This document shows, in pieces, positions 1 through 64,000 of a DNA stretch of 64,000 bases (positions are counted from its first letter, which is position 1; every line of letters starts with the position of its first letter). The DNA is from Varroa destructor (lineage: Eukaryota > Arthropoda > Arachnida > Mesostigmata > Varroidae), in the NCBI RefSeq assembly GCF_002443255.2, contig NW_019211456.1:53547743-53611742 (forward strand). The letters are read 5' to 3'. A program made the position numbers and the translations under genes. The notes under the pieces were generated by a model that was not told the DNA's origin, made no database searches, and saw nothing but the letters and a program-made list of their open reading frames with translations.

Positions 1-2581
1 GAAGTAATTCAGCCCAGTAAAAGGGTAAGCCAGCCCACGGAACGGGTGGCAAATCTTATCGACGTACATTGAACTGGACGTAAAATACGACTTATTGTTA
101 ACCCACAAGCACTAACTAAGGTGCTACACAGATACCTCATGTCTGTGCTAAACAATATACTCTCTCGACTCAGCAAACTAAAAATATTCTCGGTATTATT
201 AAGTGATACTTATTTAAGGAACCGTGACTATATGGCATTTTGGGCTTCTATAGCTAGGCGACAGCACTGCAGGGTATCGCAGGGAACAGCGGCAGCGGTC
301 AACTAATATTAGGGAAGACAGGTACAGATCTACGAACGGCTTACCTATGTGGCTATAGTAACGAATACGATAGAGTGCGGGAAGGAGAAACACTAGTTCA
401 GATGGTTAAAGAGCATCATTAAAATCATAAGGTCATCTGTGTCTTAGTTACCTGTTACTTACACAGGTTCACACAAAAAAAAAGTTTTCCAAGCCATAAA
501 GAAGGAATCGCGAAAACGGCCATCCTAGGACATTTCAGTAATAAAAAAAAAAACTATAATACTTCAAATATGAATAATATAAAACGTGTGCAAGCGAATA
601 TGATTTACAGAGTGTGCTAATAGACTATGAAAAGGCCATGCAAAGCTGCTCGTGGACTTTAGAGGACCTGTGAGAGAAATGCACTGCTGAAAAGGTTCAA
701 GCTTTCACTGTTGCTGTGGAACGACAATAATAATTCAACTACTACAACCATTGACATGCAAGAGTACTAAATGATAGTGCTGGCTCAGCCTGTCGCACTG
801 AAGAAAAAGAAATTTCTCGATTGCTTAGTATGTTTACTGACGTAAGAAGTCCAAACTATCGACAGTCAAATGGACCCACAGAGCGTCATTCATAAACCTA
901 TGACCCAAAAAGTGACATCACTATCAGATTTTCGCGATAACATTTTTCGTTTAAAAAAATAACGTAATCTTTAATACCATAGTGAAATTTCTATTTACAA
1001 TATTATGTATAGTGCTTTACTGTGGCGTTCGGGATAGAACGTGCATATAGGAAACGCTTGCATCACCAAAGTAATCCTACGGAAGAAGGACATGGTTGTC
1101 CATATGCGGAAGGCGAAAGTATTGACGTTCAGAAAACATGGCAAAACCCGCCAGAAGCACAAACTGGTTAGATTTTTGTAAATAGCGGTTTTCAAGATCT
1201 TGACAAACCTTTGATTTGGAGAGAGGACTAAAACATAACTTATTCGATAAGGCTGTTTCACTATGGTATTGGAGATTTTAAGAAAAATGATCATAGATTT
1301 TCCCTCATAGATATTATTTGGAATGTTTTTATCACTGTTTGATCATAATTAATTCGAAGTGTATTCACCGTAGAAGTTTCACTAGTCTTGTAGTAAATAA
1401 GTTTTTTCATGTTTAACTAGTTGAGGCACTTTCTTACTGAAAGATAGATCACCTATTTTAAAATTTTTCCAATTTTCGAAAAATAGCTCTTTACGAATCT
1501 TTTTGACAATTTTCAAGATCTCGGATAAATCGTTACATCAGAGTTTTTGACGAATGATGACCAACAAATGATTTCCTAAAAATAAAAAAAATAACCTAAA
1601 AATTAAAGCATGTAATTCGATATGTGTCACTATCCTCTTTACTTGAGCATGGGCGCAGCTTTATTATTTGTGTTACGCAGTTATGGCATTCTCTAATCAT
1701 TAATTCGTTTGCTGACGCAAGCACGTTTCACTGACCGTTTCTTTCATAAAGGAATGCCTTGTTGCACGTCAATGACAAACTCTTTTTTTAATCTAGTGCT
1801 ATGCTTACTGTGTATGACTTTAAATCATAGCAACTTTTATGCATAAACGAGTTCCCACCGATTGTCGAGGAAAACACTATACATAAAAATTATTACTGGA
1901 AACACAGAAACAACTTAGCATACTCATAAGCAATAATCCTGATCCAATCGTCATCTACCATAGTCTATAATGTCCAAGTATAGCTTAATACATTGCAACA
2001 AAATGAAATCAATTTATTTTGATGTTTTCAACTAAGCTACGGTTAGCTATTTTGAAGTTATGTTAAGATTTTGCAAAAGATCCAGTTTGTGGGTCCTCAC
2101 TGTTATTTTTTACCACATTAATTTTTCTTAAATTTTTATCAAAAAGAAAAATCGATAATTATCTCGTCAAGTTATATATATAATAAAAAACAAGACTTAT
2201 TTACATTAGAAAATTAATTATTTCTATTAAAGCATCTATTGCTATTGAAAGAAAAAATATAATTCGAGACTTATATCTTTCGAGATAAATTAAATGTCGC
2301 TGAAAAAGAGGAGATCTAACTAAATATGCAAATATCTGTCTAAAAAAATTAAGCCAACAAAAATTATAATGTTAATTGAATAGGTAGTGATAATAGCATT
2401 ATTTAAGACATAGGTTTCGTAGAAGTAAAGATACGAAACCTAATTACAAATTTCCGGTAACAAAGAAATTAACACTTCTGTCCAATATATAGGCAATGAT
2501 TTCCTACAGGCTTCATTTTATATTATTAATGGACGTCATAAATAACGGTCATGTAATGATTTATTCTGCAAATCACTCTAC
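1..2581 (-). other. Thrombospondin intron (open to the left edge)
   Basis: AT-rich sequence after the last visible exon. I looked on the minus strand for the rest of the thrombospondin C-terminal domain (the WHDP and YFSDLKYEC-type blocks) and did not find it, so the intron probably continues beyond the window. It holds only short chance open frames and one hairpin at 2411-2442. Confidence 0.6.
2411..2442. repeat. Perfect 11-bp inverted repeat
   Basis: TAGGTTTCGTA at 2411-2421 is followed after 10 bases by its exact reverse complement at 2432-2442. It lies inside an intron, and nothing around it suggests a gene or terminator. Confidence 0.7.
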
Positions 2582-2741
2582 CGGTATGCCATAGCGAGTT
2601 CCTGAGGTACTCTCCTGGGCCAGTCTCGGATTGTACAAGTTTTAACTGAATGCCGGGTTGAGCCGTCGCACGAAACGGGGTGCTGTGCCAGTACATCTGC
2701 TTCTTCTTCTTCCACATTACCGTGTAGAAATTGTGGTTATC
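2582..2741 (-). CDS. Tsp: Thrombospondin exon: C-terminal lectin-like domain, continued
   Basis: 160 nt, phase 0 in, phase 1 out. It encodes [15 protein letters not shown], then [20 protein letters not shown] and LWHTG. This is the usual beta-strand sequence of the domain, except for a run of four lysines after the conserved MW. The acceptor is GCTGTGCATAG and the donor GTAGAG. The remaining 90 or so residues of the domain should follow in exon(s) at lower coordinates; I do not see them before position 1. Confidence 0.94.
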
Positions 2742-5700
2742 CTATGCACAGCGTTAATTATTATTGATAGCATCATATGACTCCAATGTATGTGGAGTTA
2801 ATGAATGCATTTATGGCAGACTGTAATTAAAGTAGAACACATCCTGCTATCTTGATGACAGTACCCATTTGCGATCAACAGATACCAGTTTTTACTTATC
2901 ACAGGAGAATATATCAAATAGACGGAACGGGTATTTTGGTTTTTCGTGTTAGGTATGTGACGATCGCTGTTCAAATTTATGTTTCTAAATATATAATCGC
3001 GAGTAAATAATAATTTTTATTTTATAATCTTCCAAAATTTATTAGATAACGTATGACAAAAACTGGGTAATCTGGCAACCAAATCATCTATTTTTCCGTG
3101 TATTTACCCATCGAAAACTGCGAAACAAATTGCATTTTAGCTCACTTTGGTTCTACTAAACGTAAAAACCCAATTTAAGGTGTATTATGCTTATCCTAAT
3201 GACTATGAATGTGATCTAGGATCCATTTCAAAAGATCCAAGCATTTTCGTGCGTTAAAAATTCAGATAGATAGTGATCAGTTTCAGTTTGGTAGCCTAGC
3301 GCAATGTATAGCTTTAAAAATATTGAAATTGTGATATATTTTCTAAGGAGATGAAAGTCGCATATTAAGAAGTTACCTTACTCTTTTTGGTAATGTTTGA
3401 ATATTTACTTGACAACCAGTACAATATGTGAATATTACTTGCAGATATTTTCGCGTGATTTTCTTATGCTTAAAGTAGAGGTTTTTCGACGTATGTTCTG
3501 CATGAATTAATTCAGTGACCTCTGTTTTTAAGTTTGAGAAGTGTGTCTTATGTATGACACATTACATTGATGGAAATGGTAAAATTCGTTCATATAAAAT
3601 CATTCGGGCTGACTACGGACAACTTTTTAGTTTCAAATTTAGTTTTTCATTAATTGGTACGCTCCGATATATGAATGCTAATGGTGGCTATGGCTAAAAA
3701 TGAATATGAATCACATTTATGGTCATTTACTGGTCAGTTTGTTTTCATTCCGCCCACTTGTTCTCGTCATTATTTAGAGCACGTTTATTTTTCTTGAATT
3801 TTACCATTTATGATATCATTTATACCCCACCCAATAAAGTGAACTTTGTTTTGAGCATCGAAAGCATCCCTTTTCAATCCCTCAGAGCAATTTTTTGCCT
3901 GGAACGAATTTAATTTTAAATCCCTGATAGCAATCGATGAGCCGCATCTTCTTTAGTGTTTTTGCTGAATTGATTTTGTATGAAGAAGGTACAATTTACT
4001 GGCTTCAGTTTAAAAATTGTATAGTAAATGTTTTACATAACACGCGGTTATGTTCATCCTATTAAAAATATTTGCGCTTTAAAACATTGATCCATCTGGT
4101 ATTGCGATAACGCGTATAAACGTATAAAACCGATGTATAGAAGTCAGAATCTATGCGACCCTCTGATATTATATAATCATTTACTTGATAATTTTCACAT
4201 TATTTCTTGTTAGTTATAACAAATACCTGGTAGCTAAATATGAAGCCGACGTAGTCATCATCTGTTGCTGTATCCACGAAAAAGGTCCCCTCGAAGTCGA
4301 CTCCGCCGAATTTATGATACCCTACAGCCAGTCCTGGATCTGAGTTAAGAATCTGTACAATTTCCGCGCCTTTATTGTAAATGATCTGCATGAGACGCAC
4401 ACATCAATTAAAATTTTTACTAACGTAAATTAACCAATTGAAAACAGATGGTACTAGGTCACTTGAGTGAACATTAATCCTGAAATGAATGGAAGTGAGA
4501 TAAAGCAATGATAGATTTGTAAACCATAATACGCGCAAACTAATGTTCACATAATCATATCGTAAGTAATAAGAAGTCTCACATTTGCAAATGTGCTTAT
4601 TTATTTTCGCAAGCGATGGTTGCAATAGAAGATGTGTATATCCATATATGTCCCGTTGACCGTCGAAACGATAAAAAACTCAATTGAAACGTTCATTAAA
4701 CAAAACATTAAATTGTCGAGATTTAGACTTTTTGCCAAGATGAAAGTGTTAAAGATGCCGGTTTATAACGGTTTAAACTTGAATATTTTAGCGGTCAGAT
4801 GATTATCCGCAGTGCTTGTCTGAGCGATTGTAATTGTCCTTAACAGCATATAATATGTTCGGGCTATTAAACGATTTTTGACCCATTCCGGCTAAGGCAA
4901 GAAAAACAAAGCCTTTAACTTCACATGGCGAGAAAAATGTTTAAGCGCAATGGATGCAGTAGATTTCATTGGCGGAAAATAGAGAGGAGGGTAAAGCTAC
5001 CGGGAGCCAAGCCAAAATAGAATACCACCTCTATCCCACAATCATCAAAATATTCGTGCATATTTCCAATAAAGAAGCGACACGCTGGGAACACTTCCTT
5101 TACCTATAAAGTCAAATAATTTCGGAAAGTGGATTCTCGTTTTGGATAATAGCTGGGGCATATTCAGACTTGTGATCAACGTACATGACTGATGTACGGC
5201 CAAGTGGGCTCACAAAAATCGCGTCCTGTATCCAGATGTGTGAGGACTCCGTTGTAGTTTTTGACCGACAAAATTAAACATCTCAATATATTATGCAGAG
5301 TTGGTAAATATCGCACTGTTACGTAGAAATAAAGGCTTTATTTATTCCAACTATCAAAAGATATAGAAATGTACTTATAGTCCATCAAGATCATGTAAAG
5401 CGGTTTTTAATTCAAACCTTCTAGGGCACACATGAATTAATTTGGTTTTCTATTTACAGGCCTCTTAATCAAGTTTGTTAATATTATAAAACGCTTTAAG
5501 TACAGTTTCATTAGCTTAAAATAAACGAGTAAAAGCCGCTTTTCAAATATTACTCGTACATATTATTCGAAAGTGCCCCTTCTCCTCCTTTTTTTATTTT
5601 GTCTCTTATAATTCGCTGTGTAATGAATGGAGTTTTAGTACGAGTCTAGGTTTCTAATACGGAGATGAACAAAAACTGCATTTCTGTTATAAAAAGCAGG

Positions 5701-8700
5701 CTCTGCGAAGCGTACACGGAAGTGCAGCCTTTCATTAATCTCTACATCTTTCCCGGAATTGGCTAAGACTCAGCTACAATGACACATGTTTGGTGAAACT
5801 GGGACGGATGCTAAGAAATGCTTAAAACAGTTGTTACAGAGATCTAGATATGGCTCTTGACATTGATTAAGCGAGGTTATCCCACATAATAAAATCGCTA
5901 TACAAAGTAAAATCATCTTTTCGCGACAATGGGGAAAGGTGACTTTGCTTTTTATAGCCTATGAAAATTGCGCAAGTTGCCCTGCAAAAAGTTAATCAGG
6001 TAGTTTTTTTTACACCCACTGAAAAGAGTTCTACAGAGCTCGTGCCTACAACTTGCCACTTTTTCCAGACTCTGTTTAAAATTAGTAATACTACGTTTGG
6101 CAGTGCAACGGGTATCAAAACTTAGTTCACATTTTAACTGTATGGCAATTAACGTTTCTTTCTTCAAATTTTCTCTCACCCTACTGCAACCGATGCTCAG
6201 CTCCGATTATATTTTGAACGATATACTTTGTATTAAAATTAATTTGAAATTAAGACTACAAGTGTTCGCTTGTTGCTCTGATGCTTGTTTATGGTTTCTT
6301 TGGAGATGTTCATTTATTGGAATTAAGATCAAAGGCTTCCTTTACTCACAGCTATCATCAGTATAGTAAGAACGATTCATAAACTTTGTTTTCTTCTTTG
6401 TCATTGATTTGGTGACTCGTATACTTTTTATTTCATTGAGTACTCCGCTCTGAAAATTCAAACTAGAGAAGCATTGAAATGTGTTTCCAACTAGCGTTTT
6501 AAAACTACTCTACTTCCCTGTTTAGCACTTATAATATTTTCCTCCACCCATTTATCCGGATATTTTTATTTAGTATATTTATTTAGTATTTTAATTTTTT
6601 TAATTATCAAAATATTTCTTCAAAATGTTTGTAGTACCTGTACATTGAATTGTAGCTGCGATAATTAATTATACTGCTTGTTTTATCGTAAACAAAACAT
6701 TCTATCTGCGCGGTTCAATTCTATGCAACGATTTTTTCGATGGTATGCGCAACCAAAATAGGTCTCTCATAAGTTTGAAGTGCTCACCAAAGAAATGCCT
6801 CTTAGAGAAATCCGTTTTATATTTTGCGTTGATACATGCACTTTTGGTTTGGTCTAAGTGTTGGATATCAAAAAAATGTTATCAAGGTTACCCTTTTATC
6901 TACTGAATACGAAAAATATAATCAGGGTATTTAGTCAAAATAAAACCTAAGACAAAAGCATAGATTCTAATATTAAAAACTGATGTCAATTACATCTAAG
7001 AACGCTGTAACTCACCCAGTGCGGATCGTTTTGGCTATCACCCTCGGGATCAAGTACAACAGTTTGATAAGCTCGAAAGTCGGTGGCATAAATCCGTCTA
7101 TTATCAGGGCATACATCATCGTCATCACCAACGCCATCACCATCGAAATCGCCTTTGCACGCGTCTCCCACTCCTATTAAATCAAATACCGCAAACATAA
7201 TCGAAAATATCTGAGAGGTCTAGTTAGATAGAATGAGCATATTAACAATTTCACGGTTATGGTCCTACTCCCCTTAAACGTCGACTCTACCTCTATTAGA
7301 ACACTACCCCGGTTCTTCTTAATATGTGTGAATATGAATGCGATGATATTGAAGAATTAGAAGGCGAAATAAAAGAAGCATTTAGTGTTCGTATGAAATC
7401 AAACCAAACTGTTTTAATTTCATTCGAGTAAACGTTATTCGACTTATTACAGTATATTTTAATTTTATATCTGTTGCTTCTAGTCTTTCTTGATATTTTT
7501 CCATTGTTGATGAAGCTAGATGTCGAAGAGTTCCTACCACAGTAAACATTCCTAAGTCATATTGACTATTACCATAAAATTATAAGTATCGTAATTTGAC
7601 TCCCGTTTTGTATCAAGCCAACGCGGTTTACGATTATTAGCTTTCAACGTATTATCTCTTTGACCAGAATGAGTCCTCACTGCTGGCTTAACCGTATATG
7701 AATACACCCTGAATGAATCCTTAGGCTTCATTCATATGAATACAAGTTTCATCAGTTGAAAAGTTACGATCCGGGTCTTTTCCAATTTTATGGAATAATA
7801 TTAGTATCTGCCAATTTTGCTTTAACATCTCGTAATTGAGGATGTTGCAAAATATCTGGAACTAACAGCATCTTCACTCTACTAATTTTGACCACACGAA
7901 AAAATGGCAAATATTTAACTAAATCAGGAATATCTGCCAACGTCTATCCATATAAGCTCTTGTCACCTTCCTTTAATAACTCTATATTGCCACCCTATGC
8001 TTTGCAAATTTGCCGCGTCAGCGTCACGTAAATATGCTTTTTAGAAAACCTCTTAAATCTTGGCCAGCGACGATATACAAGGCGTCGCCTACAATGCTTA
8101 TGCCTAGTGATAATGACTCCTATCTTGATCAATGCCTTCGACTGGTACCGGTGAACACTTGCCCGTTGATAATCAGCACCAGCGAACGATAAATAAGCAC
8201 TAGTAAGTCCAGCGACGATTGGAATAAGACTACCTTTGCCTCGGATACTTATCCGGGCAATCTTTCCTCCAACCGGAACACCGGTACGTTTACGTGAAGT
8301 GCCCAACAGCAAAAGTAGAATGACATCTGTAGCCATGTTATCTCAAATACCAGCTAGTTAATGCGCTTTTAAAGAAACGTTCAGAAAGGACAAACGGTAA
8401 GCTGGCCAGATGCGCTATAAATCTCATTTCGTCTCGTCGCGGACGAGACGCTTGAGTATATAGACCATGAGTGACTACCGCTCCATCAACACTTCTGGAT
8501 GCCATTGGTGTTTTACCACCAGTAACTACACAGAAGAACGTTATCAAACTCAGAGAAAACTCTAAATTAAATATTTACTTTGCGGAAGCGAGCGTGCAGT
8601 ATAAGGAACGGCTTATTTACAAGGCTAGTATACGTACAAAAATTCGATTAGTTAGCTCAGATAAAAACTTTGATTGGACAATGAGGCCACTACGAGGTCG

Positions 8701-11700
8701 CTAAAGCCTTAAGCATCCAGGCTGCCGAATATTGCAAGAAGGAGAATAGCTACTTCTTGGCATTTTTGAAAGATCTTCGCAGACAGAAAAACAATTCAAG
8801 ATGCCTGCGAAACTTGCGTTTCTAATTCTAGCCACGAATACAAACTTGTGGCTAAAAATCACCCTTCTGTATTTGTTAAATACTGGAGGAGGTTCAAAGA
8901 ACTGGTTTATATGGCTAACCCTACTCAGCTGCAGAATCACAGAACTAAGTTAATCATGATTTGGGGTCCTACTGGAACCGGGAAATCTGAGCGCTGCAAC
9001 AAAATCGCCATTTTTATTGATCCATTTTTTATTTATTTATTATATTTATACCATTGACTATAATGAATATCACTAGTTATAAAAATATATTTGGAGGTAA
9101 ACTCGATCGAGCCTCCTTGCCACAGATCTTCTCAAGTTCATCCCATTTACTCCATCCATAAAAATCGTCTATGATAATACTATTCTCTTGGTGGTAATTG
9201 TTCCACCAGAGACTCCGATTTTTATAATAAACGGAACCGAGGGTGATTTTATTGTAGTACATAGATGTACCTATTTGAGAACGGTTATGTGGTCAACATC
9301 ATAGCAGCATGAAAACAGATAGTTTTAGAAAACGTATTACGCTTGTTAAAACTGTAAAATAATTTCGAAACGTATTATATCGAATATGGAAATTCGGACA
9401 CTTAGGAAATTTCCAAATGCAATGTTACATCTAATTTACTGACAAGCTGACAATAGATGCTTATATGTGACCAGCGAAAACCATGCTATGTCATGCTGAA
9501 GACTATTTTTATCATTTCGGTCTTATTCCTTTATACTGCAATGCTCGACAGGTCTCAAGTCTTACCTTCGTCAACAAAGATATCAATCGAAGAAAAGCGT
9601 TAAGTGCGTTTTCATGTAAAAGGCGTCATTTATACTAGAAACACATATTCGAGAGACTGACATTCCTTATTTGTATCACTTTAATTTTCGATAGCGTACG
9701 CATTTTGTGAAGACATGCGCACGTAGACATCTGAATTCATTGTAGCATAACCTTGAAGAAATGTAAATTATGTATGTAATTATTAAATGAAGTATCAAGG
9801 TGCTCTGCAGTTGCTTAAAGGTTTCTGTATATTTACATTAGATTTTTTACGGCCTGAAGACCACCAGTGAAACATGGTTGGAGAGCAAAATAATTCTGCC
9901 TACATGAATCGCATATTGAGCCTGCTCACATGTTGTGCTAAATGCGACTCAAGCAAGCATACCAGTATTGTTAGTGTCCTTTTGATCCGGGTTGTATACC
10001 AAAGGGCAGTTATCCACGTTGTCTCTGATGCCATCTTCGTCCTTATCGAAGTCACAGACGTCACCCTAAAATTGAAAAGTAGTAGAATTGTGGTTTAAAA
10101 GCCACGTCGGAGAAAAAAAAACGCTAATTCAAAGCCTTAATAGGTAATACACGCTGTGAAAATGCAGCGGGTCTACAATGGTATTCTTATGGCTGTGAGT
10201 CTTTCGTGAGAGATTAAACCAATGAAGAATTTGTGGAAAACTCCACAGCTAATCTATTGTTAACGCCTTATTTAACTAACATGTTTTTTTAATAACTGAC
10301 TGTTTTTGACAAAATTTGACAATGATAATGACATGAGAAGCAATTTGCCATCTTTATCAAACTAATTAGCATGTTCTTTTTATTCAATCATGCCTGCGGT
10401 ATGATAAATATCATTAACGGGAATCGAACCAGCGACCCCCTACTTATGTATGAAGTTGGAGGTCGCAAAAGAAATTCGCACACGAAAAGAGTTGTCGAAT
10501 ATCTGCCAACACACCTTTCAATCACTCGCCTTACATTAGAAAGCTTGCTTTGATATGGTGCCGCATTTTAAGATAAATGGGTGCATTCGAAAGATTTGGC
10601 ATTATATCTAGGCGGGGGTTAGGGTGCGCACACATTTCAACTGCCGGTTTGTTAAGAGTTAAATTGGACTAAAACTACGCCTCGTTTCACTCAAATTTGG
10701 AGGCAGCATGGTCATGTGCTCTGTAGTAGAAGCGATTTACTTTCCTCCACCTGCGGACAAACTTCAAATCCTACCCCTACGGGAGACAAATTACTTAATA
10801 TTACCTGATTTTAGAATGCTAGACCTACGAAAAACCTTCAACTATATGTTTACGGGTACGAAATTAAGGTCAGGGCATAAACCTAGCATATACTTTAGTG
10901 CGCAAGCAATGGCACACCAAGCAGTCCTCTTAGTATGAGAAAATCTAGCTGATTGATATTCATCCGGTGTCTCTTTAGATATACTTTCAATTTCCTCAAA
11001 TAATCTGTAAGAGTTTTTTTTATGCTGAATACTTAATATACTTATAGCGGATGTACACCTTAACTGTACGGTCGAATACAATTTGCTTTTGCTCTAAATC
11101 AGGATCATTCCATTGATAATTCTTTTTGCTTATCCATGGAATGCTACGCAGTTTTCGAACAATCCAACGTCTACACAGAAGACTCATAATGTGGAATAAA
11201 CAAAAACGCCCAAAAATAGACCTACTCTTGATTGTCCTGGCATCGCAGAGCAAAATTTAGGGATTATTTGGCAAACTAGCGTGCCCTTTGAGGTTTTCGG
11301 ATACCTTAAACATTCTGTTAGACCTTTGCTAACAGATAGGCCAAACTTTAATGTTTTTTTTTGTTGTTATACCTAATTTAGCCAATATCATGTCATTTAA
11401 ACCTGTCAGTGATTTTTTTCAAATTGAAAAAAAGTTGTAAAAAGTTACTTAGGCGTGGCTGTATATTACATGGTTATAAAAACATTGTTACTTCTGTAGT
11501 CATTAATTCTCTCATGCAATTTTGTTATTAACTGCAACGCTGTCCGGATCGAACTTCAGAAAATCATTATACATATTTTCTCATGGACCATGGGGCTGAC
11601 AAGAATTACCGGGGACCTTTATCTGGGGATAATTAGGGACCTTAATCTGAACTTCTGACAGTTTCGTCACTTTTCACCCAATTTATCAACGCTGACACTT

Positions 11701-14700
11701 TCACGGTGTCTAGAATTTATTCAACAGGGACCTGGAGTGTTAGTGGCTTTAATTTATCCAATATTTTTTTGATTTTCATATGTTTGTTCGGCAAATGTAA
11801 ACGAACACTGCACGGATAACAATAGCCCCAATAGTTATTTCTCCACCTTATATGCATGCCTTGATATCGGAGCATCTCGCTCTAACGGTAACTGGCTAGA
11901 TATCGCTTACATTACCAAATATTATGTGTTTGTCACCTGCTCTGTAGTCGACTATGCTTGGAATACCGAACAGGCTTTACTTCCTGATAGGTGGTCATTT
12001 TCCAAATTACATATTTGGCTTTCATCATTTCGCTATTAAATGCCATGAAACACACAAGTTTTCATACCTTTTTAGTATAGCTAGCCGTCCTGTGATCATA
12101 TAACAAACAGTACACCGTGCGGTTGTTGATTTAGGTGCCACTCGAAAGTTTTCATATTTTAATTATTATTTCTGCTATATGTCCATATTTGGAAATTTCC
12201 CTTATTATTACACTACATTGTATCCGACACACAGCACGCTTTTTTTTGTAAACTGTGGGTGACCCTTTATTCTGTTACGGAACGATATCTCGGCTTCAGA
12301 CTATCATGTTCTAATCTTATGTCCGCTATTTTATACATTTCGCCTACTCACATTTGTATACGGTGTTGTGCCTAATTTCACTACACCCATAAACGTCAAT
12401 ATGCGTGTGAGAACGGGTATTTACCTCTTGAGATTCCATATATCTATAGGTAGAAATAATCTGAATTTAAACATATCCTGGAATACAGATCCATCACCAC
12501 CAAGCGCTCTAAATACAGCTACATATTTATGATTTAAATATAGCACATATATATATGATCGACAAAACGACAACTGTGCCACCATCGCTTACCGTGTTTG
12601 TTCGTTTGCTGTCTTTCTCGTCTTTACTTAAAATCTTTTTGCCCTGCTTGAAACACGCGTAACTCTATTATCAGCGACCACACGTCACATTCATGTACGC
12701 CAACATATATTTATATGTATTTGCCGCGTTCGTTATACTAGCCACATCGGCTCGTGTATTACAGGAGGACCCGCAGTGGACTGATGTACCTAAGCTGTAA
12801 AATAATGCAACTAGCCCTACTCCAAGTGTTAGATACAAGTTCGCCTTGATTTCAATTTGTTTCAAAATAATTATCGTTGAGACCCTAAGTTTCATAACAT
12901 TGGTAATACTATACGGCCGAAAATTTGACATATGTACCAATCTTTCGTAATTACTAAATAATTTTATTGCACTACCAACATGTAAAATGGAGCAAAAAGA
13001 GGCTTGCAGTGGAAAAAAACTAATGTATGCGATTAAGAAAATGTTAAGCTTGCGCTTGCTAAAAAAGCAGCTTTACGATTGAAGCAGCATCCGTATCACC
13101 TCTTACCTCTCACCTAATAAGAAGCTTATCGTTCCTATCCCTAAGTTTCCTCAGCATAAAAGTGTTTTTTTTCCCACTCTGTGTATTATGTATTTATATT
13201 TAGCATAGGATTTCGCATTTATTTTTGTATTACCTTAATTTTTTTAAATTAAATGGACTATGAAAATACCTGTCCATCTTCATCTGTATCTAGTTGGTCA
13301 CTGTTGGGGTCATCTGGGCAGTTGTCGACGTTGTCCTGAATTCCTGTTGGTTTACCAAATATATGCTCTTTAGAATTAATATCTATTGCAGTAAAAGTTC
13401 CTGGCATCGCATCTATATTTTCGTTAGTTTTAAAGAAATACATTGAAATAAGTTGTGGAGGTATAATGTTCAATAAGTAAGAAAATCATTATATTCAGAG
13501 GTAGTGGCCGGCTCCTTGTTCCACGCAAATAGTATAAATCCACTGAAAATAATTTAATATGGAGGAATACGAGCTCATTTAGATTTGTGTCAAAAAACCT
13601 TTCCTTCCTAAAATTCATCACATCACCGATGTTTTCAAATGTGAACTCACCTTCGGATATAATCAAATAGTCATGTATACAAGATGTTGAAAAGTTTATG
13701 GCTAATATTTTAAGGAGAACGTGTGTGCGCGATGAAGCTCGATTAAAAACCTTTTTCCAAATTATTTCACTTTTCGGAAACCTTTTACTTTAAAAGCAAC
13801 CTTTTATAGTATATTCCTATTATCTCTGCTCTAATGACATAGATCTACATTATGTCATCTTTTGCAGTAAAAAAAAACAAAAGGCCCACAAAGAACTTCA
13901 CCTTTTAAAGGTTTTTTTCTTCTGCGAACTTTGTATAAAATTGCACTAGAGTTTTGAGATTTTAACCAAAGCTTTATGTTCTCTGAAACAACTTTCTTTC
14001 TTTTATAATTAGGTTCCTATGGTTTTAATTTCTCGAACACTTTTTTATAAGATTGTGCAAGAACCACTGTTTCGAATTAGAAAGTTAGACCATCTATGTG
14101 TATCTGTTTTTCTTACTCGGTTATGTCAATCTTAAGCTAATGAACTAAAAAACAGTAGGCATGTATCAAGTAAGTTAATTTTTTTTGCACTGATTAGGTT
14201 TGATTTTTAGAATACCGCAATAACCAAATTCATTATTTAAAATTTCTCTTTTGGGGCGCTTATAAGTTTCGTCTACTCTCTTTCTCTAAATTCCCGTCTT
14301 TTTGTCCAAATTCCCATTGATTACTCAGTCTACAATTTGTGACAATTACTTTCAGCCTGGTGGTCTTTGCTTATTGCAAATAGCTGATATCTACAAAAGT
14401 GTTAGTATCAACAATGTATCATGGATAACGGTAGAGTGCTATTTTAAGCATTCGTTGTGATAAGATTGGGGAGCCGAGCGAAAAATTTATTTCTCGAATT
14501 TCAGGAAGTTATTTTATTGTGTAGCGAAATGGGTAATATAACTCTCCTAGGTTGGGTCCTAGGTTGGCATAGTCTTAGCTTTACCGAGTAATGTAACAGA
14601 AATGGTGAACTTATCCAAAGGCGCAGAGACAGTGGTGCAAAGAGAAATAAAATTGTTGATTGAGTAGGTGATAATATTGAAAAACGAGTATTTTTGGTTA

Positions 14701-17700
14701 AAAAAACAGTGCATTTGCAATACCTACTCTATTTACCTTTGGCTTAGCTTAAAAAAATTGCCTAAGTAGTTTGGAATATCTGTACCGTGTCCAGTGAGAA
14801 CTCTAACTAAAAGGACTGTTTGCCTACTTAGGTGCACCATTTGCCTCGTTAGGTGAAGCATAAAAGGAAACATTGCTTTTCATTGTTCCTCAATATCTGA
14901 CAAGGCACTGCTAAGCAACGTGCGTAAATTTGGCTGTTCAGCAATATAGACCCAATAGATAAGGCAGAGTCAAAAGGTTGCCTTGTAAGAGCCTAAGTAG
15001 AAAGTTCTTTCACACTCATCATATTTTCCAGGCTTTGCAATAGACTACTGCCTTCTTCGATCACCGGCTAATGAAATTCATTAATACATTTGACGATCTC
15101 TGGCGAGGGGGATAGATAAATTGAGTAACAGATCCGAGAAAATCGTGAACTTGTGTTCATATTATAGTTTTTTTTTCTAACTTAACAGAATGATTATGTG
15201 CGATTCGTTTCAATATTGCAAATGATACAATAGTGTGATGTAACGTAGACGAAAATATATACAGATACATATATGCGTAACTTTATTAATAATGATTATA
15301 TGGGTGGCATTAGACATACCATCATAATCCCGGTCAATATTGTTGTCGCAGGCGTCGCCAACGAGGTCTTGATCCAGATCTTCCTGACTGGGGTTTGCCG
15401 CAAAAGGGCAGTTATCGCAGGAATTACCCAATCTAGGGAAAATAAGATACAGTAAATACTCGATATATGGAATTCTTGATCATAATCGACAAATTAAATA
15501 TATTTAAGTAAATTCTAAATTCTGTGAGGCATATCTTTTTCTCCAGTAAGCAATTTCAAGCAAGTAAATTAAAAACGGTTTGTGGTAACAGATCAACAAC
15601 TACGAAGATTGATTTTCGATTTATCGTAGCTGATTGCTGACAGTTTTAGACCACGATTATTCAAAGACTTTCTATTAGGACGGGAAACTTACAAACTTTG
15701 AAATTCGCATCGATCTAAAACTCTGCTCTCTTATTTGATACCACGTAAATGCCCATAAGGCTAGAGCAGTGATTTAATAAACTACATTAATTAAGGATTG
15801 CGTCTTTATCCTAAGACCGTATCACGTGTTATAATTAGTAATACTTGTCACTCCTTTGGTGATTCATATGAAGCAAAGACATGTGTTGGTCATTCGCCAC
15901 AATACACCGACAATAAAAGTCGTATGTTTGAGAGACTGCAAAGGCGATGCTTAATAAAAGTACTGAACATTAAATACGAAACAATTATTTATTTATAGAG
16001 ATTACTAGACTTAATCCCGTGACCAAATATAAGGAAAAGTATTTTGCAAGCCTGTTTAAACATAAGGATCGAAGGCCTTTGACTAGTCTAGGGTGAGCAC
16101 GGGTAACGATATTCTAGAGTCCTTGCAATCGTTGCTCATTTGTCTCCAATTATATTCAAAACTAAGTTTATTACGTACCCATCACCATCCTGATCACTCT
16201 GATCTGGATTGACCGTAAGCGGACAATTATCCGCATGATTGGGGATGCCATCTCCATCTGCATCCCTGTCGCACTCATCGCCCTGGCCATCGTGGTCTGT
16301 GTCTATCTGATCAGGATTATAAACTGTTGGGCAGTTATCGCATGCGTCACCCAGATTGTCATTACCTGAAACCATATTTAAAATAAAAGTACAACTAAAC
16401 AGCTTTTGTTTAGATATATAATGCATTTTCATTATTTACTACGATGACATATAAACGTAACGACACTGGTTGTGCTGTGTAGCATTCGCTAGGTAGAAGT
16501 GCCACTTCGAATTCTGGAATTGCTTTATGATTTGATTATTATTTAGAAACCCTTACGAACCGAGCTGTGCATCTTTGTATGCCTATGATTATTTTGTTTT
16601 TTCTAAACGTGCGTTATGTTGTTTGATTTGGCAGTTTGTTTTTAAACTAGCCGGATACGTGTGTTGTGGGCATTGGGATTCCTATAGTCCGATTCTGTCG
16701 AATGTTAACATTCGCTAATGGCATTCGCAGATATATTTTTATCTTTTACGACAATATTTTATTTGCTGTAAAGTAGCGCTTCCCTATTTGTAAGGTCTGC
16801 TAGTAAGACTCATTTGATTTAGAGACCTTGTACTATTACTGGTAGTTCTAGAATGCTAGAGAGGGTAGCTTCGTATGCCGAATATAGGTATGTTTACAGT
16901 TCTTGCTGTTGCCAGGGAAGTTATCTTGTACATTTTCACCGAACATGCAATTTTTGCCCTTAATTTAGGTTTAACCTCGCTTACATACTCCTGTTAAATT
17001 AGTCTCTCATCTCATCTTAGGCCTCCTGAAAGTTTTCGTACAGATTATGCCGTAATTATAACGATTTGGTGTTAGTTTTAAAAAAAAATATTTTTTTTGT
17101 TATCTAGATGTTCGTTAAAGACTTGTAGTGTTTGTCCTTTTGGTACGGTATTAAAGGCACGTAAAGAATCTAAGAAAAGGATTAGCATAACTCTAGTTTT
17201 CCCTGAGTACATTTAAAGTGATTATGAACGGTATTGATTTTTCACTGCGCTAGTTCTTTCTAAAAATTGATTTTTTATTCAATAATGCACGTAAATTCTT
17301 TCTATTCCATAACTTACCAAGTATGTTCAAAGTTTGCGCTTTTAAGGTTCGATTAACAGGAAATCAGTTTAGGCGCTGCGGCCTAGCTACAGGATGCAGC
17401 AGGTTCCTAACAATCAACCTAGTAATCTATCAATATATAAAAGAGCTGAAAAATACAGTGTTTTTTTTCTGTTTTGATGATGCCACGATTACTGCATCAT
17501 CCTCCACAAAACTGACCCCCCAGGGCACTTAGACAGTTGAGCTATGCCCATTGAAACACGACACTTATCTAAGGTTTTACTGAAAACATGTCTGACATAA
17601 TTATTAAAAACCGCTGTGAACCAGACCTCATGGGAAAAACTATCTTTCATTAAACAGAATTTCGAACGACAGAATTTTATTAAAATCATTATGGTGGATA

Positions 17701-20700
17701 AAGCTTTACATCACACCGTCAAAATTGGCTTTGTTTTGTTATTAAATATGCACCTTAGCGTAAGTCACCGAAATCGATAAATTTAGTTTGGCTTTTATTA
17801 TCGATTATATGTATATAACACACTCATTTTTCAAATAACATTGTGATGCTCGATGGAATACACTAATGTTGGAAACTAAGGAAACCGTCCGTATATGTAA
17901 GTCCAAAAGGATTCACTGTGTTTCACAGTGCAGGTATTTTTTAAAGAATAAATTCTATAGCATGCTTCATAACAAATTGGGACTATTCAGAGTAGCCTTC
18001 TCATGTACAAGTAATATTTTGTGCCAGTAGAAGGAGCAGAAAAGGTTGGGTGCTCTTAAATACCTTCGTAGTAGAAGTCGATCGATCTTATAGCTTAAAA
18101 GATGTCCAGACGCTTCCGTAAAACAACACACCTACGCTCCATTTTAGGTAATATATGCTGCACAATGCGTTACTCGTGTGCCACACACCTTCGTTGTGTA
18201 AACAAACATGTTATTCAATTCAATATCTGTATAACAACTGCATGGGTTGGTGCTCTATCCGTAGCGAGGGCACATCTCTTCAAAACGTGTACGCTCTTTA
18301 TTTTGCTGTACTGTCGATACTTGTTTGGAAACTACAGTATCTTTTTGGCATGTTTTAACACAGGAGACTTCATGATCTGAAGAGGCGTTTGAAAAAATGA
18401 TATCAACTTTCTTTTTAAATCTGTTTACGGCAGCATTAATATCTGTTCCTACCAGTTTTGTCGGAATCTCTCTGATCAGGATTAGAGACGAGCGGACAGT
18501 TGTCAGGATAATTTGCTACTCCGTCATTATCTGCGTCCGGATCACAGGCGTCTCCAATATTGTCTCCATCCGCATCCTCCTGCCCAGAGTTTGGCGTATC
18601 TGGGCAGTTATCAGCCTTGCACCTATAACCGATAGCAGGATCGAAACATATTAGTAAACAATCTCATAAAACAAATTATTTGTACTACAGTTTATTGGTA
18701 TCTATACACTAGTAGAACGTTCACATACGCCGCCAGAGAAGCCGATTTAGATATTATACTTTTAAAATTTCCTTTAGAATTGAATATATACATTTGAAGC
18801 TAAGTAGACCTTGCAGGATATAGAGTAGTAGTAGAGAAATAACCTTTTTATTTTTCAAAATATTTTTGGAACTCTATCATAGAAATGGCACATAATTTCT
18901 TTTAATATCTATTTCCGAGCAGCTCCGTAAGCTTTGGTAATAGAAAGGAAAAGAGGTCTAAATCTAGAATTTTCTGCAAACATTTCAACGAAGAGTAACC
19001 TGATATGTTAAGTCTTAGTATTTACGTCGTATCAGAACGTTTGTGATTCCGTCATCGTTTTTTGAAATTATAATGTTTAACATAACCCAATTATATTATA
19101 TCTAGGTGAACTGAAGGATTTAGTTGTACTGACAACCATACTTTGACCCCGTTAATAAAGCACATAGCTGAAATATATATAATTTATTGTAAAACTATTT
19201 TTGTACTTTGTCGAGCTTTAGTAGGTCTGCTTAAATCGGTACACCTTAATCCTTATTAAAATCTTATTGAATCCCTTATTAAACGTACGTAACGGTGTTA
19301 ATGTAAACAAAGTCGTTCGCGTGTGCTTTTCAGATTGAAATGCCAACTTCCTACTCTGTATAACTTTTTACCGATTCTGCTAACAACAATCCATAACATA
19401 TATTTGCTGTTTCGGTATGAACAAGGTTTCTCTTTCTAGAGTACGTTGTCGGTCTTTGGCTCTCTATTTTCGTGGACCATATCGTCGCTGATCTTGGGTT
19501 TCTTTGAGTGATACCGTTGTTTGTAAGAATTTCCTAATAAGTAGCTGAGTTGGTCTTAGTCCATTTTTATTGGGTATTGCTCCACATGGTCTTAAGAAAA
19601 AAACAGAGCAATTCAATAACATCATTTTACACATATTACTTCGTAAATTAGTTTTCAAACGTTCTTACATGTATTTCCACAAATAACGGATTACCTTGTC
19701 CCTGATACGTTGGTAAAATAAATATGTTGTCTATTAATGTTTGTCATGTATTGTCCGACAATATGAGAAGTACATATCGTACTTCGTTGGCTTTTTAAAA
19801 GTAAAAACCTAAAGAGGTTGCAGTACTGTTCACAGATTTCATCGGATACTTTTCAAACCATTTCGGGATACAGTCGTTTGTAGACAGGTTTGCCAAATCT
19901 ACATGGACCCAATCAAAAGCTTTCTGTTAAGGGCTGCAATAGAACTCTACATGGCTATGTTTCGTACGTGTATACGTGAATACACTTATGACTGACTCTT
20001 AGTTGTCCCTTCTACAACAAGCCTCGGCGGTAAAGTCGGTGACAACTCTGTGCACAAATCGATCAGTGAAGCTTCGTAAGGCTCGATACTGAGCAAGATA
20101 CTGAGATGCAGTGTTTAGTCGTAATTCTTTGTTGAATTCAGAGTGCTGATGACACTCAAGTTCATGTGTAAACCCAGAAGACTTTAGGTGATTAATGACG
20201 GTCTCGTGGCTGCAGCGGGTTGTTTATGTGGCATTTTCCTTCAATGCTTGCAAATGGTCGTCATCAAATTCAAACGGTGGATACGGATTTCAAGCTTGGT
20301 AAATTACTCTTGAGCAATTCTTTTAACGCAATGTTTTAGCCTCGATGAGATGCACAGTATAGAAGGTGTCGAAAATGCTTTTCTTTTCCAGCTGGAACAT
20401 GAAGTTTAAAAGTTACTTTCGAGTTGAAATTGCACTCACAACACAATATCATTACAGCACACCGATAGAGAAGGAAAAGTGCTTTCGATAATTTCATGTG
20501 CACGTGTTACTTATGTATATATCTCGCACAATCTCAGCTTACATCGTGCATCTTCTAGCTTCAAGATCCGTTTTAGTGGATGTAGATGAAAAGACGACGG
20601 TGTTTGATGAAAGGGAGGCGCACTATTCTAACTGATCAATTCTAAAAGATGCTGCATTGCCTATTGTGATTGTTTAAACAACTGTTGCCAATCAGTGTGT

Positions 20701-23700
20701 GTGACGCTACCGTTGATCAAATAACGCATTGTATTAACCGTTAATAGCGTTTTGGTTATAATAATAGTTGTTAACCACATCCCAGTGTGTTTCAATCGTT
20801 AGCTTATATATATATATTATATATATAAAGGGCCGGGTTGTAATTAGGATCTGGTTCCTTGCGCAGATCTGATGCAGTCTGCTTGTGAAGTTTTACGCTA
20901 CAAGACTACCAAGTCTCCAGATAAATAACTGAAGTATTTGATCCGCGAACACAATCCTTATGGAATGGTCATAGCAAAATCACACCCATCTTAAACGAAC
21001 TGTAAGGAAGACCCAAGTTTGCTTACGGCGCTTCCGGAGATCAGAGCGTTGGTGGTCGCTATTGCCTCCTCGAATACTAACTCTGTTGAGTTTTCTTCGG
21101 TATAAAAAGCAGCTCGTGTCACAGCATATGTGTTACAAACAGTACAGCGCTCCAAAAAGAGAGGCGTCTACATGCTAAACCGACGCTCGAACCTCTCGTG
21201 ACAGCCGAACTTGCTCGTGCAAAATATCTGTTGCAAAAAAACCAAACATCTTTGCATTGCTCCAAAGAGATGTTTGGTGTATCGAAACAAAAAATCGGCC
21301 ATGCCGAAATTACTCAAGATTGAGTATAGCTTTATCCAGACCATTCACCGCTGACGGCGGGTCAGAAAGAGTTGGTGGGCGAGATAGGGTAGTGTGGTTT
21401 ATAAATAACATACCCACTAACAACAACGCTAAGAAAAAAATTCACGCGTCTTAAAAGCAGCTTTGTAATGATCAAAGACGTTCGCCATACATATGTTCCA
21501 CTGGTATTTAAAATCATCGCTTTTTCCGCTTTTACGTTTGGCATCATCGTTAGACTTTTCATGAGACAGCTGGCTTCCAACACAAAACTTAGTATTTCAA
21601 TACTTCGATTTGAACCTAAACCACCAATAAATCTTTAAACTTAGCATGCAAATACATTATCCCTTATGCTACCACGAGCATTACTAGATTTGCCCTGTGT
21701 GCTTCAGATGTGCCTCTCAGGCTCCTCGAAATTATCTAGACATCTATATCGTTTCATTTTAGTTATTCACTGCGTCAGTCTGAGCTGAGTAATACGTCTT
21801 TGATCATCCTGTTATCTCATCTGAGTAACATTTGATCGCAGGAGATAGCTCTTGATATTCAAAGAAGTAATTGAAAATCACTGTTGTAAATATGAAGAAA
21901 AAAAGACTATACACAAAAAAAAATTGTTTTGAAGTAAATGATTCTTAAGCTGCTAATTCATCTGTGCAATAAATAGTACAAGAGAATCAAATTTTTCCAT
22001 AGTACAGGACATAGTAGACATAGTACAAGAGAATCAAATTTTTCCAAAAGGGAAGCAGTATGGCTAAAATATTTGTCCTGGGTCTTCCACAGGAATATTT
22101 TGACGTCTAAGAACTCATATTTCTTATTTTTAGCTTTCTCACTCTATAAGTACTATACTGCTGCTATCGCGGTACGACGTGCGCTATGTACATGGAGCCT
22201 TCTGAACAAAATGCGTGATTATGAAGGTCACGCACCAGGCAAAGACCTATTTTATCTACAAATAAACTGGGTTTGCCAAGATGTTTAGCAGTATAAATAT
22301 TCTCTATTTGACAGAATTAAGAAGAAATGGTACCTAGGTTAAGAGTTGCGCAGGCTAGCCTAAGAAGAGCATGTCACCCAAAGATATTAAGATAAATTTC
22401 TGTTGTTGTTTCTTTTGGCTATATATTAAGTGCGCTTCTCATGATTGTTGGAGTAACAGTAAAAAACTTCTCGGCCAAGTGTGCGTTGTCAACCTACTCA
22501 GCATGTTCAGATAATTTGCAATAATTCTTCATCCCTCATTAACTCTGTATTCTAAGCTGATGGGCATACGTAGGTATGAGGTGGCAGTCGAATCCCTTCA
22601 TTTAGAGTATAAATTTAATAATTACAAATAAGGGTAGGATTCAGTTTACCCTTCTGATGGCGTAAGTCATACATAATATATCTAAGGTTTGTTGACGCTA
22701 GAATTGCCAGGTTACGTACTTGATCAATTGCTGTCGATTTGCGGTTGTCGATGTAATAATTTTTCATTGAGTTACCTTGCTTATAGTGCATAACGTGAAA
22801 TGAAGGCTTTAAGTTAAATTCTATTGTCCAAAATTAATCTAGCACAACCTGCATTCTTCTAGGTTCTTGTGCAGTCACAAGAAGATAATACGTCTTGACG
22901 ACGTTGGCATATTTTTCATATTAAGTAGAGAAATGCTGCAATGCATTTGACTAAGCGAGGACCTATTCCTAATTTATGCAAAATATCTACTAGGTCCTTA
23001 TGGTTGACCATCTTAAATGCAGATTTAAAATTAAAGTAGAAGATATACAGTTGGTAAACAGTGATTACTCGTTTTAACATTCCAATAGCTGGAAGAACAT
23101 TGAGAGTTATACCATCCTTAATACATGTAGCAAATTATTCAAGTAAGCTTCATAAGTAGTACCTATAACATAAACATGATTCAAAATGTTTAAAATTAAT
23201 TAACTTTATGTTTACTTTGTTCTTGAAATACTGTGCTGTTAACCTATTTTGTGTATATGAAGCGTTTGACTACTACGAGTAGAAATGAGTGAATTAAGTT
23301 TTACCATATTATATGTGGAACAGGAAATTCCGATTTTGCAGTTTCTGGTTAATCTAACATGGTACTGGCTTTCAGATGTGGTTTACCTTGGTTGCTCTGC
23401 CGAATTCCTTCCGGCTTTTTAAAAGTACTCGTTAGATCTATCCGTCTGTAATTGACTCTGTTAAAATATAATGTCAGAATTTTCTTTTTGTGTATGCTTT
23501 ATATTTACTACCCGCTACGCTTCCTTCGGACTATCTATTGCATCTATTTTATATGTCTTCAACGTGACATATGATTTTCTTTACTCTGTTCCATTTTTAC
23601 TTATATCTGTCATAGAAGGTCCTTGTATCCAAATAGTCGACGCATAGGCGACACATGCTATTTCTAGTTTATATTAATTCCAGGCTACCTGTAAAAATGT

Positions 23701-26700
23701 ATGGTTCCAATGGGGCATCTAGTTCGAATTCTGTTAATCAATATCTGATTGCCTCCTCAGAACTGGCTGTCTGATAAAAATTTACTAAACATGGTCTTGC
23801 GAGCAGTGCATCGAACTTTTTTTCAGTTTGTCCTATAAAACGTTTCCATGTTCGGCTTCATTCTGCGCCATGTATTGAGTGCTGTTTTTAGGATGCCATA
23901 ATTTGATATAGCTCCGGAGACATAGTCCACTGTCCACTGAGCACCTTTTCCACTAGCTTCCTTTCTGGTATGATCTGACTCTGTCCACCTGAATCTTATT
24001 TTTGCTAGTAAGTTTATGCATCCAACCATCTTAGGATGGGCACGACAAATATTGTTATTAGCAACTGTGAACCATTGTGTATCAGATGTAAGCTCCAAGC
24101 CCATCCTTAGAATCTCGGAAAGCTTATTTCTTAGAAATTTGTCGAGAGTCGAGGGTTTCCTGACAGGAGGCCTGTAGGCCTCTATAACTAGTAGCCATAT
24201 ATTTTCTGAATAAACATTAACTGTAAAAATCTCCATATTGTTCATATGCGATTCTATATGACATGATGCAATTGTGTCTTTAGTATATGGAACCCCTCGC
24301 ACACATTGGATGCAGAATAACAGTTGTATTCATTTACATTCTATATGCCTTGTTTAGCAATGTTTTTAAAAAACAAACATATCCGCTACGCCAATTATCA
24401 TAATGCTATTGTTCTAACATTCTAATAGTTTAGTAATTATCAACATTTTTTGTCCTTTTTGCTTGTTGAACGCACGTGGTATGATTGTCGGGCTACGTTT
24501 TTTTCATATTTCTGTTGATTAGTGGCGCTTCTTTAGGCAGTTTTACTTTATCAACAAGCCTTTTTTTCATTTTCTATGTCACTTACAGATTTTATTCTTT
24601 TTAATCGTATGTTGCTGCTTTCGCGGTCTTTTCTTTGATAGGCTTCCACCACCGTTGTACTGGCCATCAGTTTAGTTGCACTCTAGTTTGCTTCCATTTT
24701 TAATTCAGTATCCGTCTCAAGAATGTTGTTAGACGTAAAGGTGTTGTACCTCCGTTAATTTCTCCTTGCTTGTGTTATTTTTCAGCCCAATGTTCACTGC
24801 TGTCAGTGCTAAATGCTCGTTGCCTTTAGCTATTCTCGAGCTTAAAATTGAGCTTTCGTAATTATAGCGGAATCCGCATGATGCTTTGGTCTATGTACGA
24901 CCATAATTTTCTGGTCAATATTAAAAACAGCCGCAATTTTCGCTGCTTTTACTTGTATTGCTTTTTTGATACTCAGTGGTATAGGGTTGCTGCATCACAA
25001 AACGTGGTATTGTGGACACGCGAGTATTGTTCTTGTTCGGTTAACCGTATTTTCAATATAGTTCGTTTCGTCGGGCTATGTCTTCCGCTCCCAAACCTTC
25101 TACCTTGTTCTACACATTTTTTGCCACCGTATCTAATAACTGTTTGAGATATGACATCTCTTGCTTCCATTTTTCTTTTTTTTAGCAAGAGTCTTCTAAA
25201 ATATTTGTATTATATTGATTGTCGCATTTTGAGACATTGTGCCTTTTTTCACGCCTGAATTTTTCCTAGCTTATTAGATTTTAGCTTTGAAGTCACAGCT
25301 CTTTAGATAGCTGTCATCGCAATTGATAAAACAGCTAATTATGATTGAAAGGGCATCCGGAAGTTGTTCATTTGTCAATCCACCTTAAGAAAGCTACAGT
25401 ATTATAATATACGTTATGAGTGCGACGGCTTTATGATTCTCGACGTCTCAGCTGGGAGGGAATTGGGAAATTTTTTGGCTCGTTGGTGTACATGAGTTGT
25501 TTGCTTATCTATACGATCACTTTTTCAGTATGGAAAAATGATCACTGGGTAAGAGAAGAGGAAAGCTGACAGAGGAGCCAAGCTTCAACTCATGATTATA
25601 GACGATTGTTCGCTTACACCAAGATATGCTCATAGTTTCGTATAATTTAATTTAGATGTCGTACCAATAAGATGTGATATCGAAGGCGGATTTGCAATTA
25701 GTTATGAGTGATGCCATTACAACTTCTGTCGATGCTATCAGCAAACGGATGCTAAAGTAAAATATCGCACTAACAGATAGAAGAGAAAGACAGAAAGAAG
25801 TAAGAAATGAGAATGGTCTTTGTAACGAGCGTGACGTTTCAAGTTTGATACTAGAAAAGTAACAATAAAAAATATCGATATCAGCTTACCGCCAGGAATT
25901 CCTTTCCCTGCCCCCGCCTTTTATCTAGCCAATCTGATTAATATAGTAAAAGAATTATTTCGTCCTGTTTATGTTGTTCAGATGCCTTGCAGGTTAGGTC
26001 TACTTGGATTTGGAGGAAATGTAACAGTGTATGCAAGCATTTGAAAAGTAAGAACAGCAGCAGGCATCTGTAATTTTATGAAAATAAGAAAAACTAAAAA
26101 TGAAGAGAGCCATTTGCATTGACTTTTACGGCATCAAAGCGAGAAATATAAGATATCTTGAGTACGCTATTAACCACCAGTACGTCAGACGAGGGCATAG
26201 CCAATCTCAATATTGATAGGCCACCAAAAACAGAGAAGGGCTCAAGATGGTCGTGTGTTTTATGCAACGGGAGCTTGATTTTGCGCAAAAAACTGCAAAC
26301 CCTGCTAATGCAGTAGGATGTGACAAACTTTGAAACAAGCAATTAAACTGACTATTAAATGAAAAGCATATTTCGCTACTGCAGGAAATGGATTGTCTGT
26401 ATGCGTAATTGATGTCTTAAGTTTTAAGATGATAAATTTCCGGACAAGTGGAATGTTAGTGGAGACGTATTAATATTAAGATACGGTCGCAATAGAGTCG
26501 AATTCGGGTCGTACCACGTAATTGTCAAAACTTCACGCGTAAGAAGAGCCTTGAAAAGAATGCTTTTCTGGCAACTGTAAAACAACATGGAAGTCAAATA
26601 CATTTTAACAAATGATATATCAGAGTATAGAAAAATGCAACCTGTATGAGATAAAAAAGATCTCACAAGCAACGCTGATTAGGGTAAGGGTAAAATACAC

Positions 26701-29700
26701 ATGCCTTAGCAGTTTTCTTTTACTTTGAAGGGCATACAATTTTTTAAGTCATTAGGCTATAAGCATAGCATTGCCACTATGCAAATGCAAGAGGCTTTGA
26801 GATCCAAAGTTGGAAAGTTGATGACACAATGTTTGAAGATAGAGCCCCTCAAAATATATTATACCACGTAAATGGTAAGAAGAAATGGAAAGAAAGTAGG
26901 ACTTAAATACAGGACGTGAATTCCATAAAACTGCTCAGTGGTTTGTTTTAAGATGATAGAAAATGGTGCGATGTAAATAAATAAATTGAAGCGCACTACA
27001 TTTAGCTGAGTAACCTATTAAGGAAATGTACGAAGTAATATAAAAGGTTTTTCTTTTGTAAGGAATTTTATCCAACCGCTTAATTGACAGCATTCACTGA
27101 TTCTGAATTCTGAGGTTTGCTAGCCGGAAAGTCAATTTCAGTAGCGGCGAAACCGTTAAAATGATCGGCAGCGATAAGCGAAGGCTTACAGGTTCTTTAT
27201 CTACCTATAGTAAATATCATAGGCATTAGCCTTATCATGAGATCAACACTATCTAGGATCACGAAAAGGAGGTATTAAAACCTCGCAACTCTTAAAGCTT
27301 TTCACAGAACGTCGCCTTTGGCCGCATACCAATGGGTTTAACCCTGTTTACTTCACAAATGGATTACTGGGCTCGACATGAGCAGAAGCTAGTGTACAGA
27401 CCTTATCTATAGTCGGAGCACAACACGTAGTATTAAAAACTGTAATTTAACTGTTATTCGCATTTGACAGCTTTATCACTATCGCACATGACTCACACGG
27501 GGTCGTCAATTCGATTGGCCCGACAATCCATCAGGACAGAACGCAAATATAATGTGAGACAAGCCGTAATGTTTTATCATCATAAATCAGCAGTCTGTAC
27601 TACCATAATGGTTTCCAGCTCATGTGGAAGTTTTTAGAAACGAACAAATTGACAGATCTGACAAATGTGTTACTCACAAGACGACACACAAAGATATTGC
27701 CACACACGAAAGCACCATATGAAGATTTGGGTTGCTTTGAAGGTTAAGGATACTAGAGCTATCGAGAATTAGTGAGTAGTCGTCTCGGTGCTCAACCCTT
27801 CAACCATTCAACCCTCGGTGCTGAGCCCTTCGTTTGGCTCCCACATATGGGTTTGACTTACAGCTGTCTGATCTGTACGTAAAAGGGCTACTCAAACTCT
27901 TTAAAAAATAAAAAAATTACCGAACACGACGGAGCAAACAAAAACGTGAGCAAGAAAATTACTGTAGTAACATATAGGTCAGAAGAAAAGGCAATCGAAT
28001 GACTAAGCTCAAATCAATCACAAAATATCACAAAAAAAATATGTGTGGCTTCGCTAAGTGTAGAGCACACGTAGAAATAATGATGTAGACAATTCATGAA
28101 GACCGGCAGTTACAGTGAATCGATTAAGATGTGGGAAGGTAATCCCGTACATTATTTCATATAATCGTATGTATGTACATGCAATTTATACGATGATATC
28201 ATACATATACCATATTTGTTAACACAACAGAGACCGCTACCAAAAGGAGAGTTCCAAATATCTGAACTCTTCTTCTTAGCTTGCCAGCATAATCATGTTT
28301 AGTAAACATTATCACAAATATATGACAAGATACAAGGTATACACTTGGCTATATAGAGTTTTTAAGCATGAAAGTAAAGTCAAAACTACAATAGCTCATT
28401 GGAAAAAATTGAGCAAAAACAATAAGGAAATTCAATAGAACATCAATTAAAACTAATTTCGACAAATGTCAAACAAATACTCCGAACCTGTTACAAAAAA
28501 GAAATTACCATTTGCAGTAAGGGTCTGATAACTGAGGCATGCTCTAACGCTAAATATAATTGGTTCAAAAGACAGCATGTAAAGCTGTGATTTATAACCT
28601 TCAATTAGAATATTCATGTTTGGTAGGAATACAATGTTTGGTAGGCTACAACAGTCTAAGCCGTGAAAAGCATACAAATACGATTAATAAATAACAAAAA
28701 AAGCATATGGACATATTGCAAATGAACAAATTATAGCATATATGAAAGAATAAGCAACCTTGGAAAAAAAACTTTCCATTTATTATTTTTCTCCTCTTTT
28801 TTCGCGTGCAGGTATAAAATTAAGGAAAATCATTAAAGACTTTCTGAGAGGATAAAAATGTTTACTTTGAATCCAACAAATCCGTCAATACCTTGATTAT
28901 AATTGAAATCTAACCTAAGCGCAGAAATAATTTACGATTTCTCTTTTTTTTTTTTTATTCTCTATGTTCTTATCTAAATGCCCATTTAATAAATAAAAAC
29001 CTTTAAAGACTCACGGAATTAAAAAATTCTCTATTTTTGCTATATGTCACACTATGTTTTAAATTATACAAGTAATATATATGTACATAATATATTTCTA
29101 TGTATAATCGTGAAAACATGTTTCCGTCCGACAATTTTAATGGAAGCCGTATCAACTGTTACTTCCTCATCTATATTATATCTAAAGTAAGACAAAAGGT
29201 ATAAATTAAAGATTTATTTTGAAAATTGTTAAAACTGCTTTAATTACCATGCAATTTTCAAAGCTTTTGAGACAAAAAGGTAACAGCACCATATATATAT
29301 GGTGCTGTTACCTTTATGAAATTATTGAACAAAAGCTTGGCTAACGGGAGCATTTCTGTGGACAAGGACATTTGGTAATTGAGTTTACAAAAGACAGTTA
29401 ACCAAAAACGTTTATATATACATGTCTTTTTTTAATATTTTTATTGTTATTATCTTATTTTATTGTTATTATTGTTGTTATTGACCGTTATTATTGTATA
29501 ACTATTTTGGTGTTTAGTTAATTTACATTTGTCTAGTATTAAGCCGTTTGCAACATAAAAACGTTGAAGTTTCGATTGTTGCGTTAGTAAATACTCAGTA
29601 GTAAAATATGCACTTGTAGAGCTCGTGAGTGTCACTAACAGTAAAAAAGTTTTCAGTGCTTCATTATGCTAGCAGCAAAGGGACCACCCGCCCAAAAATT

Positions 29701-32700
29701 GACACGAAGCAAAAGGCCGCCCGACAAAATGGACATTAAACCAAGGACAAGGCAACCCATTCATCAAGCTTCGCTTTATAATTGTGAAAAAGCGTCTTCT
29801 CTTTGCGCTTATCGTATGGTTTGCTTACGCAATGTTCGATGGAAACACGCGATCAGACTAGCTATTAATACTCAGCCTTGTCAGAACTGACGGTGTGTTA
29901 TAGATCTATAAAACCAAATGGTTTCTGTCTGACAAGTGCCTATCACAGTTGATGCACACAGTCTTGGTCTATCCCTACTCTATTTGGCGCTCCATGAGTA
30001 ACAAATATTTTTAAACATATCTATTATGATTCTCAATGAACGCCTACACAGATTATGCATTTGCGCGCCATCCATCTATTACTGCGTATGTCTTGTGTTA
30101 GGACAACGAAGACAAGCAAGAATACAGACGAAGGATACTTCCCGGGGGGAGCCGTTGAGGTAAGAGATCTCGGCTGCTAATTGACACGGTTAGATAATTA
30201 TTAGGTGATTGATAGCGAGTCAAACTTCCTACGGAAGAATTTATTTCCATTGATGAAAAGCGCTACAAGCTGCGGCAACTTAAGGTAACATTTTGATATT
30301 CAAGATATATTTTGTTCAATTTGTTTATCCTTTAATATTGATTCAGGCATCAAAAATTGGCGCCTGTCAAGTCGAAAATTACTAAGATACAATGCTTAGG
30401 CCTACTGCATTCATGCAAATCAAAGAAATTTACGTGGTTTATAGAAAACAACCAGCTGAAATATATGTTAGGGTTTAACGAATCATAGACATTTTTGACC
30501 CTGATGTAGACGAAATCTGATAGATAAGTAAATGTTGATGTATACAACAGAAAAAAAGTTAATTTTGTACAAGATCGGTATAGAAAATAAGCATTCTTAG
30601 GACAAATTTTTAGGCAAGAAATAACGGTAGAAATTCAAATGAACTTCATGAAAAACAACAAGAGTTCATGAGACCTGAGAAGCGCGATTTTTACAAGCTT
30701 CTGATGATGGCTGCGACTCGACCTAGCTAGTCAATATGTTGCCATTAAAGTTCCTTAGGGGCAAAGGACTGCGCATTGTGATCTTATTATATGATAATTT
30801 CTAAAACTCTTGACAACTTTCGTTTAAAGTTTCGTTTAAACTTCTTAAGCCTGGATTATAACGACGAAAAGAAATTGTGTTTATCAGTCGGTTAAGACAA
30901 GTCAGCTGAAAATGCTAAATTTCTTTAATATTTAAATTTTGGCACGTTTTTTTCACACACACAAAATTTGAACACTTGGCTTGGACGCAAATTTTTGTCT
31001 TAATTGTATGACCGCTATAGTTTAGATAGAACATACTAGTTTCGACACAAATTATATGAATATAGTTTACCGATGGAACTAACTGCTTTTACGTCAAAGT
31101 TTGGTATGGCGCTGCTTTTTGAGCCCAATTAAATCAAAGTCTTTATAGTCGCTTACACGTTAGTCTTAACAATTTCGTGCTGATTTTGAGCCCTCCTCTG
31201 CCTCCTAAAATGCTGATCAGTGAACGGGTTCGAAAAAAAAAAGGTTTTTGACTCATACGACTTTATTTTCTAAGTTTTTTATAAGTCGTTTTTTTTTTAA
31301 TTTGAATATGCTTTGGCAACATTATGTGTGTTGCCAGTACAAGAAGTGGTCAAAGAATTTAAATTTAATTCAGCTGAGGTCTGCTTTTGAAAAGGAACAA
31401 TATATATATATATACTTGGTGGACTTTGTATTCAATTATTTTTGCTACTGAAAATGCAGTAGAATCAACTGCACCTATCAGCAAACCCTTATTTTTGTTA
31501 ATAAATGGACCTATAGAAAACATGCAAAACAGTTTTTACTTCAAATATAAGTATAGCAAGTTCAATAATCTGCCTTCCAGTGTTCAACAATAAATTGGTT
31601 TATTTAAAAAAGTATAATAATTACTTTTATAATTTACTCTCATTGATTTTTGTTACGTCTGCTATGAGTAGAACAATATAAGTGGTATTTCATTCAAGTG
31701 TCTCTTTCAACTGTTCGAGAAAAGCGTATAGACTAAGGTTTTTCGTCTTACACATTCTTCATGCCCATGTTGCACTTTCTAAGTTTCTTGAATATGACTT
31801 TATTCTTACCATTTATATAACAAAATTTGATTTTGCCAAACTTTTAGTAACTAGCTTCTATAAAAGATAGTGTAATCTTCTATATATATATATATAGAAT
31901 AGCTGAAGTCTGTATAAGTTAGCTATATTTTATGCGTATGCCCCATGATTCCCATGTTTTAAGTTTACTAACTCTAGAGATAAGGCTAGTTGTAAATAGA
32001 GATTTTATATATTATATAGATATAGATTATTATATATCATTTAGATAACTAGAGATAAAGGCCGTTATCATTACAGACTAACATGTGAACTATGGTATGT
32101 ATTATGGTACAATCATTAACAGAAGAAAATCTGGCTGCTCGGTATCTATTGGTTTTCTTCCTATAGAATTTACCTGAATTAAATCCAAACAGTATTTCGA
32201 AATTCCAACCTATTCGGATGTAGGTTAATCTATCTGTTCTAGAACTCTTACATGGTACTGTTCCTTGCATATTTAGTGTACTATGCGACTCAATATCACG
32301 ACAAAAAATTTCAGTCTCGTTAACAGCCTCTGGTCGTGTTAATCATTTACTATATGGTACATTGCTTGAACGCAGAATATCTGCGAAATTTGATTTCGCA
32401 GTGCATGTGTCAGATCGAAATTGGATGCCAGTATCAATAGGGACCTCTTCTGAATGCGAAAGGCTAATTTTAATGAGACTTTAAGCGCACAAAGCGGCAG
32501 ATGATTTGTTTGCACTGCCCACTGTGATGTACAACGCAGTTGCGTAATACTTGGAGTGAGTTCCTTCACGATAGTGAAAAGCTTGTTTTCTATTTGAATG
32601 TGTGCTTCTTGTGAGTACCAGTGAGTCACTGAGAACACTGGTTGTTGCTTGAAAGAACAAGAAAAGCTTGGTGGAAAGTATTGACTCTGAATTATTCTGT

Positions 32701-35700
32701 CGGGGAACCTTAGCCTCGTTGCATTATTTAGGAAGTTTTTAGGTTTTGGCTGTGATTGTTTAATATCTTGATGTACCTGTCAAAGTCAAGATGTTCTTTA
32801 GATGTTACCAAAATATCTTTGAAAACCGTGAACGTGCTTTATTGAGAGTTACGATGCAGTAGCAAATCCGAATTTACCGAAATTCATGTACATGTGTGCG
32901 CTGGAGAATGAATCAAGGGTCTCGTGACATTACTATTTATCGAGTGACGGAGCTGGAACGACACGTATCTAACTTAAAAGCAGGACGGAAATAGTACCCG
33001 GTGACGGCGACTGACCGTGAGACACGAAATATTTCCGAGAGATCTTCCGACAACCTGACCCTCCCTCCGCCATAAGAATAAGCGTTAGTGGTATAACGAA
33101 AGCATTGCGGAAACCCTCGGCCCAAGAGATTCTCTTTAGGAAACCATCAGTGCCGATCCGTGCGGCGCCGAAAAGGAACATCTCCAGCGAAGTATATCAG
33201 AAGCATCGATGGGCCGATTGCGATGTTTTCACAGGCCGTTTACCACAAATGCACGGAATTTGAACAGCAAAGGTGTGTGAGCAACGCGGAGTTCTTCGGA
33301 GAGGTATGCCGGGTAATATGTTGATGTACTCTTCACTCCGTTCTTCGACCAGAACTACAAAGCGACAAATTATATTGTTGCGTGAAAAGCAAGTTAAGAA
33401 AATGCGAAATCGTTTTTCCTGGTCTATATATCACAGAACCTGATCGTCAGGAATGGACGATACAACTGTAAAGGGTGAGACTGCTACAACATTGCTGAGA
33501 AGATAAACCCTTTTTAAGTGTGCGAATTTTGACGAACGGGATGGATAGAAGCTAGAAGGTGTTCACCAAAGAACCGCTGATGAGAACAAGAAGAGGGGGC
33601 TTGAACAGCAAACCCAGTCAGCTTAACCAGAGTCCCAAAACCGAATATTCCAGTAGCCAGATCTGCTTCAAAAGGACGAGTCACAGCCGAAGCCACCGTT
33701 AAAGAACCGCCATTAGGAAAGGCAGCACTAGGCCAAACAGGTGGACTACAACCAGTTTTAAGGATACAATACTAATCCACGTAAGCCTGTATGTGAGGCT
33801 ATGAAGCCAAAAGTCCGTATCGGCCTTGATTGGTATTTGTTTTTCAAGTGTTACCTTCATTCAGTAAAATGAAACCAATTACTGGATGATTTTGGACGAG
33901 GCACGTGATTTGACCAAATCGCGTTAATAAGTTCCGGTGTAAATATATGCTTAGAGCATAATTAGTATGTTTAGATTCAACTGCATAAAAATGAAATGAT
34001 TAGCATTTTTTTATAATTGGATGAACAAGCAACTAAGTCATTAAGAGTAGTTTTAAGCAATAATTGCTTAACAATGACGTTTTGTAGGATATATATATAT
34101 ATATAAATATATACTATATAGTGTATAGATAGGATATATATATATACTAAATTCGATTAATGGATAATCAAAGATGGTAACTACATTTCTTGGTTGTTTT
34201 GAAGCGGGTTTTATAGATGTGTGTAGAACTTCTAGCTATTTTTAGTTCGTACTTATTTGCATCAATAACTTGTCTATATATGCAGAGAATATGGAATTTA
34301 AATTATCAAGTTGTGCTTTTTAGGTATCGCACCCTGAAAACATTCTTAGGATCTCTAAAAGAGATGGGAGGCTGTGTATTTGACTTTACTTGGCCTTGAA
34401 AAATATATCGAAACAATATATAGGTGAGATTGTATCAAGGAAGATTAGGTTACTTTGAAAGTTACAATTTTTTCTGTATATTTCTCAATACGTATGTTTT
34501 ATTTGTATATATATGCCTTGAACACATCTTCTCGAGGTTTACTGCACGTGTTACTTCAAAAGTGAAGACGTTTGTAGGTATGTGTAAACACGTCGTAGCA
34601 AGAATGAGAAAGAAGGCACAGAAGTTAACAAATGTGGTCGGAATTCTTCCGACAACATAAATATATCCCTTGTACATAAAATCTAATGTCGGTACGTCAC
34701 CAGCAGCGTTTTTATTCAATGAAACTTAAGGGTTGTGGCGAAAGGTTTCTATTTGTCTCCCTAAAGTATTGTAGCGTAAGTATGTATCCACTTGACATGA
34801 TAAAGCGTATGGGCACAGTTGCCTTTCTACAGTCAAGCGTCACAAATAATGCTAATGGCCCACATTAAGACACTCCAATCAGTGTGCCGTAATTATTATA
34901 GGAGAAAAGCAATACTCAATTTTCAAAACATGGCAGCTGACGGTGCCTCTGGAGGACTCTTTTCTACGGAGGGGTCAGCGGTTCGCTTTTGTGCCAACTT
35001 ATCCGTGCTTCCGAACCAGCTTAGGAGGCTTCATTCAAATCGGTTTCTCCCGTTACAAGTCACGCGTCGTTATTGAGTACGTACACTAAAATTCGTCTTC
35101 AACAATAACATAGGCACGACGCTTATTTCTTATTTTGTGGTTTTTATAATTGCCGAAACTAGAGCTGGTCTTCAATTTATACTGCGTGTAGTTTCTGCAT
35201 TAATTTCATCTGGTAATAAAACTACTTTTCATTCTGAAGGTATTGGGCCAACTAATATAACTGTTTAAAACCGTTCTGTTTGTCTTGCGAGGGCAGGGGC
35301 ACATTTTTTCTCTAGTGATGAAGTTTTACCGCTGCTTGGTACCAAAGTAGAGATCTTTTTTCATGAAAAAACACAAAGCTGAAATCTTTTTGTAAAGTAA
35401 AAATAATGCGCAAGGGGTAAAAAACAGTATTAGAACATACAATTAGAAAAAGTTAAGTAATCGAATTAGGACATTTCCAGGAAAATATTGAACGGTAGAG
35501 ATCAGAAACGGTGAGGATCGTGCAAAGAACCAAAGGCAGATACAAGAAGTAATGGACACGTCTCACGAACTTCTGTACCATTTATTATCCTTCTCTTAAT
35601 ATTTCATTTATCGTTTACCTTTTCCAAATATCCATTTACAATTTTGAACGTTATTTATCGAAGGTGCGGTTTTTTGGTTACTGGGCGAATTACGACCCAG

Positions 35701-38700
35701 TACTGATAACATAAGTTTTGTAATCTATAATTACATGGAGTTTTTTTTCAGTGGTCTCTTGTTACTCTTCTGAACTCGGTTTTATTCTTTATCCTACGTT
35801 CTTACCAGTTTCTAATTAAACGATTTTATAAAAAGCAGAAATCATCGTAATTAACTCAAACTCCATGTACAAGACTTGCAACACACTTGTTAAGCAAGAA
35901 ACGCGCTTGTAAATCGTTTATAAACCTTCTCCAAGCAACAGGCTGCTCGTGAAAATGGGAAAAACCGCAACAATATTACAGCTAAGTACCCTATATTTGT
36001 GTTTTTTTTTCAAAAATGGAGACGACGGCCGATGCCAACCACCGCATCACCGTCCTCTTCTTCATCGAAGGGGTCTAGTTCCACAACCCCTCCAGCAACC
36101 CATCCGCCAACACACAATCCAACGCCTACTCCAACACCGTGGCCGAGCCCAGGGCCGACGCCTCAGTCAACCCCCGAATCAACACCGACGCCAACTCCTG
36201 CGGCAAGTCCCAAGCCAAGTCCGTCTGTAAGTGCTCAGACATCTCCCTCATCGACGCCTAAACCATCAGCGGGGCCTGCGGGCACAACCACTGCCCGGCG
36301 TACAACAGCTCGCCGAATATCAACCAATGTTTCAACAGCCCGGCGTACAGCAACTACCGCAGGCCGCAAGACAACCCGCCGGAATAATCCGGAGGCTTCA
36401 ACAACCCGTGAAGCAAAAAGTGAATGGACTCCCGCATCCCCCGTATCCCCAGCTCGTGAAATAGCAACTGAAGTGCTTCCTGCTTCGTCTACAACTCCGA
36501 CTACTTTGCTAAGCGCTGCAAAGTCGCCCAATCCGTCTAGCCCTGATGTTGTCTCGACAGGTATTAGCGCTGACGCGACAAAACAGCCCACGCCATCGCG
36601 GCCGCTATCGTTGAGTTCTGAAGAAGGTATGGTGAAACCATTTCGATAATAGGCCTGGAGAGATTTTCGATTTTGCATTATATACAGACGGATTTAACGA
36701 AATATTTTGAGATCGAGGCTAGTGAGAACTGCGTATGAAACATCAAGTATTACCACATTTTGATGGATGCCTAAGTCGATCACCATATATATTTTTTTCA
36801 CTTTCAAAATACGTCCTTATATATACTAGCAATATACATACCCTTTTAGCTTCAATTTCCGAAAATCCCTCGGTTGTTCGTTTCACATATCTTCTGATGA
36901 GTCTTTCGTGGCCATGCGCCGTTCCACCACTATTAACTAATTCGCCCCGCGCCCTTCGGGAGCATACGACGTCTTGGCTGTCTTAAGCATCTTCTATGAA
37001 GTGAAACTACGTACGGCCCTACGTATGTAAGAGTCCTCTAAGTCTAGTTAACCTTTGTTGTAAGATATCCCGTTCTACGGAGTACCTTCACGGCATTTCT
37101 TTAGCCTCCCACCTGTCAAGTCTCTTCGCGTCAACACTAATCTATCGGAGCCGAATCATCGATACCAGTTCTAGCGGCTACGTTAAGGTCTGCTTCCATT
37201 CGCGAACCTGAGCGACCCTTGCCTGATACGTAGGGTCTTTGTGGCCTGCCTATATTAACGACTTTATTGTCAGCCGACCTGTCTTTCTCGGCAATGTAGC
37301 TAATGTTTCTCGCGTTTCTAATTTGGTTCCCCATCATAAACAATTCAACATGAGTCTGGTTAGGGAATTACTGGGCCGTCTCAATATGTTCTGACTTGTC
37401 CGCCCTCCAAGATTCCTTTTCTCCCCCCGTTTTTATGAGAGTAGGATCTGCCGCCGTCACCGAATAATAAACGATTAAATTGTTTATTAGCAACAAGCAT
37501 ACGGCTGCAGCTACGGTTTTTCTCTGTAAATGAACTCTGTAAATGAAGTTAGGAAGTTCATTCGTACCTTGTTAACCTGGATTGCGCAGAATGGCATTTG
37601 GAGTACTTTTAAGAAGTCCTTTTTTAAATAGTATTTTTCAAAATAACATAGATCTAAATCTAATAACGTTTTACGGGATTTACATCTAGAATATTTACTT
37701 TTACAAAATTAACAGGCGCGGCTTATGGTGTTTTTAGGTGTCGTACATCAAACCGTAACACATAAAATTTAATACAGGATGCAATCATAGGACTATGCGA
37801 TAGTTATTCTGTTAGTACATTTTACACAACCATTTACACTGCTCACGTCTCAAAGATGTTTTTCAAGACCCGAGAATTTACGTTTCCTGCATCCTTTGTC
37901 TACTTAGGTATACTACGATTTAAAGTACATAATCTTTAGCCAACAGATCCATTCGGCGGCTATGTTTGGATGTGAAGGCCGAGTATTAATTTCTCGGCCT
38001 GGAGTCGACCACTACTTTTGAAACTTAACAAACACAAAATCGGTTGTTTTTCCTTTATTTAGGTACTGTGTTCATGAAGATATTATAAACTGTCATCGTC
38101 GATTTATCAGTGTGAAATTCTTTAGCACGAAATTCATGTTCCGTTTTATGAGCATTTGGTATCCAAAATACGATGCTGGATTCCCAACAAAGATTTTTGA
38201 AATTCGTAAGTGCAGTCTCTGTCGTTTCACGACATTGAATCACTCCCTTCATTCGAATTTCCTTTTGTTTTGATTTACCTAGGATGCTCTTCCCAATTCT
38301 TCCACAGTACAGAGAGCCATTAAACAAATTCCGTTGTTGCAAATTCGACTTGGTTTTCGCAAAGCCAACATACAGTAGGAAGACAGCTTCATAGAAATAG
38401 TATTGCTTAAGCACAGGATTTCGTGGAAATTATCTTGGAGGACTTTCAGCTCAATTAAGCAACACGTGGGTTACTTTAAGTAAAAGGCAAGTGTACAATA
38501 TTCTGATACATTCCTTGAAGAATTAGGCTTCTTGTTTTTTTATTTTGCATTTTCAAAGTACTTAGGATGGAAGGCCCGTCTGTCTGTCGTATTTTAGAAT
38601 AAATTTCCTAACTTAATGAAACGTGTTCCACTTTTAAACTTAAGATACGAGTCCACCGGCGGGCTCTAAGCATGAAGACTGCTTGTTGTTAACTTTCCGC

Positions 38701-41006
38701 TTCAAACTAGATGCTTCTAAGAGTATAGATCTCTTTGACGGTGATCTGAGCAAATTTTGCAACCTATATTGCCAGGTAAGTCAATAATGACAAATACTGT
38801 AAAATGACTGACATTTTACAGTTATGTTGATTCTCTCACCCTCAACAATTACGAAGCTGTTTTCCATAGAAAAGAGTCGTCGTCCAATAATGATTAGAAA
38901 AACAGCGATAGCACCGATTGCGTGACTCGCAGCAGTGTGAGCGATCGTAGAATCCATGTTTCTTATTACATTAGTACCTTGATCAACGGCACTAGCAAAA
39001 AGCAAGATCAAAAACGTTTTTGTGTGTGTCCTAGCCTTACGAATATCTTCTATTTGAATGGTGTGTCTTGGCCTAATTTCTCGAGACCTGTTTTTATGAA
39101 GTAGTTTTAATTCCAATGGCAATGAGATTCGGTCTATAGTTCAGTGTTCTTTCTCTACTCAAACTCCTCTCGGATCGCTTAGTCGCGTGTTGCAAGTTTT
39201 GAGAACGGTATTCCTAGCACTAAAAATTTGATTCACGAAAGCTGATGCCTTGCGGCCTTAATTAATCGTGATCCCCTTTAGTATAGCCGTTCCTGAAATG
39301 CTTCGCTCAGTTTTCTTGAGAAAACCAAGATTCTTTAGCCCAAAGGCCTATCGTTTGAAGCCTTTTGAGTTTTGGGTAAACACTATCAGGTTAATAAAGG
39401 ACAACAGCTTCTACTCATTAATGCATAGTTAAATGCGTCTTATGAATCATTTTTCGTTTTTGGCAGCAAATAAGGAAAGCTTTATTGGTCCTGATACTCT
39501 TCTAGTAATCCAACTATTGTTTCACCCATTGAACGGACTGTTTACTTGATATTATATTTACCAGGAATTATTCGTTCGTGAGAATGCGAAATATTTCACC
39601 TATTCGTTGTGAAACATTGATTATATGGCATACCATAAAATATTTTGAAAATATTTAGTTCGATTTGCCCTCGAGGTTAGTATTGAATTCTTCGACGTAT
39701 GAGCAAGGAACACCATGATCTCTTGGTCATTGCTTAGACTGTTCCATTGCGTACGGCTTTGCGCAGTCTGTCTACTAATTTAGTGCTTTTCGTTCGGATA
39801 TACCTGCGCATACAGATTTGTTCAGGCTAAACTAACCTGCAAAATTTCTGACCCATCCGACACGATTGGCCAGTCATATGAATGCTTCAGAAAATTTAGT
39901 ATAAGTGAACCTGCTTTAAACTTTTGACTTAATGTAAGTTAAAAGTTTGTATATATGCTGCACGCATTTGCATTTAGGATGAATTCCAAAAGCTTTATTT
40001 GTATGAATCTGATAAATGTGGTATTTCAGAAGGAGCCGAAGAGTCTTAACGTGGAGTTGACGTACTCCAGGTAACTAGCATGAAGTATCTCCAAACCTCG
40101 GCTCAACTGTGCAGTTTTGGAAGTATCATTACAACATGTTCAGTTGTAACTTAGGTCAAGGTAATACTGTTGCGATTGACGTAGGGAATACACTTGTTCA
40201 GTTGCGAATTCAAAGCTCTGATGAATCTGCTTTAATATTGTTCCCAAACATTTCATTCGAAGTAGAGCGTACAATAAAGTGAATACATAAAGTGATCTAA
40301 GCGTTAGTTCATATAGAACGGTGATAATAAAAGTCGCACGTAACTTTTCCTCTTCGCAAGCACGGTATGTTACAGTAAAAAACAAAATACAACTACAGAA
40401 GCACATCAAATAAAATACTTAATCGAAAAATCTCACACACACTATAAAATGCACACTAATAACAGTATTGACTAAATTTCGGTGTATTCTGCGGCTTTTT
40501 AGCTTCAGTATCATGTTAATGATATATATGACGGGATCAGAAAGCGTCTGCCATGATCGTTCTGTATTTTGTGAGTAATGACATCTAGTCAACTGCGTAG
40601 GGTTTATATATATATATACAACTACTTAGGTAAGAACAAATATTAAATGCAAATCGGTACTTAATGTATCCGACTTGCGTGCTTGCCGCAACTTTGACAT
40701 ACCTTTTGTCGAAGCATGGTAAAGCATAGTCTGGCCACCCATCGATATCAGTATCTGGCGCACACAGCCTACCGTCGCCAGCAAAGCCGATTTTACAGCG
40801 ACACTGGAATCTAAGAAAAACATCATCACAATTAGACAGTTATATCAGCAACTATTTAGCAGATTTAGTCAAACGTTTGGTACAAAAATCATTTTTTCTT
40901 ATAAGGTTCTGCCGTAATTATTGTGATTTTCCTTTACCACCCTGTTTTGACTAGTGCGTTAAGCTGACTTGCTTTTTTCCTCTGTTGAAGACTACAGATC
41001 TTATTC

Positions 41007-41047
<41 letters not shown>

Positions 41048-44000
41048 CTTCTCAACCATATTATAGTTCTATTTTATTATTCTACCGTTTATTGTGTAAG
41101 ACCTCTATTACCAAAAATGTTTTCAGCATTGCTTTTAATCAACTCACTTTTTTTATAAAATCAACCAACATTCCGATTTGCATTCACTGGTGTAGTATGA
41201 GCCTTTAGTTTTTAACTAGCGTACAGTGTTTCTCCCAAATCTGATAATTATGTTAGTGCGACAAAACGGACGTTTCGTTCTGTTTTGTTACCACAGCTAA
41301 GGAAGCTCTAAATATATTGCTGACGTATGCACAGTTCTAAAAGAGTTAGATTTGTTAGTTTTGCTAACAAATAATAGTAGAAGGCGATGCAGATTCATGG
41401 CTGGCCACTTGTGTTATGACAGTTACAGGATTTTTTGGAATTTTGAGTTAATTGAAAATAGAACAGACGTCCGAGTTAGTGATGGTACCTCAGGCGCGGA
41501 AAGCGGATGTAATGTCGACTTATTAAAAGTTAGGGTCTTATCGAAACCGAGGAAATCGACGCATCTATTAAGAGAAACATTTTGATAAATAAAACATGTC
41601 AAACTGAACTACTCTTCAAAATACTTCAGTAGTACGAGATACGAACTGAGCAACTCGATTAAATGATCGAGATTATCGTTGTGACTCGAATTGAGCTACG
41701 AGAATATAAATATATAACAAAATGATGCCGCATTCTTCCACGCTAGAGCTTGGGAGAAATTTTAGATTTCATTAGGCAGTTAATAGTAACCAAGCCTCAA
41801 CGAAAAATAGCTGGCCAGTCTTAGTTGACCGTATGCTCTACGTGCGTGTAAATTAAAATCTTTATTGATCACCTGCTCCCAATGGATCAGCATATTAAGG
41901 CACTAACAATACAATGTATGACAATAACAGACACGCGATTCGTACTATACTAATTTTTTATATAAGTGTATGAAGTTCCCCTCGATGAGAAAAGGATGAA
42001 GCGTGCTTGCGACATCTAGAGGAATCATTTCGGGTTTAAATGTAGGAACAAGTGAAGTGTAAAAGGTTAAACATATCCACTTCGTCCTCGAAACTCATGA
42101 ATTCTTTTCAATAGTCATCACTAACACTAGCAAGCGAGGACCCTTTGAGTGTTTACATTGTTGCGAACAACGTCTGCTCTTGCGTATACTAACAACGATC
42201 CAAAAATTCTTTGTAGGATTATCCTAGGCTGGAACTTCCAAAAATTATAGGCTATGGCTAAAATTCTCAGGAAAAATTCAGATTGTACCAATGGTTACCA
42301 CAGGAAAACAACTGCCGGAACTTGTATTAAGAACTTATTCTTCTCCAAGACCAGTTCAATCCAGGAAGCGCAGTACATGCTAGTGTTCTTGTTATCGATA
42401 ATCACCTTTCGATTCCTATAAGAAATCGTCGCGTTTAGCAGACAATTTTAGAAGGTATTGCGTAGCAAAAATGATTCAACTCGAATTGCTTTTAAATGAT
42501 TTTTGTCGTTTTAGACGAAAAGTTGTCAATGATAAGGTGGCCTTTAATACTCGATTTGGATAGATCTTGTATGATAACAGTACCGTTAACGAAGTTGGCT
42601 AAAGAGCAGTGTGTGTTCTGTACGCAATCGATGTAATTACGCGCCGTGGTAAAACAAGGATAGCTACTGCAGGTTTTTGTCAACTACAACTCTCAGTAGA
42701 TAATTAACATGATCGATACTTTGTCCTCTTCAAATAAATTTGAAATGATAACGAGCTTTGGCTTTAGTTCGGCTGCGAGGCAATCCGCCTTTACCCGAAG
42801 CCATTAGCAAACAAATGGTTGCCTACTTAGAGAAGGGGATGCGCGGAACCCGTTCAAACAAGAAATTTGTTTCTGTTTGGCGTTTTGTCATATTTGAGTA
42901 ATTTCCAGGCTCAAGGAAACCACCACAAAAATAAAGCCTCTGCAGAAATTCTAGGCTTCTTGACATCCTTTCACACCTAATGCAAAAATATTGTTATCTC
43001 AATTAGACCGAACAGACGTTCTTGTGGTTTTAAACAAAATTTTTACTAATATACAATACAGCCGTGATCCTGGCCTCAAAATATCAGAAAACAAAAAGGA
43101 GCCAGTACGAAAGTTTTAAGCCATTGTGTTTCGACTTCATATCATACCGATACTTTCGTTGCCATTTTGAGCACGTATAAATGCTAGATACCACCATGTA
43201 TAAAAAGTGATAAATCGGCCTGCTGATGCAAATTTTAAAGCGAAATAACCGTACTTACATATGATTATTTCTATACAAAGTTGAAGCACCGGGCTAAGGT
43301 TTTTATATTATTAAACAATTTTTTTTAAACCAGGCTTTAAGAAACAAGCAGCTATATATATATATATATAGCTGTTTATAGTCGTGTATATCAAAAAAAA
43401 TCACACAGCAAACAAATTTTGTTAACAAGAATAACCCAGATTTCCGATCACTTAGAGTTATTATGCAGTGGTAAATCCAAGAAGCTTTTGCAGAGGTTAT
43501 GGACACAATATTGACTGGAGCACTAACCCTACAGGCGAATTGATGCGGGAACCTCGTGAGCAGTCCGGAACCCCTTCGTGCACTACCGTTTAATAGAGCC
43601 TATCATATTCCGCTAACAAAAAGACAGCTTCACTACTTTCACGTGATATTTAGCAGCGTTCGGTTGTTCTACATGCCTTCGCACCGTTCCGCAACATGCA
43701 TTACAGAACACCACTACAATTTGCACAAGCAAAGGTGACTCTTTTCAAAGGAGCGACGGAGTATTAGATGTCCTCCTTACAGCGCGTGCCGTCAACAAAT
43801 CGCCAATATATTTCCATAACCTGCGGGTGAAAAAGGTTTTCTCAGTTGTTAATAAAAGGAAATGCAGGTTGGTAGATGGCCACTTGTGTTATGGGAGGCA
43901 AGAAGCGAAATTGCTAGCTAAAACCACATTTTAGTTTTTTCCGTATGAGTTTTCCTTGTACTTAGTCCTAGGGTCAAGATGTAGCTTCAAACACAAGATG

Positions 44001-47000
44001 TATGTTGGTGGAATAGAGCCCTCACAGATGCGATCGTAAAAGGTGCCGTGAGCTTATATTGAACAGCATAGGATCGAGCGCCATCACTCAACATTTTACG
44101 CCGCACTGAACTCGAAAGTATTTAGAATGTCCGTAAATGTAGGCATTGTAGATTCAATCAAATTATGTAGTGAGAAGTACTTTATTTCATTTTTCATATT
44201 TTATTCAATGGAGGTCCGATGTGAATGGGCAAAATAAGTTAAAAAATAATTATAGAGAATTGTCGAACAGCTTTTGCGGTGGTAAGGCATTTAACTGTGT
44301 ATACCGGCTAACTTGCATAATACAAGTGCTAAGTGGTTTTGTTTTTAAATTATTAAAAATAATTCTCTACAAGTAATTATGCGAGTCCTGAAATATATTT
44401 ACAACAATTATCCTAGTACAATAGTTAGTCAGTTTATATCTTCGATAGAAACTAACAAATCTTGGTTTTATGCAAATACCCAGCGCTTGGCCTATTGGCA
44501 CAAGTTCCTCACAAAACTCACCTTGTGTGCCCTCTCCTCATGAAACATTCTGCGTTTCCGTCACATTCAGATCCGTCAGGACAGAGTCCTGGTCGTGTCC
44601 GGCAGCCCGATGTTTGATTACCGCTGAATCCTAAGGCATAAAAGAATGTGTTTGTTATTTGTACCCGCACGCACTATACTATAACGAGCTGTGTTGGGTT
44701 TGCAGCATAAAATCCGTCCTGGATTAGCTGTTAAGCACATGCATTAATAAAGTCAGGTATTCATGCTATCTTTTTTTTATACAGTAATGTATTGTATCGA
44801 AAATAAATTGCACTTAATAGCTTCTATTCCTTTTCTTTTATTTTTCATGTGTTTACACAAAGGTAAAAAAAACTGTTCTACTGTGCACACCGATCACCTG
44901 CTTAAATTTTTTATATTTACCGTTAATAATCTTGTTCAGTAAAAACCTTAATTGATTGTCATATATTTCGACTGATACATGGATTCAAAATAGTAAATTT
45001 ATACTCCTACTCTGCGATTCATTCTGAGCACACTTCATCGCCGGTTTTAGTACATTAATCAAACACAAGCGACGATCAGTTTGAACAAAGTAATCAATTC
45101 AACGAAGTAGTTGTTAACACTGCGAGTTCCTAAAGCATTTGAACCATATCGCAAAGATCAGTGTCATTTATTGCAATCGGCAATTGGTAAGTCAGAAACG
45201 GAGAGACACGTGTATATTTGGTAAAAAGGTTTCATAAATCATTAAGTTAACCTGGATGTCCTTGAAAGCTTGCACTTTGGTCAGATCCGCAGAATTACTC
45301 CTCGGATTAACCTTCTGCTGTTTGTAACCTAGCGCCCTGGTACCGAACGAACACCTCCGCCTTTAGCCTTAAGCCGGGCAATCGCATACAATCAGTGTGC
45401 ACTAGGACAATATTTTTTTTTAAATATTACAGTTATACTTGGAGTATAACTAATATCTATGGCCGATTCGAATGTTAGTGCAATCACTCTGGACTGTTTG
45501 AGAAATCTTATCGTTGAGGTCCATCCACTGAAGAGATTGAATATTAAAAAGCGCGTTTCCAACAGCGAGAAGTCCATATCTATCTCCTAAAGTTAATGTA
45601 CAATACGTTTTGTCGTGGTATTTAAGTTGCTGTTGGTGCAGAATTTACTTTTCGGTATTTACCTGAACTACCGCAAAAAGCTCGTGATTGGATGGTACTA
45701 TTTACCATGCTTTACTTTCCTCTTCAGTCACTATGCGCAGGAGCCATTCTGTGTATTTCTGTGTAAATTCTCAGTGATTCAGAACATTAAGTCCGTTTAA
45801 AATGATTAACGAACACTGTGTAACAAACTTCACATGAAAAAACCTTATTTCAATAAAGTTTTTATTGCGAGCAAACAGGGGTCGATGAGGCGTCTTCATT
45901 CAGAAAACAAATTTTTTGGACTTGCGAACAGAAGCTTTCGTTTTTTCTTCGAATTGGTTAAAATTAATTGTATTGATCCTTGCTATAGTGGTTACTTTTC
46001 GTTCGCTAAAAAGTTTTGGCGAGTGGTCGACTAGTCCGGCGTCAAGAAGGTCACGAAGACAGTCCACTTCGCTGTCATTACCTATGTGACTCGAAAAAAA
46101 TTTGTATCTAACTCATCCTGTCTGACATCGAGCTTCGAGGCATAATGGTGCCCTACTGCCAGCTGTTCAAAATAAACAAAATCTTACAGAACGATACAGC
46201 AGTTACTTTATTGTATAGCACGCGTTTGTTAGATGGTGCCCAATATACCATAGGTATGTCAGAAATAAACATCACGCGGTTCCATTGCTGTGTTCACGTC
46301 TCACTTATTCTATATGGGGATAACTACGGTGTTTACCAAACCTTTAATTACCTCGCGAGCTTCACAGTTATTACTGAAATAAGGGTCAGACTGCGGATAA
46401 CCTTTACCTGTATGTCCGTGAACCACTGCTACGCTTGATTTCTTAATCTTAAAGCGTCATCCTTAAACAACAATCCTTAACGAAAACACCAAGAAGGAGT
46501 AACAGGAAAGAAGGGGCATCTGGCTTCAAAGCCTGATAAAACCAGTTTAGTGCGAAAATAACATATTTAGGTCGAACAATTCGCACTGTAACAATATTGC
46601 ATGTTTATCAGTAGGTGGTTGTGAGTCGTTTCTATGGCTTCGTTGGCAGGTATAATGAAATATATACTAGCTGACACCAGAATGGCCTGTATTTCAACCG
46701 GGCGTTGCTGCCGACATAGTTTTTAATACTCGGCTATTACTCATGTTCGGTTGCACATGTTCTGGGTAAAAAGTTAAATATGTGACGATAAGTTTGATAT
46801 AACCCTAAAGATAGGAGCAACGGTATGGCCAGCATTACTGAATAACGACTGTACAAGTGCGATTCCGTATTTAGTAGTTTGATACTCACGTGCAATAATA
46901 ATGCATAACTCGAATATCTGTGCCGTACGTGATTTTACTATCCTTTATTACTAATTTAGATTTATTAAAATGTATTCTATTATTGAAGAGCACACGTTGT

Positions 47001-50000
47001 ATATAGTTTGTTTATATGTATAGGAAAACTTAATAGGCGTGTGAGGTTCCTTAGAAAAATTCGAATGCAAATCAAAAGGCAGGGTCTAAACATTTTATCT
47101 GGAGTATACTGAGTTAAATAAATGGGCATTCTTAGTGGCTTGCGCATGTTGGAAATTATGGTGACCGATACCCTGATCTAGTATGAAACGATATATTTCA
47201 CCACAGATCCAGACGCACTATGTCAACACTGTATAAAGAACGAATTGAGTATTCAACAAAAGTAAAACATGGTTTTTCTGTACTGAGCAGAAATATATAG
47301 AAACCATAGCTTTACTGTCCGGCATTCAGATAGGTATGAATAAAGTAAGAGCAGTGAGATCAATGAAAGCTCCTCATAAAAGTATCTATACGAACTACAT
47401 GTGAAAATTTTTAATAGACATAGCGACCGTACAAAACCTATAGGGCTACTACGGCCACTAAAAGTACAGCTGTGTCGACATACGTTAAACGCTATGCAAT
47501 ATTTAAGAGATTTATATGGCCAAAAGCACCAGTAGTTGCCACTTTCATGTGGAGAAGCCGATTATGATATAAATGGACCGAAATAACGCTAACGGTTGTA
47601 GAGTACATTCACAAAAACATAGCATATAAGATCGAGGAAGTGCAACTTTCCAACCGGACGAGCAGGACTATGCTGCTGTGAAAAAATAATTGCACGCCGC
47701 TGGCGTCCTACGCAAAACGCAAAATTTGACTGAGACGGACACGGATTCTTAATCACTTGCCTCGAACAGGTTCTACAGGATTATGCCTAAGCAGTCACAA
47801 GCTTCACAAATTTAAAGGCTTGGGGCAAGTGTATAAAAAAATGCAAACATTGAATCCGATCACAAAACGGAACGGTTTAAAATAGTTTTATTTGTTTTTA
47901 TTGTAAGTATCACGATAATCTTTGCGAAATCTTTGAGAAAAACTTTCGAAGTAACATTATTTAGTCGCTTAATCACCATTTTTGTGCCCACTTGAAAATT
48001 AGTAAAAGGTTGTATGCTTCGGCCAAGATTAAAAGTAGAACTGGATTTTTGAACCAGATTTTTGTGAATGCTGCGCTGGGAAAATTATCCAAGGAGTTAA
48101 AAAAAAGTTTTCTAGATATGGGTAATTTAATTGCGTAAATAGGCGCGCGTATTAGCTTAAGCGCTAGTACGCAAATCTGCGTGCAATTACGAGGCAAGTA
48201 CGAGCAGCGGGTGTTATGAATATATTTAGCAATAGTCGCCTTTAGCTCTAAGGGCAAAAGTACAGCGCAATTATTCATTGGAATCGAGCACATCTTAGGC
48301 TACAGTCGAAAGTGACGAAGGAAGGATAGCAGAAACAGCAACACGTGATGCAGATCTCTAACGCAGCTCCATACAATGTAATATCAGTAGATTTAATGAT
48401 AGCTTGAACAATTTCCAGTTATTATGGTATATGTAAAGCCCAAGGAAAAGACTAAAGAACTAAAGAAATAGTAGTTATAGAAAGTAAAAGATTAGTCACA
48501 GTATTGAAAGGATGCAAGGGAATTCGGAACGCGATATCGTAAACGATAATGCGTAACACTTTAGCTTTTTATATTTAATGCAGTTATAACATGTGTAAGT
48601 TTCACTTATTTCACTATTATTTCACTAGGCTTGTTGGATAACTGTCGTGTTTTCTAGTGCCGTAGTGGTAATTAAATAGTTGTAGTAACGGAAATTGATC
48701 CGAGTTGTATGTGCAGTACTACCAGAATCATAATCGTAGGAAGTTGGTACGATGCGTATAAGCACAGTGGGCATTAACTGCAATACGATTTTAAAAAAGG
48801 GAGTGTTGTGAAAATAAACAATAAACAAAAAACTCATCGGCCGGCGATCGACTTTCGATTTATTCAGTGGTCCTAGATAGAATTGATAAAGAACAAGTAT
48901 CTGCAAAGAAAAATTGTTATTGGGAAGTATAGTAAGGTTGAGAAAAAGCAATTTTCACTCTATTTTTGAACGCCTTAAGTGGAATATAATTTCATATTGA
49001 TGAATCAAAAAACCAATTAGAATACCAAAAAAAAAACTAAAAAATGAAAAGATCGTTTTTTAGCAACGATAATTACAATGATGGTCATTTATTAGACTTA
49101 CTAAATAAATCTAGAACCAACATAGGGTTAGCCTGATACTCAAAATTTACATTGTTGACAACGAAAGCATAAAAATGAATAAAAAAGACATGAAAGACGG
49201 AAACATTGACAGTGTCACGGAATTCAAGCCGGAGGGAGTTGAATACATATATNNNNNNNNNNNNNNNNNNNNNNNNNNNNNNNNNNNNNNNNNNNNNNNN
49301 NNNNNNNNNNNNNNNNNNNNNNNNNNNNNNNNNNNNNNNNNNNNNNNNNNNNTATATATAAGAATATATTGAGTATAAATGCAGTATAGTCGGAGACCGT
49401 ATCTGCATAACGTACCTTCGATGCAATCTCCGCAGCGAAAGCTTCCTTGTGCGTTTATACAGACAGAGTTCTCTACGCATCCTCCATTGTTTCCGTCGTC
49501 ACACTCGTTTATATCAAAACACTGCTGTTTGAAGAGGCGAGCAGAGTTTATTCCAACTCCTGAATGAATCATCACAAATTTTACTATTGTGTTAAAAATA
49601 AATATAAAATTGCTGCTGGATTTACCTGGAAAGGTAAATTCGATTTGTACTACAAGAGTCATAGAAAGAGCCAGATAAATAAAATGCAATTAAATTATAA
49701 TTTACTTAACTTTGGGTATAACATCGAATATTACAGAATTCAATTCTGCAGCGAGTCACTGCAACAAGACAACCAAATTGTTGGCGCATTCTATAAACAC
49801 AGCATGATTATTGGAGCAAATAGAGTTGACGAGGTAAATGTTAGTGTACACCCGTTCTGGGATACGACGTCAACGAATAAGATTAGCCGAACGAACGACA
49901 AAACGTTCATCAATGAAGGTTGCTGATAACAGTATACTTAGAATACTCTAGAATAGAATAGAATAGCGAATGAGTACTAAGTACATTAGATAGAGACATG

Positions 50001-53000
50001 TGCAAAATCGCAGTTTTGAAGATATCACATATCGAAAGGCATTAGTAAAAACACGTCGCAAGAGCAGCATCTGTATGGCATCGTTTTGGAGAATTTGTAG
50101 TTCCGTGAAGTGTTTTAGAAATAAAAAAAAATTTGTTGTAGAGGGCTCTTTAACCGCTAGGCATTATGGTATAATCAGTCTATGATTCTCGAATCTGGAG
50201 TGTAACGCTGAGATGGGTAGTTGAGTTAATTTTGTTTGCTGATTACAGTCCGAGAAATAATTTACACATGGAAAATTGGGTTTCTGTTTTTTAAAGCCGA
50301 TGATTGTTTTGATTGTACTGATGATTACGTGGTATTTGTACAATGTTTGTTTTACTGAGTACCTAATTGACTAATTCAAGACTGTCTTGCAATCTGAAAT
50401 GGTCCGGGTTTCGGTCTCGAGCGTAGCAGAGAGTATACGATTAACAAATACACGGAAAACAACACCAAACCGGTGTTTTTGATTTTCACCTGCATTCAGG
50501 GTATGCGGTACCTAGTAGATTAAAATAGAAAAATAGTAGTACATATCATGCCATTTTACTAGATTTCTTAACAAGAAAGCTGTGCACACACACAAGTGCT
50601 ACTTGAAACAGCGTAGTAATTCAGAAACATTGGAAGAGTTTGGTCTTCTAGGACGCTAAATGCATTTGCTACAAAGAATTGTTGAAAGAAGTATTTTCTC
50701 ACTTATTAGACCTTTGCAAATGCTATTTGTTATTTTCCAAAATGCCGTTTCAGTCAAAAAGCTGGATCGTAGATCGTACTGGTTTCGCGAAGATATTTGA
50801 TTATGACAGGTCATTGGATATTTGGGCAAGGTCACAGTGTTAAAATAGTACTGAAAGGACAGGGTGGGGCAGAATAGGCCGATTGTGATTCTGTTCTTTT
50901 GAGATCTTGTATTTCGGTTATTTGGCGTTGCTGTTGCATAACCATCACTTCTGGGGTTAGAATTCGCTCCTCGTATCCCTGCCTCGCCATTTCTTGCCAT
51001 CCCACAAGCCAAACTTCCACTGCACTTCCCTTTGCCATTCCTACCGAGGCACCGTCAGCACCATCGCGGTCTTCTCAGTTCCTTCTTTATTAAGCATTAC
51101 TGCTTAAGCCTTTGGGCGGCATTGGTAATAACAGTGAAAAAATAGCCTCTGGTTTGTATTCTGGTTCTTCCGCGGGAACGTATTTGAATGCTAATATTGG
51201 GGAGGCCTAGGTTCGAACCCAGGCGTAGGCAGACTTCATTTTGTGCTTAGACGCTGTCATGTGATGGAATACAACGTAAAATTGGAAACATTGAGGCCGA
51301 TAGTAATTGACTTGTACAAGCATCCGTACCTCTCCATATGGGAATGATGGTGTTCGTTTTTGGAAGATGAATGAAGCAGATGAAAGACTGTTAATGATTA
51401 AACCGAAAATAAATGCCAAATATAGGTAAATTGCAAATACCATGAGGAATAAGAAAGAATGGCAGACTAGTCTTATAATCAATTTTACACGGGAAGGAAC
51501 TTCTTTAGTGGACCCTACGTCACTGCAGGTAAATGACAGAGAAGGCCGTTATTTTCGATAAAGGGGCTGCCGTCAGAAGGGCTTGTAAGAACTGAATTTG
51601 AACACTTTAAGAATGGAACAGAAGCGGTATACGAAACACAATAGCTATACGTAGGAGCCAGCATAGACAATTCATAGACGCATTGAAAATCATATGTTCC
51701 TTCATCTTAGTAGTTGTGTGCTATTAGAGTCTCGGGGTGGCAATAACAACTTTCATCAGCAAACGCTCTTTTTTTTTAAGGTCTACCAAGAACGTGGTGG
51801 ACAAAGCGAACATAATGAGATATAAGATCCTAAATTTAACGCCGGAAACAAAGTCTTCGTTTATATATCCATATATTAAAAATGAAATAATTAATACAAG
51901 TGTAAATAGCTGTTTATCATCATTCGTCCGTAATTAGAACTGGTTATTTGTACGTGCTGAAGATAATACGCATAGTTGCTTCAATCAATTACACTATAAT
52001 GTTAATGGCTTAAACACTTAATTAGAAATAACATGATCAGTGAAGATAGCTTATTGATTGCGCCCTTTACACCCTGAATTTTTGTATTTCTGCCTCATCT
52101 CTAATTGTCCATGTACAGTTGTGAATGCTGGTAGCAGTGGTGCCTATTATGTTTCTTAGATTGTTTTTGGTTTTTATTTCTTATTGTTGTTATTAGATCT
52201 TATTGTTTACGACCTCACCTAGTATCATAAAGTGATTATCCCCTCAGGATTGTTTATCAAAGCTGTTTTAAATATTTTGGATTAAAATCGTTAAGCCAGC
52301 TAATCGTAATATAGCGTTCGAATTGTCTATTGACGGCATCCTGGCCTGGTTGATGAACGCCTATTTAATGAATTTTGACTCAGGCTAGTAGGGAATGTAA
52401 ATTGTGTGAAATTATTAGGAGATTCTGATATGAATCTACTTGAGTCGAGTACCACTATCAACATTGGTCTGGCCCTATCATTCTCCTTTGGATGTAGCAA
52501 CAGGGTCATTCACATCAGTTGTGTCGGACTTCTTGGCGCGAACTTCTGTCATAATTATGTTTGGAAGGTGAATGCTGAATTGGTATTGCAATAATTCGTT
52601 TATTCTTTAATAATCGCTTCAGTTTGAGTTCCCACGGTGACACTTCTGATTTTCCACAGATAAGCTAATTGCCCTATGCCTTTTAACAATTCAATAAGTA
52701 ATTCAAATTTAAATCTAAAATTAATGACTACCTATTTTGACCGGTTTATTTATACTCATGATACTATTTTTTGGTAGTGAAATCTGTGCAAGCAGTCACA
52801 TACTTGGTGAAACCGTATCTCGGTGTAAAAACACAATCAGTAATCACTCGTAGATCATTCAGAATTTTTTGATTTTGTAAATAAAAGGGACCATACACAC
52901 ACATATTGAATTAAGTCACCTTGTAAAACGACACATCCAAACATTTTACTCTCAGAAATAAAGTTACAGTAATTAAAGGAACATTTGCGTGCGTTTTACC

Positions 53001-56000
53001 ATTGATGGGTTTGCCAATGCAAAATACTCATGGTCGGTCATCACAAGTATACTCTGTCCTCTTAACTAATTGTCCCTTAAAATATAAAAAAAAGAGCATC
53101 AATTGTACTTACTAGGTATTTTCGACTAAGGTAACAACTGTGTGGTTCATTATTTCTTCCCTGACTTATTCAAATACAACAGTCCTTATACAGCAGAATA
53201 TTTAGCTATAAAGTAAACATACAACGTTGATCGGTGAGATACTGACAAATCTTAAGCAGTTGTGTTTTTACTCATCAATTTGTATATCAAATGAGTACTT
53301 CCTTATCACTCGAAAGAGTATAGGACTGTAAATAATAATCAATGTGAATGCCTTGATTATGAGTCTTGCGGGAATTAAAAATAGACCACTGTTTTATCCA
53401 CTTTGAAAAAGATTATTGAAAGACTGATTTCTGGTTTACCTAGGTAACTAGTACTACTAAGTAAACTAATGCTAAGTAAACAAATCTGCGCCATCCTTAC
53501 CTTTCAACTTACAAACTGTTTGCGTAAATCTATATATTTCGGTTAACATGCTATTGTCATTCCTTTAGATCTTCGAATAGCATTTGATTCAATTAATAAT
53601 TGATTCAATTTGATTCACTGAATTATTGGATATAAGTAAGGGCACAGAATCCATTGCAAATTGGGCCATGCCTGTCTCTCAAACATAATAATATAATCCT
53701 GTTTTTTGGACATGCGTCTTCCACTCAATTTTAAACATATTCCTGATGTATTCATAAATTCCTGTGTACAAAATGAAGCTATAAATCGATAAAGAAGCGT
53801 TCGTTTCATAGAAGTTATGCCAAACTCGTTAATGGTATCCATACCTCCTAGATGAGAGCAGGCATCTGTAGGGTAAGAAACGCCATAGAGTCGAATTTGT
53901 CTTCTGTTCGTATTCCATTCTATTGTATGACGCTTTCTTTACTCGATTTCCTCGAACATCAGCTATGGAGTCGAATACCCTTTTCTGACTTATGCCAGTT
54001 ACCATCGCTCCAAAAAAGGACTCTGAATTGTTTATTTTTATAGGACCTCAATGATAGTTCAAGCCACTGTTACTTACTTTCGTTGAGTATAGTTTGTGCA
54101 TATTAGATTTAAGATTAATTGTTAGAACTAACATTAATGTATGTGAGATATGAGATCAATGAATTATAGCCGCAAAAATTATTCTTGTCTATTATTGTTG
54201 AAAGTACAATTGTGGAACTCTGACTGCTATTTTTATTACTATTTATTGAAATAAAACTTTTATAGCTATAGTATTTTATTATAAGTGGTTGAGGCATTTG
54301 CATGGCTAAATTTGCAGTGGAAAAATTCAAGCAGGAACGTCTACTGTTAATAGTAGCTATAGGGATTCAAGGCCGACACAACTAAAAATATGTGCAGATG
54401 TGGAACTAAGAATAAATCATGCGCAATTGCCTATGCGTCCTTCTGACCTTATTCTTGATAATATTATTACATCTACATACACACTGAAACGGACTCAAAA
54501 ATATATTGTTATAATGCATTTCAGATGCGGCCGGCTGGAGGTTTTTATATATCCACAGCCGACCGACTAGTCGCTAGTCGCCGGCGAGCACTTGGGAGGA
54601 TTTAAGCACACACTTAACAGATACTTCCTCTTAAATGAGTTCGGCCCCCCAGAAATGTTCTCGCCAGCCGCCAGCAACGTTTACGGCTAGGCTGTTTTTC
54701 TGCCTAACATCAATAAAAAATAAAGTCTATTACCACACAAAACTCGTCGGAGCGGTGAATCCGGCTTTGTAGTCAACCTCGAACCAAACGGTTTAATGCT
54801 ATACGCCAGAAGATAACAGAGGGAATCTACTTTCAACGGAGAGGCCTCGCGCCACATTTATGAACCGACGTAGCGTATTATCGCTACGAAGGACACTTCC
54901 CATTGCCTATGCGTAAGGTCGGGGAACACGACGACTCCCGAAATGGGTTTCTTAGTCGCCTGATTCATCAGAACAGGTGTCCAGTCAAGAGTTGAAGTCG
55001 ACACGGGGTTGGAGGGTATTGGTCTTTTACGGGCCGTGCTGGATATTGGCGTTAAGGTAAGTGTCGTTTTAACCGTGTTTTTGGAACATACCAGCGTGTA
55101 TGTCTTGGTGAGGACTGAAGGGTGCGTAATGGTATACGCTAGTAGGCGACTCTCAGCCCAGGAAAGAAGTGGCGGTCGCCTTCCGGTCTAGGATGTCGTT
55201 TACCCGCGAACCCGCCTGTATCTGTACAGGCAATTTACAGTGGTACAGCAGTGCATTCAAGAACTTGCATTAAGGGAGGCTTTTGCTCGAAATTGGCCTA
55301 GTAGGCTGTGGAGTTGTTGGAATACGATTTCCGACACCTGAGCGGCACGGCGAACCGCAACGTCGACGGCCTGTCATGTCACAGTTCTATCGCTGAAAAC
55401 TATGATGCTGGCAATTACAACACCCACTATGCGAGTTTGTGCGGGTCTCTGGTGCTAGCTACGCCTCAGAGAGGCGATTTTGTCAAACAAGAGTGGGAGA
55501 TGGCCCCCTTCACATTGCGTGAAGCCGCGCTTTTCCATTCAAAATCTCTAATCGATCAGTCGAAACAGCTGTGTTCGCTCAGTTGTATAAATTATGCATT
55601 AATAAGCTTCATATGTCGTAAAAATTTGCATATGAACTGAACCTGGTATGCAGTTACGAAAGCCATAGTGGTTATTTATTAATTTTCTCTACAGTTTATT
55701 AACCATATAACTAAGTATTGTTAGAATATATCTGGGAAACTCTTTTGTCCTACTAAATAGTTATAAAGGCAAGCAATGGGCCCCGAAAAATGAATGTCTG
55801 GCAATGTTGGCAAAAAACAATGTCCTTAACCGAAGCAAGTGACTCTGGCGTGACTATAACTGAGAGTGTTACTTTCAAAGATAGACAATCGTTAGATTAG
55901 TCCATATATCTTAGCTATAGTCTTACCTGTGTGCGAAGCAAAAGTCGATTCCGCAGCTATTTGATATCAAAAAGTCAGCATTATAAGTTTACTTTTTATG

Positions 56001-56963
56001 GTCAGATTTTTAAATTTCGAACAAAAATTTTATGAATAAAACAATGATAAGAATTTCTGTGAAGGTATTCAGCGGTATTTAGTTTGACCATTAGCAGCTA
56101 AAAAAGAAAACGAAATAATATGTACAAACCTCTAATACTTTATGAAAAACCACGAAAAGTTAATCCAAAGCTAGTAGTTAGTATAAGTAATGTGACGACG
56201 GTAAGGTCAATAATAGTAAACTTAGCATTTCATATCATTTCGTGTATTGTATTTATTTTTAACAGTTGTGCTATATCTAGCCGGTAATGTATGGCGCATT
56301 TCATGTCCGGTATTTAAGTTCTTAGGTATTTTCAGATGGCTTCCGGCACAAAAAAGTGTGCCTATGCCCGGACTAGAACCTAGACTACCACAAGTTTAGC
56401 AGGCATACACTTTGATCACTACGGTATCACAGGAGCGTAATGTGTAGTAGTGGATTCTTCATACTAACATTTGGAATTAAATTGTAACATTTTCCTGCGC
56501 GTTAAAGCTCATATTGTGGTTAATGTATTTGACTTCTACCAGACATCTCTGGTTCCATATTTCGCTCAGCTGTTTTAGAAAAAAGCAGATATGGTAATGA
56601 CCAACCGAAATGGTATTTAACATTAAGGACTTAACAGTTTATTTGTAGAGAAAGCAGTCTAACCTCTAGCTCATGATTTGTTACTAAGCCTTATTAAACA
56701 TAATTAAACTGTTTGCACCTTAACTGCCAATAAGGCTGCTAATCTTAAAATATATTTTGCACTCAAATACGGCTTTTTTTTTTTTCATTTTACACTTCTG
56801 CATTCACTGTCTAAGCAACGCAGACACGCACGCTAAATAACAAAAAAAAACTAAATTTAAAAATAACCTTTAAAATAGGTTATACCTTCGAGGGAGCGGC
56901 CTGTATATCCTTGAGGACATCGACCACAAGTGAACCCAGGCTTCAAATTAATACATTGAACTC
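2582..56963 (-). CDS. Tsp: Thrombospondin gene, partial, 12 exons
   Basis: Join, in transcript order: 56963-56886, 49559-49416, 44630-44522, 40810-40703, 18622-18453, 16365-16179, 15432-15320, 13343-13270, 10065-9963, 7173-7016, 4385-4227, 2741-2582. All introns are GT..AG and all phases agree. The 1563 nt (521 codons) have no internal stop. Domain order is end of an EGF-like domain, two EGF-like domains, thrombospondin type 3 repeats (repeated DxDxDG and DNCP motifs), and the first two thirds of the C-terminal lectin-like domain. Thrombospondins are secreted, calcium-binding, oligomeric matrix glycoproteins; in insects they act at muscle-tendon attachment through integrins (established knowledge). 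The N-terminal domain, oligomerisation coil and the last C-terminal residues are not in the window. Both ends are open, so this is a partial gene, not a pseudogene. Confidence 0.95.
2742..4226 (-). other. Thrombospondin intron, 1485 bp
   Basis: Intron between the two C-terminal-domain exons. The open frames on the plus strand (3515-3913) have no recognisable family and AT-rich, chance-like composition. I see nothing else in it. Confidence 0.8.
4227..4385 (-). CDS. Tsp: Thrombospondin exon: C-terminal lectin-like domain
   Basis: 159 nt, phase 0 on both sides. It encodes [35 protein letters not shown] and [12 protein letters not shown], the most conserved block of the thrombospondin C-terminal domain. 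The acceptor is CTCATGCAG and the donor GTATTT. Confidence 0.96.
4386..7015 (-). other. Thrombospondin intron, 2630 bp
   Basis: Intron before the exon at 4227-4385. It is AT-rich, with short open frames around 5950-6370 on both strands that overlap each other and resemble no family. No transposon motif was recognised. Confidence 0.75.
7016..7173 (-). CDS. Tsp: Thrombospondin exon: last type 3 repeat and start of C-terminal domain
   Basis: 158 nt, phase 1 in, phase 0 out. It carries [19 protein letters not shown], then VCPDN, and then [19 protein letters not shown], which opens the C-terminal lectin-like domain. The position where several vertebrate thrombospondins have RGD reads KGD here. 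The acceptor is GATTTAATAG and the donor GTGAGT. Confidence 0.95.
7382..8105 (-). pseudogene. Circovirus-like capsid (Cap) pseudogene
   Basis: Read on the minus strand. Near 8105-8037 there is an arginine/lysine-rich stretch with RRRLVYRRW, as in the N-terminal DNA-binding arm of circoviral capsids. Around 7900-7840 there is a block with [18 protein letters not shown], resembling a conserved beta-strand. At about 7680-7560 a block contains RKPRWL, and the last block (about 7555-7385) contains [17 protein letters not shown] and ends at a stop at 7384-7382. The blocks lie in different frames, with at least two frameshifts and several stops between them. The span of about 240 codons fits the usual length of 220-240. 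The capsid would form the icosahedral shell; this copy cannot make it. The upper boundary is uncertain: the same frame stays open to 8336, but that part has no capsid character. Confidence 0.72.
8430..8450. repeat. Perfect 9-bp hairpin before the Rep start
   Basis: CGTCTCGTC at 8430-8438 and GACGAGACG at 8442-8450 flank a GCG loop, and CTCA/TGAG outside extends the pairing. It lies between the two divergent viral pseudogenes, 16 bases before the Rep start codon, where such viruses keep regulatory or origin sequences. The loop is too short and lacks the nicking nonanucleotide, so it is not a normal origin; it could be an iteron-like or chance palindrome. Confidence 0.65.
8467..8998 (+). pseudogene. 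Circovirus-like Rep pseudogene, N-terminal and Walker A part
   Basis: The ATG at 8467 opens a frame with [10 protein letters not shown] near residue 12, matching rolling-circle motif I. A stop follows at 8563-8565. In the same frame AYLQG (8611-8625) matches motif II, whose first histidine is replaced by tyrosine. In the next frame YCKK (8730-8741) is motif III with the catalytic tyrosine. Back in the first frame, [12 protein letters not shown] and the Walker A box GPTGTGKS (8965-8988) mark the superfamily 3 helicase start. Rep nicks and rejoins viral DNA to start rolling-circle replication. The copy has two frameshifts and several stops. After the Walker A box the homology stops and continues on the other strand. 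Confidence 0.85.
9030..9262 (-). pseudogene. Circovirus-like Rep pseudogene, inverted helicase part
   Basis: On the minus strand, a frame starting near 9262 has [12 protein letters not shown] and then IIIDDFYGW (about 9178-9152), the Walker B region of circoviral Rep. After a frameshift near 9100 it continues with [14 protein letters not shown] and QWY (about 9100-9045), the sensor region. It then meets a stop, and the C-terminal tail is missing. It is the distal continuation of the Rep part on the plus strand at 8467-8998, turned around; the two pieces meet head to head at about 9000-9030. Confidence 0.82.
9963..10065 (-). CDS. Tsp: Thrombospondin exon: type 3 repeat
   Basis: 103 nt, phase 0 in, phase 1 out. 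It encodes [20 protein letters not shown], then [10 protein letters not shown] and TNNTG. The acceptor is CAATTTTAG and the donor GTATGC. NNT is a possible N-glycosylation site. Its downstream intron in the transcript is the one carrying the circovirus-like insertion. Confidence 0.94.
10066..13269 (-). other. Thrombospondin intron, 3204 bp
   Basis: Contains a tRNA-like B box at 10400-10440 (listed separately). A hydrophobic 89-codon minus-strand frame at 12671-12940 has no recognisable relatives. The rest is AT-rich with no visible structure. Confidence 0.75.
10400..10530 (-). repeat. Possible tRNA-derived SINE relic
   Basis: On the minus strand GGTTCGATTCC (about 10419-10429) is a perfect RNA polymerase III B box. 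Further upstream, about 90 bases away, GGCGAGTGATTGAAAGG near 10520 resembles a class II tRNA A box. The spacing is long for a tRNA, so a SINE is more likely. Family not identified. Confidence 0.3.
13270..13343 (-). CDS. Tsp: Thrombospondin exon: type 3 repeat
   Basis: 74 nt, phase 1 in, phase 0 out. It encodes [16 protein letters not shown] and LDTDEDGQ. The acceptor is GTAAACCAACAG and the donor GTATTT. It is a short exon coding for about one repeat. Confidence 0.92.
13344..15319 (-). other. Thrombospondin intron, 1976 bp
   Basis: AT-rich intron with short chance open frames only. I see no transposon or RNA gene in it. Confidence 0.75.
15320..15432 (-). CDS. Tsp: Thrombospondin exon: type 3 repeats
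   Basis: 113 nt, phase 2 in, phase 1 out. It encodes [29 protein letters not shown] and DRDYDG. The acceptor is TTTTCCCTAG and the donor GTATGT. The repeat spacing matches the preceding and following exons. Confidence 0.94.
15433..16178 (-). other. Thrombospondin intron, 746 bp
   Basis: The shortest intron in the window. I see nothing in it apart from a short plus-strand frame (15798-15998) with no recognised family. Confidence 0.8.
16179..16365 (-). CDS. Tsp: Thrombospondin exon: type 3 repeats
   Basis: 187 nt, phase 1 in, phase 2 out. It carries [43 protein letters not shown] and DQDGDG. The acceptor is ATGGTTTCAG. The donor GTACGTAA was preferred to an upstream GTGATG because only phase 2 joins the next exon in frame. 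Confidence 0.95.
16366..18452 (-). other. Thrombospondin intron, 2087 bp
   Basis: AT-rich intron with no recognisable element. A small hairpin, CACTGTG-TTT-CACAGTG, lies near 17920. Confidence 0.75.
18453..18622 (-). CDS. Tsp: Thrombospondin exon: type 3 repeats
   Basis: 170 nt, phase 2 in, phase 1 out. It carries [28 protein letters not shown] and [15 protein letters not shown], i.e. the aspartate-rich calcium-coordinating loops of thrombospondin type 3 repeats. The acceptor is GGTTATAG and the donor GTAGGA. The reading joins the preceding exon by a split arginine codon. Confidence 0.94.
19814..20305 (+). mobile_element. Ty3/gypsy-like integrase relic
   Basis: Frame from about 19814: DFIGYF then SFVDRFAK, matching the first catalytic aspartate region of a retroviral-type integrase and the following VVDRFxK block. 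A stop follows at 19928. Further on, [12 protein letters not shown] (about 20029-20070) fits the second catalytic block (the DNG motif), and [15 protein letters not shown] (about 20227-20275) fits the distal AxN..hSST block. Several frameshifts and stops make it non-functional. The family call rests on motif order and spacing. Confidence 0.5.
20806..20829. repeat. AT-rich palindrome
   Basis: A TA-rich near-palindrome lies just before a GC-richer stretch with LTR-like features (AATAACTGAAG near 20924). It may mark an LTR relic between the two retroelement fragments, but this is weak. Confidence 0.3.
21003..21400 (+). mobile_element. BEL/Pao-like retroelement relic (RNase H to integrase linker)
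   Basis: Three blocks in the expected order: PEIRALVV with FSSV and RVTAYVLQ (about 21036-21140), matching the FSSxxRLLRVTAYVLRF region; [17 protein letters not shown] (about 21198-21245), matching the block before the integrase; and [11 protein letters not shown] with RVGGR (about 21333-21385), matching the PFxDxxGLLRVGGR block. These are typical of BEL/Pao Pol between RNase H and integrase. Frames change between blocks, so it is broken. It lies 700 bp beyond the gypsy-like integrase in the same orientation, but belongs to a different family. Confidence 0.55.
21973..22046. repeat. 27-bp direct repeat
   Basis: Two identical 27-base copies, at 21973-21999 and 22020-22046, with a 47-base period. 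A local duplication within AT-rich intron. Confidence 0.8.
22927..23050 (-). mobile_element. Non-LTR retrotransposon reverse transcriptase fragment
   Basis: On the minus strand, [20 protein letters not shown] then [10 protein letters not shown] matches the D-x-x-AFD-x-V-x-H-x-x-L-x-x-L-x-x-x-G block of LINE-type reverse transcriptases; the first aspartate has become asparagine or lysine. No continuous frame follows. It lies downstream, on the same strand, of the endonuclease-like frame at 23823-24302, so both may come from one element. Confidence 0.5.
23823..24302 (-). pseudogene. Non-LTR retrotransposon endonuclease-like frame
   Basis: The longest uninterrupted frame in the window, 159 codons on the minus strand. 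[12 protein letters not shown] followed by AYRPP resembles the E-x-L-x-V-x-V ... YRPP core of LINE apurinic endonucleases, and SDH occurs later at the place of the final catalytic motif. The GDFN motif expected between them is not intact. It is probably an old fragment that has kept its frame by chance. The family (RTE, I or Jockey type) cannot be told. Confidence 0.45.
27470..27690 (+). mobile_element. Possible retrotransposon RNase H fragment
   Basis: Plus-strand blocks [19 protein letters not shown] (about 27470-27526) and [18 protein letters not shown] (about 27612-27665). The second resembles the VPAHxGxxGNExADxxAK motif of non-LTR-element RNase H. They are in different frames with a stop between. 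The call is weak. Confidence 0.28.
27784..27835. repeat. Short local duplication
   Basis: CTCGGTGCT followed by an ACCC or GCCC core occurs twice within 50 bases (27784 and 27813), with TTCAACC also repeated between. Nothing more can be said. Confidence 0.5.
29276..29315. repeat. 40-bp perfect palindrome, possible foldback element or MITE
   Basis: The right half repeats the left half exactly in reverse complement, centred on ATATATATAT between AGCACC and GGTGCT. Outside it CAAAGCTTTTG (from about 29259) and CAAAAGCTTGG (29330-29340) form a second, imperfect inverted pair. The nested layout, about 85 bp in all, resembles a tiny foldback element. Confidence 0.6.
32339..32640 (-). pseudogene. 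Ty3/gypsy RNase H relic
   Basis: A 99-codon minus-strand frame has [28 protein letters not shown], then [20 protein letters not shown]. These match the Y-x-Q-I-E-K-E-x-L-A-I-V, V-x-T-D-H-x-P-L and R-x-Q-R-x-L-L blocks of Ty3/gypsy RNase H in the right order and spacing; the catalytic TDH reads TNH here. Upstream on the same strand (about 32830-32780) [12 protein letters not shown] resembles the end of the reverse transcriptase. Stops separate the two. Confidence 0.6.
32930..33760 (+). other. GC-richer block of unknown nature, possibly decayed coding sequence
   Basis: Composition is clearly less AT-rich than the surroundings, and several plus-strand frames look protein-like but broken. One stretch (about 33228-33305) encodes [14 protein letters not shown] followed by EFFGEVC and is bounded by CACAG on the left and GAGAG/GTATGC on the right. 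A small piece at about 33437-33474 lies between TATATATCACAG and GTGAGA. Another (33600-33770) has [16 protein letters not shown]. These could be small exons of a nested gene or a decayed element; no family recognised. Confidence 0.25.
34090..34148. repeat. TA-rich simple repeat
   Basis: Two runs of alternating TA separated by a partly palindromic TA-rich spacer. Low-complexity DNA. Confidence 0.7.
35942..36626 (+). CDS. Putative exon: Pro/Thr/Ser-rich mucin-like protein
   Basis: A plus-strand frame is open from 35924 to 36649. From 36030 it is extremely rich in Pro, Thr and Ser, with runs such as [15 protein letters not shown], then about four Arg-rich units of TARR type ([18 protein letters not shown]), then PASPVSP-like sequence. 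Such regions are O-glycosylated in secreted mucins and peritrophin-like proteins. The block is much more GC-rich than the intron around it. An acceptor (CTTCTCCAAGCAACAG) before 35942 and a donor (GAAG/GTATGG) at 36627 would bound a phase 0 to phase 1 exon. No ATG or signal peptide is certain: a short frame from 35949 gives a hydrophobic leader but in another frame. It lies antisense inside the 22 kb thrombospondin intron. Other frames here are shadows. It could also be a pseudogene. Confidence 0.4.
36860..37470. other. GC-richer patch, no gene identified
   Basis: Follows the mucin-like frame. A 68-codon minus-strand frame (37137-37343) is hydrophilic ([18 protein letters not shown]) but matches no family I know. 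It may be part of the same nested locus or an old transposon. Confidence 0.25.
40703..40810 (-). CDS. Tsp: Thrombospondin exon: last EGF-like half and start of type 3 repeats
   Basis: 108 nt, phase 2 in and out. It encodes [16 protein letters not shown], the end of the last EGF-like domain, then [14 protein letters not shown], the first calcium-binding type 3 motif. The acceptor is TTTTTCTTAG and the donor GTATGT. The 22 kb intron follows this exon in the transcript. Confidence 0.93.
41008..41043. repeat. (TA)n microsatellite
   Basis: About 18 uninterrupted TA units. It probably varies between individuals. Confidence 0.9.
43349..43374. repeat. Palindrome CAGC-(TA)9-GCTG
   Basis: A 26-bp perfect palindrome built on nine TA units flanked by CAGC and GCTG. 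Confidence 0.8.
44522..44630 (-). CDS. Tsp: Thrombospondin exon: EGF-like domain junction
   Basis: 109 nt, phase 1 in, phase 2 out. It encodes FSGNQTSGC, closing one EGF-like domain, followed by [13 protein letters not shown], opening the next. NQT is an N-glycosylation sequon. The acceptor is TATGCCTTAG and the donor GTGAGT. It is too short and cysteine-rich to stand out as an open frame, but it fits exactly between its neighbours in phase. Confidence 0.93.
44631..49415 (-). other. Thrombospondin intron, 4785 bp
   Basis: AT-rich, with scattered open frames of 60-108 codons (for example 46145-46438, 47973-48293 and 48625-48951) that resemble nothing known. The 100-base gap lies near its 5' end in the transcript. 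No element recognised. Confidence 0.7.
49253..49352. other. Assembly gap (100 N)
   Basis: Exactly 100 N, flanked by TATA-repeat on both sides, so probably a scaffolding gap over a TA microsatellite; the true length is unknown. Confidence 0.98.
49416..49559 (-). CDS. Tsp: Thrombospondin exon: linker and calcium-binding EGF-like domain
   Basis: 144 nt, phase 1 in and out. It starts with the linker [14 protein letters not shown], then [13 protein letters not shown], the hallmark start of a calcium-binding EGF-like domain, and ends CGDCIEG. I chose the acceptor TGATTCATTCAG over an internal CAG at the end of the KQQ codons because it keeps phase 1 and supplies the conserved linker. The donor is GTACGT. 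The donor is 63 bp from an assembly gap, but the exon itself is complete. Confidence 0.93.
50832..51038 (-). pseudogene. Short hydrophilic frame, unknown
   Basis: A 68-codon minus-strand frame with a Gln-rich helix-like stretch ([19 protein letters not shown]) in a GC-richer spot. It resembles a retroelement Gag helix in character only. It may be a transposon fragment next to the SINE copy at 51160. Confidence 0.2.
51160..51240 (+). repeat. tRNA-Ser-like SINE copy
   Basis: CTAGGTTCGAACCCAGGC carries a B box (GGTTCGAACCC). Upstream AATGCTAAT resembles the anticodon loop of tRNA-Ser(GCU), and CCGCGGGAACG an altered A box. The following GTAGGCAGACTT matches the copy at 56350-56440 on the other strand in nearly every position, so the two belong to one family. 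Confidence 0.5.
54530..54760 (+). mobile_element. LTR-like block
   Basis: GC-richer block with a TATA-like TTTTATATATCC (54542-54553) and, about 165 bp later, a polyadenylation signal region AATAAAAAATAAAG (54711-54724), the usual layout of a retrotransposon LTR. It lies just before the RNase H relic in the same orientation. Ends and target duplication not determined. Confidence 0.35.
54990..55560 (+). pseudogene. Ty3/gypsy RNase H relic
   Basis: Frame at 55009-55191 has [16 protein letters not shown], matching the xPIAYASRxLxxxExxY block. Then RQFTVVQ (about 55228-55250) and, in the frame from 55308, [20 protein letters not shown], matching the LxEYDFxxxxxPGxxNxxADxLSR end of RNase H. Frameshifts and stops separate them. 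The tail of the last frame continues to 55640 without recognisable similarity. The nearness of the LTR-like block means most of gag and pol has been deleted. Confidence 0.6.
56350..56440 (-). repeat. tRNA-Ser-like SINE copy
   Basis: On the minus strand TACCGTAGTGATCAAAG resembles an A box and CCTGCTAAAC the tRNA-Ser(GCU) anticodon loop. CTAGGTTCTAGTCCGGGC carries a B box. TCCTGTG and CATAGGC at the ends pair at six of seven positions like an acceptor stem. The 3' half aligns with the copy at 51160-51240. It could be called a tRNA pseudogene alone, but two dispersed copies favour a SINE. Confidence 0.5.
56886..56963 (-). CDS. Tsp: Thrombospondin exon: end of an EGF-like domain
   Basis: 78 nt, phase 1 in and phase 1 out. 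It encodes [20 protein letters not shown] and then TGRSLEG, the second half of an EGF-like domain with three cysteines in the C-x-C spacing typical of thrombospondin. Acceptor TTTTTCTATTGCAG and donor GTATAA are good. The first half of this domain must be in an exon further right (above 57000), which I could not find in the window. Confidence 0.9.
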
Positions 56964-59900
56964 CTGCAATAGAAAAATAGGCATGTAGATGTACTATAAG
57001 TAATCTATAACTACATAATTTGTAGTAGATATTATAAAAAAAAAAAAAAGAAAAAACTAAATTATATAATAAGGCAATAGTCGAAAGAAACAATTATGTT
57101 TTCATATATTTTTGTTGACCGACTCTTTGCACTGAAGTTTCGTTAGGCTCTGCTTCGGGAAGGCCGCAGATGCACGCTTGGCCGCGTGTTTACACAGCCT
57201 TCATGCATGTACTTACAGCATTACCTCATTCTGTCTTTACGGAGGTTATGAAAAACTGGCTTGTGATATTAGCATCACTACCGCCGCAATGATAAAACTT
57301 CATACCGTATACTGGTGATAGCGCCCTCAGTGGTGTTGCCACCGAATTTCCCCCTTTCCAAACTACTCGAGGCCCGGGCTGTGGAGTAAAATGCTATAAA
57401 CAGTGGCGTCTCATTAATGAATGTTTGAGCTTGCATACGGGATTGATTCGAGTCATTTGTAGACAGCGCTGGGATGTTTATTAGAGCTGTTTTTAAGGGG
57501 TGCGGCACCTCAAGCCTCTCAGTAAAGAATGTGTTCATAGCGTTGACGAGGATTTATACCCACGCATGACAAACGGTTTCTATGAAAGTACGTTGGGTTG
57601 CCTATTGAATTCGATATGTTTCTGTAAGCCGTGAAAAAAGCATACCAATTCGACGACGTTGTGAATCACCTCACTGCAATTTTACTACTTAATTTCATAG
57701 TCCTCAGTAGTTGTGGTTAATATGGATGATTCATTAATGATAATAATAAGTCCGTTTATGAAAAAAAAACACGTTGCATTGAAAAATATATTTCCCATAA
57801 CAAGGATCTCATTAATCAAAGGATTCTAAAACTGGCTAAAATGTTCAAATGTTCAGTCATAAATTTAGTCCTAACGTTATGTTTGTCCTAAATAGTGCCG
57901 CGCACACATAAATTTGTGCAATGAAATTTTATTTCTTCTGCACAAATGAAAACTCATGCAGTAAATTTGGCTTCCCGCAGGTATGAGATTATATAAAAAA
58001 AAGTATTTAAATCAGGTAAATGTATTTCTATATTCGATTTTATTAGCAATATTTGGTACAGTAGCCATAGCGCGGATAAAGCGAATGACATTCTCATTGC
58101 ATGTGAGAAGAATGTTGAGAAGATAATCATGGTGTTAACAACAAAGCTGTTTAGAATCATATGCATCTGATTAGTGACCGTTTAAAGTGCTGTAATAATG
58201 CTTATAAGAACACCCGTACATTCTCCTATATTTTTACTCTCGAATAAAAAGACTTATGCCTTTTAATAATAAATTATTATTATAAATAAATAATATCCAA
58301 CATTAGCGTGATTGGCTAATCATGGAATTTCGAAATTTGAACCGGGAACTATAAAATTCTATGATTTTTTTTAATCCACCATGCTTAAATAAATTGGAAC
58401 ATTTGCAAGTTGCGCTACAAAGTTATAGAAGTGTACTATTTTATGTATGCAGCCATATCCTCAGCAAAGGTTTCAAGCGTTTTGTATGTGGAGTATGTTG
58501 CTTTTAGCATTCACAAAGATAGAAAAAATTGTCTTTCAACGGCATAACGACTATGGAATATAGTATTGCATCAGCTATTTACCAACACAAGTCACCGTAC
58601 AATTATTTTAAGCCCAATGAGAGTAATTTGTGCCAAAGATGTGAAGTAATTGAAAAGTGCTACGCAGTTGTTTGCGCCTTCACCAGTGACTTTGCAAGCC
58701 TGCCCTACAGACAGTGAAAAGCAAGACAGGAATTACAACCAGTCATCTTACACTGATACACACATGAAACTGAGAAATCGAGCAAAAAACTTGTCAGAAG
58801 TAAACGTATAACGGGCTTCTAGCTTGGGGACAGTAGTTCGTAGCTATTATCATTAAATTTGTTGGAATCTTAACAATAATATTAGTATAATTCGAATTTC
58901 AAATAATCTTAAATGAACGTGCTGTTGTTGGATTTTCCATGTATGTATTAGTCAGGTAAAAGGTTATCGTGTCGGTATACGGGTTTGGTAAAAACCTCCT
59001 TTCACCTTTGTTTTTCGCAAGACAGCCGCAATGAAGATTCTATACCATTTTTGAGGCCAGGAAGTAATACATAAAGTCAAATAGGCAAATAATGTATATA
59101 ACTTTAAGTAGTTTTTAAAACGTATTTAACTCCGGTATATATATTAAAAAGTATGGGAATTTGGTTTCCTTTAATTGTCAATATCAGAATAAAAAATTAT
59201 TAACGTAAAAACTATTAAACTCGTCGATAGGAGACAGCTTGTCCAAAATATAACGATGAATGAGGCCAACAAAGTCCTATGGCCTGGTATAGTACCCAAA
59301 TCAAAATGCTTGCTAATATAAGCGAAGTTTGGTATTGGACGCATCTTAAAATTGCTACTGAGGTAATTATAATTACTTGTATTAACGCTGAGGTTATTAG
59401 CTACGGAACGGTCACGTTGTCATGGTGTCGATTCAAAATTACTGAGATTTAAAATTAATAGACGGCAAAAAAGCACGTTTCTATCTGTAGCTTTCAATAT
59501 AAGGCATTTTTAGATGATTTTTATCTTGTGCTTTATTTCATAGATTACCTTTCGTCATATAACAATAGATGGTCACAAAGTAAGGTGCGTTATGTGCACT
59601 TCTAGCACGATAATGTTTGTGTCGATGACCAACCAATATATTCCTATTATTCTAATTATACCAATGAGTTCACAATACCACGAATAATATTTTTTTACGC
59701 TAAATCCACGGGCGTTTCTTGTGTACGTATTCCTAATGGTCAGGTCAAAATGAAAAGCTTTAAGAAAGTTATTTTACAATTGAGTTATAATGAATCTGTT
59801 GCAAAAGGAATTAATAGATAACTAACTTCCATATAAATGACCAAATAAATTGTAAATAAATCTATCTTTATAAAACTGAATTCGTAATAGTTGAATTGAG

Positions 59901-60549
59901 TAGAACTGAAGTTATATTATATATGAACGTTGCAGAAAATGCAAAACTATCAAATTGATAAATAGTGATCGCTTTAATGTTAAACTAGCATAATTGGTTG
60001 AATTCGAGACTGCCAAGAAAAGTGGACCCTATATGAAAGTACGAGCAATGATTAGTAAGAGCGAGTGCGTAAGGTGTGTCGTTCAATGTATGCAGGCATT
60101 AGGAAGAGAAAATAACCGTCCCGTTTGCCTAGTATGAAAAGGTTATAAGTTCTAGCAGTACCGTAAATCAGCAACTGCACGCATTCCATGTGTTTTCTTT
60201 GTACCTAGATACAATGTCGAATTATACAACGATAGCTAGATACCAGGAAATCACGGTTTTACATAAAAACTACAGAATTCAGACAACCGAGACTTGCCGA
60301 AGGCACTCTGTTACAATAATTATAATAATGTTTCATATCCACTTTACAGTCTTTTCAAAACTCATGATCTTTAGGTCTTACTGAGAACATTCACGGTCCT
60401 TATTTAGCCAAATAGGCCATTTTAGTCTGCTGTTTGTTGCTCGTGCTTATGGCGTTTTTGGATCAATCCATTTTGCTTTGTTTACTATGCAACTAATGTT
60501 CGTTTTATATAGTATAACCTCTACAGCACAATGACCTAATGTTCCCGCC

Positions 60550-60605
60550 AGTAGTTGCCTTTTAAAGATACCAGCATTTGAACCTCTAATCACTACGGTT
60601 TTTCA
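60550..60605 (-). repeat. Weak tRNA-like SINE relic
   Basis: On the minus strand ACCGTAGTGATTAGAGG repeats the A-box region of the copy at 56350-56440 and runs into GGTTCAAATGC, a degraded B box. Probably a truncated copy of the same family. Confidence 0.25.
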
Positions 60606-61089
60606 GCAGTTAGTTTCGGTCCAGCATTGTTACGCATTGTCAATTGAGAACGCGTTCTGATTGGCACTGGGCGATCTTTAAATATAATTCCAGTTATAGC
60701 TATCACTTTTTCTTTTTATTATTATATATTCTGCACTATATTGTTGAATGCATTCACTTCAACTTTACGATCTCTGCACAAACTGTAAAACATTATTTAA
60801 ACGGTTATGTCCTTGATCTTCAGTGAAATGCATTACACCTACGATGGGCTGAACACAAGCATCCATCATATTCAGCTTGCGTAAGCATAGTTGTGCAGCA
60901 AGGACAGATGTTCCTTACTAACAAGATATGTATAACTTACAATATAGTACGTCCTGTGAATGAACTTATACTATAATTATCGGTGGTCCTCTGAAGCTCA
61001 TTTAATAACAACTCCTCTATAGTGTAAAAAACCTTGAACGGAACTTCGGCGGTTTGTTTTATTGTGTCATTAAGTCTTGTAAGCACAAG

Positions 61090-61150
61090 TGGCTAGTGAC
61101 CTACGGTCTAATGTCTGGATTTGAGCCGCACGGAGTCATCGGATTCCGTG
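61090..61150 (+). repeat. Weak tRNA-like relic
   Basis: GTGGCTAGTGACC and GGATTTGAGCC stand at roughly A-box and B-box spacing. A CACGGA...TCCGTG hairpin follows. Assignment is uncertain. Confidence 0.2.
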
Positions 61151-62661
61151 GCTGATTTTCAGCACCCTTGACTTTCCTTAAAGCTATCGACCGCACGCAT
61201 TCACGGCTAATAATTTCACAAATAATGAATGCAGCCTTCAAACATAGCATGCTATCATACAATATTACGGATGCTGTTTCATATCAACACGATAAATATG
61301 CTGTAGTAGGGATAGCGAACGACAAAAAAAGGTTGCACAATAAATACACGGAACAAATGACAAAATCGTTGCCTGAGTTCGTCCTTGATTTCAGGCTCTC
61401 CATAGACAGGTAGACTATGTAAATATATTTTTTTTGGCATTACAGAAATAACATAAAAATTGCGAGGAGATTTATACTACACTATGCCAAAAGCAATAGA
61501 CCTAATTTTCGGTGACGATGTAACGCCTTTGGCCACAGCTAATCATCTTATCTCACGGAAAAAATAGTGGTTGTTTACTATAAATCAAAAAGCAAGAAGG
61601 AGGTTCCGAAAGAAAATAAGAAAAAGATGGCGCACCTAGAGACAATGGCACAACTAAAAGGGTGACATGTAAAAAGAAAAGCGATAAGAAAATCGCAGTT
61701 TGTTTAATGACCGAATGATATGCCAACACAGGTATTTCTGAAAGACGTATTGTTTTAAAGGAAGTCCCTTTATCTAGTTTATATAGTCTCATAGCATCAC
61801 CTTGTTAGTCGTCATTTTACGAGTTTATTGTGTAATGTATAAATATGTTTTGGATCTTTTTGGGGAGTACAAGATCGTTTGGTCACCATGGGTACCACAG
61901 CTAACCAACATGGAAGAACCACATGCGACTAAAGCAGTTTAATGTATATACATATATTATCTTGAGAACTCTCTTTATCCAGTTGCGTTTAAATGAATAC
62001 TAAGTTGATATATGTATACTTTGCTCTACAAAGGTTAAAATAGCACACTTTTTTCACTTAACACGTTTTAAATCTAGTTCAATGGGCTAAATGTTTCAGC
62101 CTTATTGCATCAGCATTTTTTTATTATAGGCACTACGCGACATTATATTGCAGATAGCCACCCACTTTTATTGTGATGAAAAAAATAAACAATTTGAAGC
62201 AGCTACTCCTGACTATTTATCTATTCAGTTATTTCTCTCTTTGTATATAAAGTACCGTTTCGAGTTGACAACTCGCTCTGCTGTGTGCTAACGGTAACTA
62301 GCAGAGGGAAATATTTGTGTTGTTGGCGATGATGATTTTCGCCATAATGGAATGACTAACAAAATGGATATATTAGATTCTTTTAAAGGGGAACAGCTTT
62401 AGGATCTTGGGTGGTCTGTTATAGGCCTTCGATCCACATTGCATGCTGTGATAATAAATCAGCCACGTTTATTTTCCAGTTTGACAATCTCTACAAGCGG
62501 ATCTTTCAACCAGCTGGTCTAGAGATGCCTTTATAACGTTAAGCGTTAGTTTTTGTTACTGATCACATTTTTGAACATACTTATAGACTCACTACGTAAA
62601 CAAGACTATAGATTTTGAAGTTGAAATTAAAATAATTGGATTTAGGCTCGAGGGATTTCAT

Positions 62662-62714
62662 CGAGCAAGTTACGGGATAACTACGCGGGATTAGCTTTTT
62701 GACTAACTTGCTCG
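62662..62714. repeat. Perfect 11-bp inverted repeat
   Basis: CGAGCAAGTTA at 62662-62672 and its reverse complement at 62704-62714 are separated by 31 bases. Could form a hairpin; no link to a gene. Confidence 0.7.
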
Positions 62715-63131
62715 CTTCTTTGCTGAACTCGAAACGACGTATCAATCTTTTTTGATAACAAGCATCCTTTTCATCTAAATTGTTCAGCTTGATTATTGTC
62801 TGTTCATTGCCGTGAATTTCGTGCGCCCCGTAAAAACCAGCGAAATAAATGTCAATCCGTACTCATACATTAAAAATTATTTATAGAAAATAACGCTTCA
62901 GGAAGTGATTGTAAACTATTTGTAGTGAAAATACTACAGTAAAAAAAAGTTTCGCAGATTTCGTTTCGTGTTTTTTATTTTTAAAAAGTTAATATGTTAA
63001 TCACGGGACAACGGAGTCACACCTAATTTTCTAGCATCATAGAGTGAAACCTTAGCCAGAATTTTCAAAGCACAGTAATTATCAAATTCCTTACCCTTGG
63101 ATTTAGTTTTAACATTGCTTCTACTCCAGGC

Positions 63132-63143
63132 GGGGGGGGGGGG
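63132..63143. repeat. G12 homopolymer
   Basis: A run of twelve G in otherwise AT-rich DNA, followed by AGGGGC. Length is prone to sequencing error. Confidence 0.85.
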
Positions 63144-64000
63144 AGGGGCACTTTCCTATTCATTTCAGGGCTTCAAGAGGCCCTCTTTTCTGTGTGTGTC
63201 TAGCCCTTTTTATTTTTCGTTTAAATTTAATAACGTATGCAGATATTGCACTCTAATTTTCCTCATCTTGAAGCAGTAAGTTCGTGTCAGCTCTAAATGG
63301 GCTGACTAATTTTATTTCAACTTCCGTTTCTCATCTTCGAAGAGTGTGCAGTGCTCTACTGTGAAAGTCACGTCATTGCATGCGCCAGCGTTGCACGTAA
63401 TGTGCAAGTTACTCTACGCCTTTCCTTCCCTAGGAAGAAACGCTAGGAAAGATTCGTTAATAGTACCTTAATGAGATAATAGATCCTTCTCTAACGCTTT
63501 TCCCGTACCATTCTCTCAATTCAATGGCAGTTTTACAGCCTCTGACAGTATTCTATCCTGTCTTGTTGCTTCCGCCACCGTTATTCTATTACATGGTTGA
63601 ACAACTTCCCATTCCAGGCAGTGACTATTGTGCCCTCTCACTCCTGTTGTAACCTTTTGAGGGTATTCTCCTTTACTTTTTCTCAAGTAAGCTTTCGATG
63701 CTTACACAGGCTTTCCTGTTCCTCGACCATAATGTTGTACGCATTATTACGACCATGGTATTGTTATATGCATGCCTACAGTGGAAAGAATCAAGGTGCT
63801 TCGGAATAATCAAATTTTCTGAAGGACGAGTATTCGTCGTGCTTTCTTTACGTAGCCTTTGTTTTTTTTGCCTTAATAGCTTTTATCGTTTGCTCCATGT
63901 GTGCGGTTCCGCTTAGGCTCTGGTCAGTCCGTATTTTCACGTGTTGAACCACTCTTTCTAGTTCGACTACATATCTTTGAGTTGACATTTAGTTTGCCAC

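Follow-up and report, generated by a model that had tools for sequence, protein, structure and literature searches.

Within a thrombospondin-like gene of the honey-bee mite Varroa destructor (assembly Vdes_3.0), one intron contains a decayed circovirus-like genome that is likely almost whole. The window, that is the whole analyzed stretch of 64,000 nucleotides, belongs to a 58.5-Mb scaffold, and the insert lies 53.5 Mb into it. Of the 2.79 kb of this intron, which separates two thrombospondin type 3 exons, decayed circovirid DNA takes up about 2.03 kb (7249-9280), a length within the Circoviridae genome range of about 1.7-2.1 kb. Nearly all parts of a two-gene circular genome are present in circularly permuted order. 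The opening lies in rep, after motif C and before the tail, and about 0.24 kb is flipped. We estimate the probability at about 80% that 7249-9280 is a decayed genome of a circovirid, probably cyclovirus-like, that carries rep and a likely cap and likely entered a germ-line intron as a circle opened in rep, its last piece flipped. The original prediction of a nearly whole circular genome captured in a thrombospondin intron is supported, amended to a rearranged copy with a flipped helicase part. From left to right, a likely Rep C-terminal tail on the plus strand is followed by the capsid-like gene on the minus strand, an origin-like hairpin, a plus-strand part with Rep motifs I-III and Walker A, and a minus-strand part with Walker B and motif C:

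7016..7173, minus strand: host exon downstream of the insert, thrombospondin type 3 repeat (PF02412, 32.2 bits on 7016-7219; acceptor AG before 7173, donor GTGAGT after 7016)
7249..7398, plus strand: likely Rep C-terminal tail with one internal stop (7267-7398 against a frame of related locus L022, E 1e-11; Rep residues 308-354 of L010, E 0.26)
7418..8057, minus strand: core and C-terminal part of the cap-like gene, spread over several frames and interrupted by stops (tblastn with frames of L024 and L022, E down to 5e-29)
8130..8342, minus strand: cap-like gene, upstream segment, open (63% identity to a frame of L024, E 9e-24)
8430..8450, no strand: origin-like hairpin (9-bp stem, 3-base loop, without nonanucleotide)
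8467..8756, plus strand: Rep start with motifs I, II and III (motifs aligned; 4 stops, one frame change)
8779..9009, plus strand: Rep middle part with Walker A, open (Rep of PDB 7lar, E 4.4e-5; relatives, E ~1e-10)
9042..9280, minus strand: flipped helicase piece with Walker B and motif C (PDB Rep, E 2.9e-10; PF00910, 21.5 bits; Rep residues 179-250 of L014)
9963..10065, minus strand: host exon upstream of the insert, thrombospondin type 3 repeat (PF02412, 36.9 bits on 9949-10065; AG before, GTATGC after)

The two host exons score above the PF02412 cut-off of 25 bits (32.2 and 36.9 bits) and, as read from the sequence, splice together in frame. The divergent pair of broken frames was correctly placed between host exons. 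Host sequence is contiguous with the insert on both sides in the assembly. Placement of a viral sequence in the scaffold by assembly error or contamination is scarcely credible, given the in-frame join of the flanking exons, the stops and frame changes in the viral frames, and the position of the nearest and sole N run of the window (49253-49352), which is not close to the insert. The insert is dead, as its stops and frameshifts show. This decay also makes a present use to the host, for instance as a source of small RNAs against related viruses, quite improbable, even though small-RNA antiviral roles have been described for arthropod viral fossils and, by direct reading, the host gene and the cap-like gene share a strand.

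When 1105 reading frames from 17 related loci were searched by tblastn, 72 matches (E<=1e-3) fell in 7000-10100. The same search of 20 shuffled versions of this interval gave no match in 15 and one each in 5, so the matches to the insert are not due to chance. The span first proposed, 7382..9262, covers the viral core, but its left edge must be moved to near 7249, where the likely Rep tail starts. The right edge lies near 9235-9280, and 9236-9280 is the weakly matched part of the flipped helicase piece.

The identity of the rep pieces as Rep is firm. Motifs I, II and III and Walker A were found as predicted, all on the plus strand, and PDB searches with the pieces returned matches to circovirus Rep (E 2.9e-10 and 4.4e-5). 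In contrast, Walker B does not belong to the same frame, as had been proposed, but sits with motif C on the minus strand at 9042-9280. The PF00910 score of this piece is exactly the cut-off, and the piece was found again on the minus strand in the genome-wide search. No relative of it was found among IMG/VR viral contigs, either with the piece alone or as a two-row alignment, and a search with the piece padded with X gave no match. The insert was also absent from the 19 PF02407 matches in the genome and was picked up by the L014 and L024 searches instead. The proposed Rep tail was not matched by the tails of L013 and L014; in L022 and L024, the Rep tail adjoins cap. The insert holds a Rep with both HUH motifs I-III and SF3 helicase motifs, and rep and the likely cap are divergent around the origin region, as is characteristic of the Circoviridae.

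The cap-like gene likely represents Cap, an assignment made from sequence and backed by codon-level constraint and position. In the core, dN of 0.22 and dS of 1.58 point to constraint on the first and second codon positions, while the codon signal of the upstream segment is weaker (dN 0.24, dS 0.40). Of the predicted capsid traits, an Arg-rich stretch and the RKPRWL block were seen on the minus strand, and the RKPRWL block is kept in relatives. None of the four minus-strand cap-region pieces of the insert matched Circo_capsid (PF02443) in Pfam. Among frames of relatives, 3 of 18 matched it at E<=0.1, the best reaching 21.4 of the 36.2 bits required, and one other frame matched TelK_N instead. 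No capsid turned up when the PDB was searched with cap-like frames, and no solved structure matched the 65-residue C-terminal piece. A profile of cap-like frames (A2) retrieved five unnamed proteins at E<=1, which are possibly mite genome copies because their contigs reach 41 kb. Another alignment (A4) overlaid different parts of the capsid and was excluded from searching.

A hairpin stem like that of the origin region was reached by 13 of 2000 shuffles, but when the window was cut into 497 blocks of 128 bases, 10 of these reached it as well. The nonanucleotide was not found in the window, and the hairpin alone remains; we read this as loss in a decayed copy. Five of 17 relatives carry [CT]AGTATTAC within a stem. 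In four of these five the motif strand is that of the adjoining OrfX or cap, and in L013 the motif lies between two rep pieces on opposite strands. In cycloviruses, the origin motif is on the cap strand. Among the 26 loci of this genome with rep and cap, 16 are divergent, 5 convergent, 4 mixed and 1 has both genes on the same strand. Circovirid genera differ in gene orientation relative to the origin, according to the part of the literature consulted here (PMC12197738).

The flipped piece can be explained in more than one way. The Rep pieces on either side of the strand change are neighbors in the PDB Rep (chain residues 122-190 and 193-232) yet lie on opposite strands, and near Walker A 19 of 27 bases recur on the other strand, as in only 2 of 5000 random stretches. 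If capture had kept the normal order and about 240 bases within rep had been inverted later by the host, the plus and minus pieces would abut in Rep numbering, as they do at residues 190 and 193. This history is unlikely, however: the far end of that piece, from motif C to the tail, is where the circle is opened too, and an inversion after capture would have to stop at the edge of the insert by coincidence. The recurrent bases near Walker A and the inverted viral duplications at other loci argue against it as well. Such duplications occur at 4 of 17 loci (98.5-99.5% at L009, L010 and L014; 73% at L022), and 6 of the 47 loci with rep, including the insert, have it on both strands. Together with the overlap near Walker A, they make it possible, if still doubtful, that a tail-to-tail junction formed between two viral molecules, or within one that had folded back, and that the right piece is what is left of the second copy. 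Against this, the second copy must have been cut almost exactly at the end of the first, with an overlap of about 27 bases.

Capture of a circle opened in rep may be pictured as follows. The order of the parts, their strands, the stops, the host exons on both sides and the unflipped order elsewhere are direct observations; Walker B, motif C, tail and cap follow one another unflipped in L022. The virus would have reached germ cells of the mite, where a double-stranded circle would have come open downstream of motif C, before the Rep tail, and host end-joining would have sealed it into the intron. The end from Walker B to motif C, about 240 bases, would have been joined back to front, perhaps via a fold-back or a staggered break, as suggested by the roughly 27 bases near Walker A that seem present on both strands. 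The insert would later have decayed because the intron tolerates it, with no need for a present function.

The insert is one of about 53 circovirid loci in the genome, of which 26 contain rep and cap, 21 rep only and 6 cap only. Predicted capsid sequence, searched genome-wide with frames of L024 and L001, is present at 32 of the 53. Rep, cap and tail of the insert map to L022, L024, L014 and L010. For L022 and L024, nucleotide identity to the insert is only 64-65% and confined to the viral part, and the matches end inside 7275-9235 without reaching the flanks, indicating that all three are separate insertions. Their closely similar architecture might suggest that the insert is a segmental duplicate of another genomic insert. 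This is exceedingly improbable in view of the low identity, restricted to the viral part, and of a cap core in which dS greatly exceeds dN: the divergence arose in working genes before insertion. A rep-driven selfish element spreading within the genome was considered for this mite by Liu 2011, in the portion of that paper available (PMC3198968). The number of loci and the nickase and helicase parts of Rep would suit such an element, but it is very improbable given the retention of cap at 32 of 53 loci, the different breakpoints of the insert, L022 and L024, and the virus-gene codon signature in the cap core. The evidence supports, rather, an intronic circovirid genome that is nearly whole and circularly permuted, in an animal that served as a host repeatedly. 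The lineage was thus a real host, as first suggested, and with about 53 loci in this genome the capture was not an isolated event. For the open relative L014, the best named match was Cyclovirus sp. (49%, among the best 120 of 451 matches), with circoviruses among later ones.

More tentatively, and at somewhat less than even odds, V. destructor may carry a long archive of whole circovirid genomes with rep and cap, repeatedly captured as fold-back molecules by one recurring route, active until recently, from viruses whose lineage may be circulating in the mite to this day. A single fold-back route is suggested by the flip in the insert, the inverted duplications at L009, L010 and L014, and two-strand rep at 6 of 47 loci.

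The insert belongs to the endogenous circoviral elements, a known class, among which it is unusually complete for an arthropod. Rep fossils of V. destructor were published in 2011 and 2018; the sections consulted count 56 sequences resembling Rep and 19 related to circoviruses, and place them with cycloviruses (Liu 2011, PMC3198968; Dennis 2018, PMC6069186). While these share species and virus group with the insert, the lists in those sections give rep only and no capsid entry for V. destructor, whereas the insert has a likely cap, an origin region and a flipped rep end. The screens found in print list rep only, and no paper on Varroa capsid fossils was found. As for the suggestion that the insertion is undescribed, Rep fossils of this mite were already in print, and it is the capsid part that was not found there. 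Published screens show capsid fossils to be rare, whereas in this genome, with 32 of 53 loci, they are not. Endogenous elements with Rep and Cap are named for four vertebrate cases, carps, vipers, tinamou and parrots (Dennis 2019, PMC6372831). They resemble the insert in holding both genes, but in the passages drawn on here they belong to the genus Circovirus, form full-length tandem copies in carps and have no reported flip, whereas the insert is from a mite and has a flipped piece. The cyclovirus-like element of Hymenolepis microstoma (Rosario 2018, PMC6186406) is, like the insert, an invertebrate fossil with rep. In the passages drawn on, one rep copy is interrupted at Walker A, and a partial capsid is in frame with the broken rep, whereas the Varroa insert has a divergent cap gene and a flipped Walker B. 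Varroa mite associated virus 1, a circular DNA virus of 1,811 nt from the same mite, has CAGTATTAC, as do L009 and L010 (Kraberger 2018, PMC5834324). Likened to the insert by description rather than by sequence, it has Rep and CP in the same sense, in contrast to the divergent genes of the insert.

The capsid-like sequence at 32 of 53 loci would supply old capsid sequences for cycloviruses, whose true hosts are disputed, and the mite loci would link these viruses firmly to a bee parasite. Moreover, the series of insertions, from the decayed insert to near-identical inverted copies, would record how small circular DNA viruses enter animal chromosomes. Elsewhere in the window, 2 of 56 matches of another tblastn set lay outside the insert, near 19000 and 56000.

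The intron insert in the mite's thrombospondin-like gene is a genuine circovirid fossil, nearly complete but rearranged. The window corresponds to C3:53547743-53611742 of the 366.2 Mb assembly, and the GT...AG intron (7174-9962, 2,789 bases) is flanked by exons that are in frame once joined. The near-whole circovirus-like genome of the original prediction was recovered: a likely Rep tail, the cap-like gene, the hairpin, Rep motifs I-III and the Walker A, Walker B and C motifs all lie between the host exons. The main features are as follows.

10065-9963, minus strand: thrombospondin type 3 exon (PF02412 match)
8488-8756, plus strand: Rep motifs I-III, from an alignment with four stops inside
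8430-8450: hairpin with a 9-bp perfect stem and a 3-base loop, 16 bases ahead of the Rep ATG at 8467
7173-7016, minus strand: thrombospondin type 3 exon (PF02412 match)

Elsewhere, the window contains a 100-base scaffold gap (49253-49352) and a plus-strand frame (55305-55640) that we take to resemble part of a Ty3/Gypsy polyprotein.

In a PDB search, the minus-strand frame 9077-9292 matched two solved Rep proteins (E 2.9e-10 and 5.9e-10), and its Pfam score for PF00910 was exactly the family cut-off. The plus-strand frame 8770-9057 matched one of the same two proteins (E 4.4e-5). Both solved proteins are presumably from porcine circovirus. Residues 122-190 and 193-232 are adjacent in the solved Rep, yet they are encoded on opposite strands in the window. 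When the genome was searched with the open Rep frame from the related locus L014, the window came up twice, once on each strand. Motifs I-III and Walker A share the plus strand as predicted, but Walker B does not belong to that frame and lies with motif C on the opposite strand. Frames of intact-looking Rep are present elsewhere in the V. destructor genome.

The Rep tail is absent at the right end and likely lies at the far left of the insert on the plus strand. The left-end piece is called a Rep tail mainly because a relative, L022, has Walker B, motif C, tail and cap in an uninterrupted series. The stretch 7267-7398 matches a frame of L022 (E 1e-11). Residues 308-354 of the L010 Rep align weakly at 7249-7383 (E 0.26; a shorter stretch, E 0.17), and the L013 and L014 Rep tails as queries gave no match to the proposed tail in the window.

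From the tail to the Rep start, frames of the relative L024 align with the minus strand at 62-66% (E 5e-29), the upstream segment reaching 63% (E 9e-24), and L022 frames align there too; nucleotide similarity to L022 is unbroken over 7275-8377 (64%). In the core, identity to L024 at the three codon positions is 0.76, 0.81 and 0.56, with dN 0.22 and dS 1.58 (109 codons); dN/dS values against L022 are 0.28/1.23 and 0.50/1.36 (49 and 48 codons). These values indicate that the core diverged as a functioning protein gene. The upstream segment carries little codon signal (0.80, 0.76, 0.75; dN 0.24, dS 0.40). The best Circo_capsid score, that of the L024 frame (E 3.5e-4, 21.4 bits), falls below the cut-off of 36.2, and PDB searches with cap-like frames matched no capsid structure. 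Among 18 cap-like frames, three matched Circo_capsid at E<=0.1 and one matched an unrelated family (E 4.9e-4). The gene is likely, though not proven, to be Cap.

From left to right, the order is tail (plus), cap (minus), hairpin, Rep start to Walker A (plus), and Walker B with motif C (minus), which implies that the break in the circle fell between the tail and motif C. The end piece, Walker B to motif C, is reversed relative to the rest of rep. Just past it, 19 of the 27 bases after Walker A are repeated on the other strand, a recurrence equalled in 2 of 5000 random 65-base stretches. This favours a fold-back or staggered join, by which the Walker B to motif C end would have been attached. 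Rep occurs on both strands at six loci, window included, among at least 47 rep loci. Inverted viral duplications were found at 4 of 17 relatives (L009, 99.4%; L010, 99.5%; L014, 98.5%; L022, 73%), and a fifth inverted pair, at L023, is outside the viral part. Those at L009, L010 and L014 are likely recent; they measure 329, 404 and 882 bases (C1:76.7 Mb, C2:46.0 Mb and C3:50.4 Mb). Decay of the insert is seen in stops within the matched pieces (tail, one; Rep start, four; cap middle, two to three) and in cap pieces spread over three frames.

The insert is an entry to a much larger set of circovirid fossils. Genome searches gave at least 74 Rep matches with the L014 frame and at least 19 with PF02407, and at least 18 and 19 cap-like matches with the L024 and L001 frames, some of them short, with weak scores (E up to 7.5e-4). 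With matches within 3 kb grouped as one locus, there are at least 53 loci: 26 with rep and cap, 21 with rep only and 6 with cap only. Genes at the rep and cap loci (at least 26) are divergent at 16, convergent at 5, mixed at 4 and on the same strand at 1. Rep and cap match scores are identical at C6:1742642-1744024 and C25:6622-8004, which may be a single locus assembled twice or a duplication. Rep has a cap-like neighbour in 13 of the 17 relative stretches. OrfX, an additional frame of at most 98 aa next to rep on its cap side, is kept at seven of the 17 (L009, L010, L011, L012, L014, L016, L018); one copy gave nothing above the Pfam cut-off.

Stems of the hairpin's 9-bp quality arose in 13 of 2000 spacer shuffles. 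The hairpin is weak evidence by itself, because 10 of 497 128-base blocks across the whole window hold a comparable stem. No nonanucleotide was found in the window. In five of the 17 relatives (L009, L010, L012, L013, L014), [CT]AGTATTAC stands at the tip of a stem scoring 10-12 with one mismatch allowed, and three more have other nonamers. In cycloviruses, the origin motif lies on the cap strand. In four of the five, the motif shares its strand with the neighbouring OrfX or cap side, which fits this layout; the L013 motif is flanked by two rep pieces that run in opposite directions. Arthropod circovirids are listed as type II in Rosario 2018 (PMC6186406). As in the window, the spacers of L018 and L025 each hold a hairpin with a 3-base loop and a perfect stem (15 and 9 bp, respectively), and it is possible that the nonanucleotide loop was lost repeatedly after insertion.

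Rep fossils of V. destructor have already been published, and the fossil tables in the accessible parts of these publications have no capsid entry for this mite (Liu 2011, PMC3198968; Dennis 2018, PMC6069186). Among the open-licence papers listed, none is on capsid fossils in Varroa, judged by title and abstract start. The literature consulted also comprised Dennis 2019 (PMC6372831), PMC6186406, PMC4573495, PMC12197738 and Kraberger 2018 (PMC5834324). The insert is known in kind, and its completeness is unusual for an arthropod.

Two annotated gene models, LOC111248264 of V. destructor (P0007; locus L001/L009, C1:76746586-76747101) and LOC111267634 of V. jacobsoni (P0006), encode the N-terminal part of a circovirid Rep, up to and including Walker A, followed by collagen-like repeats, an arrangement that may represent a host-virus fusion gene. 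The proteins are almost identical by eye, so that insertion is likely older than the split of the two species. Among the matches listed, two unnamed Rep proteins (P0002 and P0003), 64% and 58% identical to L014, are on 2.4 kb contigs, a length that would be in keeping with free circular viruses akin to the mite fossils.
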